From positions 124,001 to 188,000 of the forward strand of contig JAFWJL010000008.1 of the NCBI GenBank assembly GCA_017511605.1: a DNA stretch of 64,000 bases, in the 5' to 3' direction. The notes beneath the pieces are model-generated. The model worked only from the letters and a program-made list of their open reading frames with translations, searched no databases and had not been told where the DNA came from. Shown here one piece after another: positions 1 through 64,000 of the stretch. The stretch's first letter is position 1; each line of letters begins with the position of its first letter. Made by a program: the position numbers and the translations under genes. The stretch comes from Bacilli bacterium (lineage in GTDB: Bacteria; Bacillota_I; Bacilli_A; RF39; UBA660).

Positions 1-1
1 A

Positions 2-1081
2 ATAGTAGGAGATAGACATAGTGTTATAGAATATGCTGTTACTTCTCGTGTAAAATTAATTATACTTACTAATGATTCGTATATTAAAGATGAACATATT
101 GAAATAGCTAGAAATAATGGTGTTAATATTATTAGAACACCATATGATACATATAAGGCTTCTAAACAAATATCACTTACTAATTATATTAAAACTATGA
201 TTAGGGTATATAATCCTACTAAGTTTGTTGAAAGTGACTTTGTAAGTGATGTTGTTGATATAAATAATAAATTAAAACATACTAATTATCCTGTAGTAGA
301 TAAAAATAATAAATGTTTAGGTTTACTTCGAATTACTGATTTATCTGATTATAATCCTAAGAAAGTAATATTAGTAGATCATAATGAAAAATTACAAAGT
401 GTAGATGGTATAGATGAAGCAGAAATATTAGAAATAATAGATCATCATAATTTAGGTAGTATTACTACTAATTATCCTATTAATTTTAGAAATATGTCTG
501 TAGGTTCTACTTCTACAATAGTTTATAGTTTATTTAAAGAAAGAAATGTTGTAATACCTAGAAATATTGCAGGAGCTTTGATTTCAGGAATTCTTTCAGA
601 TACATTAGTATTAAAGAGTCCTACTGCTACAGATAGAGACAGGGAAGCAGTAATTGAATTAAGTAATATTATTTCAATTAATTATGAAGAATATGGTATG
701 GGTCTATTAAAAGCTGGTACTTCATTAGAAGGTATGACAAGAGAAGATGTATTATATAATGATTATAAATTATATAGTGTTAATGATAAGAATTTTGCAA
801 TAGGTCAATTCTTTACTATGAATTTTGATGAAATGAGTAAAGAAATAGATGAATATGTAAATGTATTAGATAAAGTTAGTGAGGCAAATAATTATGCTTT
901 GGTAGCTTTATATGTAACTGATATTATTAAAAATGGTAGTTATGTTATATTTAATACTAAAGGTAAGAATATTATGGAAATAGCTTATCAAGATGGAATA
1001 GAAGAGGGTTATTTTGTGAGTGGATGTGTTTCACGTAAAAAACACGTTGTACCTCAAATTATGAGTATACTTGAAAATTAG
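2..1081 (+). CDS. Putative Mn-dependent inorganic pyrophosphatase, CBS/DRTGG type (5' end outside window)
   Basis: The reading frame is open from base 2, so the N-terminal DHH part lies outside the window. What remains (359 residues) reads as the end of a DRTGG domain (IVGDR near the start), a CBS segment (PVVDKNNKCLGLLRITDL), a VDHNE motif, the DHH metal motif (IIDHHN) and a C-terminal DHHA2 domain. This order is that of class II (family II) pyrophosphatases carrying a CBS-DRTGG insert, which hydrolyse PPi with Mn and are regulated by adenine nucleotides. That regulation is family knowledge and is not visible here. The stop TAG overlaps the GGAGG ribosome binding site of the next gene. Confidence 0.85.
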   Translation: MVGDRHSVIEYAVTSRVKLIILTNDSYIKDEHIEIARNNGVNIIRTPYDTYKASKQISLTNYIKTMIRVYNPTKFVESDFVSDVVDINNKLKHTNYPVVDKNNKCLGLLRITDLSDYNPKKVILVDHNEKLQSVDGIDEAEILEIIDHHNLGSITTNYPINFRNMSVGSTSTIVYSLFKERNVVIPRNIAGALISGILSDTLVLKSPTATDRDREAVIELSNIISINYEEYGMGLLKAGTSLEGMTREDVLYNDYKLYSVNDKNFAIGQFFTMNFDEMSKEIDEYVNVLDKVSEANNYALVALYVTDIIKNGSYVIFNTKGKNIMEIAYQDGIEEGYFVSGCVSRKKHVVPQIMSILEN

Positions 1082-1089
1082 GAGGATTT

Positions 1090-1602
1090 ATGGAAAATAT
1101 AGTAGGGTGGTTACTTTCATTATTTAGTGGTCTTAATGGATTTACATTTGGTAAAGAAATAGCTGTTTTTCTTATTTCATTAATGCCAATACTAGAACTT
1201 CGTGGAGGCTTACTTGCGGCTAGTATATTAGGTTTAGATCCAATTAAAAGTTATATAATTTGTATAATCGGGAATATTATTCCGGTACCATTTATATTAT
1301 GGTTAATAACTTGGATACTTGATTGTATGAGAAATAGTAAACATTTTAAAGGTATAGCTAAATGGTTGGATAAAAAGGTTGATAAACATAAAGGTGGAAT
1401 AGAAAAATATGGATTCTGGGGATTAGTACTTTTTGTAGGGATACCTCTTCCTGGGACAGGTGCTTGGACAGGGTGCTTGATTGCTGCATGTTTAGAGATG
1501 AATAGAAAGAAAGCTTTTTTGGCAGCTATGATAGGTATAGTTATGGCTAGTCTTATAATGATGGCTATATCTTTTGGATTACTTAAATTTATAATAGGAT
1601 AA
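1090..1602 (+). CDS. Small multi-drug export family membrane protein (Sm_multidrug_ex)
   Basis: This 170-aa protein is strongly hydrophobic, with about four membrane segments. It contains the family signatures ELRGGLLAAS near residue 36 and a Gly/Pro-rich GIPLPGTGAWTG loop near residue 117. These match the Pfam small multidrug export family (PF06695). Transport activity is known for few members, so substrate and direction are unknown. GGAGG lies 4 bases before the ATG and directly follows the upstream stop codon, so the two genes are probably one transcript. A strong terminator follows. Confidence 0.82.
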   Translation: MENIVGWLLSLFSGLNGFTFGKEIAVFLISLMPILELRGGLLAASILGLDPIKSYIICIIGNIIPVPFILWLITWILDCMRNSKHFKGIAKWLDKKVDKHKGGIEKYGFWGLVLFVGIPLPGTGAWTGCLIAACLEMNRKKAFLAAMIGIVMASLIMMAISFGLLKFIIG

Positions 1603-1617
1603 TTATCCTATTTTTTT
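1593..1617 (+). terminator. Rho-independent terminator
   Basis: Seven-base stem (AATAGGA / TCCTATT) with a 6-nt loop, followed by a T-run. The stem overlaps the stop codon of the upstream exporter gene. Confidence 0.85.
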
Positions 1618-1670
1618 CTTTTCTTGTCATAAAAAATATAATATAATAATATTAGATAATAGGTGATAGT

Positions 1671-2399
1671 ATGTATAATTTAATGTACTTATTTTTAATA
1701 TTTTTTATTTATTCTGTAATAGGATATATAAGTGAAATTACTTCTTATTTTATAAACACTAAAAAGTTTACTATGTCACGTGGATATTTATTAGGACCAT
1801 ATATTCCAGTATTTGGATTTGGAGCTTTATTTATGGTTACTTTTTTAGATAAATATAAGGAAGATATTGTTGTTTTATTTGTACTTAGTGCAGTTTTATG
1901 TAGTGTGATTGAGTATTTTACTAGTTTATTAATGGAAAAAATATTTAAATTAAGATGGTGGGATTATTCTAAATATAAGTTTAATATTAATGGTAGGATA
2001 TGTCTTAGAAATAGTTTCTTATTTGGTTTAGGAGGAATACTAATAGTTAGATATGTTCAACCTTTACTTAATAATTTATTATTATCATTAAGTAATGATA
2101 CTATTATTATAATTGGTTGGATATTAGCGTCTATTATGATAATTGATACTTTTATCTCAACTTTTACTATTTCTAAATTAAAAATAAATACTAGTAGGTA
2201 TTTAAAACAAGATGCAACTTATGTTGTTAAGGAACAAGTTGCGGCATCTTTAAGTAAGTATAATATATTTTATAAAAGAATTTTAAAGGCATATCCTCAT
2301 ATAAACTTTAATACTAATATAATTAAATTAAAAGAATTTATGGATGAACAAATGAGTAAGACTTTAAGATTAGTTAAAATAAAAGATAAGGATAAATAG
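1671..2399 (+). CDS. Putative ABC-transporter type IV family membrane protein (CmpB-like, PF06541)
   Basis: The 242-aa membrane protein has an N-terminal pair of helices, the motif SRGYLLGPYIPVFGFGA near residue 36, a conserved RWWDYS, and NGRICLRNSFLFG. These match the 'putative ABC-transporter type IV' family, which is widespread in gut Firmicutes. Despite the name there is no ATPase domain and no proven transport role. The C-terminal 70 residues are basic and predicted to be cytosolic. The start follows aggtgat at a good distance. The next gene begins 8 bases downstream, which suggests co-transcription with the phosphohexomutase. Confidence 0.75.
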   Translation: MYNLMYLFLIFFIYSVIGYISEITSYFINTKKFTMSRGYLLGPYIPVFGFGALFMVTFLDKYKEDIVVLFVLSAVLCSVIEYFTSLLMEKIFKLRWWDYSKYKFNINGRICLRNSFLFGLGGILIVRYVQPLLNNLLLSLSNDTIIIIGWILASIMIIDTFISTFTISKLKINTSRYLKQDATYVVKEQVAASLSKYNIFYKRILKAYPHINFNTNIIKLKEFMDEQMSKTLRLVKIKDKDK

Positions 2400-2407
2400 G
2401 TGGTTAT

Positions 2408-3793
2408 ATGGATTTTAATTATAATTATAAAATTGATTTAGATAAAAATATATTTAGAGGGTATGATATTAGAGGAGTATATCCAGAAAACTTAGATGAA
2501 GATACTGCATATACTGTTGGATTAGGTTTTGGTACTCATATTCAAAAATTAGGATTTAAAAAGTGTATTGTTGGGCATGATAATAGACTTTCTTCACCTT
2601 CATTATATATTGCTTTAATTAAAGGAATATTATGTACTGGGTGTGATGTTGTGGCGTTAGATTTATGTACTACGCCAATGTATTATTATGCATGTATTAA
2701 ATTAGGTATTCCTAGTGGTGTTATGGTTACTGCATCACATAATCCAAAAGATGATAATGGTTTTAAATTTGCTTTTGATGAAAAAGGAAATTGTAAAGGA
2801 CAAGAAATACAAGATTTTTATAATGAATTAAAAGAAGCTAAATTTTTAAGTGGTGCTGGTAATATAGAGAGATATAAGATATTACCTGATTATATAGAAT
2901 TATTTAGAAATAATTTGAAATTTGGTTCTAGAAAATTGAAGGTGGTAGTAGATCCTGCAAATGGGGCTACTGCTAGTTTTGCAAGAAAATTATATGAATT
3001 ATATCCAATGGATTTAATTATGATTAATGAAGAAAATGATGGAACTTTTCCTAATCATCATCCTGATCCTTGTATTGAATCTAATCTAGAACAATTAAAG
3101 AGTAAAGTGTTAGAGACCAAGGCTGATGTTGGTATTAGTTTTGATGGGGATGGAGATAGATTAGGGGTTATTACTAATACTGGTAAGTTTATTCCTACGG
3201 ATATTTATATGATTATTATTATTAGGGATATAATTAATAAAGTTAGTAATAAAACATTCTTATATGATGTTAAATGTTCTAAGAGTTTAAGTGATGAGAT
3301 AGAGCGCTTAGGTGGTAAAGGTGTTTGCTATCGTACAGGTAATTCTTATACTAAGGCTAAAGTAAGAGAAGATAATATGCCTTTTGGAGGAGAGTTATCA
3401 GGTCATGTTTATTTCAATGATAGATGGCCTGGATTTGATAGTGGTATGTATGCAGGACTTAGACTTTTAGAGATATTATCTAATACAGATAAATCTATTG
3501 AAGAGTTATTAGAAGGTATTAATGTTTATTATTCAGAAGAAGAAGAAAAATATCATTCCGATGATAATATTAAGTTTAGTGTAATAGATAAAATAAAAGA
3601 TTATGTTATATCAAAAGGATATAGTTTTATTGATATAGATGGTGTTAGAGTAACTTTTCCTGATGGATGGGCTTTGGTAAGATGTTCTAATACTGGCCCT
3701 AATATTACAGCTAGATTTGAAGCTACAAGTAGGGAAAGATTAAAAGAAATACAAGATGAATTTAGAGGTGTTATAAATGAGTACAACAAATAA
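2408..3793 (+). CDS. manB: Phosphomannomutase/phosphoglucomutase
   Basis: A 461-aa alpha-D-phosphohexomutase. The four-domain family marks are visible: FRGYDIRGVYPENL at the N-terminus, the phosphoserine loop TASHNP near residue 109, the metal loop DGDGDR near residue 248, the sugar-specificity loop GGELSGH near 328, and a C-terminal phosphate-binding region (RFEATS). It interconverts hexose 1- and 6-phosphates (mannose or glucose) for cell-envelope sugar synthesis. The choice of substrate cannot be made from sequence. Its 3' end overlaps the next gene by 17 bases, indicating translational coupling. Confidence 0.9.
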   Translation: MDFNYNYKIDLDKNIFRGYDIRGVYPENLDEDTAYTVGLGFGTHIQKLGFKKCIVGHDNRLSSPSLYIALIKGILCTGCDVVALDLCTTPMYYYACIKLGIPSGVMVTASHNPKDDNGFKFAFDEKGNCKGQEIQDFYNELKEAKFLSGAGNIERYKILPDYIELFRNNLKFGSRKLKVVVDPANGATASFARKLYELYPMDLIMINEENDGTFPNHHPDPCIESNLEQLKSKVLETKADVGISFDGDGDRLGVITNTGKFIPTDIYMIIIIRDIINKVSNKTFLYDVKCSKSLSDEIERLGGKGVCYRTGNSYTKAKVREDNMPFGGELSGHVYFNDRWPGFDSGMYAGLRLLEILSNTDKSIEELLEGINVYYSEEEEKYHSDDNIKFSVIDKIKDYVISKGYSFIDIDGVRVTFPDGWALVRCSNTGPNITARFEATSRERLKEIQDEFRGVINEYNK

Positions 3794-4475
3794 AAAAGTA
3801 TATGTATATAAAATGAATTTAATTCCAGCTAATGTATTAAGTATTGTGATACTTATATTAGCTGCAGCGTTAGCGTTTTTCTTAAGAGTAGAATTATGGA
3901 ATAATAAAATGAATTATTTTATTGTATTTATTCTAATAATTTTATATTTAATGTTACATGAACTACTTCATGGAATAGGTTATTTCTTAGGAGGTACTAA
4001 ACGTAAGTATATTACTTATGGAATAGAACTTGAAAAGGGTATTTTTTATGCTATGGCATATAGTAAATTAACTAAGAAAAATATACTTATTTCTCTACAG
4101 ATGCCTTTTATGGTAATTGGTGTAATTACATATATAATTGGAGTTATATTTAATATTCCATTATTAGTACTTTTATCAGTGGTTAATATTAGTGGTGCTT
4201 CTATGGATTTAGCTATGTTTATATATTTTTTAAGATTACCTAAAGATTTTACTTATAGTGAAAGTGGTAATCCTGATGAATTTGTTATTATTTCTTCTGA
4301 AGATTTAACTAAAAAGAAAAGTATATTTACAAAAATAGTAGAAGTAAAGGATTATAAAGAAAAAGATTTTGAATTTAAAAATCTTAAAAAGATAAAAGTT
4401 ACTAAAGCATCTATTATAGTATTAGTATTATTCTTATTATTAGGTTTAATTACTACTATATTAAAATATGTGTAA
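3777..4475 (+). CDS. DUF3267 family membrane zincin (putative metalloprotease)
   Basis: A 232-aa polytopic membrane protein. It carries HELLHG (an HExxH zinc motif) in the second hydrophobic segment near residue 62, then a KGIFYAMAYSKLTK segment and two further helices, as in the DUF3267 putative zincin family. The active site lies in or near the membrane. The substrate is unknown. The gene starts inside the last codons of the phosphohexomutase gene. A 60-residue soluble stretch precedes a final C-terminal helix. Confidence 0.75.
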   Translation: MSTTNKKVYVYKMNLIPANVLSIVILILAAALAFFLRVELWNNKMNYFIVFILIILYLMLHELLHGIGYFLGGTKRKYITYGIELEKGIFYAMAYSKLTKKNILISLQMPFMVIGVITYIIGVIFNIPLLVLLSVVNISGASMDLAMFIYFLRLPKDFTYSESGNPDEFVIISSEDLTKKKSIFTKIVEVKDYKEKDFEFKNLKKIKVTKASIIVLVLFLLLGLITTILKYV

Positions 4476-4479
4476 AGTT

Positions 4480-4512
4480 ATTGTTTCTATATAGAAACAA
4501 TTCTTTTTTTTT
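4480..4512 (+). terminator. Rho-independent terminator
   Basis: A perfect 22-base palindrome (ATTGTTTCTAT / ATAGAAACAAT) followed by an uninterrupted T-run, placed 5 bases after the upstream stop codon. Confidence 0.85.
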
Positions 4513-4544
4513 GATATATTTATATAGACTATAAGGTGGTTTTT

Positions 4545-6578
4545 ATGGCAATTAGTGAAATAGAATTTAAAAAAGAAGTTAAGATACTTGATAAGGTAAA
4601 TAAGTTATTTGATGATACGTATAATAGTTTAGCTAGTGATGTTAAAGTAGGGGAAGAAGACTTAATAGAATTTAAAAAGATGATGTGGTCTGATTCTAAT
4701 AGTTTTGATGAAGGGGAAATGACTCAAGTTAAAGCTGCTACGGCACTTGAGGCTGATAAGTTTTTCAGAAAACAAGATTATTTAAGAAGACTTAAAATGA
4801 TTAAAGATAAACCTTATTTTGCATCTATTGTATTTAAAGATGATAAAGATAATTCTATATATAATATTTATATGTCTTTAACTTATTTAAAAGATAAAAA
4901 TGAGAATAATATATTATATGATTGGAGAAGTCCTATTTGTAGTTTGTTTTACGACTATGAAACTGGTCCATGTAGTTATAGTGCACCGGGAGGAGTTTAT
5001 AGTGGTGAATTAAAAAGAAAAAGACAATATAAAATAGAAAAAAGAAAGTTAGTTGGAGTGTTTGATAATTCATTAAATATAGATGATGAAGTACTACAAG
5101 AAGTACTTGCTACTGAATCTAGTGACAAGATGAAGAATGTAGTTAATACTATTCAACAGGAACAAAATAAAGTTATTAGAAATCTTGAAGATAATAACTT
5201 AATAGTACAAGGTATTGCTGGTAGTGGTAAGACTACTGTGGCTCTTCATAGAATTGCTTTTCTTTTATATAGATTAGAGAATTTAAATAGTAATAATGTG
5301 CTTATATTTTCTCCTAATAATATATTTACTGATTATATTTCAGAAGTATTACCTTCTTTAGGAGAAGCTAATACACTACAAACTACTTTTGCTGATTATT
5401 TAGAAAACTTTATTACGGAATATAAGCATGTAGAAGATTTTACAGATTTTGTTTCTAGATATTATTCTTATAAGGAAACTTATCCTGAACTTGTTGAATA
5501 TAAACAAAGTGATAGGATTATAGATGATTTAGATGCTTTTATAGAGAATTTTATTGATAATTGTTGTTTTACTGATTCATTTACTGAAAATGAAAAATTC
5601 TATATTACTAAAGATGATTTAAATAGTATGCTTCATGATAAGTATGATAGATTACCTTTATTTGAAAGAATGGAAGAAATTAGTGATAAATTAAGTTCTA
5701 ATAATTATAAAGGTAGTTCTAAAAAGAAAGCAACTTACTTAAAATTAATGTATGAAAATTGTAATTTCAAACATGATTTAAAATCTATTATGAAAGAATT
5801 TTATATGTCTGAATTTTGTAGATTAAAACTAGATGAGAAGACTATAAAGAGTTTTATTGATTCTGATGAGATTAATTATGAAGATGCATTGGTTTTTGCT
5901 TATTTAAAGGGTAGACTAGAAGGATTTATTTATGATGGATGTATTCGTCAAGTAGTAATAGATGAGGCACAAGATTATAATAGACTTCAATATATTATTA
6001 TTAATGAGATATTTAAAAAGGCAGATTTTACTATACTAGGTGATATTAATCAAAATATTAATCCATATTATCATTATGATTCTTTAGATGAACTTTCTAA
6101 TTTATTTAATGGAGATACTAAATATATTGAATTATTAAAGACTTATAGATCTTCCCCTGAGATAATTAATTATACTAATAAGATACTTGGTTTAAATCAT
6201 GTTAATGCGATTAGGAAGACAATGAACAAACCTGTTATTATTAGAAAAGGTGTAGAAAATATAGCTGATAGTTTAATTAATGATATTAGTAAATTAAGAA
6301 GTGAATATAAAAGTGTAGCTCTAATTACTAAAGATATGAAGGAAGCAGAACATTTATATGATTTAGTAAAAGATAAATTAGAGATAAGCTTAGTAGATCA
6401 TAATACTAAGAGTTTTCATAAAGATTTAGTTATTATGCCTGCATATGTTTCTAAAGGATTAGAATTTGATAGTGTAGTAGTTTATAATAACAGAGATAAT
6501 TCATATAAAAATAATGAAAGAAATCTTTTATATGTAGCTTGTACTAGAGCTCAACATGAATTATATATTTATAATTAA
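4545..6578 (+). CDS. helD: RNA polymerase recycling motor HelD (UvrD-like helicase family)
   Basis: A 677-aa UvrD/Rep-superfamily ATPase. It has an N-terminal coiled segment that in HelD reaches into the RNA polymerase secondary channel, Walker A GIAGSGKTT near residue 223, Walker B VIDEAQD near residue 470, and the helicase C-terminal motifs (TYRSSPEI, KGLEFD, YVACTRAQHELYIY). HelD releases stalled or post-termination RNA polymerase from DNA in Firmicutes. The ATG at 4545 is preferred over an in-frame GTG 9 bases upstream, because AAGGTGG sits 5 bases before this ATG and overlaps the GTG. Somewhat shorter than Bacillus HelD. Confidence 0.88.
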   Translation: MAISEIEFKKEVKILDKVNKLFDDTYNSLASDVKVGEEDLIEFKKMMWSDSNSFDEGEMTQVKAATALEADKFFRKQDYLRRLKMIKDKPYFASIVFKDDKDNSIYNIYMSLTYLKDKNENNILYDWRSPICSLFYDYETGPCSYSAPGGVYSGELKRKRQYKIEKRKLVGVFDNSLNIDDEVLQEVLATESSDKMKNVVNTIQQEQNKVIRNLEDNNLIVQGIAGSGKTTVALHRIAFLLYRLENLNSNNVLIFSPNNIFTDYISEVLPSLGEANTLQTTFADYLENFITEYKHVEDFTDFVSRYYSYKETYPELVEYKQSDRIIDDLDAFIENFIDNCCFTDSFTENEKFYITKDDLNSMLHDKYDRLPLFERMEEISDKLSSNNYKGSSKKKATYLKLMYENCNFKHDLKSIMKEFYMSEFCRLKLDEKTIKSFIDSDEINYEDALVFAYLKGRLEGFIYDGCIRQVVIDEAQDYNRLQYIIINEIFKKADFTILGDINQNINPYYHYDSLDELSNLFNGDTKYIELLKTYRSSPEIINYTNKILGLNHVNAIRKTMNKPVIIRKGVENIADSLINDISKLRSEYKSVALITKDMKEAEHLYDLVKDKLEISLVDHNTKSFHKDLVIMPAYVSKGLEFDSVVVYNNRDNSYKNNERNLLYVACTRAQHELYIYN

Positions 6579-6637
6579 AAAAGTATTGATTATCTAAAAA
6601 ACTTATGTTAGTATATTTTTTACTAAATGGAGGATTT

Positions 6638-7312
6638 ATGGTAAAAGCAGAGGACAGAGTTAAAAAGTATATTAAAGCATTGGAGAAAAATCATGTATTT
6701 GATTCTTGGCATATTAATTTAATTTCAGATGTTTATGAGACAGTTAAACCTGAAGTTGCTGAAGATTTATATATGGATATCGTTAGTGTTTGCGTTACAT
6801 TTATTTTAGCCGAAAAAAGTGCAACATATGAAAAAATGGTAGATGAAGTTAGAAAAACATTAGGATTAAATAGACATGATGATAAAGAAGTGGGATTAAA
6901 AGAGATAGTTGATCCATATGCATCAAAAAATGAAAAAGATGATGGAGTTAAGTCATCTAAGAAGCTAGTATCTAAATATGGGATGTATGGTGGAGAAGAA
7001 GATGAAATGAGAAAAGCACTAGAGGGAACAATTGATACATTAGTGGATAATTCTAATAATCTTAATAATCCAGTTGATGTAAGTAATGCAATATTCTTAG
7101 ATGTTGTAATAAGAGGATTAACAAGAGAACAAGCATCTAAAAAATATAGAATGCCATTAACTACAATTTCAGAAATACTAGAAGAAAGAAAAGAAGCTGT
7201 AGTAGATATACTAGTAGTTAATTATGATGTAGTTGTTAAAGACGTTGAAACTAGAGAACCATATAAATCACTTGCTAAACAAATGACAGATCCTAAAAAT
7301 ACTAATAAGTAA
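6638..7312 (+). CDS. Conserved hypothetical protein, HTH-like C-terminal half
   Basis: I do not recognise this 224-aa soluble, mostly helical protein. The N-terminal half is acidic and basic mixed helices. The stretch GLTREQASKKYRMPLTTISE (residues about 167-186) looks like a helix-turn-helix of the sigma-70 region 4 type, so a DNA-binding role is possible (inference). GGAGG lies 6 bases before the ATG at 6638, which decides this start over an in-frame upstream ATG. It is convergent with spoVB: the two coding sequences overlap by 11 bases, inside a shared terminator hairpin. Confidence 0.7.
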   Translation: MVKAEDRVKKYIKALEKNHVFDSWHINLISDVYETVKPEVAEDLYMDIVSVCVTFILAEKSATYEKMVDEVRKTLGLNRHDDKEVGLKEIVDPYASKNEKDDGVKSSKKLVSKYGMYGGEEDEMRKALEGTIDTLVDNSNNLNNPVDVSNAIFLDVVIRGLTREQASKKYRMPLTTISEILEERKEAVVDILVVNYDVVVKDVETREPYKSLAKQMTDPKNTNK

Positions 7313-8591
7313 GATAATATCTTACTTTTTTTATTTGATATAAAGTAGTAATAATTATATTTAAAGATATAGATATAATTAGAGAGTATATTCCTATTTT
7401 TGAATATGAGAATATTATTAAAGATATAGTCCTTGTTATTGTACCTAATATTGTTGAGATTAAATTTATTTTACTTTTGCCTAAAGCATCTAATGTAGTT
7501 GATAGTGGTGCTTGGATATATTGAAGTAAACATACTGGTGCTAATATTTTTAAATAATTATACCCTTTACTTGTATGATAGATTAATTGAAGTAGTTGGT
7601 CTCCCTTAAATAGAAGTATTATTGTTATGGGTATACCTATTAAAAGAGAAAGAAATATTATATAGGATACTTTCTTCTTTATGCTTTTTAAATTGTTTTT
7701 TACACTATCTTTTGAAATTACTGGTAGTAGTGATTGAGATAGGGCTAATGTAAAGAATGATGGTAATAGAATTATTGGTATGACATAACCTGATATAACT
7801 CCATATTCTGTAGTTATATAATTATTGGAATAATTTAATAATAATATATTAGTTAATATAATTGGTTCTAAGAAGAAACCAATACTTCCTATTAATTTAC
7901 TTGTAGTATTGGGTATACATATATTTAATGTTTCTTTTATATATGTTTTATTTGGTTTTAAATCTTCTTTTGTAATATGTATATTTTTTGGTAAGAAAAT
8001 TATTAAAATGATAGTAGAAATAATTTCACTTATTATATTTATTAAGATTAAAAAACATACTATATATTTTAATCCATAGGGCTTTACTAGTGGTATTCCA
8101 ATGATCATTATTATTAATCTTACTATATCCTCTACAACATTAGATAATACATGAGGAAACATTTTTTGTTTACCAAAAAAGTAACTTCTACAAATACTAG
8201 ATATTGAGGTAAATGGTATTACTAGGGACATAGCTAATATACTTATATAAATATCTTCATTATGAAGTAATTTTTTACTTACAATAGGGGATAATAATAT
8301 TATTAAGATAATTAATATAATATTTATTATGATTAAGACTGGTAGAATTGAAATTACTAGTCTTTTATTGTTTCTAGTATCTTCTCCTATGAGTTTAGAA
8401 ATGGCTAATGGAAAACCAAATTGACTAAGACTAATTAATAGGGTAAAAGTAGGTAAAATTAACATATACATGCCTAATCCTTTAGTACCTATAAGTCTTG
8501 CCATAACTATCTTTATTAGCATACCTAATAGTTTAGTTAGTAGACCTCCTATTAACAAAATAAGTGTTGATTTTATAAATTTATTTTTCAT
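7302..8591 (-). CDS. spoVB: Stage V sporulation protein B-like lipid flippase (MATE/MurJ superfamily)
   Basis: A 429-aa polytopic membrane protein of about 12 helices. The N-terminus (ARLIGTKGLGMYMLILPTF, GFPLAISKLI) matches the SpoVB/MurJ branch of the polysaccharide-flippase superfamily. SpoVB is needed for spore cortex peptidoglycan, presumably by moving lipid-linked precursors across the forespore membrane. It is shorter than the usual roughly 515 aa, lacking the last helices. No Shine-Dalgarno sequence is visible before the ATG (only AT-rich sequence), so translation may be nearly leaderless. Assignment to SpoVB rather than another flippase rests on the N-terminus and the sporulating genome. 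Confidence 0.75.
   Translation of the reverse strand: MKNKFIKSTLILLIGGLLTKLLGMLIKIVMARLIGTKGLGMYMLILPTFTLLISLSQFGFPLAISKLIGEDTRNNKRLVISILPVLIIINIILIILIILLSPIVSKKLLHNEDIYISILAMSLVIPFTSISSICRSYFFGKQKMFPHVLSNVVEDIVRLIIMIIGIPLVKPYGLKYIVCFLILINIISEIISTIILIIFLPKNIHITKEDLKPNKTYIKETLNICIPNTTSKLIGSIGFFLEPIILTNILLLNYSNNYITTEYGVISGYVIPIILLPSFFTLALSQSLLPVISKDSVKNNLKSIKKKVSYIIFLSLLIGIPITIILLFKGDQLLQLIYHTSKGYNYLKILAPVCLLQYIQAPLSTTLDALGKSKINLISTILGTITRTISLIIFSYSKIGIYSLIISISLNIIITTLYQIKKVRYYLTY
7307..7331 (+). terminator. Terminator hairpin overlapping the ends of two convergent genes
   Basis: Stem AAGTAAGAT / ATCTTACTT followed by seven T residues on the + strand. The stop codons of both convergent genes fall in or next to the stem, so the hairpin is part of the last codons of spoVB. 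On the - strand the T-run is weak. Confidence 0.75.
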
Positions 8592-8650
8592 AGTAAATTT
8601 TATTAAAAAACACTATACAATATAACTAAAAATATGGTATATTGATTTTG

Positions 8651-8770
8651 GTAAGAGGATTGCCCACTAGGGTTAATCGAACATATATAAAAGTTTGTAA
8701 AAAGGGTTGTCAATTGCTTTAGAAAATTGTGTTTATTTAAGTCAATATTTATTAGTTATGATAAACTAAT
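8651..8770 (+). promoter_or_regulatory. Possible structured leader RNA upstream of the Glu-rich membrane-anchored protein
   Basis: The 197-base gap between divergent genes contains unusual GC-richer words for this genome. A hairpin GATT-G-CCC / GGG-TT-AATC lies at 8658-8678. A second, CAATT / AATTG, is near 8711-8729. A perfect 7-bp hairpin ATTAGTT / AACTAAT at 8751-8770 ends right at the ribosome binding site. I cannot match it to a known riboswitch class. A near-consensus TTGACA on the - strand (8707-8712) could instead serve spoVB, so this region may be partly promoter. Confidence 0.35.
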
Positions 8771-8788
8771 ATGGAGGTGTACAGAATA

Positions 8789-9784
8789 ATGGATATAGTA
8801 GAATTTTTAACATCAAAGGAAATTATTGTTGTCTATATCGTTGCAGCAGTAGCGTGTCTTTTATGTTTCATAATTTATTTAGTAGAAAAACACAATGATA
8901 GAGGGAGAAAAAGACATAATACAAAGGAGTTAAATAAACTAGTTGAACAGATAAAAGAAGAAGTAGAAATAACTCCTGAAGAAGAAATAACTGAGCCAGT
9001 ATTACAAACTGTTATAGAAGAACCTACTCCAGTAGTAGAAACATTGGAAGAGGATTCTTTAACAAGAGAAGATATAAATGCTATTGTACAAGAAATTAGT
9101 ACTGAAGTACTTCAAGAAATAACTACAGAAGCAATGCAAGAAGAAAAGAAAGAAGAAATAAAAAAAGAAGAACAAGAACCTATTGAATTATTGACAGAAG
9201 AAGATGAATTAGAATATACATCTATTGAACCTGATGTTAGTGTAGCTAAAGAAGAATTACATAAAATTACTGAAGAATTAAAAGAACAAGAAGAAAAAAT
9301 AGTAGACGTAGTAGAAAATGCTCGTTTAACTGACTTTGAAGTAGAACAAGAAGAAAATGCTATTATTAGTCTAGAAGAATTAGTTAAAAAGAGTAAGGAA
9401 ATGTATGAAGCTAATGAACTTACTCAATATAAAGATGAGGGTAATGAACCTATTAGTATAAGCGAATTAGAAGTAATTGCCGGTAGAGAAGCTGAACCAG
9501 TTACTACACCTTTTGTAATTGCTAATGTAGTGCCTGTAGAAGAAGAAGAGAAAGTGGTTTTAGAAGACTTCAATACAATTAAAACTAAAGTAGAACCTGA
9601 AATTAAAAAGTTCAAAAGTAGTCCAATTATTTCTCCAATCTATGGTATTGAAAAGCAAGAATCAGAAGTTGGTGATACTCTTGAATTAGAAAATACTGCC
9701 AACTATGAAAAACTTGATGCGGAAATTAAGAAGACAAATGAATTCTTGATGACTTTAAAAGAATTACAAAGTAAATTAGATTAA
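8789..9784 (+). CDS. Membrane-anchored Glu-rich coiled-coil protein of unknown function
   Basis: 331 aa. One N-terminal membrane helix (residues about 13-32) is followed by a very acidic, Glu-rich, low-complexity region with many EE pairs and heptad-like spacing, and a short helical C-terminus. The architecture recalls cytosolic scaffolds anchored by one helix, but no family is recognised. The ATG at 8789 is preceded by GGAGGTG 8 bases upstream. An ATG 18 bases earlier overlaps that ribosome binding site and is rejected. A hairpin leader precedes it and a terminator follows directly. Confidence 0.7.
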   Translation: MDIVEFLTSKEIIVVYIVAAVACLLCFIIYLVEKHNDRGRKRHNTKELNKLVEQIKEEVEITPEEEITEPVLQTVIEEPTPVVETLEEDSLTREDINAIVQEISTEVLQEITTEAMQEEKKEEIKKEEQEPIELLTEEDELEYTSIEPDVSVAKEELHKITEELKEQEEKIVDVVENARLTDFEVEQEENAIISLEELVKKSKEMYEANELTQYKDEGNEPISISELEVIAGREAEPVTTPFVIANVVPVEEEEKVVLEDFNTIKTKVEPEIKKFKSSPIISPIYGIEKQESEVGDTLELENTANYEKLDAEIKKTNEFLMTLKELQSKLD

Positions 9785-9804
9785 GTGACTTAGTCACTTT
9801 TTTA
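9783..9804 (+). terminator. Rho-independent terminator
   Basis: Stem AAGTGAC / GTCACTT with a TTA loop and T-run, overlapping the stop codon of the preceding gene. Confidence 0.85.
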
Positions 9805-9805
9805 T

Positions 9806-9834
9806 TTGTAATAAAGTAAGATTTATGATATAAT
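9806..9834 (+). promoter_or_regulatory. Vegetative promoter of mtaB
   Basis: -35 TTGTAA (9806-9811), a 17-base spacer, and an extended -10 TGATATAAT ending at 9834. The predicted start site lies about 19 bases before the mtaB ATG. Confidence 0.75.
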
Positions 9835-9859
9835 TTATACGCATAAAAGAGGTGAACAC

Positions 9860-11131
9860 ATGAGAACTGTAGGTGTACTTACATTAGGGTGCAAAGTTAA
9901 TACTTATGAATCTGAATATGTAATTAATGAACTTAAAAAAGCAGGTTATGAGATTAAGAATTTTGATGATGTTTGTGATGTATATATTATTAATACTTGT
10001 ACTGTTACTAATAATAGTGATAGTAAGTCTCGTAAAATGATAAGACAAGCTATAAAGAGAAATCCTAATGCTTGTGTTGTGGCTATGGGATGTTTTATTG
10101 CTGCTAATCCTGATATACAAATTGATGGATTGGATATAATTATTGGTAATAAAGATAAAAGTAAGATTGTTGAATTACTTGACGAATATTTTAAAAATAA
10201 AGAAGTTATGAGACTTCAATATATTGGAAGATTAAAAGAATTTGAAGATATGTATATTTCTAATTTTCCTGGTAGAACTCGTGCTTTTGTTAAAATACAA
10301 GATGGGTGTGATAATTTTTGTACTTTTTGTATTATTCCTTTTGTTAGAGGAAAATGTAGAAGCAAGGATGAGAGTGAAGTTATTAAAGAAGTTACTGATT
10401 TAGTAAAAAATGGTTATAAAGAAGTTGTTTTGACAGGTATTCATACAGGAAGTTATGGGGAAGATTTGGATACGGATTTTGCTGATTTACTTGAAAAATT
10501 AGTTAAGATAGATGGACTTCTTAGACTTAGAATTTCATCGATTGAGACAACAGAATTAAATGAAAAAGTATTGAATGTACTTCGTAATAGTAAGGTATTA
10601 GTGGATCACTTACATATACCAATACAAGCTGGTTCTAATGAGATTTTAAAGGCTATGAATAGAAAATATGATTTAGATTATTTCTTTAATAAGATTAAGG
10701 AAATAAGAGATATAAGACCTAATATAGCTATTAGTACTGATGTTATTGTGGGATTTCCTTCTGAGACAGAAGAATTATTTCAAACCACAATAGATACATG
10801 TAGAAGATTAGAATTTTCTAAACTTCATGTATTCCCATATAGTGAAAGACGTGGGACAGCATCATCTAGAATGAGTGGTAAGATAGATGAACATGAGAAG
10901 AAGGAAAGAAGTAGAAAATTAATAGAAGTATCTAAAGAATTAGAAATAAACTATATGAAAAAGTTTATTAATAAAGAAGTAGAAGTATTAATAGAAGAGT
11001 TTAAAGATGGATATAGTTATGGTCATACAGGTAATTATTTATATGTTAAAATAAAGGGAGAATTACCTCATAATGAGTTAGTAAAAGTTACTATAAAAGA
11101 TATAGATTATCCATATTGTATAGGAGTATAA
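9860..11131 (+). CDS. mtaB: tRNA t6A37 methylthiotransferase MtaB
   Basis: A 423-aa radical-SAM methylthiotransferase. It has the N-terminal UPF0004 domain with TLGCKVNTYES and three conserved Cys (GCKVN, NTCTV, MGCF) that bind one Fe-S cluster. The radical-SAM motif CDNFCTFC near residue 150 and a C-terminal TRAM domain follow. LGCKVN near the start distinguishes MtaB from MiaB and RimO. It converts t6A at position 37 of ANN-decoding tRNAs to ms2t6A. It has its own extended -10 promoter, GAGGTG before the ATG, and a terminator overlapping the stop codon, so it is probably monocistronic. Confidence 0.92.
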   Translation: MRTVGVLTLGCKVNTYESEYVINELKKAGYEIKNFDDVCDVYIINTCTVTNNSDSKSRKMIRQAIKRNPNACVVAMGCFIAANPDIQIDGLDIIIGNKDKSKIVELLDEYFKNKEVMRLQYIGRLKEFEDMYISNFPGRTRAFVKIQDGCDNFCTFCIIPFVRGKCRSKDESEVIKEVTDLVKNGYKEVVLTGIHTGSYGEDLDTDFADLLEKLVKIDGLLRLRISSIETTELNEKVLNVLRNSKVLVDHLHIPIQAGSNEILKAMNRKYDLDYFFNKIKEIRDIRPNIAISTDVIVGFPSETEELFQTTIDTCRRLEFSKLHVFPYSERRGTASSRMSGKIDEHEKKERSRKLIEVSKELEINYMKKFINKEVEVLIEEFKDGYSYGHTGNYLYVKIKGELPHNELVKVTIKDIDYPYCIGV

Positions 11132-11147
11132 AATACTCCTTTTTTTG
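11122..11147 (+). terminator. Rho-independent terminator
   Basis: Stem AGGAGTA / TACTCCT with loop TAAAA and a T-run. The mtaB stop codon lies in the loop. An extended -10 (TGATATAAT, 11157-11165) for recD2 follows. Confidence 0.85.
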
Positions 11148-11188
11148 TTTTATATATGATATAATATTTATAGACAAGGTGTGATAAA

Positions 11189-13378
11189 ATGGCCTATATA
11201 AAAGGAAGTTATTCTAAAAGTATTTTTGAAAATAATACCGGTTATGTTATCGGTATTTTTAAGGTTAATGATACAGATAATGAATTACTTGCTGAATATA
11301 TAGGTAGAAGTATTACATTTACTGGATATTTTCATGAACTTAATAATATAGATACATATATATTTTATGGTGAATTAGTTAATCATGAAAAATACGGAGA
11401 ACAATTTAAAGTAGATAGTTATGAAAGAGTAAAACCTGAAGAGAAAGATTCTATATTAGAATTTCTTACTAGTGGTTTATTTAAAGGTATTGGAGAAAAA
11501 AAAGCTAAAGCTATTGTAGATGTATTGGGAAAAGATACATTGAAAATAATATTAAATAACCCTGATAATTTAATATTAATACCGAAAATAACAGAAAAAG
11601 ATGTAAAAATACTCCATGATAAATTAAAAGAATATGAATCTAGTTATGAGATTATTATGTATTTATCTGATTTGGGATTTAATACTAGGGATTCTATGCT
11701 TATATATAATTTTTATAAGGGAAAAGTAAAATCTATTATTGAAGAAGATATATATCAAACTATTGTGGATATACCTGATATTACATTTAAGAAGATAGAT
11801 CAAATAGCTTTAAATTCAGGTGTAGAAAGAGATTCTTTAATAAGAATAAAAGCATCTATTATTTATATTATGAATGAAATTAGTAATACTTATGGACATT
11901 CATATTATACATATAATGAGTTATTAACTTTGATTCCTAGAGTATTAGGAGTTGGTATAATCGAAGATAGTTTTATTTATGCATTAAATGAATTGGTAAA
12001 GGATTCTAGAATAGTTATTATTGATGATAAATATTATTTAAAAGATATGTATGATGCTGAGACATTTATTGTTAAAAGATTTAGGATGTTAAATTCTAAA
12101 GAAGGAATAATTATAAAAAAAATAAAGGATAATATATCGGAATTAGAAAGTTTTTTTGGTATAAAATATAATGAAGTTCAATTAGAAGCAATAAAGAAAG
12201 CAATAGAAAAAGATTTTCTTATTATTACGGGTGGCCCTGGTACTGGAAAAACTACTATTATAAAAGCAATACTTGAATTATATAGATTAATTAATAAATT
12301 GTCATATGAAAGTTTAAGTGAAAAAGTAGCTCTTTTGGCTCCTACAGGTAGAGCGGCTAAAAGAATGAGTGAAGCAACACTTTTTCCGGCAAGTACTATC
12401 CATAGATTTTTAAAATGGCAAAAGGAGCAAAATAAATTTCAAATAAATGAATATAATAAGAGTAAAGTAGAGTTTGTTATTATTGATGAAGCTAGTATGA
12501 TAGATACATATTTAATGAATAGTTTACTTAAAGGATTAAGTGCTAATTGTAAAATAATAATTGTGGGTGATGACCATCAATTACCTTCTGTAGGACCTGG
12601 AGATGTACTTCATGATTTGATAGAATCTAATATGTTAGAAGTGGTTAAATTAAAAGATGAATATAGGCAGGATGAGGGGAGTAATATAATTACTTTAGCT
12701 TATGATATAAGGAGAAAAACTATTAATGAAGATATATTTAATGTTAAGGATGATCTTACTTTTATTAAATGCTTAGATAGTGAGGTAATACCTAATATTA
12801 TTGAAATTTGTAGTACTTATAAAGATTTGGATTATCATGAATTACAGATATTAGCTCCAATGTATAAAGGATTAAATGGAATAGATGCAATTAATTCAAA
12901 ATTACAGGAATTATTTAATAAAAAATCAAATAGTAAAAAGGAATATAGAGTAGGTGAAGTTATATTTAGAGAAGGTGATAAAGTAATTCAACTTACTAAT
13001 ATGCCTGAGGAAAATGTATATAATGGAGATATTGGAATTATAAGTGAAATTATTAATTCTAAAAAGAAAGAAATACATATAGACTTTGATGGAAATGAAG
13101 TTAAATATACACCATCTAATTTTAATAATTTTAGATTAGCTTATAGTATTAGTATTCATAAATCTCAGGGGTCTGAATTTGATGTAGTAATTATACCTAT
13201 AGTTAAGGGATATAATAAAATGCTATATCAAAAACTTATTTATACTGCAGTTACTAGAACTAAATCAAAACTTTATTTAATAGGAGATATTGATGCTTTG
13301 AAGTATGCAGCTTGTAATGATAGAGATGATAATAGAAGAACAACTATTAAAGATTATTTAATTAGTGGTATAAAATAA
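11189..13378 (+). CDS. recD2: ATP-dependent RecD2-type DNA helicase
   Basis: A 729-aa SF1B helicase of the RecD2/YrrC type. The long N-terminal region contains helix-hairpin-helix-like repeats (FKGIGEKKAKAIVDVLG). Then come Walker A GGPGTGKTT near residue 350, Walker B VIIDEASM near 430, a SH3-like insert, and the C-terminal motif IHKSQGSEFD...AVTRTK. RecD2 works 5'-3' in DNA repair and replication outside a RecBCD complex. The start follows aaggtgtg. An extended -10 promoter overlaps the end of the mtaB terminator. Confidence 0.92.
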   Translation: MAYIKGSYSKSIFENNTGYVIGIFKVNDTDNELLAEYIGRSITFTGYFHELNNIDTYIFYGELVNHEKYGEQFKVDSYERVKPEEKDSILEFLTSGLFKGIGEKKAKAIVDVLGKDTLKIILNNPDNLILIPKITEKDVKILHDKLKEYESSYEIIMYLSDLGFNTRDSMLIYNFYKGKVKSIIEEDIYQTIVDIPDITFKKIDQIALNSGVERDSLIRIKASIIYIMNEISNTYGHSYYTYNELLTLIPRVLGVGIIEDSFIYALNELVKDSRIVIIDDKYYLKDMYDAETFIVKRFRMLNSKEGIIIKKIKDNISELESFFGIKYNEVQLEAIKKAIEKDFLIITGGPGTGKTTIIKAILELYRLINKLSYESLSEKVALLAPTGRAAKRMSEATLFPASTIHRFLKWQKEQNKFQINEYNKSKVEFVIIDEASMIDTYLMNSLLKGLSANCKIIIVGDDHQLPSVGPGDVLHDLIESNMLEVVKLKDEYRQDEGSNIITLAYDIRRKTINEDIFNVKDDLTFIKCLDSEVIPNIIEICSTYKDLDYHELQILAPMYKGLNGIDAINSKLQELFNKKSNSKKEYRVGEVIFREGDKVIQLTNMPEENVYNGDIGIISEIINSKKKEIHIDFDGNEVKYTPSNFNNFRLAYSISIHKSQGSEFDVVIIPIVKGYNKMLYQKLIYTAVTRTKSKLYLIGDIDALKYAACNDRDDNRRTTIKDYLISGIK

Positions 13379-13413
13379 TAAAAATTATTCATAATAACAT
13401 TAGAGGTGATATT

Positions 13414-13566
13414 ATGAAAATGTCTATTACAATGGCTTTTATTGGAGGAATGGCAGTTGCAGGTATTATTTATTTTGTGAAAAATCCTGATAAATTTAAA
13501 ATGATAAAAGATATGGAAGTTGATGCCATGAATAAGATGAATAATATGATAGAAAATAGTAATTAA
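13414..13566 (+). CDS. Small membrane protein (50 aa)
   Basis: ATG preceded by AGAGGTGAT at the spacing typical of this genome. It encodes 50 aa: a short Gly-rich hydrophobic helix (residues 5-21) and a charged, Met-rich tail ending NMIENSN. It is followed at once by a good terminator that overlaps its stop codon. The layout resembles small YtxH-like membrane proteins, but similarity is too short to name it. Probably expressed after recD2, 35 bases upstream. Confidence 0.65.
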   Translation: MKMSITMAFIGGMAVAGIIYFVKNPDKFKMIKDMEVDAMNKMNNMIENSN

Positions 13567-13588
13567 AAGAGTTGAAAGACTCTTTTTT
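13565..13588 (+). terminator. Rho-independent terminator
   Basis: Eight-base stem AAAAGAGT / ACTCTTTT with loop TGAAAG, then T residues. Confidence 0.8.
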
Positions 13589-13661
13589 ATTTTGCTTAAA
13601 ATTGTTGTATTACAAGGGTTAAAAAATATCAATAATTTATATATTTTTTCCCTTTTTTTCG

Positions 13662-13689
13662 TTGAAAAAAAGGCTAAATTTGATAAAAT
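13662..13689 (+). promoter_or_regulatory. Promoter of the secreted Gly-rich protein gene
   Basis: -35 TTGAAA (13662-13667), a 16-base spacer, extended -10 TGATAAAAT ending at 13689. A strong AAAAGGAGGTG ribosome binding site follows before the ATG at 13729. Confidence 0.65.
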
Positions 13690-13728
13690 TGATACTAGGA
13701 GAGTGCGCTCAAAAAAGGAGGTGCAGAA

Positions 13729-14133
13729 ATGCGAAAATATATGCTTTTATTAATAAGTGTTTTATTGACTTTTGTGACTTCAGTAGCATATTCAGCATTG
13801 TCTACATCTTTAGCTATTTCTTCAGAAGTTAAATTTAGACCTTTAGCAGATATTCGTATTAATGAGATTGCTTTAGCAGGAGCTTCTGGAGGGCAACTTG
13901 CTTATGAAAGTGTGTTTTCTAAAAATACAGTATCTACTGGATTTACATTGCCAACACCTGGGGCTAGTATAAGCTATAGAGTTCGTGTTGATAATAGTGG
14001 TGATGTTGATTATTCAAGATACTGGGCCGGCGGCGGTGGTGGTTCTGGTTACATCGGAGGTGTAACAAGTGCATCTACTACTAATGGTCAACGTTTTGGT
14101 CATGGATATGCCACAATATCTTGGGTCGGTTAA
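13729..14133 (+). CDS. Secreted protein with Gly-rich C-terminal tail
   Basis: 134 aa. A cleavable or anchoring N-terminal signal (residues 1-20, ending near AYSA) is followed by a beta-type domain like the N-part of camelysin/TasA-related secreted proteins. At about residue 97 it switches abruptly to AGGGGGSGYIGG and ends GHGYATISWVG. That tail is the typical end of glycine-rich (ALK-like, PF12810) domains of bacterial surface proteins, but the bulk of that domain is missing. The Gly run is coded by GC-rich codons unlike the surroundings, which suggests a recombined or internally deleted gene. Function unknown. Confidence 0.7.
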   Translation: MRKYMLLLISVLLTFVTSVAYSALSTSLAISSEVKFRPLADIRINEIALAGASGGQLAYESVFSKNTVSTGFTLPTPGASISYRVRVDNSGDVDYSRYWAGGGGGSGYIGGVTSASTTNGQRFGHGYATISWVG

Positions 14134-14138
14134 TATAA

Positions 14139-14166
14139 AAAAGGAATACAAGTTATTCCTTTTTTT
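14139..14166 (+). terminator. Rho-independent terminator
   Basis: Stem AAGGAAT / ATTCCTT extended by A/T pairs, followed by a T-run. Confidence 0.8.
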
Positions 14167-14212
14167 GTATATTTTGTCGAATGTTGGGGAATATAGTATT
14201 AGAGGTGTTTTT

Positions 14213-15184
14213 ATGAAAAAAATAAAATTATTATTAATTTTATTATTATTTCCTCTAAATGTATTTGCTTATTCGGATAGAATTGTTGTTGGTGGAGAAA
14301 CAATAGGAATAGAAGTACATTCTAGTGGTGTATATGTAGTTGGATTTTATCCAGTTAATGGTAAAAATATTGCTGAAGAATCAGGTTTTATGATAGGGGA
14401 TATTATTAAAAAAATTAATGGTATAGATATCTCTAGTATTAATAATTTGAATAATATTATTAATGAAGAAGATTTATATAAATTTAGTGTATTAAGAAAT
14501 AATAAAGAAATTGTTATACCTATAAAATTAGAAGAAGAAAATAATATTTTAAAAACAGGTTTGTATGTTAAAGATACTATTAATGGAATAGGAACATTAT
14601 CTTATATAGATCCTGAAACTAAAGTTTTTGGTTCTCTTGGTCATGAAATTCTTGAAAGTAAAAGTTATTCTAAATTTGAAATAAGCGAAGGTAATATTTA
14701 TTCTTCTACAGTATCTAATATAAAAAAAAGTGTTAATGGTAATACTGGAGAAAAGAAAGCTAATATAGATAAAAGTGATTCAATTGGTTCAATCGAAATA
14801 AATGAAATTAATGGGATATATGGTAAATATAGTGACGAATTTTCTAGTAGAGAAATCCTCGATGTTGGAAAAATTTCTGATATTCATAAAGGCTCTGCAT
14901 ATATAAAAACTGTAATTGATAAAAATGAAATAAGTAATTATTCAATTAATATTATTAATATAGATGAAAGTAATTCTACTAAAAATATTTTATTTGAAAT
15001 TACTGATAAAAAACTGTTGGAAAAAACAGGAGGTATAGTTCAAGGTATGAGTGGTTCTCCAATTATCCAAAATAATAAAATTATTGGAGTAGTAAACTAT
15101 GTAATTGTAGATAATACTAAAAGAGGATATGGTATATTTATTACTAAAATGTTAGAAGAAGGAGATAAAATCTTAAGTAGATAA
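14213..15184 (+). CDS. spoIVB: SpoIVB serine peptidase (stage IV sporulation)
   Basis: 323 aa: an N-terminal signal/anchor helix, a PDZ domain (EVHSSGVYVVGFYPV, GFMIGDIIKKING) and an S55 peptidase domain. The catalytic His is in FGSLGHE and the catalytic Ser in VQGMSGSPII. In Bacillus, SpoIVB is secreted from the forespore and triggers pro-sigma-K processing by cleaving SpoIVFA. It is shorter than the roughly 425-aa Bacillus protein. The ATG at 14213 follows AGAGGTG and a clear signal peptide, so earlier in-frame starts are rejected. Confidence 0.85.
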   Translation: MKKIKLLLILLLFPLNVFAYSDRIVVGGETIGIEVHSSGVYVVGFYPVNGKNIAEESGFMIGDIIKKINGIDISSINNLNNIINEEDLYKFSVLRNNKEIVIPIKLEEENNILKTGLYVKDTINGIGTLSYIDPETKVFGSLGHEILESKSYSKFEISEGNIYSSTVSNIKKSVNGNTGEKKANIDKSDSIGSIEINEINGIYGKYSDEFSSREILDVGKISDIHKGSAYIKTVIDKNEISNYSINIINIDESNSTKNILFEITDKKLLEKTGGIVQGMSGSPIIQNNKIIGVVNYVIVDNTKRGYGIFITKMLEEGDKILSR

Positions 15185-15200
15185 TATCTTCTTTTTTTGT

Positions 15201-15206
15201 TATAAT
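15201..15206 (+). promoter_or_regulatory. Extended -10 element before the Fic gene
   Basis: TGTTATAAT directly after the T-run that follows spoIVB; the Fic ATG is 17 bases downstream of the -10. The -35 is not clear. Confidence 0.5.
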
Positions 15207-15222
15207 TTAATTGGGTGATTAC

Positions 15223-15966
15223 ATGGATGTATTAAAATTAAAAAAAGAATTAGTTGAACAAAAAAATTCTAAATTTAAGGGTAACATTTATCATTTTTCT
15301 CAAGTTAATTTTGCTTTTAATTCTAATAAAATAGAAGGTAGTAAAATTGATGAAGAAGCTACAGAAGCAATATTTGATACCAATTCATACATTCCTAAAA
15401 ATAATGAGTCGATTAAATTAGATGATTTATATGAGACAAAAAATCATTTTAAATTATTTGATTATATATTAGATATAGTAGATGATAATTTATCTAAAGA
15501 AAGTATTATAGAAATGAATAAAATTCTTAAAAGAAATACTACGGATGAGGATAATCCTAGGTATAATGTTGGAGGATTTAAAATAGTACCTAATATGATT
15601 GGAGTAGTTAATGTTATTAATACTTCAAAACCTGAAAATGTAGAAAGAGATTTAGATGAACTATTAAATTGGTATAATAATTTAGATAAAATAACTTTAG
15701 AAGACATAATTGAATTTCATGTAAGATTTGAAAAAATTCATCCATTCGGTGATGGCAATGGTCGTGTTGGGCGTATTATTATGTTTAAGGAATGTTTGAA
15801 AAATAATATTATGCCATTTATAGTGCTTGATTATGATAAACCATATTATATGAGGGGATTAAAAGAATATAATCGTGATAAAATGTATCTAATAGATACT
15901 ATTAAAAATGAGCAAGACGTTTATGAAAAAATATGTGTAGTATTATTAGATTTTGATGTTAAGTAA
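15223..15966 (+). CDS. Fic-domain AMP/NMP transferase with N-terminal inhibitory motif
   Basis: 247 aa. The full catalytic Fic motif HPFGDGNGRVGR is present (residues about 174-185), so the enzyme should be active in transferring AMP or another nucleotide monophosphate to a protein hydroxyl. Near residue 31 the stretch SNKIEG fits the (S/T)xxxE(G/N) inhibitory helix in the N-terminal (class II) arrangement, so autoinhibition is expected. The target is unknown. The ATG at 15223 follows GGGTGATTAC, the pattern used across this genome; an upstream TTG is rejected. It lies between spoIVB and spoIIGA-sigE. Confidence 0.88.
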   Translation: MDVLKLKKELVEQKNSKFKGNIYHFSQVNFAFNSNKIEGSKIDEEATEAIFDTNSYIPKNNESIKLDDLYETKNHFKLFDYILDIVDDNLSKESIIEMNKILKRNTTDEDNPRYNVGGFKIVPNMIGVVNVINTSKPENVERDLDELLNWYNNLDKITLEDIIEFHVRFEKIHPFGDGNGRVGRIIMFKECLKNNIMPFIVLDYDKPYYMRGLKEYNRDKMYLIDTIKNEQDVYEKICVVLLDFDVK

Positions 15967-15969
15967 TTA

Positions 15970-15997
15970 TTGTTTTTATGTAAAAGTATGATAAAAT
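15970..15997 (+). promoter_or_regulatory. Promoter of the small membrane protein gene
   Basis: -35 TTGTTT (15970-15975), a 16-base spacer, extended -10 TGATAAAAT ending at 15997. Confidence 0.6.
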
Positions 15998-16020
15998 ATA
16001 ATTAGAGTAGGAGTGGTTAG

Positions 16021-16341
16021 ATGTATATTGATTTAATAGTTTTAATTATATTATGTATTATTGTATTAATGTTCTTTAAGAGATTTTCATCATTTGTATT
16101 TTTAATGGCAATAGTAGAAATTACTCTAAGAATACTAACTTTTGTTAAAAACAACATAGGACTTAAAGATTTGAGTAGAGTAATTGGTAAATATTTACCT
16201 GAGAATATGTTTGCTATCATAAATAGATATACTGAGAATGGTTCAATATTTAATATCATATTGAAATGGTCTTTTGTAATTATAATGACATTCTTCTTGG
16301 TTTATATAATTAAAATATTTATTAAGAAAAAGAAAATATAA
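16021..16341 (+). CDS. Small membrane protein of unknown function
   Basis: 106 aa with two hydrophobic segments (residues about 2-35 and 82-102) joined by a soluble stretch containing KYLPENM, and a Lys-rich C-terminus. AGGAGTGG precedes the ATG. It has its own promoter and terminator, so it is probably monocistronic. It precedes spoIIGA, but nothing in the sequence ties it to sporulation. Confidence 0.7.
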   Translation: MYIDLIVLIILCIIVLMFFKRFSSFVFLMAIVEITLRILTFVKNNIGLKDLSRVIGKYLPENMFAIINRYTENGSIFNIILKWSFVIIMTFFLVYIIKIFIKKKKI

Positions 16342-16364
16342 AACGACAAATAAGTCGTTTTTTT
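16340..16364 (+). terminator. Rho-independent terminator
   Basis: Stem AAACGAC / GTCGTTT with loop AAATAA and a T-run. Confidence 0.85.
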
Positions 16365-16390
16365 ATTTATATAATTTTCTTGGTGATAGG

Positions 16391-17101
16391 ATGAATATAT
16401 ATTATGAAGAAATATTTATATTAAATTTCTTATTAGATTTTATGATACTTTATGGTACTAAAAGAATACTAAAAAGAAATAATAAAATGATTAGAGTTTT
16501 TGTTGGTAGTATAATTGGAAGTTTTACTACTTTTTTATTATTTATAAATATTAATAATTTTATATTATTTTTATTTAAAATTATTACTAGTATATTATTA
16601 GTTATTATTACTTTTGGATTTAAAAATATATTTAAAAATATATTATATTTTTATTTGATTAGTATAGTTTTAGGGGGATTTTGTTATTTATTTGAAATTA
16701 ATAATAAGTTTTTTCTAATATTTGGTTGTTTTATAGTGATTGGAATTCTAATAAAAGAATTCTTATCTTATAGAGAAATATATTCTAATAAATATTTAGT
16801 TACTATTATTATTGGTAAGAAGAAGTTTTGTTTAGAGGGTTTTATTGATACTGGTAATAGACTTATAGATCCTATAAGTAGAAAAAGTGTATTACTTTGT
16901 AATTTAAATATTACTAGTAATAATATTATTTATGTTCCATATAAGGCATTAAATACGAGTGGAGTAATTAAATGTATTAAACCTGATAAAGTGATTATTA
17001 ATGATAAAGAATTTCATTATTTAATAGGTCTTAGTAAAGATAAATTTAGTATAGAAGAAAATTGTATATTGCCTAATAAATTAAAGGAGGAATTATGTTA
17101 A
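16391..17101 (+). CDS. spoIIGA: SpoIIGA, pro-sigma-E processing aspartic peptidase
   Basis: 236 aa. It starts MNIYYEEIFILNFLLDF, as SpoIIGA proteins do, with five N-terminal membrane helices. A cytosolic domain then carries the aspartic-protease motif FIDTGNRL (catalytic Asp near residue 155). Asymmetric septation activates it to cut the propeptide from sigma E in the mother cell. Its last 7 bases overlap the start of sigE, the classical spoIIGA-sigE coupling, which makes both assignments secure. Confidence 0.92.
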   Translation: MNIYYEEIFILNFLLDFMILYGTKRILKRNNKMIRVFVGSIIGSFTTFLLFININNFILFLFKIITSILLVIITFGFKNIFKNILYFYLISIVLGGFCYLFEINNKFFLIFGCFIVIGILIKEFLSYREIYSNKYLVTIIIGKKKFCLEGFIDTGNRLIDPISRKSVLLCNLNITSNNIIYVPYKALNTSGVIKCIKPDKVIINDKEFHYLIGLSKDKFSIEENCILPNKLKEELC

Positions 17102-17784
17102 AGATTATTAAATTTTTTAGAAAATTGTTTTTTAAAGTTTGTAGTTGTTTTTATGTTGGAGCTACTGATATACTTCCAGAACCACTATGTAAGGAAGAAG
17201 AAGATTATTATGTAGAATTAAAGGAAAAGGGAGATTTAAATGCAAAAGATAAATTAATAGAACATAATTTAAGATTAGTAGTTTTTTTAGCTAAAAAGTA
17301 TGAAAACACTGGTGTTGATTTAGAAGATTTAGTTAGTATTGGATCGATTGGATTAATTAAAGGAATTAATACTTTTTCTAGTGATAAGAATATAAAATTA
17401 GCAACTTATGCATCACGTTGTATAGATAATGAAATATTAATGTATTTAAGAAAAAATAAAAAGTTAAAAAGTGAGGTTTCAATAGATCAGGCTCTTTCGT
17501 TAGATTCAGATGGTAATGAATTACACTTGGAAGATATCATTGGAACTGAAAAAGATGAAATAACTAAGTCAATTGAAAAGGAGGATGATAAAGAATTAAT
17601 GATTAGAGAAATACTTAGTTTGAAACCTAGAGATAGAGAAATAATGGTACTTAGATATGGATTATTAGGAAATGATGAATTTACACAAAAAGAAGTTGCA
17701 GAAAAACTGGGAATAAGTCAGAGTTATATATCTCGTATAGAAAAGAAAGTTATTAGAAGATTGAAATTACTTATAAATAATTAA
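17095..17784 (+). CDS. sigE: RNA polymerase sporulation sigma factor sigma-E (pro-form)
   Basis: 229 aa. The first ~25 residues (FFRKLFFKVCSCFYVG) are an amphipathic, hydrophobic pro-sequence ahead of LPEPLCKEEE, the usual processing region. Region 2 follows (NLRLVVFLAKKYENTGVDLE, IGLIKGINTF) and region 4 with its helix-turn-helix (VAEKLGISQSYISRIEKKV). It directs early mother-cell gene expression after cleavage by SpoIIGA, encoded immediately upstream. AAAGGAGG precedes the ATG. Confidence 0.93.
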   Translation: MLKIIKFFRKLFFKVCSCFYVGATDILPEPLCKEEEDYYVELKEKGDLNAKDKLIEHNLRLVVFLAKKYENTGVDLEDLVSIGSIGLIKGINTFSSDKNIKLATYASRCIDNEILMYLRKNKKLKSEVSIDQALSLDSDGNELHLEDIIGTEKDEITKSIEKEDDKELMIREILSLKPRDREIMVLRYGLLGNDEFTQKEVAEKLGISQSYISRIEKKVIRRLKLLINN

Positions 17785-17808
17785 AAAAGATGCTTATGCA
17801 TCTTTTTC
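17785..17808 (+). terminator. Bidirectional terminator between sigE and yigZ
   Basis: Nine-base stem AAAAGATGC / GCATCTTTT with loop TTAT and T-rich tails on both strands. The stop codon of the convergent yigZ gene lies in the loop. Confidence 0.85.
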
Positions 17809-18360
17809 TATATATATATTTTCTAATATTTCGTAATTATTTAATTTATTAATGTTTTCTTTAGAAATATTAGCTATATAAGTTATTTTATCATTAAATT
17901 GTTTTTCTATAATATTATCTCCTAAGATATAGTTTATTTGCTTTTCTTCTGGATAATCAAAAGATATTTTTATTTTGTATCCTTCTTCTAGATTTATAAA
18001 TTTACTTTGTTTTAGAGTTTCTGTTACTGATTTGGTATAGGCTCTAACAAGACCTCCTGCACCTAATTTTATACCTCCAAAATATCTAACAGTAATTACT
18101 AAAATATTATTTAAATCTTCTTTTTCTAATACATTTAACATAGGCCTTCCTGCAGTACCTGATGGTTCGTTATCATCAGATGAATATCCATTATTATTAT
18201 AGATATAAGCATATGTATAGTGTGTTGCTTTTGGATGAAGTTTTTTTATTCCTTCTAGATAAGTAGCTATTTCATTATTGTTTAATCTATATATATAAGT
18301 AATAAATCTTGAGTTTTTTATTATAATTTCATTTGAAATGTCATATTTAACAGTTTTCAT
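17794..18360 (-). CDS. yigZ: YigZ/IMPACT family protein
   Basis: 188 aa of the UPF0029/IMPACT family: SDDNEPSGTAGRPML near residue 59 and ILVITVRYFGGIKLGAGGLV near residue 84, with a C-terminal ferredoxin-like DUF1949 part. Bacterial members bind nucleic acids or translation components, and their precise role is unsettled. AGGTGAT precedes the ATG. It is divergent from the AI-2E family transporter gene and convergent with sigE. Confidence 0.88.
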   Translation of the reverse strand: MKTVKYDISNEIIIKNSRFITYIYRLNNNEIATYLEGIKKLHPKATHYTYAYIYNNNGYSSDDNEPSGTAGRPMLNVLEKEDLNNILVITVRYFGGIKLGAGGLVRAYTKSVTETLKQSKFINLEEGYKIKISFDYPEEKQINYILGDNIIEKQFNDKITYIANISKENINKLNNYEILENIYIEKDA

Positions 18361-18427
18361 GGAATCACCTATAAATATTATACAATATATTTATAAATAG
18401 TGTTATAATAATTAATGAGGTGAGGGT

Positions 18428-19630
18428 ATGTTTAAAAATAATAAAGAAAAAGAAGTTGATGTTACTAGTTTAAATCATATTTTAAAGACAGGTAAAAAAT
18501 TAATTAATATTGGTTATTTTATGGCTATAATAGCTTTGATTTTACTAGGTACATATTTATTAAAAGAATGGAAATTATTAAAATATATTGGGGAGTTTAT
18601 TATAGTTATTTCTCCAATATTTATAGGCTTTGTAATTGCATGGTTTTTTGATCCATGGGTTACATGGCTACAAAAGAAGAAAGTTCCTAGAATCATAGGA
18701 TGTATACTTGTATATTTATTAATGTTTGGATTATTTGCATTAATTATATATTTACTTGTGCCTGCTTTAATTTCGCAAGTAAAAGACTTTGTTAGTGCTG
18801 CACCATCTATTTTTAATGAAATTACTGAATTTATTGTAGGAGTTATTAAGAGATTTGACCTTAATGAAATGGTTAATATTAAAACAGTTAAAGATACTTT
18901 AACAGGTACTGTTACTGAATGGGGTATGAGTATTGGATCAGAAATGCCTAAATACTTATTTAGTGCAGGAAAGACTATTATAAGTGGTGGAGTTAGTCTT
19001 GTATTAGGATTAATGATTGGATTTTATTTGTTGTTTGATTTTGAAAGGGCTAATAAAGCTTTATATGAAATTATTCCTGTTAGTTGGAAAAGTGGCTATA
19101 AAGAATTAACTCATAGAATTAATACTTCTTTAAGAAGTTATGTACAAGGAGTATTAATTGTAATGACTTTAGTATTTATTACTCAATCTATTGGTCTTAC
19201 AATAGCTGGCATGAAGGCACCAATATTATTTGCACTTTTCTGTGCGGTTACTGATATTATTCCATATTTTGGACCATATATTGGGGCAATTCCTGCGGTA
19301 ATAGTTGGATTTACTATTAGTCCAATTACTGGTATATGTGTAATTATTTCTATATTAGTAGTTCAATTATTAGAAAACAATTTCTATCAACCATTGATTA
19401 TGGGTCATACTATGAAATTACATCCAGTTACTATTATGGTTGGATTATTAGTATTTGAACATTTCTTTGGAATAATTGGTATGATTATTGCTACTCCTTG
19501 TATTGCTTGTTTAAAGGTAATATTACTATTTGTTTTAGAACAAACAGGGCTTATTAAATACTTAAAAGGTGATAGAAAAAAAGAAAATGAAATAGAAGTA
19601 GTAGAAATCAAAAAAGTAAAGAAAAAATAG
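18428..19630 (+). CDS. AI-2E family transporter (putative exporter)
   Basis: A 400-aa polytopic membrane protein with about eight helices. It has the PF01594 signatures SYVQGVLIVMTLVF, ITDIIPYFGPYIGAIPA-like DIIPYFGPYIGAIPA near residue 276, and NNFYQPLIMGHTMKLHP near 317. The family was named for AI-2 release but also includes Na+/H+ antiporter-like members, so the substrate is open. The charged C-terminus is cytosolic. Extended -10 TGTTATAAT (18401-18409) and a GAGGTGAGGG ribosome binding site precede it. Confidence 0.88.
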   Translation: MFKNNKEKEVDVTSLNHILKTGKKLINIGYFMAIIALILLGTYLLKEWKLLKYIGEFIIVISPIFIGFVIAWFFDPWVTWLQKKKVPRIIGCILVYLLMFGLFALIIYLLVPALISQVKDFVSAAPSIFNEITEFIVGVIKRFDLNEMVNIKTVKDTLTGTVTEWGMSIGSEMPKYLFSAGKTIISGGVSLVLGLMIGFYLLFDFERANKALYEIIPVSWKSGYKELTHRINTSLRSYVQGVLIVMTLVFITQSIGLTIAGMKAPILFALFCAVTDIIPYFGPYIGAIPAVIVGFTISPITGICVIISILVVQLLENNFYQPLIMGHTMKLHPVTIMVGLLVFEHFFGIIGMIIATPCIACLKVILLFVLEQTGLIKYLKGDRKKENEIEVVEIKKVKKK

Positions 19631-19659
19631 TTGAATAAATACATATAATTTGTTAAAAT
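19631..19659 (+). promoter_or_regulatory. Promoter of the T-box/alaS operon
   Basis: -35 TTGAAT (19631-19636), a 17-base spacer, and extended -10 TGTTAAAAT ending at 19659. Transcription should begin close to 19666, just ahead of the T-box. Confidence 0.75.
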
Positions 19660-19665
19660 ATATGT

Positions 19666-19848
19666 GTAATAAATGTTGACGGAAGAAAAGTATAAATATG
19701 GTTTATTTTAGAGAGACTTCGGTTGGTGAAAGAAGTTATAAAAGTATTTAGAAAGCTACTTCTTAAGTTTATCGGGGATACCCGTTATCAAAAAGAGTAA
19801 AACAAAGGATGGTACCGTCTATTTAGACTCCTTATACCATCTTTTTTT
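19666..19848 (+). promoter_or_regulatory. T-box riboswitch, alanine-specific
   Basis: Stem I has the AGAGA bulge (19710-19716), the apical ACTTC-GGTTGGTGAAA-GAAGT hairpin, and a specifier loop in which GCT (Ala codon) occupies 19755-19757, followed by A. The T-box core AAAGGATGGTACCG lies at 19804-19817; its TGGT can pair with an ACCA tRNA end, as expected for tRNA-Ala. The competing terminator is GATGGTA (19808-19814) with TACCATC (19835-19841) and a T-run. Uncharged tRNA-Ala should promote read-through into the operon containing alaS, which fits the specifier. Confidence 0.93.
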
Positions 19849-19864
19849 GTTTATGGAGGGAAAT

Positions 19865-20410
19865 ATGAAAGTATTTGTTATTGGTGGTGCTGCTAGAAGT
19901 GGTAAATCAACTCTAGGTAATTTACTAAAAGAAGAATTAAAGGATTATGGATATAAACCATGTGTTATGCAAATAACTAGTCCTTTGTATGGTTATGCAG
20001 AAAATTATTTTAATTATGATCCTAATAGAGATCCTAAACCTAGAGAATTTCTTCAAAAAATGGGTATAGAAATTATAAAGGAAAAATTAGGAAAGAGAGA
20101 TTTCTTATTAAATAGATTATTTGAGGATATTGAAATACTTAATAATTTTTTTGATGTATTTATTATTACTGATGCTAGACTTATAAATGAGTTTTTAAGT
20201 ATTAAAGCTAAATATGATGATGTTGTATCTATTAAATTAGTAAGAAAAAACTTTGATAATAAACTAACTGAAGAAGAGAAAAATCATATTACTGAGAAAG
20301 AAATATCTATGTATAATGATTTTGATTATATAGTTTATAATACAGGGTTAGATAGCTTAAAAGAAGAGGCTATAGAAATAATACATCATACTGAAATGGA
20401 GGAAAGATAA
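19865..20410 (+). CDS. P-loop nucleotide kinase, deoxynucleoside-monophosphate-kinase-like
   Basis: 181 aa with a Walker A motif GGAARSGKST at residues 7-16, PREFLQKMG near residue 58 and DARLINE near 108. This pattern is close to phage-type dNMP kinases and dephospho-CoA kinase folds. I infer phosphorylation of a nucleotide, substrate not certain. GGAGGG precedes the ATG at 19865. It is the first gene after the T-box, and its TAA overlaps the cmk start (TAATG), so it forms a transcription unit with cmk, alaS and holA. Confidence 0.7.
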   Translation: MKVFVIGGAARSGKSTLGNLLKEELKDYGYKPCVMQITSPLYGYAENYFNYDPNRDPKPREFLQKMGIEIIKEKLGKRDFLLNRLFEDIEILNNFFDVFIITDARLINEFLSIKAKYDDVVSIKLVRKNFDNKLTEEEKNHITEKEISMYNDFDYIVYNTGLDSLKEEAIEIIHHTEMEER

Positions 20411-21057
20411 TGGTAATTGCGATAGATGGTCCTGCAGGTGCTGGTAAAGGTACTATTACAAAGTTAGTGGCAGAAAAACTTAATTTAGTTTATATAGATA
20501 CTGGGGCAATGTATAGATGTATTGCATTACAAGCTCTAAGAAATAATATAGTAGATAATACTGATAAAATAATTGAAATGACTAAGGATATTGATATTGT
20601 TTTTAATGAAGAAGGTAAGACTTTCTTAAATGGAGAAGATGTATCAGAAGAAATTAGGTCTAAGGAAGTTACTAGTGTAGTAAGTCCTATTTCAAGTATT
20701 GTCCCTGTCAGAGAAGAAATGGTTAATTTACAAAGAAAACTAGCTTTAGGACGTAATGTTATTATGGAAGGTAGAGATATAACTACTGTTGTATTTCCTA
20801 ATGCAGACTTTAAGTTCTATTTAGATGCTAGTGTAGAAGAAAGAACAAAAAGAAGAGTAAAACAAAATGAAGAAAAAGGCATTTTTTCAGATTATGATGA
20901 GATAAAACAAAGTATTATTGAAAGAGACTACAATGATATGCATAAAGAAGTAGGGGCTTTAAAAAGAAGTGATTCTCAGATTTATATTGATTCTACTAAT
21001 ATGAGTAAAGATGAAGTAGTTAATTTTATATTAGAAAAAGTAGGTGAAGTAAAATGA
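20410..21057 (+). CDS. cmk: Cytidylate kinase
   Basis: 215 aa; Walker A GPAGAGKGT at residues 7-15, YIDTGAMYRC near 31, EGRDITTVVFP near 121 and the CMP-kinase lid with SDYDEIKQSI. It phosphorylates CMP and dCMP. Its stop is TGA, inside the ATGA overlap with alaS, which shows that TGA terminates translation in this organism. Confidence 0.95.
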   Translation: MVIAIDGPAGAGKGTITKLVAEKLNLVYIDTGAMYRCIALQALRNNIVDNTDKIIEMTKDIDIVFNEEGKTFLNGEDVSEEIRSKEVTSVVSPISSIVPVREEMVNLQRKLALGRNVIMEGRDITTVVFPNADFKFYLDASVEERTKRRVKQNEEKGIFSDYDEIKQSIIERDYNDMHKEVGALKRSDSQIYIDSTNMSKDEVVNFILEKVGEVK

Positions 21058-23738
21058 AATATATGAGTCATGATGATATTAGAAAGACTTGGTTTAAATT
21101 TTTTGAAAGTAAAGGACATAAGGTGTTTGAATCAGCACCATTAATTCCAATTAATGATGATAGTTTATTATGGATTAATGCAGGAGTTGCTCCATTAAAG
21201 AAGTATTTTGATGGTAGAGAAGTACCGGAATCTAGAAGAATAACAAATATACAAAAGTGTATACGTACTAATGATATAGAAAATGTTGGTATTACTAAGA
21301 GACACCAAACTTTCTTTGAAATGATGGGTAATTTCTCAGTAGGAGATTATTTTAAAAATGAAGCAATTGCTTTTGCTTTTGAATTATTAACTAGTCCTGA
21401 ATATTTTGATATAGATAAAAATTTAATTTATGTAACAGTTTATTCAAAAGATTTAGAAGCTAGAGATAGATGGATAGATGTAGGGCTTGATCCTAAACAT
21501 ATAATTCCTTTAGATGGTAATTTCTGGGAGATAGGTACTGGACCTTGTGGACCTGATTCTGAAATATTCTTTGATAGAGGAGAAAAATATGATCCAAATG
21601 GAGATGCTTTTAAATTATTTAGTCAAGATAAAGATCAAGAGAGATTTGTAGAAATTTGGAATAATGTATTTAGCCAATTTAACGCTACGGAAGGAATGGC
21701 TAGAGAAGATTATCCTGAACTTCCAAGTAAGAATATAGATACAGGTGCAGGGTTAGAAAGATGGTGTTGTATATTCCAAAATGTTGATTCTAACTTTGAA
21801 ACAGATTTATTTAAACCAATAATTAAACACATAGAAGAGCTTGCTAAAGTAGAATATGTTGGTCAAAAAGAATTTAAAATTATAGCAGACCATATTCGTG
21901 CTATAACTTTTGCTCTTGCTGATGGTGCTGCATTTGAAAATGTTGGTAGAGGTTATGTATTAAGACGTTTACTTCGTAGAAGTGTTAGAATGGGTAAGGC
22001 TTTGGGATTTAATGATGCTTTCCTTTATAAAATAGTAAGTGATGTAGTTGATGTAATGAAAGAAGCTTATCCTTATTTAGTAGAGAGAAGAGCTGACGTT
22101 GAAGTTTTAGTTTTAGAAGAAGAAAGATTATTCTTAAAGACTTTAGAAGCTGGTGAACGTAGATTAAAAGAATTAGTAGAAAATTCAACTGATGGATACA
22201 TAAGTGGAGAAGAAGCATTTAAATTATATGATACTTATGGATTCCCATTTGAACTTACAGAAGAATATTTGAATGAATTAGGTTATAAAGTAAGCAAAGA
22301 TGAATTTGATAAATATATGAAAGCTCAAAAAGATCTAAGTAAGGCTAATGTTAAAAATGTTAATTCTATGGCTAATCAAAAGAAAGTATTATTAGATTTT
22401 AAGGAAAAATCAGAATTTGCTTATGGAATTTATAGAGTTAAGAGTAAGGTTATCGCAATATTCTCTAAAGATGAATTAGTTAATAGTGTTGATCATGATA
22501 CTTATATAGCAGTAGAAAGAACTTGTTTCTATGCTGAAAGTGGTGGTCAAGTTAGTGATACTGGTATGGTTATTGGAGATAACTTTAAAGGACATGTAGT
22601 AGATGTATTTAAAGCTCCTAATGGTCAACATATTCATAAAGTTAAATTACTTGATGGAGTTATTACTGTAGGTGATGAAGTAGAACTTATCTTAGATAAA
22701 GAGAGAAGAAAAGCTACCGAAGTAAACCATTCGTCAGTTCATGTTACTCAATATGCTCTACAACAAGTTGTATCTAATACAATTCATCAAGCAGGTAGTT
22801 ATGTAGACTCTGAAAAACTTAGATTTGACTTTACTTATACTGGTAAGATGACTGATGAAAAGATACTTGAAGTAGAAAAATTTGTTAATGACATGGTACA
22901 TGAAAATATAATAGTATCTACTGAAGTAATGCCTATTGATAAAGCTAAAGAAATGGGAGCTATGGCATTGTTTAGTGAAAAATATGGAGATATGGTACGT
23001 GTTGTTAAGATAGGTAAATCTATTGAATTATGTGGTGGAACTCATGTTTCAAATACTAGTGAGATTAAGAGGTTTGCAATTAAAACTTGTGAATCTAAAG
23101 GAAGTAATATTTATCGTATAGAAGCAGTTACTAATGATAAAATTACTGATACATTAATTGATACTATAAAACCATATAATGATGAGAAAATAAAACTTCT
23201 TATGAAAGCTAGAGAAATACTTGATGAAGCAAAACAAAGTGGTATTAAATTAGAGTTTGATGTAGATATAACTACTGATGAACCAGTTAGTTACAAAGAT
23301 ATTATTTATAATAAGAATGAACTTGAATATGTTCATAATGAAGTAAAAGATTTAGAAAAGAAATATTTTAGTCTTAAAGAACAGTCTACTCTTCAAAACT
23401 TAGATATTTATAGAGAAAAGATAATTGAAGTGAATGGTGTTAATAGATTAATAATGAAAGTAGAAAATAAAGATATTAATTTATTAAAGAGTATAGCTGA
23501 TACTTTAATTAATGAAATGGATAATGGATTTATATTCTTTATAAATGAAAAAGAGGATGGTAGTGTTAATTTTATAGCTAAGAGTAATTCTAAAGTTAAC
23601 TCAGGATTTGTAGTAAAGACTATTTCTAATTTATATAATGGAAATGGTGGAGGAAGTCCTACTTTTGCTCAAGGTGGAGCTAAATCTATTGATTCTAATA
23701 TAATTAGTGAAGTAGAAAAGGCTATTAATAATGGATAG
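21054..23738 (+). CDS. alaS: Alanyl-tRNA synthetase
   Basis: 894 aa, full length. It has the class II catalytic core (FESKGHKVFESAPLIP, FFEMMGNFSVGDYF), the editing domain with HSSVHVTQYALQ-type HxxxH, and the CGGTH motif near residue 664. A C-terminal C-Ala domain ends GNGGGSPTFAQGG. It charges tRNA-Ala, and expression is controlled by the upstream alanine T-box. AGGTGA lies 6 bases before the ATG at 21054, inside the cmk end. Confidence 0.97.
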   Translation: MKYMSHDDIRKTWFKFFESKGHKVFESAPLIPINDDSLLWINAGVAPLKKYFDGREVPESRRITNIQKCIRTNDIENVGITKRHQTFFEMMGNFSVGDYFKNEAIAFAFELLTSPEYFDIDKNLIYVTVYSKDLEARDRWIDVGLDPKHIIPLDGNFWEIGTGPCGPDSEIFFDRGEKYDPNGDAFKLFSQDKDQERFVEIWNNVFSQFNATEGMAREDYPELPSKNIDTGAGLERWCCIFQNVDSNFETDLFKPIIKHIEELAKVEYVGQKEFKIIADHIRAITFALADGAAFENVGRGYVLRRLLRRSVRMGKALGFNDAFLYKIVSDVVDVMKEAYPYLVERRADVEVLVLEEERLFLKTLEAGERRLKELVENSTDGYISGEEAFKLYDTYGFPFELTEEYLNELGYKVSKDEFDKYMKAQKDLSKANVKNVNSMANQKKVLLDFKEKSEFAYGIYRVKSKVIAIFSKDELVNSVDHDTYIAVERTCFYAESGGQVSDTGMVIGDNFKGHVVDVFKAPNGQHIHKVKLLDGVITVGDEVELILDKERRKATEVNHSSVHVTQYALQQVVSNTIHQAGSYVDSEKLRFDFTYTGKMTDEKILEVEKFVNDMVHENIIVSTEVMPIDKAKEMGAMALFSEKYGDMVRVVKIGKSIELCGGTHVSNTSEIKRFAIKTCESKGSNIYRIEAVTNDKITDTLIDTIKPYNDEKIKLLMKAREILDEAKQSGIKLEFDVDITTDEPVSYKDIIYNKNELEYVHNEVKDLEKKYFSLKEQSTLQNLDIYREKIIEVNGVNRLIMKVENKDINLLKSIADTLINEMDNGFIFFINEKEDGSVNFIAKSNSKVNSGFVVKTISNLYNGNGGGSPTFAQGGAKSIDSNIISEVEKAINNG

Positions 23739-24660
23739 TTATTTAATAGAAAGTGAAGATTTTCAATCTTTTCAAAATGAAAAAGATAAGATTATAAAAG
23801 ATATGGGTTTTAAGGATGCTTCTATTAGTTCTTATGATCTAGAAGAAGTATCCTTAGAAAATGCTTTAGAAGACTTAGATACTTATGGATTTCTTAGTGA
23901 TAAGAAAGTTATTATATTAACTAATATAGAAAATTTAAAATATGATGAGAATAAAACTGATTTAGATCATTTATTTAAATATATTAGTAATCCTAATCCA
24001 GACAATTTATTAATAATTTACTCTAAAGGAAATAATACTTTAAAAACAATAAAAGAATTAAAAAAGATATGTAAAAATATTGAAGTAAATATAAGTATAA
24101 AAGATTATATTAAAAATTCCTTTAAAGATTATAAAATAGATTTTAAAGCTATTAATATGTTAGAAGAATATTGTTTAGGAGATTTTACTAAAGTAATAAG
24201 TGAATGTGATAAATTAAAAAATTATAAAATAGATGATAAAACTATTACTTGTGACGATATAGATATTTTAGTAAATAAGAAATTAGGTGATCCTAGAGAT
24301 TTAACTTTTGCTTTTTCTAGGAGTTTGGCAGAAAAAAATAAAAAAGATTCTTTAGAAAAATATAGAGAATTATTAGAATATAATATAGAACCATTAAGTA
24401 TAATTGGTTTACTTGCATCACAAATTAGAATAATATATCAAGTTAAATTATTAGAAGAAAAGAATATGAAAGATAAAGAAATATCTGAAGTATTAGGAGA
24501 AAAAGAATTTAGAATTAAAAAGACTAGAGAACTTACTAGACTTTATAGTAAGAATGAATTACTTAAATTAATGCAAGATTTAAGTAATATGGATTATAGA
24601 TTAAAAACTGAAGATATTGATGGTAATAGTTTAATTGAATTATTTATATTAAACATCTAG
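23731..24660 (+). CDS. holA: DNA polymerase III subunit delta
   Basis: 309 aa. Clamp-loader delta subunit: N-terminal AAA+-like fold without a functional Walker A, conserved FLSDKKVIIL near residue 54, the central KLGDPRDLTFAFSRSLA and a C-terminal collar helix bundle. It opens the beta clamp. It overlaps the alaS end by 8 bases and has no separate ribosome binding site of note, so it is probably translationally coupled. Confidence 0.88.
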   Translation: MDSYLIESEDFQSFQNEKDKIIKDMGFKDASISSYDLEEVSLENALEDLDTYGFLSDKKVIILTNIENLKYDENKTDLDHLFKYISNPNPDNLLIIYSKGNNTLKTIKELKKICKNIEVNISIKDYIKNSFKDYKIDFKAINMLEEYCLGDFTKVISECDKLKNYKIDDKTITCDDIDILVNKKLGDPRDLTFAFSRSLAEKNKKDSLEKYRELLEYNIEPLSIIGLLASQIRIIYQVKLLEEKNMKDKEISEVLGEKEFRIKKTRELTRLYSKNELLKLMQDLSNMDYRLKTEDIDGNSLIELFILNI

Positions 24661-24677
24661 AAATAGATGTTTTTTTC
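24651..24677 (+). terminator. Rho-independent terminator
   Basis: Nine-base stem AAACATCTA / TAGATGTTT with GAAA loop and T-run; the stem includes the holA stop codon. Confidence 0.88.
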
Positions 24678-24756
24678 TTTACGTAAATTTATATTTATTT
24701 TTATTATTCTATTTACATTGATAAATATAAATAATAAAATAATAATAGGTGATTAT

Positions 24757-25842
24757 ATGAAAAATAGAAAGAGAAATAAGTTATTTATATTAGTAATAAT
24801 TTTATTAGGGATAACAATAGGTTATGCAGCACTAACATCAACTTTAAAAATAAATGGTAGTACTGCAGTTACAAAAAACACATGGAATATATATTGGGAT
24901 AATATAGCTAATCAAGATGGAGTGACTCCTATAACATCACAAATAGTAAGTGAAAATGCAAATCATCCTAATAATATAGTTAATTTTGAGGTTGCTTTTG
25001 ATAAACCTGGAGATTATTATGAATTTACTGTCGATGCAGTAAATGCAGGTACTTTGGATGCGATGATTACTGATATTGAATTAAAAGTTAATGATAATCC
25101 AATTATTGATACTGTTAATAATAGTCTTGTTACTGTTAGTCCAAGTCCTTTACCATCTTATATAAAATATACTGTTACATATGCAGATGGAGAAGAAATC
25201 GGGTTAAATCATTTACTTCCAAAAATGCGTAATAATGTTGAAACTACAAAAACGTATAAAATAAGAGTCGAATATGATAAAGAGGCTGTTACTAATGATA
25301 CTTTAGTAGATGAGAACGTTGAATATTCATTTAGTTTTGCTGTTACTTATGGTCAAGCTGATTCAAACGCAATTGATGTTAGATCTTGCCCTGGTAGTGA
25401 TTGCGTTTATGCTTTTTATACAGCATGGACAATGTATACAGGTAATAATGTAGCTACTTTAAGCAATTATACTAGCGATTATACAACATTAAAGAAAGAC
25501 GGAGTTCAAAGATATGCGTTTTTTGGACATATTTTAGATGAAAACGATAAGATATTAAAAGCGTATGCATGTGGTATTAAAGATAATAAAGTATTTTGTA
25601 TTCAAGGCTCAAATGATGGCTCTACATATCAAAGAGCTTCAGGCATATTAAATAATTTATTTGGACCATATAATTCTACTACTCAATTAGGTTGTAATCC
25701 TGGAAGTAATAATTTAGTTTGTAAAGCAGCAAATGAAACTATTGAGGCTAGAGCATTTCAAAGTGGTCAAGTTGTAGTAGATGAGCCTAAAGCTATATGT
25801 ATTGTAGTTAATGTTGGAGGAATGAACTGTACAGAACATTAA
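24757..25842 (+). CDS. Secreted or surface protein with TasA/camelysin-like signal and pilin-like C-terminus
   Basis: 361 aa. A basic N-terminus plus one hydrophobic helix ending GYAALTSTLKINGS resembles the signal class used by SipW-processed proteins such as TasA and camelysin. A beta-rich domain (residues about 40-215) is followed by a Cys-containing region with VRSCPGSDCVYAFYTAW and a C-terminal part reminiscent of type IV pilin-like globular domains. Six Cys suggest disulfides outside the cell. The ATG at 24757 follows AATAGGTGATTAT. No sipW-like peptidase gene is in this window. Confidence 0.65.
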   Translation: MKNRKRNKLFILVIILLGITIGYAALTSTLKINGSTAVTKNTWNIYWDNIANQDGVTPITSQIVSENANHPNNIVNFEVAFDKPGDYYEFTVDAVNAGTLDAMITDIELKVNDNPIIDTVNNSLVTVSPSPLPSYIKYTVTYADGEEIGLNHLLPKMRNNVETTKTYKIRVEYDKEAVTNDTLVDENVEYSFSFAVTYGQADSNAIDVRSCPGSDCVYAFYTAWTMYTGNNVATLSNYTSDYTTLKKDGVQRYAFFGHILDENDKILKAYACGIKDNKVFCIQGSNDGSTYQRASGILNNLFGPYNSTTQLGCNPGSNNLVCKAANETIEARAFQSGQVVVDEPKAICIVVNVGGMNCTEH

Positions 25843-25844
25843 AT

Positions 25845-25880
25845 AAAGATAGCTAATTGCTATCTTTTATTTTTTCTATT
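25845..25880 (+). terminator. Bidirectional terminator
   Basis: Nine-base stem AAAGATAGC / GCTATCTTT with loop TAATT, shared by the surface protein gene and convergent rarA. Confidence 0.85.
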
Positions 25881-27076
25881 TTGTCATATATTTCTTTTAT
25901 AGTTTTTTCATAACCTATATCTTTAGGATGATAGTACTTTTTATTTTTTAATTTATCTGGTAAATATTGTTGTATTACATAAGCCCCTGGATAATCATGA
26001 GGATATTTATATTCAGTGTTAGAACTATCATTTTTTAAGTGTTTTGGTATTGTTCCAACGTTTCCTTCTTCTATATCTTTTAATGCTTCATCAAATGCAA
26101 TATGTGCTGTATTAGATTTAGGAGAAAGTGCCATTTCTGTTACTATGGTACCTAGAGGAATTCTTGCTTCAGGTAAACCGACACGCTCTGCTGCGTTTAT
26201 TGCTGCATCAAGTCTAGGCCCAATTGCGGGATTAGCTAGTCCTATATCTTCATAAGCTATTACACTTAGTCGTCTATATATGGAATCTAAATCACCTTCA
26301 GTAACTAATCTTGCTAGATAGTGAAGTGATGCATCTACATCACTACCTCTAATTGATTTTTGAAGTCCTGATAATACATCGTAATGTCCATCACCATTTT
26401 TATCTGAGAAGAATACTGGTTTATTATTAATACTTTTAATCTTTTCTTCTGTAATAGTTTTATCGTCACTAGAGTAGTATGCTATTTCTAATAAATTATA
26501 AGCATATCTTAGGTCGTTTCCTGAGACTTTTGCAATATACTCGATTACTTTGTTATCTATCTTAATATTCTCTAATTCTGGGCTTTTTATGGCCTTTTTA
26601 AGGCCTTCTATAATATCTTTAGTATCTAATTCATGTAGTTCAAATAATTGGCATCTACTTCTAATGGCAGGATTAATAGAGTGATATGGATTAGATGTAG
26701 TCATACCTATTAAAGTAATTAGCCCACTTTCCATTACTGGAAGTAATAGATCTTGTTTATCTTTATTTAATCTATGTATCTCATCCATTATAAGTACTAA
26801 TTCACCATACATTTTAGCTTCTTCTATTACTGTATCAAAATCTTTTTTATTATTAGTAGTAGCATTTAAAAATCTATAATGAATATCTAATTCATTTACT
26901 AATGCATTTGCGATACTAGTTTTTCCAATACCTGGTTTACCATAAAGAATCATTGAAAATAATTTTTTATTTTTAACTAAATTAGATAGTACTTTATCTT
27001 TACCAATTAAATGTTTTTGTCCTATAACATCTTTTAATGTTTTAGGAGCTAATTTTAATGCTAGTGGTTTAGACAT
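25853..27076 (-). CDS. rarA: Replication-associated recombination protein A (AAA+ ATPase)
   Basis: 407 aa of the RarA/MgsA/WRNIP1 family: KTLKDVIGQKHLIG, Walker A YGKPGIGKTS near residue 46, Walker B LIMDEIHR near 92, and the C-terminal tetramerisation region with YPHDYPGAY. It acts at stalled replication forks. AGGTGAT precedes the ATG at 27076; an in-frame GTG upstream overlaps that ribosome binding site and is rejected. Confidence 0.92.
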   Translation of the reverse strand: MSKPLALKLAPKTLKDVIGQKHLIGKDKVLSNLVKNKKLFSMILYGKPGIGKTSIANALVNELDIHYRFLNATTNNKKDFDTVIEEAKMYGELVLIMDEIHRLNKDKQDLLLPVMESGLITLIGMTTSNPYHSINPAIRSRCQLFELHELDTKDIIEGLKKAIKSPELENIKIDNKVIEYIAKVSGNDLRYAYNLLEIAYYSSDDKTITEEKIKSINNKPVFFSDKNGDGHYDVLSGLQKSIRGSDVDASLHYLARLVTEGDLDSIYRRLSVIAYEDIGLANPAIGPRLDAAINAAERVGLPEARIPLGTIVTEMALSPKSNTAHIAFDEALKDIEEGNVGTIPKHLKNDSSNTEYKYPHDYPGAYVIQQYLPDKLKNKKYYHPKDIGYEKTIKEIYDKIEKIKDSN

Positions 27077-27115
27077 ATTTATCACCTAATAGTATTTTAT
27101 CAAATAAAAGGCAAA

Positions 27116-27144
27116 TTGTAAAAATATAATAAATTTAGTATAAT
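27116..27144 (+). promoter_or_regulatory. Promoter of the xerD-deoB operon
   Basis: -35 TTGTAA (27116-27121), exactly 17 bases, -10 TATAAT (27139-27144). The predicted start is about 10 bases before the AGGTGA ribosome binding site. Confidence 0.75.
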
Positions 27145-27161
27145 ATGTATAGGTGAAGTGT

Positions 27162-28055
27162 ATGAAAATAGAAGATGCGATTAGTGATTTTTTAAATTAT
27201 TGTGTCTTTGAGAAAGGGCTATCTGATAGAAGTAAATTATCTTATGAAAATGATTTAAAAGTATATAAAGAGTTTTTAAAAGATAGAGCAATTTATGATG
27301 TGTCTAGAATAAGAAGCGAAGATATAAAAGATTTTTTAAAAGAGAGAAATTCTGAAGAAAGCTCTACTATAGCTCACAACTTAACAGTAATTAAAAATTT
27401 TCATACTTATTTATTAAAAGAAAATATAGTTAAGTCTGATGTGTCTGAGTTTATTGATAGACCTAAATTAAGAAAATCTTTACCTAAAACTTTAAGTGTT
27501 GAAGATGTAGATAGACTACTTGATATTAAGCTAGATAGTGCATTTGACTATCGTAATAAAGCTATGTTAGAATTAATGTATGGCTGTGGTTTAAGAGTTA
27601 GTGAACTTGTAAATTTAACTCTTAATGATATAGATATGACTAATTGTTTGATTAGAATATTTGGTAAAGGAAGTAAGGAAAGAGAAATACCAATTGGAGA
27701 ATATTCTATTTATTATTTAAAAGAATATTTAAATGTGAGAGATTCTTTATTAAAAGGTAAGCCATGTAATAAATTGTTTTTAAATAATCATGGTTCTAGT
27801 ATTTCTAGACAAGGTTTTTTTAAAATGTTAAAACAATTGTTGAAGGAAAAAGGATTGAATACGGATGTATCTCCTCATACTCTTAGACATAGTTTTGCAA
27901 CTCATTTGATTAATAGGGGAGCAGATCTAAGAAGTATACAAGAGATGCTTGGACATTCTGATATTTCAACGACTAAAATATATACTAAAGTTAGTGATGA
28001 AAAAGTAATAGAAGAATACAACGAATATCACTATCGTAGTAAAAAGGAGCAGTAA
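27162..28055 (+). CDS. xerD: Tyrosine recombinase XerD
   Basis: 297 aa: an N-terminal SAM-like core-binding domain (residues 1-95) and a catalytic domain with all active residues. These are Arg in CGLRVSEL, Lys in GKGSKERE, HTLRHSFATH, GHSDISTT and Tyr in KIYTKV. The full length and the deoB neighbour, a common Firmicute arrangement, argue for the housekeeping XerD that resolves chromosome dimers rather than an integrase. ATG at 27162 follows AGGTGAAG. Confidence 0.9.
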   Translation: MKIEDAISDFLNYCVFEKGLSDRSKLSYENDLKVYKEFLKDRAIYDVSRIRSEDIKDFLKERNSEESSTIAHNLTVIKNFHTYLLKENIVKSDVSEFIDRPKLRKSLPKTLSVEDVDRLLDIKLDSAFDYRNKAMLELMYGCGLRVSELVNLTLNDIDMTNCLIRIFGKGSKEREIPIGEYSIYYLKEYLNVRDSLLKGKPCNKLFLNNHGSSISRQGFFKMLKQLLKEKGLNTDVSPHTLRHSFATHLINRGADLRSIQEMLGHSDISTTKIYTKVSDEKVIEEYNEYHYRSKKEQ

Positions 28056-28056
28056 T

Positions 28057-29226
28057 ATGAAATTTAAAAGAATATTTTTACTTATAATAGATTCTTTAGG
28101 AGTAGGGGAAACGCCTGATGCAGTTAATTTTGGAGATAGTGGAGCTAATACATTAGGACATGTATTAGAAAATAATGATTTATTTATTCCTAATTTAAAG
28201 AAAATAGGGTTTTTAGATACATTAAATATGAGTGAAAACGATAGTGTAGATGCATATTATACAATAATTAAACCAGCTTCCTTATCTAAGGATACATTGA
28301 ATGCTCATTATGAGATGTTTGGGATAAACAATAGTATTCCATTTCAAACATTTAATAATGGATTTCCATATGAAATATTAAATGCGATAGAGCAAGTTAC
28401 GGGTAGGGGAATTATCGGTAATGTTTGTTGTAATGATGATTCTATTATTAATGAATTGGGAGAAAGACAATATAATTATGGATCTTTAATAGTTTATACT
28501 TCATCTGATTCAGATATTCAAGTGGCTGCTCATGAAGATTCTATTCCTATGGCTACTCTTCATGAATATTGTGAGAAGATTAGGACGTTAATAGAAAAAT
28601 TAGATTGGAAAATTGCTAGAGTAATTGCAAGACCTTTTAATGGTACTCCTGGTAATTATAAATTTGTTAATAGCGGTAGACGTGACTATACATTAAAACC
28701 ACCAAAAAGAAGTGTTTTAGATGCTTTAAATGAAGCTAATTACAATGTAATTGGTATTGGTAAAATTAATGACTTATTTGATGGGGTAGGGATTAATAAA
28801 AATATTAAAGCTACAAATAATAATGAAGCTATTAATAAATTAACTGATATAATGGATAAGAATTTTACTGGACTTTGTATAACAAATTTATGTGATTTTG
28901 ATTCTTTATATGGATATGTTAGAGATGTAGAAGGATATGCTAAAACTATTGAAGAGTTAGATGTAGATATTCCTATTATTTTAAATAAATTAGAATTGGA
29001 TGATTTATTAATTATTACTTCCGATCATGGAAAGGATCCTATATTCAGTGATGGTAATCAACATACTAGAGAAAATTTACCATTAATTTTATATAGTAGA
29101 AATTTTAAAAAACCTGGTCGTTTAGGCCAACTTGATACTCTTGCAGATATTGGAGCTTTAATTGCTGATAATTTTGATTTGCCTGAATTAGAAACTGGTA
29201 AGAGCATTTTGAGTGAATTAGAGTAG
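28057..29226 (+). CDS. deoB: Phosphopentomutase
   Basis: 389 aa of the alkaline-phosphatase superfamily. It has the N-terminal metal motif IIDSLGVGETPDA, the nucleophile region GANTLGH, and C-terminal metal ligands in SDHGKDP and QHTREN. It interconverts ribose 1- and 5-phosphate (or the deoxy forms) in nucleoside salvage. It starts one base after the xerD stop, with AAGGAGC in the xerD end as ribosome binding site. Confidence 0.95.
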   Translation: MKFKRIFLLIIDSLGVGETPDAVNFGDSGANTLGHVLENNDLFIPNLKKIGFLDTLNMSENDSVDAYYTIIKPASLSKDTLNAHYEMFGINNSIPFQTFNNGFPYEILNAIEQVTGRGIIGNVCCNDDSIINELGERQYNYGSLIVYTSSDSDIQVAAHEDSIPMATLHEYCEKIRTLIEKLDWKIARVIARPFNGTPGNYKFVNSGRRDYTLKPPKRSVLDALNEANYNVIGIGKINDLFDGVGINKNIKATNNNEAINKLTDIMDKNFTGLCITNLCDFDSLYGYVRDVEGYAKTIEELDVDIPIILNKLELDDLLIITSDHGKDPIFSDGNQHTRENLPLILYSRNFKKPGRLGQLDTLADIGALIADNFDLPELETGKSILSELE

Positions 29227-29253
29227 AGGAAATAGGGTAATTGCCCCTACTAA

Positions 29254-29285
29254 AAAAAGAAGCATTATTTGCTTCTTTTTCTTTT
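29254..29285 (+). terminator. Bidirectional terminator
   Basis: Stem AAAAGAAGCA / TGCTTCTTTT, with T-runs on both strands. It ends deoB on + and the small Cys-rich gene on -, whose stop codon lies at the loop. Confidence 0.8.
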
Positions 29286-29453
29286 TCTATTCATACTATT
29301 ACTTTCTGAAGTAACTTCATATTCGTTATCTGTAATTGTACTTTTATTTTTTGCAAAATTAGCAGTAGAGGAGTTACTACAATTTCTATTGCATGAATCC
29401 CCTACCTTAGAACAATTCAAATTACAAGAACGATTTCTTCTATTTCTTTTCAT
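29265..29453 (-). CDS. Small basic Cys/Asn-rich protein (62 aa)
   Basis: 62 aa with four Cys in C-x3-C / C-x3-C-like spacing (SCNLNCS, SCNRNCS) and strongly basic ends (MKRNRRNR, RKRKR). AGGAGG sits 7 bases before the ATG, which favours this strand over a hydrophobic frame opposite. No family recognised. Candidate small metal-binding, nucleic-acid-binding or spore-structure protein (inference). Confidence 0.6.
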   Translation of the reverse strand: MKRNRRNRSCNLNCSKVGDSCNRNCSNSSTANFAKNKSTITDNEYEVTSESNSMNRKRKRSK

Positions 29454-29973
29454 AAATAACCTCCTGTTATTATGATGTACTATTATTTTTATTTTATACG
29501 CGTATATATCCTTATTTATATATAATATAAGGATATAGAAGATTCATTCTCGTGAAATTAGATGATGAACTATCCATCTAATTAAATCTAAATTGATGAG
29601 AATTAATTTCGTGATTTTAGGTGAAGAACTACCCATCTAAGAGGAGATAAATCGCTTAGAATTCACTCTACTTTTTTATATACAATGAGGAGTGGTATTG
29701 GGCTATATCTATATAATATATAAATAATAAGATATAAATACATGCGTGTAAATTTAAATTAAAAATAATTTTAAAATTTAATTTTTAATTTATAAATATG
29801 TTATAATTAATATGTAATTATGATTTATTAAAAAATATGAAAATTCATATAAATAGGGGTAGTTTTCATAATAAATATATATAGAAGTTAACATAATATC
29901 AATTATAGGAAGTTCTTTTCTCTTGAATCAGACCCTACTATTTACTTATTTATATATAATAAAAGTAATGAAA
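29454..29973. other. 520-bp region without a convincing protein gene
   Basis: Besides the RNA candidate described separately, it holds a 12-bp palindrome TATACGCGTATA (29496-29507), an inverted repeat ATATCCTTA / TAAGGATAT (29506-29514 / 29528-29536) and extremely AT-rich sequence from 29700 to 29830. A terminator lies at 29961. Only very short frames without ribosome binding sites were seen. Confidence 0.6.
29541..29677. ncRNA. Candidate structured RNA with two similar hairpin modules
   Basis: Two 32-base units (29550-29581 and 29609-29640) share about 27 positions, including GAACTA and CCATCTAA. Each can fold into TTAG(A/G)TG / CATCTAA hairpins. A paired A-T to G-C change (module position 13 with 24) suggests a conserved inner pair. 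Outer pairings ATTCTC / GAGAAT would enclose the first module. A T-run (29671-29677) follows on +. No match to a class I know. Strand is uncertain. Confidence 0.4.
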
Positions 29974-29990
29974 TTAATCATTACTTTTTT
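29961..29990 (-). terminator. Terminator hairpin
   Basis: Ten-base stem AAAAGTAATG / CATTACTTTT with an 8-nt loop; overlaps the stop codon of the 46-aa gene on the - strand, with T-rich sequence on both sides. Confidence 0.7.
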
Positions 29991-30114
29991 CTTTATTTTT
30001 ATTCTTATTAATTAAATATAATAATAAATATATAATTCCACCCATTGTTAGTACTATTGAGAAAACTATTACGATTACTATTATAGTTGCTAATAAAGAT
30101 GCTACTTTCAACAT
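29974..30114 (-). CDS. Small single-pass membrane protein (46 aa)
   Basis: 46 aa: starts MLKVASLLATIIVIVIV, one long hydrophobic helix to about residue 35, then a Lys/Asn-rich tail. AGAGGAG sits 7-8 bases before the ATG and a terminator overlaps its end, which supports expression. Function unknown. It lies just downstream of the XRE regulator gene on the same strand, separated by a terminator. Confidence 0.6.
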   Translation of the reverse strand: MLKVASLLATIIVIVIVFSIVLTMGGIIYLLLYLINKNKNKEKSND

Positions 30115-30135
30115 ATATATTCTCCTCTACTCTAT

Positions 30136-30160
30136 AAGAAAAAAGACTATTACTAGTCTT
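30136..30160 (-). terminator. Rho-independent terminator of the XRE gene
   Basis: On the - strand: stem AAGACTA / TAGTCTT, 4-nt loop, followed by T-rich tail. Confidence 0.8.
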
Positions 30161-30926
30161 AAACTTTCCTTGATTGAATTTCTGCTATTTTTTCAAATAC
30201 TTCTTTAGCATTATCTTCGTTGATTTCAGTATATCCTAATTCTTTTAATGCTTGAATTTTAACAGTATTTAATTCTTGAGTACGTGATAATTTTTCTTCT
30301 TTCTTTTGTTCAATGCTTTGTACAAATCTCTTATGTGATTCAGCAAGTTTTACTTTAGAAGAACCTCCATTGTTGTATAAAGTCATTGCACTAAACATGA
30401 TACTTTCAAATACAAATTGTTTATCTTTATTAAAATTAAATTCCATTGGATCAGCAAATCCTAATGATTTAGACATAAATGCTAAGATATATTTTAATTC
30501 TTCATTAGTTTCCATTGATTGTAGAAAATTATATAGATATACATAAGTATTATATGTATCTTTTGATTTGTCTGTAGCTAATTTTTCTTTTAATAGATTA
30601 ATAATATCTGATAGTAATTCTTGTTCTTTTTTATTAAATCCTTTTAAATCAGAGATTATTTCTTTACTAGAAGAATCTTTTACACCTTCATTTAATCTGT
30701 TTTCTACTTCAATAATATATTCGCCTGTAATTTTAATTTTTTCTAATTCATTAATATCTTCTACATTTAATAAACTTAATAATTTAGCTGCTTTTTCTTT
30801 AGGCCAATTAGACATATCATCTATAGCTAGATAATTATATAACATTTGTCTTGATACTCCTAAATATTTAGCTAATCTAACTTTACTTATTCCTAATTCA
30901 GTTAATACGGTATTTAATTCTTTCAT
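30159..30926 (-). CDS. XRE-family transcriptional regulator with helical C-terminal domain
   Basis: 255 aa. The N-terminal helix-turn-helix (LAKYLGVSRQMLYNYLAID, residues about 18-36) is of the Cro/C1 type. The long helical C-terminal part is unrecognised and may sense a ligand or oligomerise. GGAGGG precedes the ATG. An inverted repeat overlaps its -35, consistent with autorepression. Confidence 0.75.
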   Translation of the reverse strand: MKELNTVLTELGISKVRLAKYLGVSRQMLYNYLAIDDMSNWPKEKAAKLLSLLNVEDINELEKIKITGEYIIEVENRLNEGVKDSSSKEIISDLKGFNKKEQELLSDIINLLKEKLATDKSKDTYNTYVYLYNFLQSMETNEELKYILAFMSKSLGFADPMEFNFNKDKQFVFESIMFSAMTLYNNGGSSKVKLAESHKRFVQSIEQKKEEKLSRTQELNTVKIQALKELGYTEINEDNAKEVFEKIAEIQSRKV

Positions 30927-30946
30927 TATTTTACCCTCCTAATATA

Positions 30947-30991
30947 ATTATATATGTTGGGGTGTAAAATATCAAGTGTAAATTGACACTT
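30947..30991 (-). promoter_or_regulatory. Promoter and putative operator of the XRE gene
   Basis: On the - strand: -35 TTGATA (30970-30975), 17 bases, -10 TATAAT (30947-30952). The inverted repeat AAGTGT-N6-ACACTT (30974-30991) overlaps the -35, a typical place for an autorepressor. The same palindrome lies just after the spoIIM stop codon and may also help terminate spoIIM. Confidence 0.65.
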
Positions 30992-30996
30992 TTTAA

Positions 30997-31584
30997 TTAA
31001 ATTAGGTATTTAAGTATATTAGGAATTAATAATACTTCTATTAAACTGCTTATAATCATTAATATTAATATAAATAATAAGATTTTTATATATCTTTTAG
31101 TGATTAGTTTTAACTTATATTCTTTCTTTAAAAATAATACTTTTATTAAGATAATAGAATAGTTAATTGAATAATAAAGTAATATGAAATAAAGAAGGAT
31201 ATTTAATATATTAGGTATTAAATATATTATTATAAAAAATATATTAGTATATTTTAAGTTTATAATAAAAAATATTAATTCTAATGATATTAATAATAAT
31301 TTAAATAAATATATGCTTAATACTATTGGTATACCTATTATAGATATACCTAATAACCATATTATAGATACTGTTATGAGGTTATTTGAAAGGGTTTTGG
31401 TTAATATACTTAGATTACTTATTTTTGATGTTTTTAGGTTGTTTTTTAGGGTTATTATATTATTTGTTATTTCTTCTTTTACTGTTTTATCTAATGTGGC
31501 ACTTATATATATACTTATGAATATTATTATTACTGTGATTATTACTAATATTTTTAATAATTTGTTTTTCTTTAAATATTTCAT
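30997..31584 (-). CDS. spoIIM: Stage II sporulation protein M
   Basis: A 195-aa membrane protein with about five helices. The motif SIIWLLGISIIGIPIV near residue 72 corresponds to the conserved core of the SpoIIM family (PF01944). SpoIIM works with SpoIID and SpoIIP in septal peptidoglycan removal and forespore engulfment. No spoIID or spoIIP is nearby. The assignment rests on length, topology and that motif; other SpoIIM-domain membrane proteins exist. Confidence 0.72.
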   Translation of the reverse strand: MKYLKKNKLLKILVIITVIIIFISIYISATLDKTVKEEITNNIITLKNNLKTSKISNLSILTKTLSNNLITVSIIWLLGISIIGIPIVLSIYLFKLLLISLELIFFIINLKYTNIFFIIIYLIPNILNILLYFILLYYSINYSIILIKVLFLKKEYKLKLITKRYIKILLFILILMIISSLIEVLLIPNILKYLI

Positions 31585-31686
31585 GTTTTCACCTAATAAA
31601 GTATATTCTTAATATGTGTTTATATAATTTATTTTAATTTACTTTTTATGACAAATAATTTATAATTATATTGTGAGGTAGATAAT

Positions 31687-31773
31687 ATGAATGATAAAGT
31701 TATTAAAGCTGTGGCTATTATTATGTTAGTGGCTACTGTATTAGGATTTTTTAGTGTATTATTGTTTTTATAA
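31687..31773 (+). CDS. Prli42/DUF4044-like miniprotein (28 aa)
   Basis: A 28-aa single-helix protein, starting MNDKVIKAVAIIMLVATVLG. A charged N-terminal end is followed by one membrane helix. GAGGT lies 7 bases before the ATG, TATAAT is at 31661-31666, and a strong terminator follows. Size and pattern resemble the Prli42/DUF4044 class of tiny membrane proteins (stressosome anchor in Listeria). The match is by pattern only. Confidence 0.55.
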   Translation: MNDKVIKAVAIIMLVATVLGFFSVLLFL

Positions 31774-31778
31774 AAAAT

Positions 31779-31801
31779 AAAAAGGCTTTTGCCTTTTTTT
31801 A
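31779..31801 (+). terminator. Bidirectional terminator
   Basis: Stem AAAAAGGC / GCCTTTTT with TTTT loop; separates the 28-aa gene from the convergent gene at 31799. Confidence 0.85.
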
Positions 31802-32098
31802 TTTATCTATATAAGCTTCTATTTCAGGATTAATATTAGAAATATTATCATCTAAATTATATTTATTAGCAATATCATTAATTCTATCAAAGTTTTTAGA
31901 TATATAAAGCATTAATAATCCAGCTATTCTATTTGCGGTATATTTATCTAGAATAGCACGATCTTTACTATTTATATTGTATTTGCGGCATATATCTAAT
32001 ATTGGGCCATATCCATATAAGTAATTAGTAAATGATTTAGATAGTAATAATACATCTTTATTGGTATCTTTTATTTTTACATTTTTCCATACTTTCAT
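31799..32098 (-). CDS. Hypothetical helical protein (99 aa)
   Basis: 99 aa, soluble and mostly helical, with LYGYGPILDICRKYNI near residue 26. No family recognised. AGAGGTG precedes the ATG at 32098, deciding this start over an upstream in-frame codon. It has terminators on both sides, so it is probably monocistronic. Confidence 0.6.
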   Translation of the reverse strand: MKVWKNVKIKDTNKDVLLLSKSFTNYLYGYGPILDICRKYNINSKDRAILDKYTANRIAGLLMLYISKNFDRINDIANKYNLDDNISNINPEIEAYIDK

Positions 32099-32147
32099 GT
32101 TATGCACCTCTTGGTGATTTATAATAACATAAAAGATTATTTTACTC

Positions 32148-32182
32148 AATAAAAAACAATCACTTTAGAAAAGGATTGTTTT
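32148..32182 (-). terminator. Rho-independent terminator
   Basis: On the - strand: stem AAACAATC / GATTGTTT, followed by T residues; ends the metallo-hydrolase gene. Confidence 0.8.
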
Positions 32183-32687
32183 GTTTTTCATAGCCTAATG
32201 TAGTCTCATCATAATGACCTGGATATAATTTAATATCATCATCATAATCTAGAATTTTTTTAATGCTTTCTTGCATTTCTGCATCACTACCACCTGGAAA
32301 ATCAGTTCTTCCCATACTTTCTTTAAATATGAAGTCTCCTACTAGCATTATTTTATCTTCTTCAAAATAGAAGGTTACAGAATCTTTTGAATGTCCTGGA
32401 GTAAGGATTGCTTTGAATGTAAAGTCCCCTATTTTATATTCTTTATTTTCTTCTAGGTTACTTCTTTTAAATATTTTAATGCTTCTCTTAGTTAAAAAGT
32501 TTCTTAATGCTCCTATATGATCAAAATGGGAATGAGTTATTAGTACTCCTAGTACTTTATTATCCCCTATTTCATCTTTTATTTTATTATATTCATCACC
32601 TGGGTCTACTACTAAACAATTACCATCTTTAATTAATAAGTAACAGTTTTCATCTAGATATCCAGTAACTACTCTTTTGATTTCCAT
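32160..32687 (-). CDS. MBL-fold metallo-hydrolase (glyoxalase II-like)
   Basis: 175 aa with the metallo-beta-lactamase zinc motif THSHFDHIG near residue 52, a third His in LTPGHSKDS, Asp in LVGDFIFKESMGRTD and the last His in LYPGHY. This is the short single-domain YcbL-like type often called hydroxyacylglutathione hydrolase. The substrate in this organism is uncertain. Confidence 0.85.
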   Translation of the reverse strand: MEIKRVVTGYLDENCYLLIKDGNCLVVDPGDEYNKIKDEIGDNKVLGVLITHSHFDHIGALRNFLTKRSIKIFKRSNLEENKEYKIGDFTFKAILTPGHSKDSVTFYFEEDKIMLVGDFIFKESMGRTDFPGGSDAEMQESIKKILDYDDDIKLYPGHYDETTLGYEKQNNPFLK

Positions 32688-32763
32688 AGTATCTTTCCCC
32701 TATTCATCTATCTTACATGATAATTTTATCAAATTTTAAGAATTATTTCAATAAAAAAAGAAG

Positions 32764-33012
32764 CTATGCTTCTTTTACTTTGTTAAGTGTTTGACATATT
32801 GTGTTTTTATCAATATTTTTAATCTTGTAGAAACCTAGATTGGTCATTTCTTGGTATGTATTGTCTTGCATAGACATAGTATTATCCAAAGACGCTTTTA
32901 ATGTGTTTCTAACATGTACATTTACACTTTCTAATGTACCGTGGACATATACTTCTACAGTGCTTTTTAATAATAATAAATAACTATCTAAGAATTTTTG
33001 ATCATTAGTCAT
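32764..33012 (-). CDS. Spore coat protein, CotF family
   Basis: 82 aa of the Coat F (PF07875) type: a helical ferritin-like bundle half with FLDSYLLLLKSTVEVYVHGT and a Met/Gln-rich turn (NTMSMQDNTYQEMTNLGFY). It is probably a spore coat or inner-coat structural protein. ATG at 33012, 8 bases after GGAGAG, overlaps the end of the upstream small gene by 8 bases, so the two form a coupled pair. Confidence 0.75.
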   Translation of the reverse strand: MTNDQKFLDSYLLLLKSTVEVYVHGTLESVNVHVRNTLKASLDNTMSMQDNTYQEMTNLGFYKIKNIDKNTICQTLNKVKEA

Positions 33013-33196
33013 TTGCTTCACTCTCCAATAATTTTATTAAGTCTTTTTTCATTTTTTCATGAGTTTTTAATTCTTTTCTCATAAATTCTATTAGATTTTC
33101 ATCTTGAAAACAATTAATATAATCTTGTATATTTTCTATAATAGTTTTTTCATGACCAATAGCATCTTCTACATATAATAATTCTTTTTGTGTCAT
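33005..33196 (-). CDS. Small helical protein paired with CotF-like protein
   Basis: 63 aa, two predicted helices (KELLYVEDAIGHEKTIIENI; FMRKELKTHEKMKKDLIKLL). It looks like the N-terminal half of a CotF-type four-helix unit, with the downstream gene providing the rest. Such split pairs are known in spore formers. AGGAGGG precedes the ATG at 33196; longer in-frame starts lack a ribosome binding site. Confidence 0.6.
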   Translation of the reverse strand: MTQKELLYVEDAIGHEKTIIENIQDYINCFQDENLIEFMRKELKTHEKMKKDLIKLLESEAND

Positions 33197-33242
33197 ATTA
33201 TCCCTCCTAGATATAGTATGGATAATATATTTTAATTTAAAC

Positions 33243-33268
33243 AAAAAAACTAGAAAAACTAGTTTTTA
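33243..33268 (-). terminator. Rho-independent terminator
   Basis: On the - strand: stem AAAACTAG / CTAGTTTT followed by T residues, at the end of the nucleotide-housecleaning operon. Confidence 0.8.
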
Positions 33269-34098
33269 ATTTTATATTCCATTACTTGTCTATATTCTTC
33301 TTGTGTTTTTTCAATTGTATTTAATAAACTACTTAATTCTTCGTATAATGTGTTTTCTTTATCAGTTTCATCATTTTGATTTTCTGGAAGATCTACCCAT
33401 TTTACTTTAATTTCTAAGTTCAATACTGCTTCTCCTACAAACATATGAAATATATCTAATTGTGGTCTTGTTAGTGAAGGAATCTTTCTTTTCAAATCTT
33501 CTATTGTCATAGATTTATTACGTTCTGGCTCTTTATTTGTAAATCTTGCATTTCTATATTTGACTTGTCTTACTTCGTTTTTTACTCTTTTAATTTCATG
33601 CATATGATCTTGATTAGAATATTTTAATATATTTTCAAACGCATCTATTTCTAAATCGTTAAATTTCATAAAAAATCTTCTTATATCAGATAATGAAAAT
33701 CCATTTTTTATTGGAGTTATTCTTTCACCCATTTCTTTATTATAGTGTTTTAAATAGTCGGTTAATTTTGGAATTATTGATAGTTCTTTTTGTGATGGAT
33801 TTATTGTTCCTAGGGCAGCTGTTATTAATTTAGTTATATATGATAATTCTTCATTTGTTAATTCAGGTAATTTTTCAATTACTTCATCTAAATTGAAATT
33901 ATCTAGCATAGTATCATAAGTATATTCGTTCATTCCTTCTAAGTCTTCACTATTATCTTTAAATTTTTTCTTTTGAATTACAGTTAATGCAAGTGGTGCT
34001 TCTATACCAGCTGCTTCAAATAAGATTTCTATTGAGTCTAATGTATATATATTATATTTATCAAATAATTTTTTTTCACTTTCATATTTAGTTTTCAT
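33259..34098 (-). CDS. Hypothetical protein, last gene of the Nudix/MazG operon
   Basis: 279 aa, soluble and helical, with a central NPSQKELSIIPKLTDYL segment and an acidic C-terminus. I do not recognise it. It overlaps the MazG-like gene by 11 bases and lies in the same operon as two Nudix genes, so a link to nucleotide clean-up or to regulation of that operon is possible (inference from position only). Confidence 0.6.
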   Translation of the reverse strand: MKTKYESEKKLFDKYNIYTLDSIEILFEAAGIEAPLALTVIQKKKFKDNSEDLEGMNEYTYDTMLDNFNLDEVIEKLPELTNEELSYITKLITAALGTINPSQKELSIIPKLTDYLKHYNKEMGERITPIKNGFSLSDIRRFFMKFNDLEIDAFENILKYSNQDHMHEIKRVKNEVRQVKYRNARFTNKEPERNKSMTIEDLKRKIPSLTRPQLDIFHMFVGEAVLNLEIKVKWVDLPENQNDETDKENTLYEELSSLLNTIEKTQEEYRQVMEYKIKN

Positions 34099-34405
34099 TT
34101 AATTCATCCTCCTTGACTAAAATACCTTTTTCATTCTTTTTGTATATTCTTTTACTATTCTTTTCTATTTTATTTTTTATTTCTTCTCCTAAATTAATTC
34201 CTAACAGTTCAGATATACCTAAAATATAAATAGCGGCATCTGCTAATTCTTCTCCTACATCATCTTGCTTTTTTAAATATGATATGTATGCTTCTCCTAG
34301 TTCGCCATAGGCTAAGCAAAATTCCATATCTATATTAGTAGTATTAAAACCATGTCTTTTTTTGTTTTCTATTATTTCTTTTTGAAAATTTACTAAATCA
34401 TACAT
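34088..34405 (-). CDS. MazG-like nucleotide pyrophosphohydrolase
   Basis: 105 aa, all-alpha NTP pyrophosphatase type: metal-binding pattern E-x2-E in YGELGEAY and E-x3-D in GEELADAAIYIL, followed by the usual GINLGEEIKNKIEKN helix. It probably hydrolyses (d)NTPs to monophosphates. It is encoded in an operon with two Nudix proteins, a coherent nucleotide-pool cleaning set. Confidence 0.8.
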   Translation of the reverse strand: MYDLVNFQKEIIENKKRHGFNTTNIDMEFCLAYGELGEAYISYLKKQDDVGEELADAAIYILGISELLGINLGEEIKNKIEKNSKRIYKKNEKGILVKEDELNEN

Positions 34406-34415
34406 ATTATCACCT

Positions 34416-34823
34416 CTATAATATTTCTTTTAATTTGTTTACTATCTCGATGTCTGCACCTAACCAATCTACATTGTCTAATTCATCTTTTGTTAACCAT
34501 TTTATTGAATCGTGTTCTAATTTTTCTTCATCGTGATATACAAGTTCAAGATTGTCTTCTAATAACGTTGCAAAGTATGTATGCATTGTTAGATGAAAGG
34601 CGGGATAATCATATTCGACAGTCATGATATAATCGTTTACATCAATTAGGGCGTTAAGTTCTTCTTTTATTTCTCTTTTTAAAGCATTTTCTTTTGTTTC
34701 ACCTTCTAGAGGTTTACCTCCAGGAAACTCCCAACCTCCTTGGAATTCTCCATATCCTCTTTGCGTAGCTAATATTTTATTGCCTTTTTTTATTACGGCT
34801 GCTACTACTTCTACTGTTTTCAT
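34416..34823 (-). CDS. MutT-type Nudix (d)NTP pyrophosphohydrolase
   Basis: 135 aa with a complete Nudix box: GKPLEGE, then REIKEEL (pattern G-x5-E-x7-REUxEE). N-terminus VEVVAAVIKKGNKILATQR is typical of 8-oxo-dGTPase-like enzymes. It likely removes oxidised nucleotides. The ATG overlaps the stop of the upstream RelB-Nudix fusion (TAATG), so the pair is translationally coupled. Confidence 0.88.
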   Translation of the reverse strand: MKTVEVVAAVIKKGNKILATQRGYGEFQGGWEFPGGKPLEGETKENALKREIKEELNALIDVNDYIMTVEYDYPAFHLTMHTYFATLLEDNLELVYHDEEKLEHDSIKWLTKDELDNVDWLGADIEIVNKLKEIL

Positions 34824-35413
34824 TACTCCTCCTTATTTCTTGATTCTTCTATGGCTCTTTTTAATAAGAATTTAGTTAATATTACGTCAGCGTCTGCTAA
34901 GTCATAATCTAATAATTCTTCTATATTTACCCATTTATATTCAGAGTGAGTTGAAAGTTCAAATTCACCTTCTATATATTCACATTCATATAGTTTTAAA
35001 TCTACAATATGGCCAGGATACTCACATATACTATGAGTTAGATAATCTTTAATATTAGTTTTTATTTTATATAACTCATTAAAAGCTCTTTCTAAAGATT
35101 TCTTTTCATCTTCTAATCCTTGTCTTCTTCCTCCAGGGAACTCCCATTTATTTTTTACATGATCATCTTTATTACGTTTAGCAATTAAACATTTTCCATC
35201 TTTCATAATAAGGCCACAGACAACATCAAGTATTTTCTTATTTTCTACTACGTTGGTTACTTCGAATGGTAAACCATTCTTTTTAATTACTTGCTTTAGG
35301 AATAAATTAATTGCGGAACTCATTGATAGACCTAAATCTGTTAGTACTAGGGTTGCATCTTTTTTAACATTACTATCGATTTGTATATTAATAGCACTTG
35401 TTTTGCTTTCCAT
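34823..35413 (-). CDS. RelB/DinJ-type antitoxin domain fused to a degenerate Nudix domain
   Basis: 196 aa. Residues about 5-50 (INIQIDSNVKKDATLVL, DLGLSMSSAINLFLKQVI, GLPFEV) match RelB/DinJ antitoxins, a ribbon-helix-helix DNA-binding domain. Residues about 58-190 are a Nudix domain (CGLIMKDGKCLIAKRN, KWEFPGG). Its Nudix box keeps G-x5-E, but REUxEE is replaced by RAFNEL, so catalysis is doubtful. No RelE/YafQ toxin gene is adjacent. I infer a nucleotide-sensing transcription regulator of this operon. ATG at 35413 follows GAGGAGTGA. Confidence 0.78.
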   Translation of the reverse strand: MESKTSAINIQIDSNVKKDATLVLTDLGLSMSSAINLFLKQVIKKNGLPFEVTNVVENKKILDVVCGLIMKDGKCLIAKRNKDDHVKNKWEFPGGRRQGLEDEKKSLERAFNELYKIKTNIKDYLTHSICEYPGHIVDLKLYECEYIEGEFELSTHSEYKWVNIEELLDYDLADADVILTKFLLKRAIEESRNKEE

Positions 35414-35433
35414 AATATCACTCCTCGAAAAGT

Positions 35434-35462
35434 ATATTATCACTAGAAAAAAATAATGTCAA
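35434..35462 (-). promoter_or_regulatory. Promoter of the RelB-Nudix/mutT/mazG operon
   Basis: On the - strand: consensus -35 TTGACA (35457-35462), a 17-base spacer and an extended -10 TGATAATAT (35434-35442). One of the best -35 boxes in the window. Confidence 0.75.
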
Positions 35463-35512
35463 TAGAAAACTACAAAAATACTACAAGAATACTACATTAA
35501 TGAAAACATAAG

Positions 35513-35541
35513 AAAAAGTACTATTTTTCTAGTACTTTTTC
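35513..35541 (-). terminator. Terminator of the anchored hypothetical gene
   Basis: Eleven-base stem AAAAAGTACTA / TAGTACTTTTT with a 6-nt loop, containing the stop codon of the upstream gene. Confidence 0.7.
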
Positions 35542-36063
35542 TTTTTCTACTACTTTACCAAATGTATAGTAACCATAATTCTCATATACATCATTATATG
35601 AAGCTTCTACTTCAACTGGTTCAGTATTCTTAAACCATATATCATATCCTGCTGTAACTGAACTATATCCACTTGTTCCAGTAACTGGATCTACATCAAA
35701 CACTTCATATCCTTCAGGTGTATCATTAATGGCATAAGTACAACTACTATATTTTTTTGTGTCGTAAATTCTAACTGAAATAACGTGCTCTCCTACATCA
35801 AATGTTTTTACTGAACCTGGTTCTACATTTCCAACTATTATATCTAAATTGGAAGCTTGTTTAGTTTCTACATTGGAAACTTGTTTAGTTTCTACTGTTT
35901 CTGGAGTTTGATTTTCAGCAGTTTTCTTATCACATGCTACCATACATATCATTCCGGTAGTAAATGCCATGATCATTGAAAATTCTATGGCTCCTTTTAT
36001 GTTTATTGCTAATTCTGCTGTATCTATATTTCCTTTTTCTTTTAATTTATTTATTTTTTCCAT
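35521..36063 (-). CDS. Membrane-anchored hypothetical protein with short tandem repeat
   Basis: 180 aa: a charged N-terminus, one hydrophobic helix (IEFSMIMAFTTGMICMVAC, residues about 26-44), a linker with a duplicated VETKQ(V/A)SN unit, and a beta-rich extracellular domain (residues about 75-170). The Cys right after the helix could be lipidated, but the classical lipobox is not clear. The ribosome binding site is GAGGAG. Function unknown. Confidence 0.6.
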   Translation of the reverse strand: MEKINKLKEKGNIDTAELAINIKGAIEFSMIMAFTTGMICMVACDKKTAENQTPETVETKQVSNVETKQASNLDIIVGNVEPGSVKTFDVGEHVISVRIYDTKKYSSCTYAINDTPEGYEVFDVDPVTGTSGYSSVTAGYDIWFKNTEPVEVEASYNDVYENYGYYTFGKVVEKEKVLEK

Positions 36064-36115
36064 AATATTCTCCTCTAATTTGTTCTATATTATAACATAA
36101 AACTAAAAAATTTCA

Positions 36116-36141
36116 ATAAAAAACTAGATATCTCTATCTAG
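36116..36141 (-). terminator. Terminator after tRNA-Glu
   Basis: On the - strand: stem CTAGATA / TATCTAG with GAGA loop and a T-run, 10 bases beyond the tRNA 3' end. Confidence 0.85.
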
Positions 36142-36150
36142 TAAATTACT

Positions 36151-36227
36151 TGGTAGCCTGTACGGAATTCGAATCCGTGAATGTTACCTTGAGAGGGTAA
36201 TGTGTTAAGCCACTTCACCAACAGGCC
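36151..36227 (-). tRNA. tRNA-Glu, anticodon CTC
   Basis: On the - strand: acceptor GGCCTGT pairs with ACAGGCT, discriminator A and encoded CCA. The D-arm starts GGTGAAGTGG, and the T-arm contains GGATTCGAATTCC. The anticodon stem TTACC/GGTAA closes loop CTCTCAA, giving anticodon CTC (36191-36193), which reads the Glu codon GAG. The acceptor start GGCC and GTTGGT resemble Firmicute tRNA-Glu. Confidence 0.92.
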
Positions 36228-36273
36228 ATATAAAGTACATTAATAATTTATCATATATTATAATTTTTTTCAA

Positions 36274-36302
36274 TAAAAAAAGAAGATTACTCTTCTTCTT
36301 TT
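36274..36302 (-). terminator. Rho-independent terminator of murC
   Basis: On the - strand: stem AAGAAGA / TCTTCTT with a 4-nt loop and T-run; overlaps the murC stop codon. Confidence 0.8.
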
Positions 36303-37612
36303 GGAATACTATCTAAATACTCTTTATAACTCTTTATTAAGTCTTCTGTATGAGCACAACTCATGAAACATACTACTTGGTTTTTTTCATTACCTAATTT
36401 GTATATATCTTCGTTTGAAATTAATTCTCCACTTTCTATTTTATCTAGAATTGTATATGAAGTAATTCCTGGATAATCTGATTGCTGTTCTCTATTACAA
36501 TCTATTGCAGTTAAAAATACTTTATCTGCTACTTGTAAAGCTTCTGCAAAGTCATCTGTGAAGTCTTTAGTCCTTGAATAGGTATTTGGTCTAAATACTA
36601 CAATTAGTTTTTTATTAGGATATTTTTGTCTTGCTGCTTCTAATGTTACTTTTATTTCTGTTGGGTGATGAGCATAATCATCTATAATTGTAATATCGTT
36701 ATACTTTTCAATGGCAAATCTTCTTTTGGCATTTTTAAATGTTCTTAGAGATTCAAATATTTTATCTTTAGGCACTTCTAATTCTCTAGCTATAAGAATA
36801 GCTGCACATGCATCTAATACCATATGTTTACCATATAAAGGTAATTCAAAACTGCCATATAATTCTTCTCTTATAAATATATCAAAACGTGAACCTTCTT
36901 CAGTTAATTTTAAATTTTTAATTACGACATCATTATTAAAACCAAATCCATAGAATAATACTTTAGTTTTATAATTTATTTTTCTACATTCAGTATTATC
37001 ACCATTAGCTACTACTAATTTAGATGTTTGATTAGCAAATATTTCAAATGTATTTCTAATGTCATCTACATCTTTATAACATTCTAGGTGTTCTGCTTCT
37101 ATATTAGTAATTACAGCATATTTTGGATGATATGCGGTAAAGTGACGATTAAATTCATCAGATTCAACTACAAAATATTCATTATCTGGAGATACATATC
37201 CATCCCCTGCTCCTATAAAGTAATTGCAGCCAATATAATCTTCTAATATATGTTTAATTAGTGAAGAAGTTGTAGTTTTACCATGAGTACCACTTACTCC
37301 AATTGATTTAAACATATCTATTATTTGTCCCATTATTTCATTATATTTTACTATTTTTAATCCTAGAGATTTTACTCTTTGCATTTCAGGGTGATCTTCT
37401 TTAAAGGCAACGCTATAAGTGACAATAGTATCTTTATCTATTTCATGATTATTATCATAATATATATCTATTCCTCTTTCATCTAATCCTTTTTGAGTAA
37501 ATTTATATTCAGAATTATCATCGTAACCAGTAACATCATTACCTAAATCAAATAATATTTGGGCTAAAGTAGACATACCAGTTCCTTTAATACCTATACA
37601 ATAATATTTCAT
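36287..37612 (-). CDS. murC: UDP-N-acetylmuramate--L-alanine ligase
   Basis: 441 aa Mur ligase: N-terminal Rossmann domain (YCIGIKGTGMSTLAQIL), ATP loop GVSGTHGKTTT near residue 107, central HHPTEI near 310 and VVFRPNTYSRT. It adds the first L-Ala to UDP-MurNAc in peptidoglycan synthesis. The ATG at 37612 begins MKYYCIGI and follows AGAGGATG; an in-frame GTG 9 bases earlier is less likely. It stands alone, away from other mur genes. Confidence 0.94.
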   Translation of the reverse strand: MKYYCIGIKGTGMSTLAQILFDLGNDVTGYDDNSEYKFTQKGLDERGIDIYYDNNHEIDKDTIVTYSVAFKEDHPEMQRVKSLGLKIVKYNEIMGQIIDMFKSIGVSGTHGKTTTSSLIKHILEDYIGCNYFIGAGDGYVSPDNEYFVVESDEFNRHFTAYHPKYAVITNIEAEHLECYKDVDDIRNTFEIFANQTSKLVVANGDNTECRKINYKTKVLFYGFGFNNDVVIKNLKLTEEGSRFDIFIREELYGSFELPLYGKHMVLDACAAILIARELEVPKDKIFESLRTFKNAKRRFAIEKYNDITIIDDYAHHPTEIKVTLEAARQKYPNKKLIVVFRPNTYSRTKDFTDDFAEALQVADKVFLTAIDCNREQQSDYPGITSYTILDKIESGELISNEDIYKLGNEKNQVVCFMSCAHTEDLIKSYKEYLDSIPKEEE

Positions 37613-37662
37613 ATTAAACACATCCTCTAATTAATTATAATATATTCTATGAAAAATAACAA

Positions 37663-37697
37663 TAAAAAGACAAACTACTCAGCTTGTTTGTCTCTTT
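37663..37697 (-). terminator. Rho-independent terminator of queH
   Basis: On the - strand: stem AGACAAAC / GTTTGTCT with a 10-nt loop and following T residues. Confidence 0.75.
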
Positions 37698-38280
37698 TAG
37701 AATATATGCATCCACAATAGTCTTGTCTATATAAATCATATTTTTTAGATAGTTCTATACTTCTTTTATATCCTTCTTTTTTCTTAAAGTCAGAATATAA
37801 GTAATTTGATTCATATTCTTTATTTAGTCTCTCTCCTATTTCATTTATCCAATCACTATTTTTATGGGGAGATAATGTTAGTGTTGTACAAAAATTATTA
37901 AAGCCTAGTTTTGTGGCTATTTTCGCTGTTTCTTCAAGTCTAAGTTCATAACATTTGTAGCATCTTTTTCCACGTTCAGGTTCCATTTCTAAGCCTTTAG
38001 ACATATCTAAAAATACTTTAGGATTATAATCTCCTTCTAATAGTTTTACTTCATATTTAGGATTTATTAAAGTAAGTAATTTTTTTATTTCTTCTATACG
38101 TTTTTGGTATTCATGTTTTTCCGTAATATTTGGATTATAATAGAAAATAGTTACCTTAAAATAGTTAGCTAATCTTTCTAGACATGCAGTGGAACATGGC
38201 GCACAACATGCATGCAATAGTAGACTACTACCCTCTTCTATATTTTCCATTTGTTTTTCCATTTCTAAATTGTAGTTCAT
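37675..38280 (-). CDS. queH: Epoxyqueuosine reductase QueH
   Basis: 201 aa with the adjacent-Cys motif HACCAPCST near residue 24, FYYNPNI and further Cys in KRCYKCYELRLEE and YCGCIYS. These bind the Fe-S cluster and a second metal in QueH (DUF208). It performs the last step of queuosine synthesis on tRNA. No other queuosine genes are nearby, so it may act on salvaged precursor. Confidence 0.9.
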   Translation of the reverse strand: MNYNLEMEKQMENIEEGSSLLLHACCAPCSTACLERLANYFKVTIFYYNPNITEKHEYQKRIEEIKKLLTLINPKYEVKLLEGDYNPKVFLDMSKGLEMEPERGKRCYKCYELRLEETAKIATKLGFNNFCTTLTLSPHKNSDWINEIGERLNKEYESNYLYSDFKKKEGYKRSIELSKKYDLYRQDYCGCIYSKRDKQAE

Positions 38281-38342
38281 ATTACCACTTCCAAACGTCT
38301 AAATTATATCATAAAATTTATTAATTTTAAATATTATTTAGT

Positions 38343-39077
38343 ATGTATGCATTTATAATAACATTTTTAGCGGGTATTTCTACTATACTTGGAGTAATAC
38401 CTACATATTTTAATTCTAAATATAAAGATAGTATTATTAATTTATCTTTGTCTTTTGCTTGTGGTATTATGCTTAGTATTTCATTATTTTCTTTAATACC
38501 TGAATCATTAAATTATATGGGGTTTAGTTTTATTAATATTATTCTTTTATTATTGTTTATAAATATAGGTTTAATTATATCTACTTATATAGATAAAAAG
38601 ATTAGTAAAAGGATAAATAATAATTCTTTATATAAACTTGGTGTTGTATCAATAATAGCTTTGATACTTCATAATATACCGGAAGGTATAACTACATTTC
38701 TTACTACAAGTAATAATTTTAGGATAGGATTAACTCTTTCTTTAGCAATAGCTCTACATAATATACCTGAGGGTATTAGTATTGCGGTACCTATTTATTA
38801 TTCTACTAAAAGTCATGGAAAGGCATTTGTTTATACATTTATTTCGGGATTTAGTGAGCTTATTGGTGGAATACTATCTTATATATTTTTATCTCATTTT
38901 ATTAATAATTTTATATTATCTATAATCCTAGGAATTACAGCTGGTATTATGATACAAATATCTTTATTTGAATTATTACCTAATTCATTGAAATATAAGA
39001 ATTATAGTAATACGTTTATAGGTTTTATACTTGGTTTTATTATTATGATTATTTGTATATTTGTTTTTAAAATATAA
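38343..39077 (+). CDS. ZIP family metal transporter
   Basis: 244 aa, eight helices, with the metal-site motifs HNIPEGITT in helix 4 and LHNIPEGISIAVPIYY plus SGFSELIGG in helix 5, as in ZupT-like zinc/iron importers. No Shine-Dalgarno sequence is visible between the AT-rich upstream region and the ATG, so leaderless or weak initiation is likely. It ends at a hairpin shared with the convergent regulator gene. Confidence 0.88.
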   Translation: MYAFIITFLAGISTILGVIPTYFNSKYKDSIINLSLSFACGIMLSISLFSLIPESLNYMGFSFINIILLLLFINIGLIISTYIDKKISKRINNNSLYKLGVVSIIALILHNIPEGITTFLTTSNNFRIGLTLSLAIALHNIPEGISIAVPIYYSTKSHGKAFVYTFISGFSELIGGILSYIFLSHFINNFILSIILGITAGIMIQISLFELLPNSLKYKNYSNTFIGFILGFIIMIICIFVFKI

Positions 39078-39079
39078 AA

Positions 39080-39097
39080 AGAGGATTATTCCTCTTC
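39080..39097 (+). terminator. Bidirectional terminator
   Basis: Stem AAGAGGA / TCCTCTT with a 4-nt loop between the ZIP transporter gene and the convergent XRE-membrane gene. Confidence 0.75.
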
Positions 39098-40666
39098 TTC
39101 TATGTAATTACATGTGTAGTTTATTCTGTCTCCATATTGAGTTACTTCTATTTCTTTTTTACATGTGTAATTACTTTCATTTGGTTTAATAGTATCATTA
39201 ATTGCATAATATTCACCATTTAATCCATATATAAAATGTACTTTATCATCTTTTACAGTAATATTGATTATATTGTCATCTTTTTGTTCTTCTACTAAAT
39301 ATAACAATTTCATATTATTAATTAATTTATTTATTGTATTTTCATTAGCTTTGATTACTAATGGATCATTACCATATCCATTGAATGTGACTAATTTATT
39401 TTTCTTTAGATTTTCTAAATATAGAGTGAAGAATGTTTTAGGGTTAGCATGAGAGTCTTCTTGAACTATTATTACTGGTAGATGGTCCATTTCCCTTTCT
39501 ACAGTATATAGTCTAAAATAATCTTCATCTATTTCTCTACTTACAATTATTTTATTTTCTTCTATATTATTATCGATAATGAATTTATATTGATTATCTA
39601 TCCCTAATCCCCATGATTTTACTACTAGATTTTCTTTGTATTCTAATTCAATTTCTTTTGTTGTGATATTAAATACACTTTTATCTTCTATAAGTTCAAT
39701 ATTTTTTATTTGTAGTGCAGTCATACCTATACTTAATCCTGAAAATATTACACAAGATATAAATACTATGATACTTACTGGTACATTTACTTTTTTATTA
39801 AATATAAATTTAATTAATAGTATTACTATTTCTATTGAAGCTATTGCTGCAGCTACTAATGTTAGAGTAATCCATAAGAATAATATGTTAGTAGGAATAC
39901 CTGCGATTGTGATTACAGTTCCTACTACTAAACCTATACTAGCAAATATAGTTCCTAATGCAATGAATCCTGCAATTATTTTTATAAATATTATTATTAT
40001 TTGTGCTAATACTTCTAAGAATTCAAATGGCTTTTCATTTTCTTCTTTTACTATTACTTCTTCTTTATTATTAGTTTTTTCATTGGAGTTTTCTTTAGTT
40101 TCTTTTACTATTGTTTTTTTATGGTTATTTAGATATTTAATTTTAAATGTATGAATAATTATAATGGCTGAGATTATATACCATACTAAGAAGAATATAC
40201 TTTCTAATATTTCTCTTAAGCCCATTACAAATTCACGATTAATAAATCTGAATATATTTGATATAGTATCAGCTAAACTTTTGCATATAATATTTCCAAA
40301 TATATGTAGCATTAATAATATTAATAACATTACTATAATACATTTGAATCCCTCTATAAATTTCATTTTAGAAAACATATCAATTGTATTAGTTATAAAT
40401 TCTAATAATGAATTCCATATCTTTCTAACATTATTTCTATTCTTTCTTTGAGTTGTTTCTACGTCAGTTATTTTATCATTTATAAGATCATCCATTGAGC
40501 AATCAAATAAATTAGCTATTTGAATTATCTTATCTGTTTCTGGATAAGTATTATTACTTTCCCATTTAGATACTGATTGACGAGATACTCCTAATTTTTC
40601 GGCTAACTCTTCTTGAGAGTAACCATTCTTCTTACGAAGTTCTATTAATTTATCTCCGAACTTCAT
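39086..40666 (-). CDS. XRE-family regulator fused to a membrane domain
   Basis: 526 aa. An N-terminal Cro/C1 helix-turn-helix (LAEKLGVSRQSVSKWESNNT, residues about 21-40) is followed by several membrane helices (residues about 110-310), and a C-terminal extracytoplasmic beta-rich domain with two Cys near the end. This suggests a membrane-bound transcription factor that reads an envelope signal (inference). GAAAGAGGTGATTAG precedes the ATG. Two direct repeats upstream may be its operator. Confidence 0.75.
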   Translation of the reverse strand: MKFGDKLIELRKKNGYSQEELAEKLGVSRQSVSKWESNNTYPETDKIIQIANLFDCSMDDLINDKITDVETTQRKNRNNVRKIWNSLLEFITNTIDMFSKMKFIEGFKCIIVMLLILLMLHIFGNIICKSLADTISNIFRFINREFVMGLREILESIFFLVWYIISAIIIIHTFKIKYLNNHKKTIVKETKENSNEKTNNKEEVIVKEENEKPFEFLEVLAQIIIIFIKIIAGFIALGTIFASIGLVVGTVITIAGIPTNILFLWITLTLVAAAIASIEIVILLIKFIFNKKVNVPVSIIVFISCVIFSGLSIGMTALQIKNIELIEDKSVFNITTKEIELEYKENLVVKSWGLGIDNQYKFIIDNNIEENKIIVSREIDEDYFRLYTVEREMDHLPVIIVQEDSHANPKTFFTLYLENLKKNKLVTFNGYGNDPLVIKANENTINKLINNMKLLYLVEEQKDDNIINITVKDDKVHFIYGLNGEYYAINDTIKPNESNYTCKKEIEVTQYGDRINYTCNYIEEEE

Positions 40667-40723
40667 CTAATCACCTCTTTCTACATGTAATTTTATAATT
40701 AATTATGGTAGCATTCTATACAA

Positions 40724-40754
40724 TTTGGTTGGAAATTATGTAAATTTTTGGTTG
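40724..40754 (-). promoter_or_regulatory. Direct repeats upstream of the XRE-membrane gene
   Basis: TTTGGTTG occurs at 40724-40731 and 40747-40754, 23 bases start to start, which places them on about the same face of the DNA. A possible -35 TTTACA on the - strand lies between them. Consistent with an operator, not proven. Confidence 0.35.
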
Positions 40755-40783
40755 CATTTACTATATTTTATATCAAAAATAGT

Positions 40784-40816
40784 AAAAAAAGAAGCAAATT
40801 ATATCACTTTTGCTTC
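40784..40816 (-). terminator. Rho-independent terminator of the peptidase/ligase operon
   Basis: On the - strand: stem GAAGCAAA / TTTGCTTC with a T-run, overlapping the last codons of the HExxH protein gene. Confidence 0.8.
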
Positions 40817-42355
40817 ACTTTCTATTATATAAGAATTTTTTACTTGGTCTGGAAATTTTATTGGAATTGATGGTTCGGTTACTTCAATTATTTTATATAT
40901 TCTTAGTGTATTCCATTGATTTTTACTTTCATCATAATAGGCATAACCTATTGTTCCATCTTTAAAATATACGTTTATGAATTGTGCTGGTTCCAATGGA
41001 ATTTCAGAAAAGTCTTTTGTAGTTTTTGTTGTATATCTTATTGTAGTAGTTCCATTTGATTCAAATGTTTCATGGGAATTATAAATATATTTTTCTACTC
41101 TGTCGGAATTAACTATGTCCGATACATTTGTTTCTTCTATCAGTTTTTTATCGGTAGTTAGATAAAAATCATTATAATAATTATCTAATGTATTATTAAA
41201 ATAAATTCTATTGTTTGCTTTATCTGAATATATTGCTTTCATCATTAAGTCATCATTAATATCTTTGCCTGTTTTGTTGTAGTACATTTTGGCAATATAA
41301 TTATCTATTTTTGAATTCAATTCAGTTCCATTAAAATTAGGATCATTTAATGATACAGCTGAAGTTGTGAATAATTCTAATAATTGTTTTGCTTCTTCAG
41401 GGTTTAGGTATTTATTAATGGCTTTTTCAAAACTATCTGTATCACCTTTATAATTGCATTCGGCAATTGTTTCAGGGCCAATTATTTCCATTAATGCTTT
41501 TAATCTTATAATATAGGGTTGATAATCTAATATTGATTCATTATAAAATTCACGTTTTATTATTTCTGTAGCTGTTTCTCTGATATATGCATATTTATTT
41601 TGCGCTTGTGTTAAATGAATAAATTCATGTGTAGCTATTGAAGTATAATATGGATTATTATCTACTTTTTTTAATATATATATAGTATTTGGATTTAGTG
41701 GATCATAATAACCATCGGCATTAGGTACTTCTTCACTTGTGAATGTTTTTATATTAACATTATCAAAACAATTTCTTATTGAATAATTTCTAATTGGATC
41801 AGAATACTCTAACATAAAATTAAAATATGCTTCATTTGAAAGCAATCTCTTATCTTCTTCGCTTAGATATTTGGATGTTTCAATTGAATTAATGAGTTCA
41901 TCGGATGTTAATTTATTAATATATGATATAGATGTATCTATTTTTTTCCTTATTGTTGGATCTCCTACAAATGGAATTAATACTGTAGATGATAATATTA
42001 TTTCAAATACTATAGTTGATACTATTAATTTATATATTTTAGATGAAACTTTAGAATTTCCTAAACAATTTATTGCACTTACACCATTATTATTTAGAAA
42101 CATAAAAATATCTTCTATACCGTTTTTATAATATCTTTTATTATTGGCTTCATCTATATATACATCATAATCATTATATTTTTCTAAATATGTTAGTTTT
42201 GAAGATAGTAGTGTTTTAATAAGATTTCTTATTTCTTCTTTATCTAGAGAATTTATTGAATTATTATTTACTTTTACTACGCTTACTTCATTATCTTTAT
42301 AATTGATATAATAATTATTTTTATTAGTTGTATCATTTATTATTCCTAATAACAT
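40799..42355 (-). CDS. Membrane-anchored putative zinc metallopeptidase (HExxH)
   Basis: 518 aa. A cytosolic N-terminal part (about 105 residues) is followed by one membrane helix (YKLIVSTIVFEIILSSTVLI, residues about 108-127) and a large outside domain. That domain carries ATHEFIHLTQ near residue 242 with a Glu in RETATEI about 18 residues later, which fits a gluzincin-like zinc site. The substrate is unknown. It is the last gene of a tight three-gene operon with an acyl-adenylate ligase and a transglutaminase-like protein. Confidence 0.65.
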   Translation of the reverse strand: MLLGIINDTTNKNNYYINYKDNEVSVVKVNNNSINSLDKEEIRNLIKTLLSSKLTYLEKYNDYDVYIDEANNKRYYKNGIEDIFMFLNNNGVSAINCLGNSKVSSKIYKLIVSTIVFEIILSSTVLIPFVGDPTIRKKIDTSISYINKLTSDELINSIETSKYLSEEDKRLLSNEAYFNFMLEYSDPIRNYSIRNCFDNVNIKTFTSEEVPNADGYYDPLNPNTIYILKKVDNNPYYTSIATHEFIHLTQAQNKYAYIRETATEIIKREFYNESILDYQPYIIRLKALMEIIGPETIAECNYKGDTDSFEKAINKYLNPEEAKQLLELFTTSAVSLNDPNFNGTELNSKIDNYIAKMYYNKTGKDINDDLMMKAIYSDKANNRIYFNNTLDNYYNDFYLTTDKKLIEETNVSDIVNSDRVEKYIYNSHETFESNGTTTIRYTTKTTKDFSEIPLEPAQFINVYFKDGTIGYAYYDESKNQWNTLRIYKIIEVTEPSIPIKFPDQVKNSYIIESEAKVI

Positions 42356-42364
42356 ATATTTCCT

Positions 42365-44110
42365 CTATTTCTTTTTATTTTCTTCTTCTTTTTCTAATTC
42401 TTTATAATTTACTTTGTTATATAGTGTTTTTGGTAGTTCTTCTCTTATTTCAAATTCTTTTGGTACTGAGAATACAGCTAATTTCTTTTTACATAATTCT
42501 TTTAATTCTTTTTCTAAACTACTACTCCATTTATATCCTTCATTTAATACTATAAATGCCTTTGGAACGTGCATTTTATATGGATGAGGTATTCCTATTA
42601 CACAGGCTTTTTTTATAGCGTGGTGGCTTTCTAATACACCTTCAATCATAGATGGATATACATTAAATCCACTTACTACAATCATTCTTTTTAATCTTTG
42701 TGTATAGTAAACTATTCCATTGGCAGCAATATAACCAATGTCACCTGTATGTAGCCATAGTTTTCCATCATGTTTTCTTAATACTTCTTTTGTTTCTTTA
42801 GGATTATTTAAGTAACCGCTCATTAGTGTTGGACCATTAACAATAATTTCTCCTTCTTCACCAATGGCTTTTTCAGTATTTGTATCAGGATCCCATATTT
42901 TATAAGTGTTTCCTACCATAGGAATACCAATACTTCCTGGCTCATTAGTTCCTGGAAATGTGTAGCAACTTGCAGCAACACTTTCTGTCATTCCATAACC
43001 CTTAGCTATATTAACATGTGCGCCATGCTTATGAAGAAATTCATTTACTTTAGTTTCAGCAGCTACTGATAAGTAGTCTCCTCCTGAAATAATATATTTT
43101 AATTGAGACATATCAACTTTATCAAATTTTTTATTGTTCATCATACCTTCCCATAAAGTAGGAACACCTAGTATTACATGAGGTTTATCATTTTTCCATA
43201 TTTTATAGAATCTATTTGCGTCATATTCTGGCATAAGTATAGTTTCTACTTTTAATGATAATGGAGTATGTACACATACACCTAAACCAAATCCATGGAA
43301 TATTGGTAATATTGTAACAATTTTATCCTTAGGTCTTACATCAATTACATTAACTCCTGATTGTTGGGCCAAGGCATTAAAACTATAATTAGAAATCATG
43401 ATACCTTTAGGTGTACCTGTTGTTCCTCCACTATGAAGTATTACAGCTATATCATCTTTTTTTACGTCAGCTTTAAATTCTTTATTGTATGCTACACCTT
43501 TAATCATGAAGTCTTTCCAACTCATAAAGTCTATATCACTTAATTTAGGTCTTTTCATTGTTAAACTTCTAGTTAATGTATAACCTATACTTAATCCTAG
43601 AGGCATGCTTAGTTTAGGAGATACTAATATAGTTTTATATACTAATGTTTCTGCGATTACATCTTTGAATTTATCATAATTAAAGTCTACTAAAAATAAG
43701 AATCTACTTTTATTTTCTTTTAAATAGAATTTAATTTGTTCTGGACTAGATAATGGATGAACCATATCAGCAATAGCCCCTATTTTATTACATGCATAGA
43801 ATACATATAAAGCTTCAGGCATATTAGGTAAACATATAGTTACGACGTCTTTTTCTTTAACTCCATGGCTTCTTAAAGCTCTAGCACAAGTATCTATGTT
43901 TTCAAAGAACTCATTATAACTTATTCTATTTTCAAAATAGTTTAGGGCTATATAGTCTAAATCATCCCCTACACTATCTTTCATATAGTTATATATTGAT
44001 TTTGTAGTAAATTTTATTTTTCTTTCTTCTCTTGAATAATAATTCAACCATGGTTCATTTTTATGCTTTGGTTTAAATAATTTTGTGAGTAAGTCTCTTA
44101 ATCTTATCAT
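42365..44110 (-). CDS. AMP-dependent synthetase/ligase (acyl-CoA synthetase-like)
   Basis: 581 aa of the adenylate-forming superfamily. It has the P-loop HSGGTTGTPKG near residue 223, GYGMTESVA near 370, the hinge aspartate in LWLHTGDIGYI, and the catalytic Lys in LPKTLYNKVNYKEL at the C-terminus. It activates a carboxylic acid, probably a fatty acid, as an acyl-AMP. No acyl carrier protein is nearby. It starts 2 bases after the upstream stop, within the three-gene operon. Confidence 0.88.
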   Translation of the reverse strand: MIRLRDLLTKLFKPKHKNEPWLNYYSREERKIKFTTKSIYNYMKDSVGDDLDYIALNYFENRISYNEFFENIDTCARALRSHGVKEKDVVTICLPNMPEALYVFYACNKIGAIADMVHPLSSPEQIKFYLKENKSRFLFLVDFNYDKFKDVIAETLVYKTILVSPKLSMPLGLSIGYTLTRSLTMKRPKLSDIDFMSWKDFMIKGVAYNKEFKADVKKDDIAVILHSGGTTGTPKGIMISNYSFNALAQQSGVNVIDVRPKDKIVTILPIFHGFGLGVCVHTPLSLKVETILMPEYDANRFYKIWKNDKPHVILGVPTLWEGMMNNKKFDKVDMSQLKYIISGGDYLSVAAETKVNEFLHKHGAHVNIAKGYGMTESVAASCYTFPGTNEPGSIGIPMVGNTYKIWDPDTNTEKAIGEEGEIIVNGPTLMSGYLNNPKETKEVLRKHDGKLWLHTGDIGYIAANGIVYYTQRLKRMIVVSGFNVYPSMIEGVLESHHAIKKACVIGIPHPYKMHVPKAFIVLNEGYKWSSSLEKELKELCKKKLAVFSVPKEFEIREELPKTLYNKVNYKELEKEEENKKK

Positions 44111-44112
44111 TT

Positions 44113-45780
44113 TTATCTCCTTTTTGTTTTCTCAAGACTGTCTAGTGTAATTCCTTCAGTTGAATGGAAATATTTCATTAATTCTTCATTATAATTTATA
44201 TTTCCTGTTTCATTTATGTATCCTATGTATCCACAATTGTTTTCTATTGAATAAGATATATTATCTTCATTTAGTAATTTTTCTTGTATTTCTTTTTTTG
44301 TACTATAAATTATATCGTTATCACTATATATAATTCTTTTTCTTAATAATGGTTTGTTTTCTTTATATTGTACATCATATACATTATATTTATATGCTTG
44401 GGTATCACCTATTTTGATAGGGTCTGTTCCATCTTTTTCTACAACTAGTACTGTTCCATCATTTTTTGGATATACTTTAGGGGATTCATTAAATATTTTT
44501 AGGTCTTTTTCTTCTTTTCTAAACTGATTTATATATCCTTTTGTTCCTTGATAGGAAACTAATTCTCCGACATATGAACTTCCTTTATTTAATGAATCGG
44601 CGATATTTTCAACACTAAATACTTTATTAATTATGTCGCCACTAGTTATGATATTTTCTTTTTTGAAATTTTTATTATCGATATATTCACTTATATTTTC
44701 TTTACTAGTTAATATTAATGGAAAATTATTTAATTTTCCGTCAACCATATTATCATAATAATATGTATAATAAACTTCATTATTAATTATTTTAGTACCT
44801 ATTTGAATTAATATAAATTCAGTATTGTTTTGTCTTTGACATCTAAATGATATTTTTTCAAATTCTTCCTCTTTAATTACTGTAGAAGAAATAAATTTTA
44901 ATGCATCTCTACTTAATTTGCATATTCTACTATGAAGCGATCTAAAAGGATCATTTTTATATGGTTTATGTGTTTTATTAAATTCTGCAGGACTTTGTCC
45001 TAAATATATATAAGAGTCGTGTGTACCATGTCTAAATTTTGTATTTTCTAATGTTAGGTCTACAGCATAGTGTTTACCCTCTATAACTACTATATTCCAG
45101 GCATGGCCATTACCGCCTACATAATAACATTTTATATTTTGTCTATCACAAAATTCTTTGAATATTAGAGAATAACCAGCGCATACTGCTTTTTTTGTGA
45201 TAAGACCTCTTAATGATCTTACCTCAGAATTTGGACTGTCTTCATATTCTGGGTCATAAGTGATTTTTGTTTTGAGTGTAGTATAAAGATATACTAATTT
45301 TTGGAAATTAGACCATTTGTTTTTTATTTTACTTTCTATGTTTTCGATTTCTTCTAGTATTTTGATTGTTTCGTCTTTAGTATATATGACAGAAGAAAAG
45401 AATAAATTTATTGCACTTGTTACACTGTTTTTATGATTGAAAAAATTAGCTTGGTTTAATGCTCCAATACGTGTTAAATCATATGCTCCTGCTACTCGGA
45501 TATAGACATGATTATTTAGATTTTTTAACATATCGCTAGTAATTCCTTTTGTATTTGGAATTATTACTAGAATGGCATCGTTTGGATATTTTTTACAGTG
45601 TTCATTAATTTCATTTATGTTAAAGTCTTTAGTATCATCATAGTTGATTGTACGGTCATCGCACATTACTTTTAGTAATGATTGCAAATCTTTATTATTA
45701 GATATCAATTCTATTATTTTTTGTTTTTCTTCTTCATTTTCTATTGAATTTAAATATTCATCAACAAGGTTATTTCCCAT
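44113..45780 (-). CDS. Transglutaminase-like cysteine protease-fold protein
   Basis: 555 aa. A helical N-terminal region (1-180) precedes a transglutaminase-like core with all three catalytic positions: Cys in KKAVCAGYS near residue 198, His in GNGHAWNIV and Asp in YAVDLTLEN. The C-terminal 270 residues are beta-rich and unrecognised. No signal peptide is evident, so it may act in the cytosol. It is the first gene of the operon with the ligase and the HExxH peptidase. Confidence 0.78.
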   Translation of the reverse strand: MGNNLVDEYLNSIENEEEKQKIIELISNNKDLQSLLKVMCDDRTINYDDTKDFNINEINEHCKKYPNDAILVIIPNTKGITSDMLKNLNNHVYIRVAGAYDLTRIGALNQANFFNHKNSVTSAINLFFSSVIYTKDETIKILEEIENIESKIKNKWSNFQKLVYLYTTLKTKITYDPEYEDSPNSEVRSLRGLITKKAVCAGYSLIFKEFCDRQNIKCYYVGGNGHAWNIVVIEGKHYAVDLTLENTKFRHGTHDSYIYLGQSPAEFNKTHKPYKNDPFRSLHSRICKLSRDALKFISSTVIKEEEFEKISFRCQRQNNTEFILIQIGTKIINNEVYYTYYYDNMVDGKLNNFPLILTSKENISEYIDNKNFKKENIITSGDIINKVFSVENIADSLNKGSSYVGELVSYQGTKGYINQFRKEEKDLKIFNESPKVYPKNDGTVLVVEKDGTDPIKIGDTQAYKYNVYDVQYKENKPLLRKRIIYSDNDIIYSTKKEIQEKLLNEDNISYSIENNCGYIGYINETGNINYNEELMKYFHSTEGITLDSLEKTKRR

Positions 45781-45802
45781 ATAATCACCTAACCTAATTA
45801 TA

Positions 45803-46384
45803 TCATATATTTTTTTCTAATTCATTTAAATAACATTTACCACACATAGGATGGTATACTACGTTGTCACAAGATCCATCTATAACTACTTCTTTTCCTT
45901 CTAAAGTGAATTTACCATTGACGTATCTAGCATTAAATTTAGCTCTTTTACCACAGCTACAGATAGTAATTAATTCTTCGATTTCATCTGCTAATTCCAA
46001 TAGTCTTTTACTTCCTTCAAATAGATGAGATTGGAAATCTGTTTTTAATCCATAACAAATTACAGGAATATTTAATTGTTTAGTTACCTTCCATAGTTCT
46101 TCTACTTGTTTTGCAGTTAGAAATTGGGCTTCATCTACTAATATACATGCAGCTAATTTAAAATCATTTAGATATTTTTTAAATGATTCTTTTTTATTGA
46201 TTAAGATATCAACTTTTCTTTTTATACCAATTCTTGATTCTAAATGATCTTCACCTTTAGTATCAATACTAGATTTGATTACAATTACTTTTTTATTGTT
46301 TTCTTCATAATTATGGGCTACTTGCATTAAAAGGGTTGATTTACCACAATTCATAGCTCCATATCTAAAATATAATTTACTCAT
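45803..46384 (-). CDS. tdk: Thymidine kinase
   Basis: 193 aa, type II thymidine kinase: P-loop GAMNCGKST near residue 8, ILVDEAQFL near 84, and a C-terminal zinc ribbon (CSCGKRAKF, CGKCY) around the lasso loop. It phosphorylates thymidine and deoxyuridine in salvage, with deoB and two other nucleotide enzymes elsewhere in the window. Confidence 0.93.
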   Translation of the reverse strand: MSKLYFRYGAMNCGKSTLLMQVAHNYEENNKKVIVIKSSIDTKGEDHLESRIGIKRKVDILINKKESFKKYLNDFKLAACILVDEAQFLTAKQVEELWKVTKQLNIPVICYGLKTDFQSHLFEGSKRLLELADEIEELITICSCGKRAKFNARYVNGKFTLEGKEVVIDGSCDNVVYHPMCGKCYLNELEKNI

Positions 46385-46412
46385 ATTATCACCATAAAAA
46401 TTATATCATAAA

Positions 46413-46435
46413 AAAAGAGATTTTTAATCTCTTTT
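46413..46435 (-). terminator. Terminator hairpin
   Basis: Stem AAAAGAGATT / AATCTCTTTT with a 3-nt loop; T-rich on the - strand. It ends the zinc-ribbon gene transcript. Confidence 0.75.
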
Positions 46436-46555
46436 ATATGTTTTTACTTTATTATTTTCTTCTACTAATGTATTAATTGATTCATCGTTTTTTTGTTCAC
46501 AACTTCTAGGAAGTGAACTTCTAACTAAAATGTCTCTTTTATTTTTACCAGTCAC
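46424..46555 (-). CDS. Possible small ORF overlapping the end of the zinc-ribbon gene
   Basis: A 43-residue frame (VTGKNKRDILVRSSLPRSCE...) starting at a GTG that overlaps the upstream stop by 11 bases and ending at a terminator. The composition looks protein-like and unlike the low-complexity frame upstream. The ribosome binding site is poor, with AGGAGG about 14 bases away. It could be a coupled small gene or the trace of a frameshift. Confidence 0.3.
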   Translation of the reverse strand: MTGKNKRDILVRSSLPRSCEQKNDESINTLVEENNKVKTYKRD

Positions 46556-47348
46556 TACTCCAGTCTGTTCCTCCTGAATCCCAGCTATCGCCAGAATCCC
46601 AACTACTATCTGAATCCCAATCATCACTTGAACTACTACTTGATTCCCAACTTTCATCATATACACTACTTGAAGTTATGTCTGTGTATGATGAGTCTGA
46701 TGAATCATAACTATATCCATCATAGTAATCACCAACATTGCCTTCATAACTTGGCGTTGAAGAAGGCACCCAATCGTTATTATATATATACCAATTTCCT
46801 TGGACATAATAATACTCTTGACCATTAATGTTGTAATAGCCTCGTGAAGGGGTCTTTCTTAGTACTGTAAATCCTACGCCAATAATTATTATAGTTGCAA
46901 TAATTATTGTGATTAATTTTCTTAAGTTGGTTCCAAATTTGGATTTGCTAGAACCATTTATATTACGATTATTATTTATTTCTTTTTGATTTAAAATTTC
47001 TTCTTTTAATTTCATATAAAGTTCATTGACGGCATATTTTTCATCTTTGCCTTCATAACGTATTTTTCTTTCACCGGTATCTTTATTTTTATATACAATA
47101 AATTTTCCTGTATTATCGTCTTTATATATACCAAAAGATTTTGCTTCTTGACAATTGATTCCTATAAAAAATCTAGTTATTTCATATGGTGGAAGATTAT
47201 GTGCTTTATACCATTCTTCTAATTCGGTTATTGTGGTAGGCGTCTGATTTGCTGTTCTTTTAAAATTTTTATTTGGCGCTCCACAAGTGGGACATTTTTC
47301 TTCTGATTCATCTATATAATTATTACAATACTCACATCTTATTTTCAT
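46545..47348 (-). CDS. Zinc-ribbon membrane protein with Ser/Asp/Trp-rich tail
   Basis: 267 aa. An N-terminal zinc ribbon (CEYCNNYIDESEEKCPTC) is followed by a soluble domain, one membrane helix (residues about 145-162) and a C-terminal outside tail of low complexity (DSSWDSGDSWDSG). The family is of the zinc-ribbon, signal-transducing or envelope type. No function is known. The repetitive tail is prone to slippage, which may explain the overlapping small ORF. Confidence 0.65.
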   Translation of the reverse strand: MKIRCEYCNNYIDESEEKCPTCGAPNKNFKRTANQTPTTITELEEWYKAHNLPPYEITRFFIGINCQEAKSFGIYKDDNTGKFIVYKNKDTGERKIRYEGKDEKYAVNELYMKLKEEILNQKEINNNRNINGSSKSKFGTNLRKLITIIIATIIIIGVGFTVLRKTPSRGYYNINGQEYYYVQGNWYIYNNDWVPSSTPSYEGNVGDYYDGYSYDSSDSSYTDITSSSVYDESWESSSSSSDDWDSDSSWDSGDSWDSGGTDWSSDW

Positions 47349-47407
47349 ATATACTCCTTATTTATATTATTATAACATAATATAATAAAATATATTTTTT
47401 ATTTATA

Positions 47408-47430
47408 TAAAAAAGAGACTTAGTCTCTAG
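47408..47430 (-). terminator. Rho-independent terminator
   Basis: On the - strand: stem AGAGAC / GTCTCT with TAA loop and T-run, containing the stop codon of the PAP2 gene. Confidence 0.75.
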
Positions 47431-48079
47431 TTTTTTTATAAGAATATATGAAGGAATAATATAAATATACTAGGAATGCAGATATTATTACTCCTCCTAT
47501 AATATCAGTTAACCAATGTACTCCTGAAAGTAATCTACCAACTACTAAGACTATCATTAATACATAAGTTAATATATTAAATATTTTTAATATATTTTCA
47601 TTCTTTATATAATGCTTACTAATTAATAATGATGATGCACATACGCAGCAAGCTAGTAATGTATGACTTGATGGGAAGCTTGATTCTAAAGCTCCATCCT
47701 CTAATACTGGTCTATAGTTTATTACTATCTTGTCACACAGTACGTATAAAGCTAACATTACTACATAAAAAATTCCTAAATATATTAATCTTTTATCTAC
47801 TTTTTTAAGTGATTTATATTTTATTATTTGGATTATTCCTTGTATTCCATAGAAAGCACAATATAAGAATGGTACTATTCCTAAATATTTAGTTATCTTA
47901 TACCATAAATCATTATATGGTAATGCATTGTGTACTAATCCGTTTATTCCAGCAAATCCTACGCTACTTCCTTTTGGACCAATACTTTGAACATCATATT
48001 TCATAACTAGTAAAGTATATAAAATAGATATTACTAATAGTATAAATGTTGTTAAAAATAATTTTCTTCTTTTACTCAT
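47420..48079 (-). CDS. PAP2-family membrane phosphatase
   Basis: 219 aa, six helices, with the three acid-phosphatase motifs: K-x6-RP (KIVINYRP), FPSSHTLLA and the SGVHWLTD His-Asp site. It likely dephosphorylates a lipid such as undecaprenyl pyrophosphate or phosphatidic acid on the outer face. It has its own ribosome binding site GGAGAG and a terminator. Confidence 0.88.
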   Translation of the reverse strand: MSKRRKLFLTTFILLVISILYTLLVMKYDVQSIGPKGSSVGFAGINGLVHNALPYNDLWYKITKYLGIVPFLYCAFYGIQGIIQIIKYKSLKKVDKRLIYLGIFYVVMLALYVLCDKIVINYRPVLEDGALESSFPSSHTLLACCVCASSLLISKHYIKNENILKIFNILTYVLMIVLVVGRLLSGVHWLTDIIGGVIISAFLVYLYYSFIYSYKKTRD

Positions 48080-48119
48080 AATTCTCTCCTATTCTTTGTA
48101 CTATTAAAGAATAACACAA

Positions 48120-48956
48120 TTAAATGACTAAATCAACAATTATACCTATAATAACTCCAATAAAATATATTAATGAAAGAACTGTGATGTTTTCTTTTAA
48201 ATTTTTATTAGTTCTAAATAATAGTAATATACCTAAACCACTACCAGTTAATAGTCCAGCTAGAAGTGTACCTATTGTGATTAAATTAGATAAATATAAT
48301 TCTGTAATAATTACACTACCTGCACAATTTGGTATTAGCCCTATTAAACTAGATACAAAGTAAGTTAATATATTTTTATTTAATAATAGATTAGATACAT
48401 TATCTTCTCCTATTTTATATATTATTATTCCTATTAGTAAGTTGGCTATTAAAACGAATAATCCTATTTTTAATGTATGAATTACACTAGAAATAATAAT
48501 ATTTTTCTTTTTACAATGACAATGATCATGTTCACATAGTTCATGTATTTCTTCTTTTTCTTCTTTCTTTCTATATATAAGATCAATTATAAAACCAATT
48601 ATAATACCTGCGACTACTTTGAATCCTATTATTCCTAGTACTAGTTTAATATTTGTTTTTTCACTTAGCATGATTGGTAACATTTCGTCACTAGTAGATA
48701 AGAATACAGCGATAAGTGTCCCCATAGTTATTACTCTAGCCGAAAATAAATTTGCTGCCATAGTACTAAATCCACATTGTGGTAGAGCTCCTAATACTGA
48801 ACCTACTAATGGACCAATTTTTTGATTTTTAGTTAGTATTTTCTGATTTTTTTTACTTAATTTATGTTCTATAAATTCTAATATAATAAAAGTAACTAAT
48901 AAATATGGTAATAGTTTTAATGTGTCTATTAATCCATCTAACAACACGTCTATCAT
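48120..48956 (-). CDS. Putative heavy-metal exporter (ArsP_2/'putative manganese transporter' family)
   Basis: 278 aa, about ten helices. Two related motifs, GALPQCGFS near residue 57 and GLIPNCAGS near residue 208, mark the internal duplication of this family (PF11449). The central cytosolic loop ELCEHDHCHCKKK is His/Cys-rich and probably binds metal. It starts one base after the fur-family gene, so metal-dependent control is expected. The metal is not certain. Confidence 0.82.
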   Translation of the reverse strand: MIDVLLDGLIDTLKLLPYLLVTFIILEFIEHKLSKKNQKILTKNQKIGPLVGSVLGALPQCGFSTMAANLFSARVITMGTLIAVFLSTSDEMLPIMLSEKTNIKLVLGIIGFKVVAGIIIGFIIDLIYRKKEEKEEIHELCEHDHCHCKKKNIIISSVIHTLKIGLFVLIANLLIGIIIYKIGEDNVSNLLLNKNILTYFVSSLIGLIPNCAGSVIITELYLSNLITIGTLLAGLLTGSGLGILLLFRTNKNLKENITVLSLIYFIGVIIGIIVDLVI

Positions 48957-48957
48957 T

Positions 48958-49350
48958 TTATTTGCCTCCTATACATTTACTACATATTCCGTCTATTATT
49001 ATGTGATCTTTATTTGGTTTAAATTTATGATTTTGAACTATATGAGAAGTTAATTCTTCTATACAGTCACAATCAATATGTGTTATATTACCGCATTTAT
49101 CACATTTTAAATAAAAGTGATTTTCTTCAGTACATTCTTCTAAATACTGATAGTATGTAGTGTTATCACTACTAATAGTTTTATTTAATTTATTTTCTTC
49201 TACTAATTTATCAATCAATCTATATATAGTTGTTAATCCTACTTTTCCTTTTAACTCTTTATATATATCTTTTATAGTAAAAGAATTTTTTTGTTGTTTT
49301 ATAATATTTAATATTATATCTTTTTGCTTTGTTTTATATACTTCTTTCAT
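48958..49350 (-). CDS. Fur-family metalloregulator
   Basis: 130 aa: a winged helix (TIKDIYKELKGKVGLTTIYRLIDKL) and a dimerisation domain with His-rich and CxxC sites (HFYLKCDKCGNITHIDC; GICSKC), the structural zinc site of Fur/Zur/PerR proteins. It lies in an operon with a metal exporter. A perfect 7-1-7 Fur-type box overlaps its predicted transcription start, suggesting autoregulation. GGAGATG precedes the ATG. Confidence 0.88.
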   Translation of the reverse strand: MKEVYKTKQKDIILNIIKQQKNSFTIKDIYKELKGKVGLTTIYRLIDKLVEENKLNKTISSDNTTYYQYLEECTEENHFYLKCDKCGNITHIDCDCIEELTSHIVQNHKFKPNKDHIIIDGICSKCIGGK

Positions 49351-49365
49351 ATGACATCTCCAATT

Positions 49366-49414
49366 TGAAAATGATTTTCATATTCAATTATACACGTTAT
49401 ATACAAAAAAGCAA
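49366..49414 (-). promoter_or_regulatory. Promoter with 7-1-7 Fur-type operator
   Basis: TGAAAAT-G-ATTTTCA (49366-49380) is a perfect 7-1-7 inverted repeat like Fur/Zur/PerR boxes. On the - strand -35 TTGCTT (49409-49414), 16 bases and -10 TATAAT (49387-49392) place the transcription start at the edge of the box. Confidence 0.82.
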
Positions 49415-49417
49415 TAA

Positions 49418-49443
49418 AAAAAAGTAATAATATTACTTTTTTT
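49418..49443 (-). terminator. Rho-independent terminator
   Basis: Stem AAAGTAAT / ATTACTTT with a 3-nt loop and T-runs on both strands, overlapping the end of the membrane protein gene. Confidence 0.75.
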
Positions 49444-49768
49444 TGAATTTCTTAATTAAGAAATGTATTATGCTTCCTAATAATAATCCTATTAGAGAAT
49501 CAATTAAGTACCATAATATATATATTGATGCGGAACTATTATAATATATAAATATTGATGGTATAAATACTATAGAAACTATTATTGGATAGATATATTT
49601 GATTTTTTTATTTGAAATTATGCCTAATACTATTGCTAGTGTAAATGTAAGTATTAATAGTAGTACAATTAATCCCATAGTATCTGCCGGACCAGCTGTT
49701 AATGGTAAAAGATAAAATATAAGTATTTGTATTATTAATATTATTAATTCTTTTATATTCTTTTTCAT
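49433..49768 (-). CDS. Small polytopic membrane protein
   Basis: 111 aa, four hydrophobic helices and a Lys-rich C-terminus (IKKFKKK). No motif recognised. It starts 7 bases after the upstream gene and is the last member of a three-gene unit with a transglutaminase-like protein. Confidence 0.6.
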   Translation of the reverse strand: MKKNIKELIILIIQILIFYLLPLTAGPADTMGLIVLLLILTFTLAIVLGIISNKKIKYIYPIIVSIVFIPSIFIYYNSSASIYILWYLIDSLIGLLLGSIIHFLIKKFKKK

Positions 49769-49775
49769 AAATCTC

Positions 49776-50135
49776 CTAATAAGTAATTATTATTTTTCTA
49801 TAAAATATATTTTCTTCTACTGTATAAGATTGAATAAACATATTTCCTTTTTTATATCCGTAGGTTTCATCATTTTCGAAGTAAGTAAACTTATTCATAT
49901 ATTGTTTTATTTCATTGTTTAATTGTCTTCTACTCTTTAATGAATAAAATGTAGCTGCTGTCATACAACATTCACTTTTAAAGTATGAATACCTTGGTAT
50001 AAATATTTTTTCTCCGTTTACACCTATATATGTAGTTTTAAAGAATGTTTTATTATTACTTAAAATTATAAAACTTATTCCTATTATTAATAAAATAATA
50101 ACACTAATTACTATGAATAATATTTTTTTCTTCAT
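49776..50135 (-). CDS. Membrane-anchored hypothetical protein
   Basis: 119 aa: one N-terminal helix (residues about 4-26) and a small outside domain with two Cys (SECCMTA). Starts 10 bases after the upstream stop, with AAAGGAG before the ATG. Function unknown. Confidence 0.6.
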   Translation of the reverse strand: MKKKILFIVISVIILLIIGISFIILSNNKTFFKTTYIGVNGEKIFIPRYSYFKSECCMTAATFYSLKSRRQLNNEIKQYMNKFTYFENDETYGYKKGNMFIQSYTVEENIFYRKIIITY

Positions 50136-50145
50136 AAAAACTCCT

Positions 50146-51069
50146 TTAATGTACTCTTTCTTTTATTTTTATCATAAGACCATTTTCTAAGCAATGCATA
50201 TAGTTTTCCATATTCATTTTTCTATAACCATTTCTTTTTTTATTATAAACGTAGATATCTACATCAGTTTCATCTCTAACTAGTATAAAACATATGTATT
50301 TTCTTTTGCCATTAATATCTTTGTAGCAATTATGTATTGTGATGTTACCTGTATTGTGCATGTAATCAAATTCATTTAAATCAAAAAACTCTTCTAATAC
50401 TCTTTCATGATGCCATTGTCTATCGATATAGCCCATATTACTTGTATCTGTACAATCAATATTTTCTAATATAAATTGTGCTTTTTCTCTGAAATCTTCT
50501 ATTCCATCAGCTACTGAATGTAATAAATATAGATAATCATTTGAATAACTTTGTTTATCTTTGATATACCCTATTTTTTTGTCAATTTGTTCTTGTTCTT
50601 GACGACTAATAATTCTTTTATTCGAAAAAGGTGATTCTAGACCAAAACTACTTGTAAAAGAATGTGTTTGAATATTACATATATCTTCTTGTAGGTCTAT
50701 ACAAAACTTTCTACCATCTTTTAATTTGATAAAATTGTAGGCATGATTATATCTGACATCTTTACATTGCTCTACTATGGTATATATGTTTATTCCAAAA
50801 TTTTTTAAAACATTTTCTATTATATATGAAAATGATAAGCATATGGCATGATTGATATTCATACATCTATTTAAATCATTTAGATCTTTGCTATGATTAT
50901 ATATATAGGCTCTTGTTTCTCTATTTCCAAATGGTATAAAGTTGTTGTCAAAAGATAAGTTTTTACCTAAGTCTATATAGATATATCTAATTATTTCTAA
51001 TTCATCTTTAATATTTTTATCTTTTAATTCTTTAGTTTTTTCTTCAACATACTTATCTAAGTTGCTCAA
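50146..51069 (-). CDS. Transglutaminase-like protein
   Basis: 307 aa. Cys in NHAICLSFSYI near residue 90, His in RYNHAYNFIKL and Asp in FCIDLQEDI give a transglutaminase-type Cys-His-Asp triad. The rest is unrecognised. I choose the TTG at 51069, because GAGTGATTATT before it matches the ribosome binding pattern of other genes here; an in-frame GTG at 51078 would overlap that site. It heads a three-gene operon. Confidence 0.65.
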   Translation of the reverse strand: MSNLDKYVEEKTKELKDKNIKDELEIIRYIYIDLGKNLSFDNNFIPFGNRETRAYIYNHSKDLNDLNRCMNINHAICLSFSYIIENVLKNFGINIYTIVEQCKDVRYNHAYNFIKLKDGRKFCIDLQEDICNIQTHSFTSSFGLESPFSNKRIISRQEQEQIDKKIGYIKDKQSYSNDYLYLLHSVADGIEDFREKAQFILENIDCTDTSNMGYIDRQWHHERVLEEFFDLNEFDYMHNTGNITIHNCYKDINGKRKYICFILVRDETDVDIYVYNKKRNGYRKMNMENYMHCLENGLMIKIKERVH

Positions 51070-51113
51070 AATAATCACTCTTTCTATTAGTTATTCCCCT
51101 TAACGTGTTTTAT

Positions 51114-51141
51114 AGTATACCACTTTTTATGTTTTTGTTAA
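51114..51141 (-). promoter_or_regulatory. Promoter of the 51069-49433 operon
   Basis: On the - strand: -35 TTAACA (51136-51141), 16 bases, -10 TATACT (51114-51119). Confidence 0.6.
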
Positions 51142-51151
51142 TAGTAATTTT

Positions 51152-51283
51152 TTATTTTTGTGTAATATCTTCATTTGTTTTATTTAAATTATTTTTATAG
51201 TACTTTATGATGTCACTTATATAGTCTTTTAACTTTGTTTCGCTAACTGTTTGCAGATATTCTTTACTATATAAGCTACTCAT
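51152..51283 (-). CDS. Small hypothetical protein (43 aa)
   Basis: 43 aa, hydrophilic and helical (starts MSSLYSKEYLQTVSETKLKD). GGGTGATAAT precedes the ATG, and an extended -10 TGTTATAAT lies upstream (-10 at 51305-51310). Function unknown. Similar small Lys/Tyr-rich helical proteins are common in phage and island DNA. Confidence 0.5.
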   Translation of the reverse strand: MSSLYSKEYLQTVSETKLKDYISDIIKYYKNNLNKTNEDITQK

Positions 51284-51319
51284 ATTATCACCCTACTTTA
51301 GTTAATTATAACATAATAA

Positions 51320-51342
51320 AAACAGTCATGCGACTGTTTTTT
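51320..51342 (-). terminator. Rho-independent terminator
   Basis: Stem AAACAGTC / GACTGTTT with ATGC or GCAT loop and T-runs on both strands; ends the deoxyribosyltransferase-like gene. Confidence 0.85.
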
Positions 51343-51864
51343 TTATTCCTTATCCATTATTTTTCTTTCTTGAATTGGAATTACTTTGTTGTCTTCATTT
51401 ATACCCTTTTCTTTTGCCATTTTAATAGATGCAAGTAATAATTCTTCAATATTATTAATTGGTTTGTTACCTGTATCTTTTTCATATAACCAGTCTAAAT
51501 ATCCTTTTTTTATTGAATCTTCTGGTCTACCATATATGATTTTACCAGTATGAATCCAATAACCAAATTCTACATTAGTGGTGAAACCTGGCATATTTGG
51601 TAATTCTCTTGGAACCCAAAATGCTATTACAGAGGCATTAGATAGTGCTTCTCTTTCCCATTCTACTTGGGCTAAATAATTTTCTAATGGTCTCCATGTA
51701 GAGTATTCTGGTACGTATACTATTCCATTAAAACCATTTTTTTCTAAAAAGTCGCAAGCTTCTTTTCTCCAAGATTTAATGATATTATCTCTAGGGGTAG
51801 GACCTGCTAGAAAGATTGATTCTTTTCCTTTTATTACTTCTTGATCTGAATAATTTATTAACAT
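51343..51864 (-). CDS. Nucleoside 2-deoxyribosyltransferase-like protein
   Basis: 173 aa with IFLAGPTPR near residue 16, SWRKEA, the putative catalytic Glu region in VEWEREAL and FWVPRELP / TNVEFGYW. This fits the Nuc_deoxyri_tr2 (PF15891) family, which cleaves or transfers deoxyribose between bases. ATG at 51864 follows GGAGAAATAAT. Located in the accessory island and expressed with the small glycine-zipper gene upstream. Confidence 0.78.
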   Translation of the reverse strand: MLINYSDQEVIKGKESIFLAGPTPRDNIIKSWRKEACDFLEKNGFNGIVYVPEYSTWRPLENYLAQVEWEREALSNASVIAFWVPRELPNMPGFTTNVEFGYWIHTGKIIYGRPEDSIKKGYLDWLYEKDTGNKPINNIEELLLASIKMAKEKGINEDNKVIPIQERKIMDKE

Positions 51865-51865
51865 A

Positions 51866-52051
51866 TTATTTCTCCTTTTTCTTTTTTTCATCTATTGCTA
51901 TACCTATGCATAGCCCTAAACACATTCCTATAGGCATATATATAGCTAAATTATTTGTTGCTGCCCCTATTCCAGAGCCTATGCATAGTCCTATGCACAT
52001 TCCTAATGCAGTCCATTCACCGTATTTTTCATTTTTATCTTTCTTTTTCAT
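51866..52051 (-). CDS. Small glycine-zipper membrane protein (61 aa)
   Basis: 61 aa with two glycine-zipper helices of similar sequence (GMCIGLCIGSGIG and GMCLGLCIGIAI) between charged ends. Such proteins pack tightly in membranes. AGGAGAG precedes the ATG at 52051. Function unknown. Confidence 0.65.
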   Translation of the reverse strand: MKKKDKNEKYGEWTALGMCIGLCIGSGIGAATNNLAIYMPIGMCLGLCIGIAIDEKKKKEK

Positions 52052-52059
52052 ATGCTCTC

Positions 52060-52773
52060 CTATTTTCCACATAATCTATCTTTACAATTATGACATTGTA
52101 AGGCACAATTGGTTTTTTCTATAAATCTTTCTGGGTATAGTGCACACGCTATTTCCCATACAATTAATATTATTATAGACATCAATAATAAACTATAAGT
52201 CCAAATTCCTGGGATTACTATTAATGGTGTAAACATCATAGCATGATCCCAATTAAATATTCTACAAGTAGTACAACATTTATTATGCATGAAGAATGTC
52301 TTAAAAGGACACCACCCTACTACACATATAGTGTCGCATACGTAGAATGCTACAGAAATTAATATTACTATTTGGTAGGAGATTAAATGAGTAAAATATA
52401 GTGTACTAATAATGATTAATAATATTATCCAAGCTATTGCGACGGAAGTGCTACCCTTAGTCATCTCTTTCATATTTGATTTTACTATATTTCTATCTAT
52501 CTTTTTGATATTGGGTATATATCTATGACTCCAGTATTTTTGTGAACCTAGTGGCCAATATTTTGGTACTTTACATAATTGTAGTATCATATCAATCATC
52601 CATATTAACCATATTATATGTAATGGTGAAAATTCTTTTATAAAATTTAATCCTTTAGCTGCTTTAAAAGTATTGGGATAGATTATATAGATGCCTATCA
52701 TACTAATGAATATTATTATACGAAATATTAGACGTCTAATATAACTTCTACGAAACTTTGATTTGTTTTTCAT
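52060..52773 (-). CDS. Cys-rich polytopic membrane protein
   Basis: 237 aa, about six helices, with cytosolic or loop Cys clusters (WCPFKTFFMHNKCCTTCRIF near residue 160 and CALQCHNCKDRLCGK at the C-terminus), suggesting metal or Fe-S binding. Also conserved HxxxFNWDHAMMFTP-like residues. No family named. ATG at 52773 follows GTGATGTAT, the local ribosome binding pattern. Confidence 0.65.
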   Translation of the reverse strand: MKNKSKFRRSYIRRLIFRIIIFISMIGIYIIYPNTFKAAKGLNFIKEFSPLHIIWLIWMIDMILQLCKVPKYWPLGSQKYWSHRYIPNIKKIDRNIVKSNMKEMTKGSTSVAIAWIILLIIISTLYFTHLISYQIVILISVAFYVCDTICVVGWCPFKTFFMHNKCCTTCRIFNWDHAMMFTPLIVIPGIWTYSLLLMSIIILIVWEIACALYPERFIEKTNCALQCHNCKDRLCGK

Positions 52774-52798
52774 ATACATCACTATTTAATTATAACAT

Positions 52799-52824
52799 AA
52801 AAAGAACTATAATTAGTTCTTTTT
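52799..52824 (-). terminator. Terminator of the alkylation-repair gene
   Basis: Stem AAAGAACTA / TAGTTCTTT with a short AT loop, overlapping the end of the gene at 52813. Confidence 0.75.
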
Positions 52825-53496
52825 CTTTAGACTTCTTAAATACTCTTTTTGGTCATTTGTTATTCGATAACTTTCTATTGCTTTTTGAATAGTTTTATTA
52901 TGTACCCATACATCTAATTTATTATTTTCTATGTATTTAATTGCTTCATCATATTGTTTAGCTAGTGCTGTTGCAAAATACCAAGCAATCATCATATTTA
53001 CATAATATTCTTTGCTTCTAATCTTAGATACTAATTCTAAATATTTTTTATTAAAACTTTCATTTAGAAAATGTTCCATAAGTATACCTATACCAAATCT
53101 AATGGTATAAGTTTGTTTTGATTTAATCCATATTTTAATATATTCGATTAATTCTTCTTTATGCTTTTTAAATACTTTAGGAGACATTTGATCACAAGTT
53201 GCCCAATTATCTACATATGGTAGGAATTTATTAGTATAATTCATACATTCATTAAAATCTTTTAATTCAGAAATAATAAAAGCATGCAGTTGATTTTCAT
53301 CAAAATATTTATGAGGCAATTCCTCTAAAAAATCTTTATAATTATTAGTTTTTATTAATTCTTTAGCTAATTTTCTAAGTTCTGGAGTACGTATTCCAAT
53401 AAAAATTGTTTTGTTAGCTGTAGGAATTAATTTAACTTGAAAATCTCTATATTCTTTGTCCTGTAATTCATATAATTTTGTAGTAATATTACTCAT
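52813..53496 (-). CDS. DNA alkylation repair protein (AlkD-like HEAT-repeat glycosylase)
   Basis: 227 aa, all helical HEAT-like repeats, with GIRTPELRKLAKEL near residue 32, HKYFDENQLHAFII and VDNWATCDQMSPKVF near 93. These match the DNA_alkylation_repair family (PF08713), which excises bulky or alkylated bases. AAAGGAG precedes the ATG. Confidence 0.88.
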   Translation of the reverse strand: MSNITTKLYELQDKEYRDFQVKLIPTANKTIFIGIRTPELRKLAKELIKTNNYKDFLEELPHKYFDENQLHAFIISELKDFNECMNYTNKFLPYVDNWATCDQMSPKVFKKHKEELIEYIKIWIKSKQTYTIRFGIGILMEHFLNESFNKKYLELVSKIRSKEYYVNMMIAWYFATALAKQYDEAIKYIENNKLDVWVHNKTIQKAIESYRITNDQKEYLRSLKKKN

Positions 53497-53505
53497 AATA
53501 CTCCT

Positions 53506-54270
53506 TTATTTAATTATTTTAATAGTACTTAGTATATCTTTTAGAAAACTTTCATCCTTAAAACGAGGATCATTTGTCGTGAAACCATATTTTCTATTAT
53601 TATCTAATATAGTTATTTGATATACTGATATTTCATTTTTAGTTCCAATTTTAAATATATAGCCATCTAGATCACCTTTAATAATAGTCATAGATTCAAT
53701 TTTTGGAATGACTATTTCGACATAATAATTAAATGAACAATTTTGCATCATTTTACTTGTGCTAGTAAATATATTATTTTTTAATGGATAATTATCTCCA
53801 ATAAACTTATAAAAATCAATTTCATTTTTGATATTATTGTCTTTTAGAAATTTTTTTCTATTTGCTAAATAAAAAATATTAGTTCTTATATCAGTTTCTC
53901 CATAAAAGTTTATATCTTTAGAATTAGTTTTAAAACCTTCTACAAGTGACATGTTTTGTTCATTATCATCTATAAAATAAATAACTGATGTTGTTCCGTC
54001 AGAATTATTTTTTATATATCTCTCTTTTGTTTTTTCATCTAAATTGTACCCGTCCATTATATTTTTTAGTTTTATGCTGTTATGAGTAAAATACTCATCT
54101 TCATTTAGTGTTTTAGACGTTATGGTAATTTCTTTCCTATTTTGTAATCCTTTTGTGATTATATTAATGGAATCTTTATTTGTATTACATAATAGTAACA
54201 TTACAATTTTAAATACAATAATAAGTAGTAATAAAATTATTAATGTTATTAGCATTTTTCTTTTTTTCAT
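53506..54270 (-). CDS. Membrane-anchored hypothetical protein
   Basis: 254 aa: a basic N-terminus and one helix (residues about 6-28) followed by an outside domain with no recognised motif. AAGGGGA precedes the ATG. Part of the all-minus-strand accessory island. Confidence 0.6.
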   Translation of the reverse strand: MKKRKMLITLIILLLLIIVFKIVMLLLCNTNKDSINIITKGLQNRKEITITSKTLNEDEYFTHNSIKLKNIMDGYNLDEKTKERYIKNNSDGTTSVIYFIDDNEQNMSLVEGFKTNSKDINFYGETDIRTNIFYLANRKKFLKDNNIKNEIDFYKFIGDNYPLKNNIFTSTSKMMQNCSFNYYVEIVIPKIESMTIIKGDLDGYIFKIGTKNEISVYQITILDNNRKYGFTTNDPRFKDESFLKDILSTIKIIK

Positions 54271-54289
54271 ATTATTCCCCTTTTAATGC

Positions 54290-55036
54290 TTATTTTCTTA
54301 ATATAAGATTTTTATTTAAGTATTCATAAATTCCTTCTTCGTCGTTAGTTGAGGTGATTGCTTTTGCTTTATGTTTTACTTCATCGATAGCATTTCCCAT
54401 TGCTACTCCCATACCAACATTTTCTAATATTAGTAAATCATTTTCGGCATCACCGAAAAATATTACTTCATCTAAAGAAATTGACATTTTTTCAATTATC
54501 TTTGATAGTGTACTTAATTTGTTTGTTTCCTTTTCGTTTATAGTTAGCCATAACCATGTGTTTTTGTTATCTGTATCTTTCATTGCTACTACATTAACTG
54601 TATCAATACTATCTGTTATAACCTTTTTATAATGCGCTTGTTGTTCTGCTGTATTTAAATATACATTCATTCTTGCAATTTCTTCATCTATATCGTCAGT
54701 TGAGTTTATATTTACTCTAATTCCTTTAGGATCATTTGCACCCTTTATAAAATATTTATTAAGGGAAACATATTCACATCTTGCATCTGTATCTTTAAAA
54801 ATTTCTTCTATTTTTCTTAAATCATTGTCACTTAATGTTCCGAATGAAGAGATACTATTTGATTTTGCATCCAAAACAAATGCACCATTATTTAGTAATA
54901 CATAATCAAACATATTTACATCTAAGACGTTTTTAGTACTTGCTAAGTTCCTAGCTGTTATTCCAATTACTAGGTAATTATTATTTCTGCATTCTTCTAA
55001 TATATTTTTTGTGTTTTCTGTTTTATGTCCTTTCAA
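54290..55036 (-). CDS. HAD-family (Cof-type) phosphatase lacking its N-terminal DxD motif
   Basis: 248 aa. Motif II (VIGITARNL), the Cof cap domain, and motif IV (FFGDAENDLLIL near residue 196) are present. The N-terminal catalytic motif DxDGT, normally within the first 12 residues, is absent. The frame begins at a TTG inside the end of the upstream gene, at the residue where family members usually continue after DxDGTL. Without the nucleophile Asp it should be inactive, so this is probably a 5'-truncated gene. Confidence 0.72.
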   Translation of the reverse strand: MKGHKTENTKNILEECRNNNYLVIGITARNLASTKNVLDVNMFDYVLLNNGAFVLDAKSNSISSFGTLSDNDLRKIEEIFKDTDARCEYVSLNKYFIKGANDPKGIRVNINSTDDIDEEIARMNVYLNTAEQQAHYKKVITDSIDTVNVVAMKDTDNKNTWLWLTINEKETNKLSTLSKIIEKMSISLDEVIFFGDAENDLLILENVGMGVAMGNAIDEVKHKAKAITSTNDEEGIYEYLNKNLILRK

Positions 55037-55577
55037 TAATTTTCTTTTTCTTTATATCTTTTAATATGCTATATATTATTTTTGTTTTATCATATGCTAA
55101 GTTTTCTTCACCTGCATATTTTTCAAATTCTTCTAATATTTCATCTATGTTATTAACATTTACTCTGTCATTTATAATATATTTAGCTACTTCTATTCTA
55201 TCTCTCCAGATTAATGTCATGAGTGTATCAGCAATTATCTTATCTGATAAAGTACATTTTTTATATAAGCCTAGTACTAGTTCATCAGTGATTGGCCTTG
55301 GATTTGTTACTATTATTTTATTTGATCTATATATTCCTTTTTCTTTACTTACAGTAATTACTTCTGCGTCTTCTGGAATAATAACGTCATATAGTGTATC
55401 ACCTCTATGAAGCCATCTTAATATTTTATCTTCTGTACCAAAATTAAAACCACCTATTTTTTCTGGTTCGGTTTCTTTTGGATTCCAATTATCAGTTACA
55501 TTTATTTCATCCAATTTATATTCAAAACCACCGGCATTTGATTTTAATCCATCCATTACTCTAACAAATTTACTCAT
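55023..55577 (-). CDS. Hypothetical protein, paralogous to the N-terminal domain of the 56075 gene product
   Basis: 184 aa. Shares with the protein at 56075 the pattern GGFNF near residue 43, LRWLHRGDTLYDVIIPEDAEV and a helical second half (VNVNNIDEILEEF). I do not recognise the family. The start codon lies 9 bases after AGAAAGAAGG, a possible remnant of the rlmCD tail. Its last codons (IIERT) overlap the truncated HAD gene by 14 bases. Confidence 0.65.
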   Translation of the reverse strand: MSKFVRVMDGLKSNAGGFEYKLDEINVTDNWNPKETEPEKIGGFNFGTEDKILRWLHRGDTLYDVIIPEDAEVITVSKEKGIYRSNKIIVTNPRPITDELVLGLYKKCTLSDKIIADTLMTLIWRDRIEVAKYIINDRVNVNNIDEILEEFEKYAGEENLAYDKTKIIYSILKDIKKKKIIERT

Positions 55578-55582
55578 ATTTG

Positions 55583-55600
55583 CCTTCTTTCTAGTATTAT
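55583..55600 (-). repeat. Possible short remnant of the rlmCD tail (J4)
   Basis: On the - strand ACTAGAAAGAAGGC directly before the start of the 55577 gene resembles the last bases of the J2 tail copy. Only about 11 bases match, so this is weak on its own. Confidence 0.35.
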
Positions 55601-56019
55601 TTAATTAATTCTAAATCACCATTAATTATTATTGGGCCAAAACCTTGTATTTCATCAAATAACATACCGCTAGGAATATCATTATATAAATAAATTTTCT
55701 TATCTAATCTAAATGCATCATACATTTCTAAAAATGTTGCTCCACCAATATAATTTTTTAATACTTCTCCATCTTTTTCTTTATCAAAGTTTAATACTAA
55801 AACTGCATCTACACTTGAAATTGTGTCTTCACTTTGTTTATACATTGCTGATTTGAACTTTTTATGTTCTTCTATACCTAAATTCCATGCTTTTTGTTCA
55901 GCAGTTGGATCATCATAACAATTTGGTAGAATTACTTCTATATTTTTCTTTTCTAAATATTTTTTAACGTCATCTATTTTTGAATAAAACTTTTTACTAC
56001 ATATTACAAATACTCTCAT
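55597..56019 (-). CDS. Nucleoside-deoxyribosyltransferase-like/TIR-like fold protein
   Basis: 140 aa, Rossmann-like: VFVICSKKFY at the N-terminus, VDAVLVLNFDKEKDG near residue 72 and GGATFLEMYDAFRLDKKIYLYND near 92. The pattern resembles nucleoside 2-deoxyribosyltransferase-related small proteins with a conserved Glu in the FLEMYDAF helix. The exact function is unknown. It starts 6-7 bases after AGAAAGGAG, which belongs to a copy of the rlmCD tail (J3). Confidence 0.65.
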   Translation of the reverse strand: MRVFVICSKKFYSKIDDVKKYLEKKNIEVILPNCYDDPTAEQKAWNLGIEEHKKFKSAMYKQSEDTISSVDAVLVLNFDKEKDGEVLKNYIGGATFLEMYDAFRLDKKIYLYNDIPSGMLFDEIQGFGPIIINGDLELIK

Positions 56020-56024
56020 AATAT

Positions 56025-56057
56025 CTCCTTTCTAATATACAGACACTCTCACAATGG
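56025..56057 (-). repeat. rlmCD 3'-end copy J3
   Basis: On the - strand it begins CCCATTGTGAGAGTGTC and ends ATTAGAAAGGAG. In the rlmCD frame it reads HCESVCILERR, close to the real tail HCESITVLERK. It lies between the stop of the 56075 gene and the start of the 56019 gene, preceded by TTAGCACTGA. Confidence 0.75.
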
Positions 56058-56074
56058 GTTGATCGGTGTCAGTG

Positions 56075-57172
56075 CTAATTCATTTCATCAATTTTTTCTA
56101 TAAAATTATTTGAATATTTATACCATTTATAAATTGCTTTTTTTCTTTCTTTATAATTATTTATTTCTTTTTCGGTATAATTTTTGTTATTTAATTTAAA
56201 TCTTTTGATAGTTCTTTCATAGCAAGTATCAATACAAGTTCTTATAACTATTAATGTTCCTCTTAATATGTTTACATTTTTAATACAATGAAATTGAGCA
56301 CAATCAATAACAATTGTTTTGTCATATTTTTTGCAATAATCTAGTATCTCACTATAAATCAAATCAAAATCTTCCCCACAATTAGGTAAAATTTCATATT
56401 TATTTCTAAAATACTCTCCTAATTCTTTATTTATTCCAGTGCTTTTACTATATCTTTCGTCTGAAAAAATATTATCTGTATCAATTATTAAATATTCATT
56501 ATTATTAAAGTGATCATTTGCATATGTAGATTTTCCAGAGCCACTTTGTCCTGTCAAATTTATTACATTATCTTCCGTAATTTTTTTGGTATATGGATCC
56601 TTATCAATAAACAAATTAATATCTATTGGGCTTTTTATTTCATCTAAAATTTCTTTAACTTTATTATAACAATCATAATCAACTTCATGCCATGGTTTTA
56701 TAGAATTGATAAATTCATCTAATGCTAAATCTATATTATCCATATTAACTTTATCCTTAATCAAAGTTAAAGCAATATCATAATATCCTCTTGAAGCTAA
56801 TAATCCAATACATTCAAAATATGTAGTTAAAGGAAGCTTTGATTTTTTATAAAATTCCATTAATAATTCTTCTGAAATTGGTATAGGATTTTTGAGAATA
56901 ATTTTATTTGAAACAATTATTCCACCAGGAGTTTTATCATTTCTAACATTCACTATTTCACCATCTTGAGGAATTTCTACTTCGTATAGAGTATCACCCC
57001 TAGACATCCATCTTAATGCACATTCTTCATTAGTGAAATTAAAACCTCCACGCTTGTCCCAATCAGTATTATCAGGATCCCATGTATCACATGTAATAAC
57101 TTTCCCTATTTCAAACTTTTGATTATCTCTATGACCAATATTATCTTTAAAAATCCACTTTAGATATTTCAT
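56075..57172 (-). CDS. Two-domain protein: RGGFNF domain plus P-loop kinase
   Basis: 365 aa. Residues 1-165 are homologous by eye to the product of the 55023 gene (RGGFNF, LRWMSRGDTLYEVEIPQDGE). Residues about 200-365 are a P-loop kinase with Walker A GQSGSGKST, LIIDTDNIF and TIVIDCAQFH, of the shikimate/zeta-toxin-like AAA_33 kind. Possibly phosphorylates a nucleotide or sugar-nucleotide (inference). It starts 7 bases after AGAAAGAAGG of tail copy J2. Confidence 0.7.
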   Translation of the reverse strand: MKYLKWIFKDNIGHRDNQKFEIGKVITCDTWDPDNTDWDKRGGFNFTNEECALRWMSRGDTLYEVEIPQDGEIVNVRNDKTPGGIIVSNKIILKNPIPISEELLMEFYKKSKLPLTTYFECIGLLASRGYYDIALTLIKDKVNMDNIDLALDEFINSIKPWHEVDYDCYNKVKEILDEIKSPIDINLFIDKDPYTKKITEDNVINLTGQSGSGKSTYANDHFNNNEYLIIDTDNIFSDERYSKSTGINKELGEYFRNKYEILPNCGEDFDLIYSEILDYCKKYDKTIVIDCAQFHCIKNVNILRGTLIVIRTCIDTCYERTIKRFKLNNKNYTEKEINNYKERKKAIYKWYKYSNNFIEKIDEMN

Positions 57173-57178
57173 TTTTTT

Positions 57179-57215
57179 ACCTTCTTTCTAATACAGTGAC
57201 ACTTCCACAATGGGG
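57179..57215 (-). repeat. rlmCD 3'-end copy J2
   Basis: On the - strand from CCCCATTGTGGAAGTGTC to TTAGAAAGAAGGTAA. In frame it reads HCGSVTVLERR-stop. It matches the true rlmCD end at 28 of 36 bases, and several differences are synonymous codon changes (Ser TCT/AGT, Thr ACA/ACT, Val GTT/GTA). Confidence 0.82.
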
Positions 57216-57306
57216 CGTATCAGTGCTAAGCACTCTAACCTTGTTTCAGTATTAGGAATATTTCCTAGCTATGAAACTACCCTATTTGTTTGCGTATTAG
57301 TGCTAA
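57215..57306. repeat. Spacer module between cassettes, flanked by direct repeats (J2 side)
   Basis: GCGTATCAGTGCTAA (57215-57229) and GCGTATTAGTGCTAA (57292-57306) flank a 62-bp unit. Inside are AGTGCT-A-AGCACT (57222-57234) and TAGGAA-N3-TTCCTA. The unit aligns with the spacer at 58181-58258 over TAACC.TGTTTCA, AAACTACC and GCGTATTAG. Confidence 0.7.
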
Positions 57307-57322
57307 ATCAGTTATTGTTAAA

Positions 57323-58114
57323 TTATTTGATATATTGTTCCATAACATATATTTCTTTAAAACCTAGTTTTTCATAATAAGTTTGATTCTTAGTATGATA
57401 TTCAGTACATAGTAATAAATGTTCTCCTTTGTTTTTGTTGAATATTTTTATTAAGTATGTTAATACTTGCTTGCTATATCCTTTATTCCAGAATCCTTGC
57501 GCCGTACCAACGTTATTTATCATGCCAATGCCATCAACAATATTTAATGTGGCAACACTAACAGGTATATTATCTTCATTATAGCCAATAATATGATATG
57601 TTTTAGTGCTATTCATCGAAATTTTTACTGCATCATAATAACATTTGGTAACTGCATCAGCATAAACGTTTTCATTTGAATTTTCAATATTATCATTATA
57701 AGCTGATGCCAACACTTTCATAAAATCATTATATTCAATTTCTGTCTCTACAATTTTTATTTTCATACTAATATCTGTTTCTTTATAATCAGTTAAAATC
57801 ATAAATACATCAGTATCATTTAGTTTATATCCATTGTCTAGAATAAATCTTTTATTATCTTCATAATATTGGTCGTCCCTTCCAATATAAATAGAAGGAA
57901 TACGATTCATTGATTTTAATTTGTTTTCTATTTCAGTAATTATATCTTTATTAGTTTTATTCTTTAAATAAGCCATATTCCAAAAATAATCATCCATCAG
58001 TTTAGAAGTGCATAAAATATAATTTTCTGTTTCTTCTTTTGTATCGAAAAACATACCTTTTAATAATTCATATTGCATATTCCAACATGTTGAACAATTA
58101 AATACTCTTTCCAT
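57323..58114 (-). CDS. GNAT-family N-acetyltransferase
   Basis: 263 aa. The N-terminal half is divergent. The C-terminal GNAT fold carries the acetyl-CoA loop VGTAQGFWNKGYSKQ near residue 206, followed by HLLLCTEYHTKNQTYYEKLG. The substrate is unknown. It starts 8 bases after AGAAAGGAAG of tail copy J1, which provides its ribosome binding site. Confidence 0.82.
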   Translation of the reverse strand: MERVFNCSTCWNMQYELLKGMFFDTKEETENYILCTSKLMDDYFWNMAYLKNKTNKDIITEIENKLKSMNRIPSIYIGRDDQYYEDNKRFILDNGYKLNDTDVFMILTDYKETDISMKIKIVETEIEYNDFMKVLASAYNDNIENSNENVYADAVTKCYYDAVKISMNSTKTYHIIGYNEDNIPVSVATLNIVDGIGMINNVGTAQGFWNKGYSKQVLTYLIKIFNKNKGEHLLLCTEYHTKNQTYYEKLGFKEIYVMEQYIK

Positions 58115-58120
58115 ATTCTT

Positions 58121-58156
58121 ACTTCCTTTCTATAACTGCAATTGATTCGCAATGGG
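58121..58156 (-). repeat. rlmCD 3'-end copy J1
   Basis: On the - strand from CCCATTGCGAATCAATTGC to AGAAAGGAAGTAA. In frame it reads HCESIAVIERK-stop, matching the true rlmCD end at 31 of 36 bases. It lies between the HD-domain gene and the GNAT gene. Confidence 0.85.
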
Positions 58157-58161
58157 TGGAC

Positions 58162-58258
58162 ACCTATTTATAAATAGGTTATTTAACCATGTTTCATATT
58201 AAAAAACATGTTCCTATACATAAAACTACCTATGTTGATTGCGTATTAGGAACATATG
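58162..58258. repeat. Spacer module between cassettes (J1 side), with inverted repeats
   Basis: Contains a perfect 18-bp palindrome ACCTATTTATAAATAGGT (58162-58179) and nested inverted repeats ATGTTCCTA / TAGGAACAT (58208-58216, 58247-58255) and ACATA / TATGT (58218-58222, 58231-58235). The right part is homologous to the J2 spacer. Confidence 0.7.
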
Positions 58259-58284
58259 CTTTTTTTAATTATTACAATGGTATA

Positions 58285-58956
58285 TTAATAATCTTCATAA
58301 TAATTAATTATTTTTTCATATGTTCCATCTTGTGTAATTTTATTCCATTCCCTTTGATATATTGATTTTGCATAATCTTTATTCAAGTACTCATCTTGGA
58401 ATTTATCTCTTCTTTCTACTAATATCGGATTATTTGTCCAAAGATTAAACTTACCTTTGTCATTAATTCTTTTACAAATGTATTGATAACATCTTTCAAA
58501 ATGTGCATCAAAGCCATGAAGTTCAGGATAATTTTTTATTGATGTAGCTATTTGACGTTTAGCTAATAGTTTAATATCAAAATCTCTATCTGAGTCTGAG
58601 ATACATTCCCCATAAAAATTTCTTGGTCGTGTTTTTCTAGAACCTCTATGATCTTCAATTGCTTTCTTCATTATTTCAAGTTGTTCATCACTAAAAAAAT
58701 TCTTTAATTTTTCATCATTTATCATGATTTTTCCAGATTCAAATTCATGATTTTCTCGATCTACGCCTAAACCAGAATCGTGATAACTTGCTATTGTGTA
58801 TGCCATATTACGATCTAAATTATAATAGTCAGCTAACATTAGCATATTATTAATAACATTATTAATATGTATCATTCCATGTGAATAAAACTTATCATAT
58901 TTAGGAAATATGTTTTCTTCGATGTACTTTTTTAATGCTTTATTAATCTTTTTCAT
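58285..58956 (-). CDS. HD-domain phosphohydrolase
   Basis: 223 aa. HD-domain residues: His in YSHGMIHINNV near residue 22, the HD pair in IASYHDSGLG near 58 and Asp in SDSDRDFDIK near 120. Likely hydrolyses a nucleotide or another phosphate ester. It begins 3 bases after the rlmCD stop codon, with AAAGGAAG inside the final rlmCD codons as ribosome binding site. Confidence 0.78.
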   Translation of the reverse strand: MKKINKALKKYIEENIFPKYDKFYSHGMIHINNVINNMLMLADYYNLDRNMAYTIASYHDSGLGVDRENHEFESGKIMINDEKLKNFFSDEQLEIMKKAIEDHRGSRKTRPRNFYGECISDSDRDFDIKLLAKRQIATSIKNYPELHGFDAHFERCYQYICKRINDKGKFNLWTNNPILVERRDKFQDEYLNKDYAKSIYQREWNKITQDGTYEKIINYYEDY

Positions 58957-58959
58957 ACT

Positions 58960-60150
58960 TTACTTCCTTTCTAAAACTGTGATAGATTCACAATGATAAG
59001 TTCTAGGAAACATATTAAATACTTTTATATAGTTAACTTTATAAGTATCTAAGTCTTTTATATCTCTTGCTAGTGTTATCGGATCACATGATACATATAT
59101 TATTCTTTCAGGGTTTATTTGTTTTAAATAATTCTTTGTTTTTATATCTAATCCAGCTCTAGGTGGATCTACTATTACTAAATCAATATCTTTGAATTCT
59201 TCTATTCTATTTTCTACTTTATCACAGATAAAACTTATATTATTTACATTATTTAGTATTTTATTTTGATTAGCATCATCTATATTAGATTTATTATAAT
59301 CTATTCCTATTATTTCATTTACATAGTCAGATATATAGATACCGATAGTTCCTGTACCGCAGTATAAATCTAATACAGTATTATAATTTTTGTCTTTTAC
59401 ATTAATTAATACTTCATTGTATAGTTCTTTAGTTAAAGTATTATTTACTTGGAAGAAAGAAGAAATTCCTTCAATATACTTTTTATTACCAATACTTGTT
59501 TCTATTACATGATTATCTGTTTTATATTCATTATTAATAATTAAAACATCACATAATTCTTTTAATATATCAATATTATCTATACTACCTGTAATAGATA
59601 CCATTACTTTAGAATTATCATTAGATGTTTTTATTATTGCTTCGGATATTTCTTTTTCTATAGAATTTAATACTTTTATTACTTCATTTATTTTAGGGTT
59701 AGATATAAGACAATTTTGTATAGGTATTATTTCATTAGTATTTTCTTTATATAAACCTATTTCATTATCTTTACCATGAAGTATTAATTTATTTCGATAG
59801 TTATTTCTATCATGATAAATAATTTCTTTTACTAAATTAGAATCTATATTAGCATACTTCTTCATAATATCTTTTACTTTATTTAATTTAAATCTATTTT
59901 CATCATTAAAACATATATGGTTTAAGTTACAACCACCACAAATATTAGAATACGGACATTCTTCTTCTATTCTTAGAGGAGATTTTTCTATATACTTAAT
60001 TACTTTAGCATTATAATACTTTGTTGTTTCTTTTATTATTTCTATTTCTACTACTTCATTAGGTAATGCATTTTCTATGAAACAAATCTTATCATTTATA
60101 TAAGTAATACCTCTACCAAAATTATCTAATTTTAATACTTCTACTTTCAT
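58960..60150 (-). CDS. rlmCD: 23S rRNA (uracil-5-)-methyltransferase RlmCD type
   Basis: 396 aa: an N-terminal TRAM-like domain, four Cys of an Fe-S cluster (ECPYSNICGGCNLNHICF near residue 64), SAM-binding DLYCGTGTIGIYI near 262, and the catalytic Cys in IYVSCDPITLARD near 350. It forms m5U in 23S rRNA. Its last codons (HCESITVLERK) are repeated downstream between accessory genes; in streptococci the related rumA gene is a known integration target for mobile elements. Confidence 0.9.
   Translation of the reverse strand: MKVEVLKLDNFGRGITYINDKICFIENALPNEVVEIEIIKETTKYYNAKVIKYIEKSPLRIEEECPYSNICGGCNLNHICFNDENRFKLNKVKDIMKKYANIDSNLVKEIIYHDRNNYRNKLILHGKDNEIGLYKENTNEIIPIQNCLISNPKINEVIKVLNSIEKEISEAIIKTSNDNSKVMVSITGSIDNIDILKELCDVLIINNEYKTDNHVIETSIGNKKYIEGISSFFQVNNTLTKELYNEVLINVKDKNYNTVLDLYCGTGTIGIYISDYVNEIIGIDYNKSNIDDANQNKILNNVNNISFICDKVENRIEEFKDIDLVIVDPPRAGLDIKTKNYLKQINPERIIYVSCDPITLARDIKDLDTYKVNYIKVFNMFPRTYHCESITVLERK
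58962..58995 (-). repeat. rlmCD 3' end, reference copy J0 of the repeated tail
   Basis: The functional last codons of rlmCD, CATTGTGAATC through AGAAAGGAAGTAA on the - strand. Serves as coding sequence, as ribosome binding site for the next gene, and as the presumed insertion target of the cassette array. Confidence 0.75.
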
Positions 60151-60224
60151 AATATCCCTCTACTTCATTATAACAAAGTTTTCATATAATTTAAATAATT
60201 ATACATACTAATAATGGTGATTTT

Positions 60225-61610
60225 ATGGAGTTAATTAATAATATTAAAAAATTATTATATCCGTCTAAAGATTATATATTTGATGAAGTAATTATTAAAG
60301 ATAAACATATTAATATTGTATATAATGAAGTACTTAGTGATACTAGGTCAATTAATGATTATATTTTATTTAGATTATCTAAGTTAAAATTAGAAGAGTT
60401 TAATCATTTGGAAGATAATTTATATGCATGTAATGTATTAGTTATTAATGAAGAAGATATAGTTAATTATTTGAATAATGGATTTGTGATTATTATTTAT
60501 AAAAAGATATATGCAGTGGAATTAAAGTCTGTATTAGATAGAGGTATTACTACAATACAGAGTGAATTATCTTTAAGTGGTCCAAAAGACGCTTTCTCGG
60601 AAAACTTTAATACTAATTTGGGTTTAATTAGAAGAAGAATTAAATCTAATTATTTAAAGAGTGAAACTATGGATATTGGTAAAGTTAGTAAGACTAAAAT
60701 TGGTGTACTTTATATAGATAATATAGTTAAGAAGGATTTAGTGAGACACGTTTTAAAGCAATTAAATAAAATAGATATAGATGGAATAATTGATTCTAGT
60801 TATTTAAAAAATTCTTTAGAAAATAAGTTTAATTTATTCCCTACTTTAATTATGACAGAACGCCCTGACAAATGTAGTATGGCACTACTTGAGGGAAAGA
60901 TTGTAATAATTGTAGATACTAGTCCTTATGCAATTATATTACCTAGTTTTTTTATAGATTTTTTTCATACTACTGATGATTATTTTCAAAAGAGTTTTAA
61001 TGCTAGTTTTATTAGAATTGTTAGATTAATTGCGTTTTTAATAGCTATATTTGTACCGGGATTATATATAGCTATTACGACTCGTAATTACAATTTAGTA
61101 CCACTCGATTTGTTACTTGTATTAAAAGCTGGAAGAACCTTTGTGCCCTTCCCTGCTTATATTGAAGCCATATTTATGATTATATGTTTTGAAATATTAA
61201 AAGAATCAGACTTACGTATGAGTGTAGTTAGTGGAAGTGCTATATCAATACTTGGAGGATTAATATTAGGAGATGCTGCAGTAGCTGCAGGAATTGTCTC
61301 TCCTATTATGATTATAATTATTGCAATTTCATCTATTGCTGGGCTTATATTTAGCTCAATAGAATTATCTAATGCGATTAGAACATATAAAATATTTATA
61401 CTTATATTAGGTAGTATATTTGGTATATATGGGGTTATATTAGGAGGTATTATTATACTTTTTAATTTACTTACTACTGAAACATTTGGATATAATTATT
61501 TAAGTTTTGATAAGAATGAAATAAAAGATTCTATTATAAAAATAGATACTAGAATTAGAAAAAGAAATACTAAGTTATCTAATAATATTATTAGGGGGAA
61601 ATATAGATGA
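60225..61610 (+). CDS. GerA-family spore germination protein (A subunit)
   Basis: 461 aa. The N-terminal soluble domain contains SGPKDAFSENFNTNLGLIRRR near residue 114. A membrane domain of about five helices follows, with LVLKAGRTFVPFPA and LGGLILGDAAVAAGIVSP near residue 345. This is the GerAA/GerKA/SpoVAF family, which senses germinants or moves ions in the spore inner membrane. No gerB or gerC gene follows, so it may be a SpoVAF-like orphan. GGTGAT precedes the ATG. Ends with TGA. Confidence 0.88.
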   Translation: MELINNIKKLLYPSKDYIFDEVIIKDKHINIVYNEVLSDTRSINDYILFRLSKLKLEEFNHLEDNLYACNVLVINEEDIVNYLNNGFVIIIYKKIYAVELKSVLDRGITTIQSELSLSGPKDAFSENFNTNLGLIRRRIKSNYLKSETMDIGKVSKTKIGVLYIDNIVKKDLVRHVLKQLNKIDIDGIIDSSYLKNSLENKFNLFPTLIMTERPDKCSMALLEGKIVIIVDTSPYAIILPSFFIDFFHTTDDYFQKSFNASFIRIVRLIAFLIAIFVPGLYIAITTRNYNLVPLDLLLVLKAGRTFVPFPAYIEAIFMIICFEILKESDLRMSVVSGSAISILGGLILGDAAVAAGIVSPIMIIIIAISSIAGLIFSSIELSNAIRTYKIFILILGSIFGIYGVILGGIIILFNLLTTETFGYNYLSFDKNEIKDSIIKIDTRIRKRNTKLSNNIIRGKYR

Positions 61611-61867
61611 AAAAGACTATTATTCTATTTATAATTTTATTTATATTTAGTTTATTTGTTAAATTACCTAAGTATAGAGAATTAAATCATTTAAAAATAA
61701 TAGATAAAGTTATTGTATATTGTGATTATAATTTATTAAGAGAAGTTATTCCTAAAAGAGATGATAATGGTATTGAATATGAGTATAAATATTATAAAGA
61801 AAAGAAGATTAATAAAAGTAAATATTTTATTGATAAGAGTAAAATGATTTATAAATGTAAAAAATAA
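61607..61867 (+). CDS. Small exported/anchored protein next to the GerA-like gene
   Basis: 86 aa: one N-terminal helix (residues 2-17) followed by a basic, Tyr/Lys-rich stretch. It overlaps the gerA-like stop by 4 bases (ATGA) with AGGGGG before the ATG, so it is co-translated with it. It is far too short for GerC and no lipobox is seen. Function unknown, presumably linked to the spore inner membrane protein. Confidence 0.65.
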   Translation: MKKTIILFIILFIFSLFVKLPKYRELNHLKIIDKVIVYCDYNLLREVIPKRDDNGIEYEYKYYKEKKINKSKYFIDKSKMIYKCKK

Positions 61868-61888
61868 GAAGATAAAATCTTCTTATTT
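61862..61888 (+). terminator. Bidirectional terminator
   Basis: Twelve-base stem AAATAAGAAGAT / ATCTTCTTATTT with AAA loop, shared by the small gene and convergent pepE. Confidence 0.85.
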
Positions 61889-62584
61889 TATTTCTTCTTC
61901 TATTAATTTGTCTTTATAACTTACTTTATATACTTTAGCTTTATTATCTGATTTAATAATAGATATTTCGTCATCTATTATTTTTAATGCTGTATTATTT
62001 TCTAGAGAATATACTTCTTCATTATTTTTAGATAAGTATTCTTCTAATTCTTTATTTTTTTTAGGATCTATATTATAGTGAGGGCAAAAATTAATATTTA
62101 TGAAGTTTAATCCTTTAATAAACTTATATTTATCAGATTCTCCTCTTGCAATTAATGAATCACTAAATCCTTTATTAGATAAAAGAATAGCTCCTGCAGA
62201 CATACCAGCAATTACTGTACCTTTATTGTATGCTTCTAGAAGTAATTCTTCTAAATTGTATTCTTTTACATGATCTAATAGTTTTATTGTGTCTCCTCCA
62301 CAAATATATATGATATCGGCATCATTTATTTTTTGTTTTACTATATCAGGATTATTTACTAGATTAGATTTTTTTAAATATACTGGAGTACATCCTAATT
62401 CTTTATATATTTTTTTCATAGTATCATAATATGAATCAGCATGGCTTGAAGCTAATCCTATAAATAAAAAGTTAGGATTTTCTTTTTCTGTTAGTTTTAC
62501 TATTTCTTCATCAATTTCTTTTGTTGAATAAGTGGTTTCTCCGCGACCTGTGTCTCCTCCACCTATAAGTACTAGTTTTTTCAT
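61883..62584 (-). CDS. pepE: Peptidase E-like (S51) serine peptidase
   Basis: 233 aa of the S51 family: GGGDTGRGETTYSTKEID at the N-terminus, CGGDTIKLL near residue 95, and nucleophile Ser in AGMSAGAILLSNKG near 128, with NFCPHYNIDP near 168. It resembles Asp-dipeptidases or the related cyanophycinase-like group. The start overlaps the end of the upstream HAD gene by 4 bases. Confidence 0.85.
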   Translation of the reverse strand: MKKLVLIGGGDTGRGETTYSTKEIDEEIVKLTEKENPNFLFIGLASSHADSYYDTMKKIYKELGCTPVYLKKSNLVNNPDIVKQKINDADIIYICGGDTIKLLDHVKEYNLEELLLEAYNKGTVIAGMSAGAILLSNKGFSDSLIARGESDKYKFIKGLNFININFCPHYNIDPKKNKELEEYLSKNNEEVYSLENNTALKIIDDEISIIKSDNKAKVYKVSYKDKLIEEEIK

Positions 62585-63123
62585 AATAATACCTCCTCTA
62601 TTTCTTTCCAGTTGTTTACTCTTATGATTTCATTAGAATATTCTTTTCCTTTATTATGCCAACTATTAAATAATATTTTAATGTCTCCATTTTCTAAATT
62701 TTCTATTTTATCATCTAATTTAATATCAAATTTTAGTAAATTTTTATTAGTAGTAAATATATATTTAGAAGGATCTATAAAAGGTAATTTTTCTTTTAAA
62801 TAATAATATTTATATCCTAAATTTTTACCACTAATATCTATATCATCTCTCCATAAATATGAAGTTACTATATAAACATCATATTTTTTATTTAATTTTT
62901 CTAATACTTCATAACAATCTTTAAATAATAGTGCATCTTTATATAAATCTTTATCTTCTACATATTTCCAAAACTCTTCTTTTTTAGATTCAACTAAATC
63001 TTGAACGTAATAATAATTAGTTATTTTATTCATATCTATTTTTATATTCATAAATTCTTCTATATATTTATTAAAGTTTCCGGTAGTAATAACATCATCC
63101 ATATCAATCATTAACGTTTTCAT
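62581..63123 (-). CDS. 5'(3')-deoxyribonucleotidase-like HAD protein (NT5C family)
   Basis: 180 aa: motif I MIDMDDVITTGNF at the N-terminus, motif II IVTSYLW near residue 97, and a C-terminal LFNSWHNKG. This matches the NT5C family of 5'-nucleotidases acting on deoxypyrimidine monophosphates. It overlaps both neighbours (pepE by 4 bases, the upstream hydrolase by 20), so the three genes form one operon. Confidence 0.8.
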   Translation of the reverse strand: MKTLMIDMDDVITTGNFNKYIEEFMNIKIDMNKITNYYYVQDLVESKKEEFWKYVEDKDLYKDALLFKDCYEVLEKLNKKYDVYIVTSYLWRDDIDISGKNLGYKYYYLKEKLPFIDPSKYIFTTNKNLLKFDIKLDDKIENLENGDIKILFNSWHNKGKEYSNEIIRVNNWKEIEEVLL

Positions 63124-64000
63124 AAATACCTTCTTTTGATTTATTATTTTTGCCTTTAAATATATTATTTAAAAATTCCTTAACTTCTTCTTTTTTTGTA
63201 TATTTAAAACTATCTATTACTATATTAATTAATTCTTTTAATACCTTTTTGCTTTCTTCGTCCATATCTTGAGATTCTCTAATTAATCTAAATATCTTGG
63301 CATTTTTATTTACTAAATCTAATGCGTTTATTACATCTGCTTTTCTTAAAATAATATCTAAATTACTAACAAAATTAAATTTATCTTGGTCATTATATTT
63401 AATTAACCAGTCTTTTAATCTTTTATTTAATTGTTTAGACATTGGGTTTAATTCTGTATCTATAAAATGATCGTCTTCTACTACCCAATAATTAGCTGCG
63501 TGTGATAGTAGACCATTACTTGTAGTTTTAATTATTTTATCATGATCATGATTTAGAAATAAGCCTATATATGATGATTGAGGTAATATATGTACATATT
63601 TATCGTCTATGTCTTTGTATCTCCATGAATTAAATTGTTTGTCTAATAATCCTGGTCCATCAGCATTAACAATGTATTTTATTTTACTTCTGACAATAAA
63701 ATTAGCATACATACCAGCTACTAGAGCTAGATTACCACCTTTGGAGTGGCCTCCTATAATTAATTCTTTATTGTTGAATGTATAATGTTTATTTAGATAA
63801 TTAATTGCTTTTTTATGGGAAATTGTTGGAAACTCACAACTTAGCATAAAGTCTTCTATCCAACCGCTTAATAATTTATTTGTTCCTTCAAATACAACGT
63901 ACACTTTGTTTTTTTGATATTCTATTGAGAACACTCCAAATTGAATATCAAAATTACCTATATAATCATAGTTATATACTATGCAATCTTTATATCGTTT
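63104..64000 (-). CDS. DUF2974 (Mbeg1-like) alpha/beta-hydrolase, 5' end outside window
   Basis: The frame stays open to the window end, so the N-terminus is missing; 298 residues are visible. YVVFEGTNKLLSGWIEDF, the nucleophile elbow IIGGHSKGGNLA and NADGPGLL identify the DUF2974 lipase-like family. His in LSHAANYWVV may complete the triad. Probably a cytosolic esterase of unknown substrate. Its first visible residues are KRYKDCIVYNYDYIGNFDIQ. Confidence 0.85.
   Translation of the reverse strand, partial: KRYKDCIVYNYDYIGNFDIQFGVFSIEYQKNKVYVVFEGTNKLLSGWIEDFMLSCEFPTISHKKAINYLNKHYTFNNKELIIGGHSKGGNLALVAGMYANFIVRSKIKYIVNADGPGLLDKQFNSWRYKDIDDKYVHILPQSSYIGLFLNHDHDKIIKTTSNGLLSHAANYWVVEDDHFIDTELNPMSKQLNKRLKDWLIKYNDQDKFNFVSNLDIILRKADVINALDLVNKNAKIFRLIRESQDMDEESKKVLKELINIVIDSFKYTKKEEVKEFLNNIFKGKNNKSKEGIYENVND

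Follow-up and report, generated by a model that had tools for sequence, protein, structure and literature searches.

A probable mobile gene cassette array at a fixed site in the last codons of rlmCD

Background

Capture of single-gene cassettes is the hallmark of integrons. Insertion at the 3' end of RNA methyltransferase genes is described for two further kinds of element: in three reports on streptococcal ICEs, single serine integrases target rumA and exchange its 3' part (PMC4701971, PMC5357655, PMC5633684), and SCC/ECC elements insert at rlmH around TATCATAA (PMC6222049). The locus described here lies within a window of 64 kb (the whole stretch of DNA that was analysed) and is very probably a mobile gene cassette array at a fixed site in the last codons of rlmCD. 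A search of the open-access PMC literature yielded no account of arrays of this kind.

Results

Layout of the array

Copies of the rlmCD end had been reported on the minus strand at four places (J0-J3, Table 1) in an initial annotation of this DNA. They are present about where claimed, and a repeat finder paired them at 65-86% identity before any relatives were added; the claimed translations HCESITVLERK, HCESIAVIERK, HCGSVTVLERR and HCESVCILERR were reproduced. A tail model (R1) matches J0-J3 by construction, since the 37 tails from which it was built include all four (E 5e-12 to 5e-9 in 64 kb), and it found no further match in the window up to E 1. On a 36-nt score matrix from the same 37 tails J0-J3 reach 42-51 bits, whereas the highest value among 20 one-strand resamples of the window (first-order Markov) is 5.7 bits. 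For the partial tail suspected at J4, of which only the AGAAAGAAGG part is there, the model makes no call; this stretch may be either a tail remnant, at most, or a plain ribosome-binding site. J2 lacks the conserved glutamate (HCG) and J3 lacks a stop codon, and therefore neither would now do as a normal rlmCD end.

An accessory gene had also been proposed between each pair of tails, which held for the HD, GNAT and (below cut-off) kinase domains, while the name deoxyribosyltransferase-like for the 140-aa protein had to be given up, as this protein has no Pfam match. The rlmCD product has PDB relatives in RumA (1uwv) and SP_1029 (5xj1). J0 is identical at 35 of 36 positions to an internal tail in another locus (L049, at 2584) that is not joined to rlmCD. 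A 263-aa ORF downstream of a further rlmCD (L227, at 5283) has an N-terminus similar by eye to that of the cassette 2 product, and relatives of the 184-aa gene at 55023..55577 bear tails at other loci.

Table 1. Features of the rlmCD array and candidate host recombination functions in the window
Feature	Position	Strand	Basis
rlmCD, 396 aa, platform gene; last 11 codons and stop form tail J0	58960..60150	-	Pfam tRNA_U5-meth_tr and TRAM
J0, first-cassette tail: rlmCD C-terminal codons HCESITVLERK, stop, Shine-Dalgarno of next gene	58960..58995	-	R1 41.9 bits
Cassette 1 gene, HD-domain protein, 223 aa	58285..58956	-	PF01966; gene cluster 0 (12 copies in 9 loci)
3' element of cassette 1, class D, ending TAGGTGTCCACC/CATTG (slash, junction)	58155..58266	-	Alignment with 8 further class D elements
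J1, cassette 2 tail, still readable as rlmCD end	58119..58154	-	R1 32.6 bits
Cassette 2 gene, 263 aa, C-terminal GNAT domain	57323..58114	-	PF00583
3' element of cassette 2, class A	57213..57322	-	Class A alignment; distal repeat of own end 12/15
J2, cassette 3 tail, conserved Glu codon altered (HCG)	57177..57212	-	R1 35.4 bits
Cassette 3 gene, 365 aa, unknown N-terminal part fused to P-loop kinase	56075..57172	-	PF13671 below cut-off; gene cluster 2 (7 copies in 6 loci)
Truncated class A end, ~22 nt remaining, overlapping end of cassette 3 gene	56057..56078	-	Sequence
J3, cassette 4 tail, without stop codon	56022..56056	-	R1 36.1 bits
Cassette 4 gene, 140 aa, without Pfam match	55597..56019	-	Gene cluster 5 (3 loci)
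J4, Shine-Dalgarno stub, tail remnant at most	55580..55596	-	No R1 match up to E 1
184-aa gene resembling N-terminal part of cassette 3 product	55023..55577	-	Repeat D1, 71%; gene cluster 2
XerD-type host recombinase, candidate only	27153..28055	+	TIGR02225 327.2 bits (cut-off 329.6); NF001399 over cut-off
Chromosomal dif site, ~26 kb from array	29886..29913	-	Exact match to dif site of 24 of 39 relatives

Cassette anatomy and 3' elements

A cassette consists of a tail, usually one gene, and a 3' element of ~110 nt ending ...CATTG(Y). The 5' tail of ~36 bp, CATTGYGA...GAAAGGARRTAR, comprises the last 11 RlmCD codons, the stop codon and a Shine-Dalgarno sequence. The proposal of cassettes as units with replacement tails stands, with the addition of the conserved 3' element usual in each, which had been missed. 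The gene begins 2-4 nt past the tail in 51 of 64 cases, a tight spacing that suggests expression from the platform promoter, and 48 of the 62 units with both ends visible are shorter than 1.5 kb. The cargo includes small nucleotide and house-cleaning enzymes (HD, NUDIX, Ham1, HIT, nucleoside hydrolase and others).

Unit boundaries are clearest in a 351-352-bp cassette (68-aa gene) present at 8 loci in 7 genomes, whose six aligned copies are homologous from CATTG to the next CAT. Its 3' end is of class C every time, and the ends upstream of it belong to classes B, C, D and E. Among same-gene pairs in different loci, the 3' class is common to 38/64 and the upstream class to 29/137; the 26 of 64 pairs that differ in 3' class indicate that ends were exchanged or genes acquired more than once. 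The upstream class equals a unit's own class in 4 of 41 units (8.8 expected). Class B elements occur in 2 of 60 genomes of the order, both array-bearing, and at tail junctions only.

The classes differ in sequence, yet each tends to carry further copies of its own terminal 15-mer near -32 and -78, with z sums over five classes of 12.7 and 10.4, respectively; own-end repeats are seen at both offsets in A, C and E, at -32 only in B and at -78/-79 only in D. The rows of this test derive from 107 junctions of at least 24 bits with enough upstream sequence. A class end was recognised at 70 of them (9 of 12 letters matching), and 55 of the 70 had words in common with another element; the test was run on the 54 non-redundant ones (A 9, B 20, C 12, D 11, E 2). 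Alignments took in 9, 17 and 15 of the 54. RNAalifold returned weak structures, with no double changes in A/D or B and one pair in C, the class C alignment being partly misaligned. In single-strand DNA folds of the two window elements the last 7-9 nt are unpaired (z -1.4 to -3.0). Rfam found nothing in the window at 53000-60500 (E up to 1) or in L067, L221 and L061 (E up to 0.5). A class A match at 62220 of the window lies inside a gene and is regarded as chance.

Exchange of the rlmCD end

The last 11 codons provide the conserved glutamate of the H-x-E motif (in the SP_1029 structure Gln in one chain and Glu in another) together with the Shine-Dalgarno sequence. As judged from identity comparisons, these codons travel with the cassette and not with rlmCD. 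Body identity correlates with tail identity at Spearman 0.26 over 27 tail-like first ends, a set biased to CATTGY and alike tails because scoring as a tail was required, against 0.66 for the 33 nt right before the junction; with 7 native ends added the values are 0.15 and 0.56. The tails had been taken for leftovers of separate rlmCD lineages; they behave instead as the 5' ends of mobile cassettes, rlmCD bodies at 61% DNA identity bearing tails at 94-97%.

H-x-E and stop are kept in all 27 first (rlmCD-fused) tails and in 57 of 82 displaced ones (Fisher test, 0.0004), the majority of displaced tails thus being intact still. Behind two arrays a native-type tail with its flank was found: compared with the native end L061, that behind L072 is identical at 70/80 positions (flank 30/32) and that behind L067 at 65/80 (flank 25/32), another native flank giving 19/32. 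A further native-type end stands at the start of L067 (54). Among 39 same-cassette pairs, 26 of which come from one cassette, tail position 6 differs in 20 and the next most variable position in 13.

Distribution among relatives

Arrays of this type are present in a group of uncultured Bacilli: the tail model matches 22 of 39 genomes of a related genus and 26 of 385 genomes drawn from its order. As loci were picked for holding rlmCD or a tail match, counts over loci describe selected sites and not prevalence. The tails have a single orientation throughout the 62 loci scanned and are confined to 1-4 contigs per genome; the highest count in one genome is 12 (G019), including one cassette present on two contigs. 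A second place for arrays lies after a hydrogenase-like operon (L051, L217). Relatives searched for the same tails with different cargo yielded them, the arrays varying, and rlmCD genes without a cassette exist as well. No excised circle, nor an empty and occupied pair inside one strain, was seen among the relatives' loci. Contigs end -1 to +5 nt from the junction in 5 of 28 rlmCD contigs read; such breaks would be expected if one population held alternative cassettes, and can also stem from repeats inside one genome. Three tail patterns had no match in 2.9 million viral contigs, one array stretch had none in phage records, and another matched plasmid records in one GyrI-like gene only.

Recombinase candidates

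Neither the ORFs listed for array loci nor Pfam, run on part of these ORFs, linked a recombinase to any array. The array-bearing relatives are assemblies of unknown completeness, metagenome-derived ones among them, so that a missing recombinase is weak evidence. PF00589 is found in 39 of 39 genomes of the genus, with XerC- and XerD-like members by gene context in the loci read, and Xer-type is the only recombinase family present in all 39. Further PF00589 members are mobile, downstream of secA and with a Mob-like gene. XerD and tails lie 12 to 54 kb apart on one contig in some genomes, and 25 of the 39 have a single dif each. None of the array junctions is a dif site: with up to 3 mismatches allowed, dif is matched in the window at 29886 alone. 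The rlmCD of the window reads TTCCTAGAA near the junction, which resembles the XerC arm of dif, but the reading of the junction as a XerC arm was dropped because several tail-bearing rlmCD genes outside the genus lack TTCCTAGAA. No tail of at least 20 bits lies in recombinase loci L073-L112 and L138-L186, and none of at least 12 bits in L229-L244.

ORF6N proteins (PF10543) were considered as well. In tail-matching genomes 13 of 21 matches are on tail-bearing contigs, which make up 4.3% of the sequence. As a recombinase the family was rejected, being too common elsewhere (7999 of 7999 scored candidates) and unlinked to arrays in its presence (10/18 vs. 10/21 genomes); it is treated as frequent cargo. 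The ORF6N model has a mean pLDDT of 53 with the C-terminal part alone usable. That part is similar to PLD-fold proteins, NucT being one; the best-ranked rows, TrmBL2, give poor alignments.

Discussion

Proposed mechanism and its rivals

The locus is best read as a site-specific cassette system. In its working it resembles integrons and SCC elements; by its parts it belongs to neither. Repeated site-specific insertion of small cassettes with replacement tails, as first proposed in the initial annotation, is borne out by relatives, in which the tails recur with different cargo, a single cassette appears in varied neighbourhoods, cassette-free rlmCD genes exist and native-type tails lie behind arrays. 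An incoming cassette would recombine at CATNNNGA within rlmCD, its tail restoring the H-x-E end of the RlmCD enzyme and its gene coming under translation coupled to rlmCD, and the older tail would be pushed downstream, where it may decay. The exchange would be a conservative site-specific recombination, probably via a circle, within the 8 bp CATTGYGA and with a recombinase acting in trans. Tyrosine-type exchange is favoured, though held at a little short of an even chance, because the alleles found within the 8 bp seem to derive from one parent or the other, and recombinases of the Xer type alone are present in all 39 genomes.

A serine integrase comes next, as a distinctly less likely candidate. 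In its fuller form, itself rather unlikely, this explanation regards the arrays as SCC-like or ICE-like remnants, left by a large serine recombinase of passing elements that targets rlmCD/rumA and inserts and excises cassettes. It would fit rumA being a described site of single serine integrases in streptococcal ICEs and the TATCAT read in rlmCD here beside the TATCATAA of rlmH. PF00239 (22 of 39 genomes) occurs in 13 of 18 genomes with at least two tail matches vs. 9 of 21 others, but this association is not significant (Fisher test, 0.11), five array genomes (G003, G008, G025, G028 and G030, of unknown completeness) lack it, and among the genomes of the genus it has no match on any contig bearing an R1 match. 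Moreover, the serine recombinase loci read (L093-L112) hold no tail of at least 20 bits, and alleles within the core appear to segregate in both directions, which is unlike a serine crossover of 2 bp.

It is improbable that a nucleic-acid-guided or IS-like transposase (IS110/IS1111 with guide RNA, or Y1) is the mover, with the 3' element as its end or guide. The own-end repeats at about -32 and -78 do hint at self-matching rather than at one protein site; however, own-end copies do not choose the target, because the upstream class so seldom equals the unit's own (4/41, 8.8 expected). IS110 (PF01548) exceeds the cut-off in only 9 of 39 genomes and Y1 (PF01797) in 5, and four IS110 loci (L158-L161) have no 3' element match at E 1e-4. 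That there is no mobility at all is very improbable; on this view the tails would be a conserved leader for ribosome binding, or would have arisen by local duplication of the rlmCD end, with homologous recombination doing the shuffling. The strong Shine-Dalgarno sequence at the tail end and the gene starts 2-4 nt on would suit a leader, but the coding potential of tails reaches back to H-C-E, junctions are sharp with unrelated sequence left of CAT, near-identical tails sit on rlmCD genes of 61% identity, and class B elements are restricted to tail junctions in two array-bearing genomes. The variable neighbours of one cassette already contradict it; an invariant gene order and a plain leader, named at the outset as grounds against insertion, were both tested and neither held.

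For the site-specific cassette reading, it is possible, and tentatively put forward here, that the arrays represent an undescribed gene-capture system, an analogue of integrons in Bacillota that lands in a housekeeping gene, at the codons for the catalytic end of its rRNA methyltransferase product. A cassette, by bringing the missing catalytic-end codons and a ribosome-binding site, would be captured, mend the host gene and be expressed in a single step. The 3' elements of such a system, which differ in sequence between classes and tend to show their own end up to three times, would suggest self-matching recognition and not a fixed protein site, and its recombinase might be host XerC/XerD in a new role or an enzyme as yet undescribed. 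Integron logic in low-GC Bacilli in which no integron parts were found would imply more than one origin of cassette arrays. The rlmCD arrays offer a ready test of a housekeeping gene both as platform and as selection for correct insertion, they mark small nucleotide and house-cleaning enzymes moving between species, and the CATTGYGA tail with the 3' element provides a search motif for tracking cassettes.

Comparison with known systems

Like the dif/pdif modules of Acinetobacter plasmids (XerC/XerD), as far as the sources used describe them, the cassettes are small accessory modules with the recombinase presumably encoded elsewhere, whereas the junctions here do not have the XerC arm, 6 bp and XerD arm of dif sites. 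ICEs and IMEs at rumA share the gene family, the targeted 3' end and the exchange of the gene end; they are large and carry their own integrase, whose gene contains attR, while the units here are mostly below 1.5 kb and without a recombinase. Among the ORFs listed for array loci, no integrase gene containing attR was noticed at an element end beside a tail, nor were tails found in the recombinase loci read. SCC/ECC elements (CcrAB, CcrC) likewise use the 3' end of an RNA methyltransferase gene, insert repeatedly and restore the gene end. The differences are that the gene here is rlmCD, the cassettes are mostly of one gene without ccr and with a ~110-nt 3' element, and the common core is only CATNNNGA, not TATCATAA.

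The likeness to integrons, as suggested in the initial annotation, extends to mostly single-gene cassettes in the same orientation at one fixed chromosomal site, apparently read from the platform, and does not extend to IntI and attC, which were not found. No IntI match (TIGR02249) exceeds the cut-off of 265 in the 39 genomes, the best being a 93-bit fragment in array genome G028. The 3' elements are sequence-conserved classes and not attC-type folds with paired core sites; an attC bottom-strand hairpin with paired R and L boxes was not found in them, the consensus folds being weak with one double-change pair in all. The arrays also differ from integrons in their platform, which is a housekeeping gene whose end is rebuilt by each cassette.

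Organization of the array and its occurrence in relatives

Behind rlmCD, the platform gene at the head of the array in the window, four accessory genes follow one another on the minus strand: one with an HD domain, one with a GNAT domain, a kinase fusion and one for a 140-aa product. The copies of the rlmCD end that the initial annotation had placed between these accessory genes are borne out: a copy of the final 11 rlmCD codons (a tail; J0 to J3) precedes each of the four genes and scores 42-51 bits on a 36-nt matrix derived from a set of tails that includes these four, against a chance best of 5.7 bits in Markov-resampled windows. The suspected partial copy J4 received no tail call from a sequence-only model of 37 tails.

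Coordinates of features in the window and in one related locus (L067)
Feature	Sequence	Position	Strand	Remark
rlmCD	window	58960-60150	minus	platform gene heading the array
dif site	window	29886-29913		exact match; about 26 kb from the array
ORF6N gene	L067	3049-4008	minus	

Scanning named genomes with RlmCD yielded 11 loci (uncultured Bacillales, Bacilli, Erysipelotrichaceae or bacterium), and the genus of one of these supplied a set of 39 genomes, 29 of which have an RlmCD match; the stretch downstream of rlmCD was examined in 28. The same tails with different cargo, which the initial annotation had proposed to look for at related rlmCD loci, were seen in many genus genomes. With the tail model, matches came from 22 of the 39 genomes of the genus at E up to 0.01, and from 26 of 385 genomes sampled from the order at E up to 0.001. 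Among the 15 stretches followed up from 13 order genomes, with seven weak order matches left out, clear arrays occur in G048, G099, G111 and G227; in most other order genomes examined rlmCD has a tail-like end, whether or not more tails follow, and one stretch (G403) has a tail match away from rlmCD. The analysis set comprises 62 loci chosen for rlmCD or tail content rather than at random, and 47 of them contain at least one tail that reaches 24 bits.

The cassette as a unit

Of the 109 tails scoring at least 24 bits, 89 are followed within about 45 nt by the start of an ORF, the genes forming 46 clusters. In a first set of 64 genes the start codon lies 1-6 nt past the 36-nt tail in 56, and no opposite-strand tail of 16 bits or more was found among the loci scanned. 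The 110 nt ahead of each junction, the 3' element of the cassette, sort into classes A to E, with A and D alignable with each other. The decisive case for the cassette unit is that of a 68-aa gene, found at eight loci in seven genomes as a unit of 351 or 352 bp: its own end is invariably of class C, the upstream ends belong to classes B, C, D and E, and homology among six aligned copies runs from CATTG to the next CAT. Over all clusters, the 3' class goes with the gene, if not in every case, since same-gene pairs in different loci share it in 38 of 64 cases vs 29 of 137 for the upstream class.

Summed over classes, repeats of the terminal 15-mer of the 3' element peak at offset 32 (z sum 12.7) and offset 78 (10.4), followed by offsets 79 (7.1), 33 (5.7) and 19 (5.4), and in individual elements taken alone the repeat is often non-significant. 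Both offsets are seen in classes A, C and E (the last with two members only), only 32 in B and only 78-79 in D. Some junctions, including J3 of the window, retain only about the final 22 nt of the element. A class B sequence search of 60 order genomes matched two, both array-bearing, at tail junctions. Because folding of the 3' element is modest, we claim no attC-like structure for it.

Origin of the tail and selection on the rlmCD end

Sequence comparison indicates that the tail belongs to the cassette. Across 27 tail-scoring rlmCD ends (351 pairs), tail DNA identity correlates weakly with that of the preceding 300 nt (Spearman 0.26), and the 33 nt directly upstream of the tail correlate with the rlmCD body at 0.66; with seven native ends (lacking a cassette-type tail) included, the values are 0.15 and 0.56, and selecting ends by tail score may favour alike tails. 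rlmCD bodies of 61% DNA identity bear tails of 94-97%, tails are identical in L049, L072 and L219 despite bodies of 69-73%, and J0 agrees at 35 of 36 positions with a tail not joined to rlmCD in another genome (L049, position 2584). At the second codon of the tail, 23 of the 27 tail-scoring ends have Cys and all seven native ends translated have Val, a contrast that is partly circular as the tail score favours CATTGY.

The tail starts at H-x-E. At the Glu position, PDB sequences of the relative SP_1029 have Gln in one chain (5zq1) and Glu in another (5xj1), consistent with this Glu being the catalytic base, as in RumA. H-x-E and the stop codon are kept in 27 of 27 tails joined to rlmCD vs 57 of 82 others (Fisher 0.0004), with a similar contrast at cut-offs of 16 and 30. 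The damaged group includes the window's J2 and J3. Intact first tails and more frequent damage in the others are what repeated insertion beside rlmCD predicts.

Empty and occupied sites

Native rlmCD ends lacking an adjoining cassette tail are present in L047, L051, L054, L058, L061, L064 and L065; two of these loci, L051 and L058, have tails at a greater distance downstream. Behind the array cassettes of L067 and L072 lies a native-type tail plus flank resembling the native end of L061 (65/80, flank 25/32, and 70/80, flank 30/32, respectively; the comparison flank of L051 gives 19/32), and L067 begins with an additional native-type end. Five of the 28 rlmCD contigs (G007, G016, G017, G034 and G036) stop -1 to +5 nt from the junction. 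Assemblies that fork precisely there point to the coexistence of several alternatives in the population, although repeats within one genome could produce such contig ends too.

Other genes and sites in the loci

Near arrays in L045, L051, L058, L061, L067, L072, L121 and L127 there are ORF6N genes whose products have a PLD-like fold at the C-terminus. Their leader, about 110 nt long, is highly conserved and includes a hairpin resembling a terminator; Rfam gave no match for it in L067, L221 or L061. In L058, L067, L072 and L127 a tail follows within 240 nt. Genes for tyrosine recombinases of about 435-455 aa lie directly 3' of a secA-like gene in L138-L143, L145 and L146, often accompanied by another recombinase and by a Mob-like gene (all named by eye); this stretch is an integration hotspot. 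One contig (L240, G023) carries three neighbouring tyrosine recombinase genes resembling a recombinase trio. In L051 (7615) and L217 (10289), cassettes stand behind the same hydrogenase-like operon (by eye), where ATAACTCAT meets CATTG, and the operon end is a possible second attachment site in these two genomes.

Exchange point and candidate recombinases

Sequences to the left of the junction differ as far as CAT. Position 6 (Y of CATTGYGA) differs in 20 of 39 same-cassette pairs with near-identical tails (26 of these 39 pairs are of one cassette) and is the sole difference in several pairs; L060 has a native-like CATGTGGA fused to a cassette-like tail. Because position 6 varies and the L060 junction is mixed, alleles within CATNNNGA seem to derive from either side. 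We infer that this pattern agrees more with the overlap region of a tyrosine recombinase than with a 2-bp serine core.

Among recombinase families, only Xer-type proteins (PF00589) were found in all 39 genus genomes, and the genus dif, ACTTCCTATAATTGATATTATGTTAACT, is identical in 24 of the 39 and in the window. Serine recombinases occur in 13 of 18 array genomes vs 9 of 21 others. Published precedents are rumA, an integration site of serine-integrase ICEs (PMC4701971, PMC5357655, PMC5633684, PMC10044541), and rlmH, one of SCC/ECC (PMC6222049). No recombinase adjoining a tail was found in the loci examined. Our confidence in any particular named recombinase as the mover is low. IntI reached the cut-off in none of the 39 genus genomes, the best match being a fragment in G028. 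We hold with high confidence that the locus is a mobile cassette array; its array logic is like that of integrons, whereas its component parts are non-integron.
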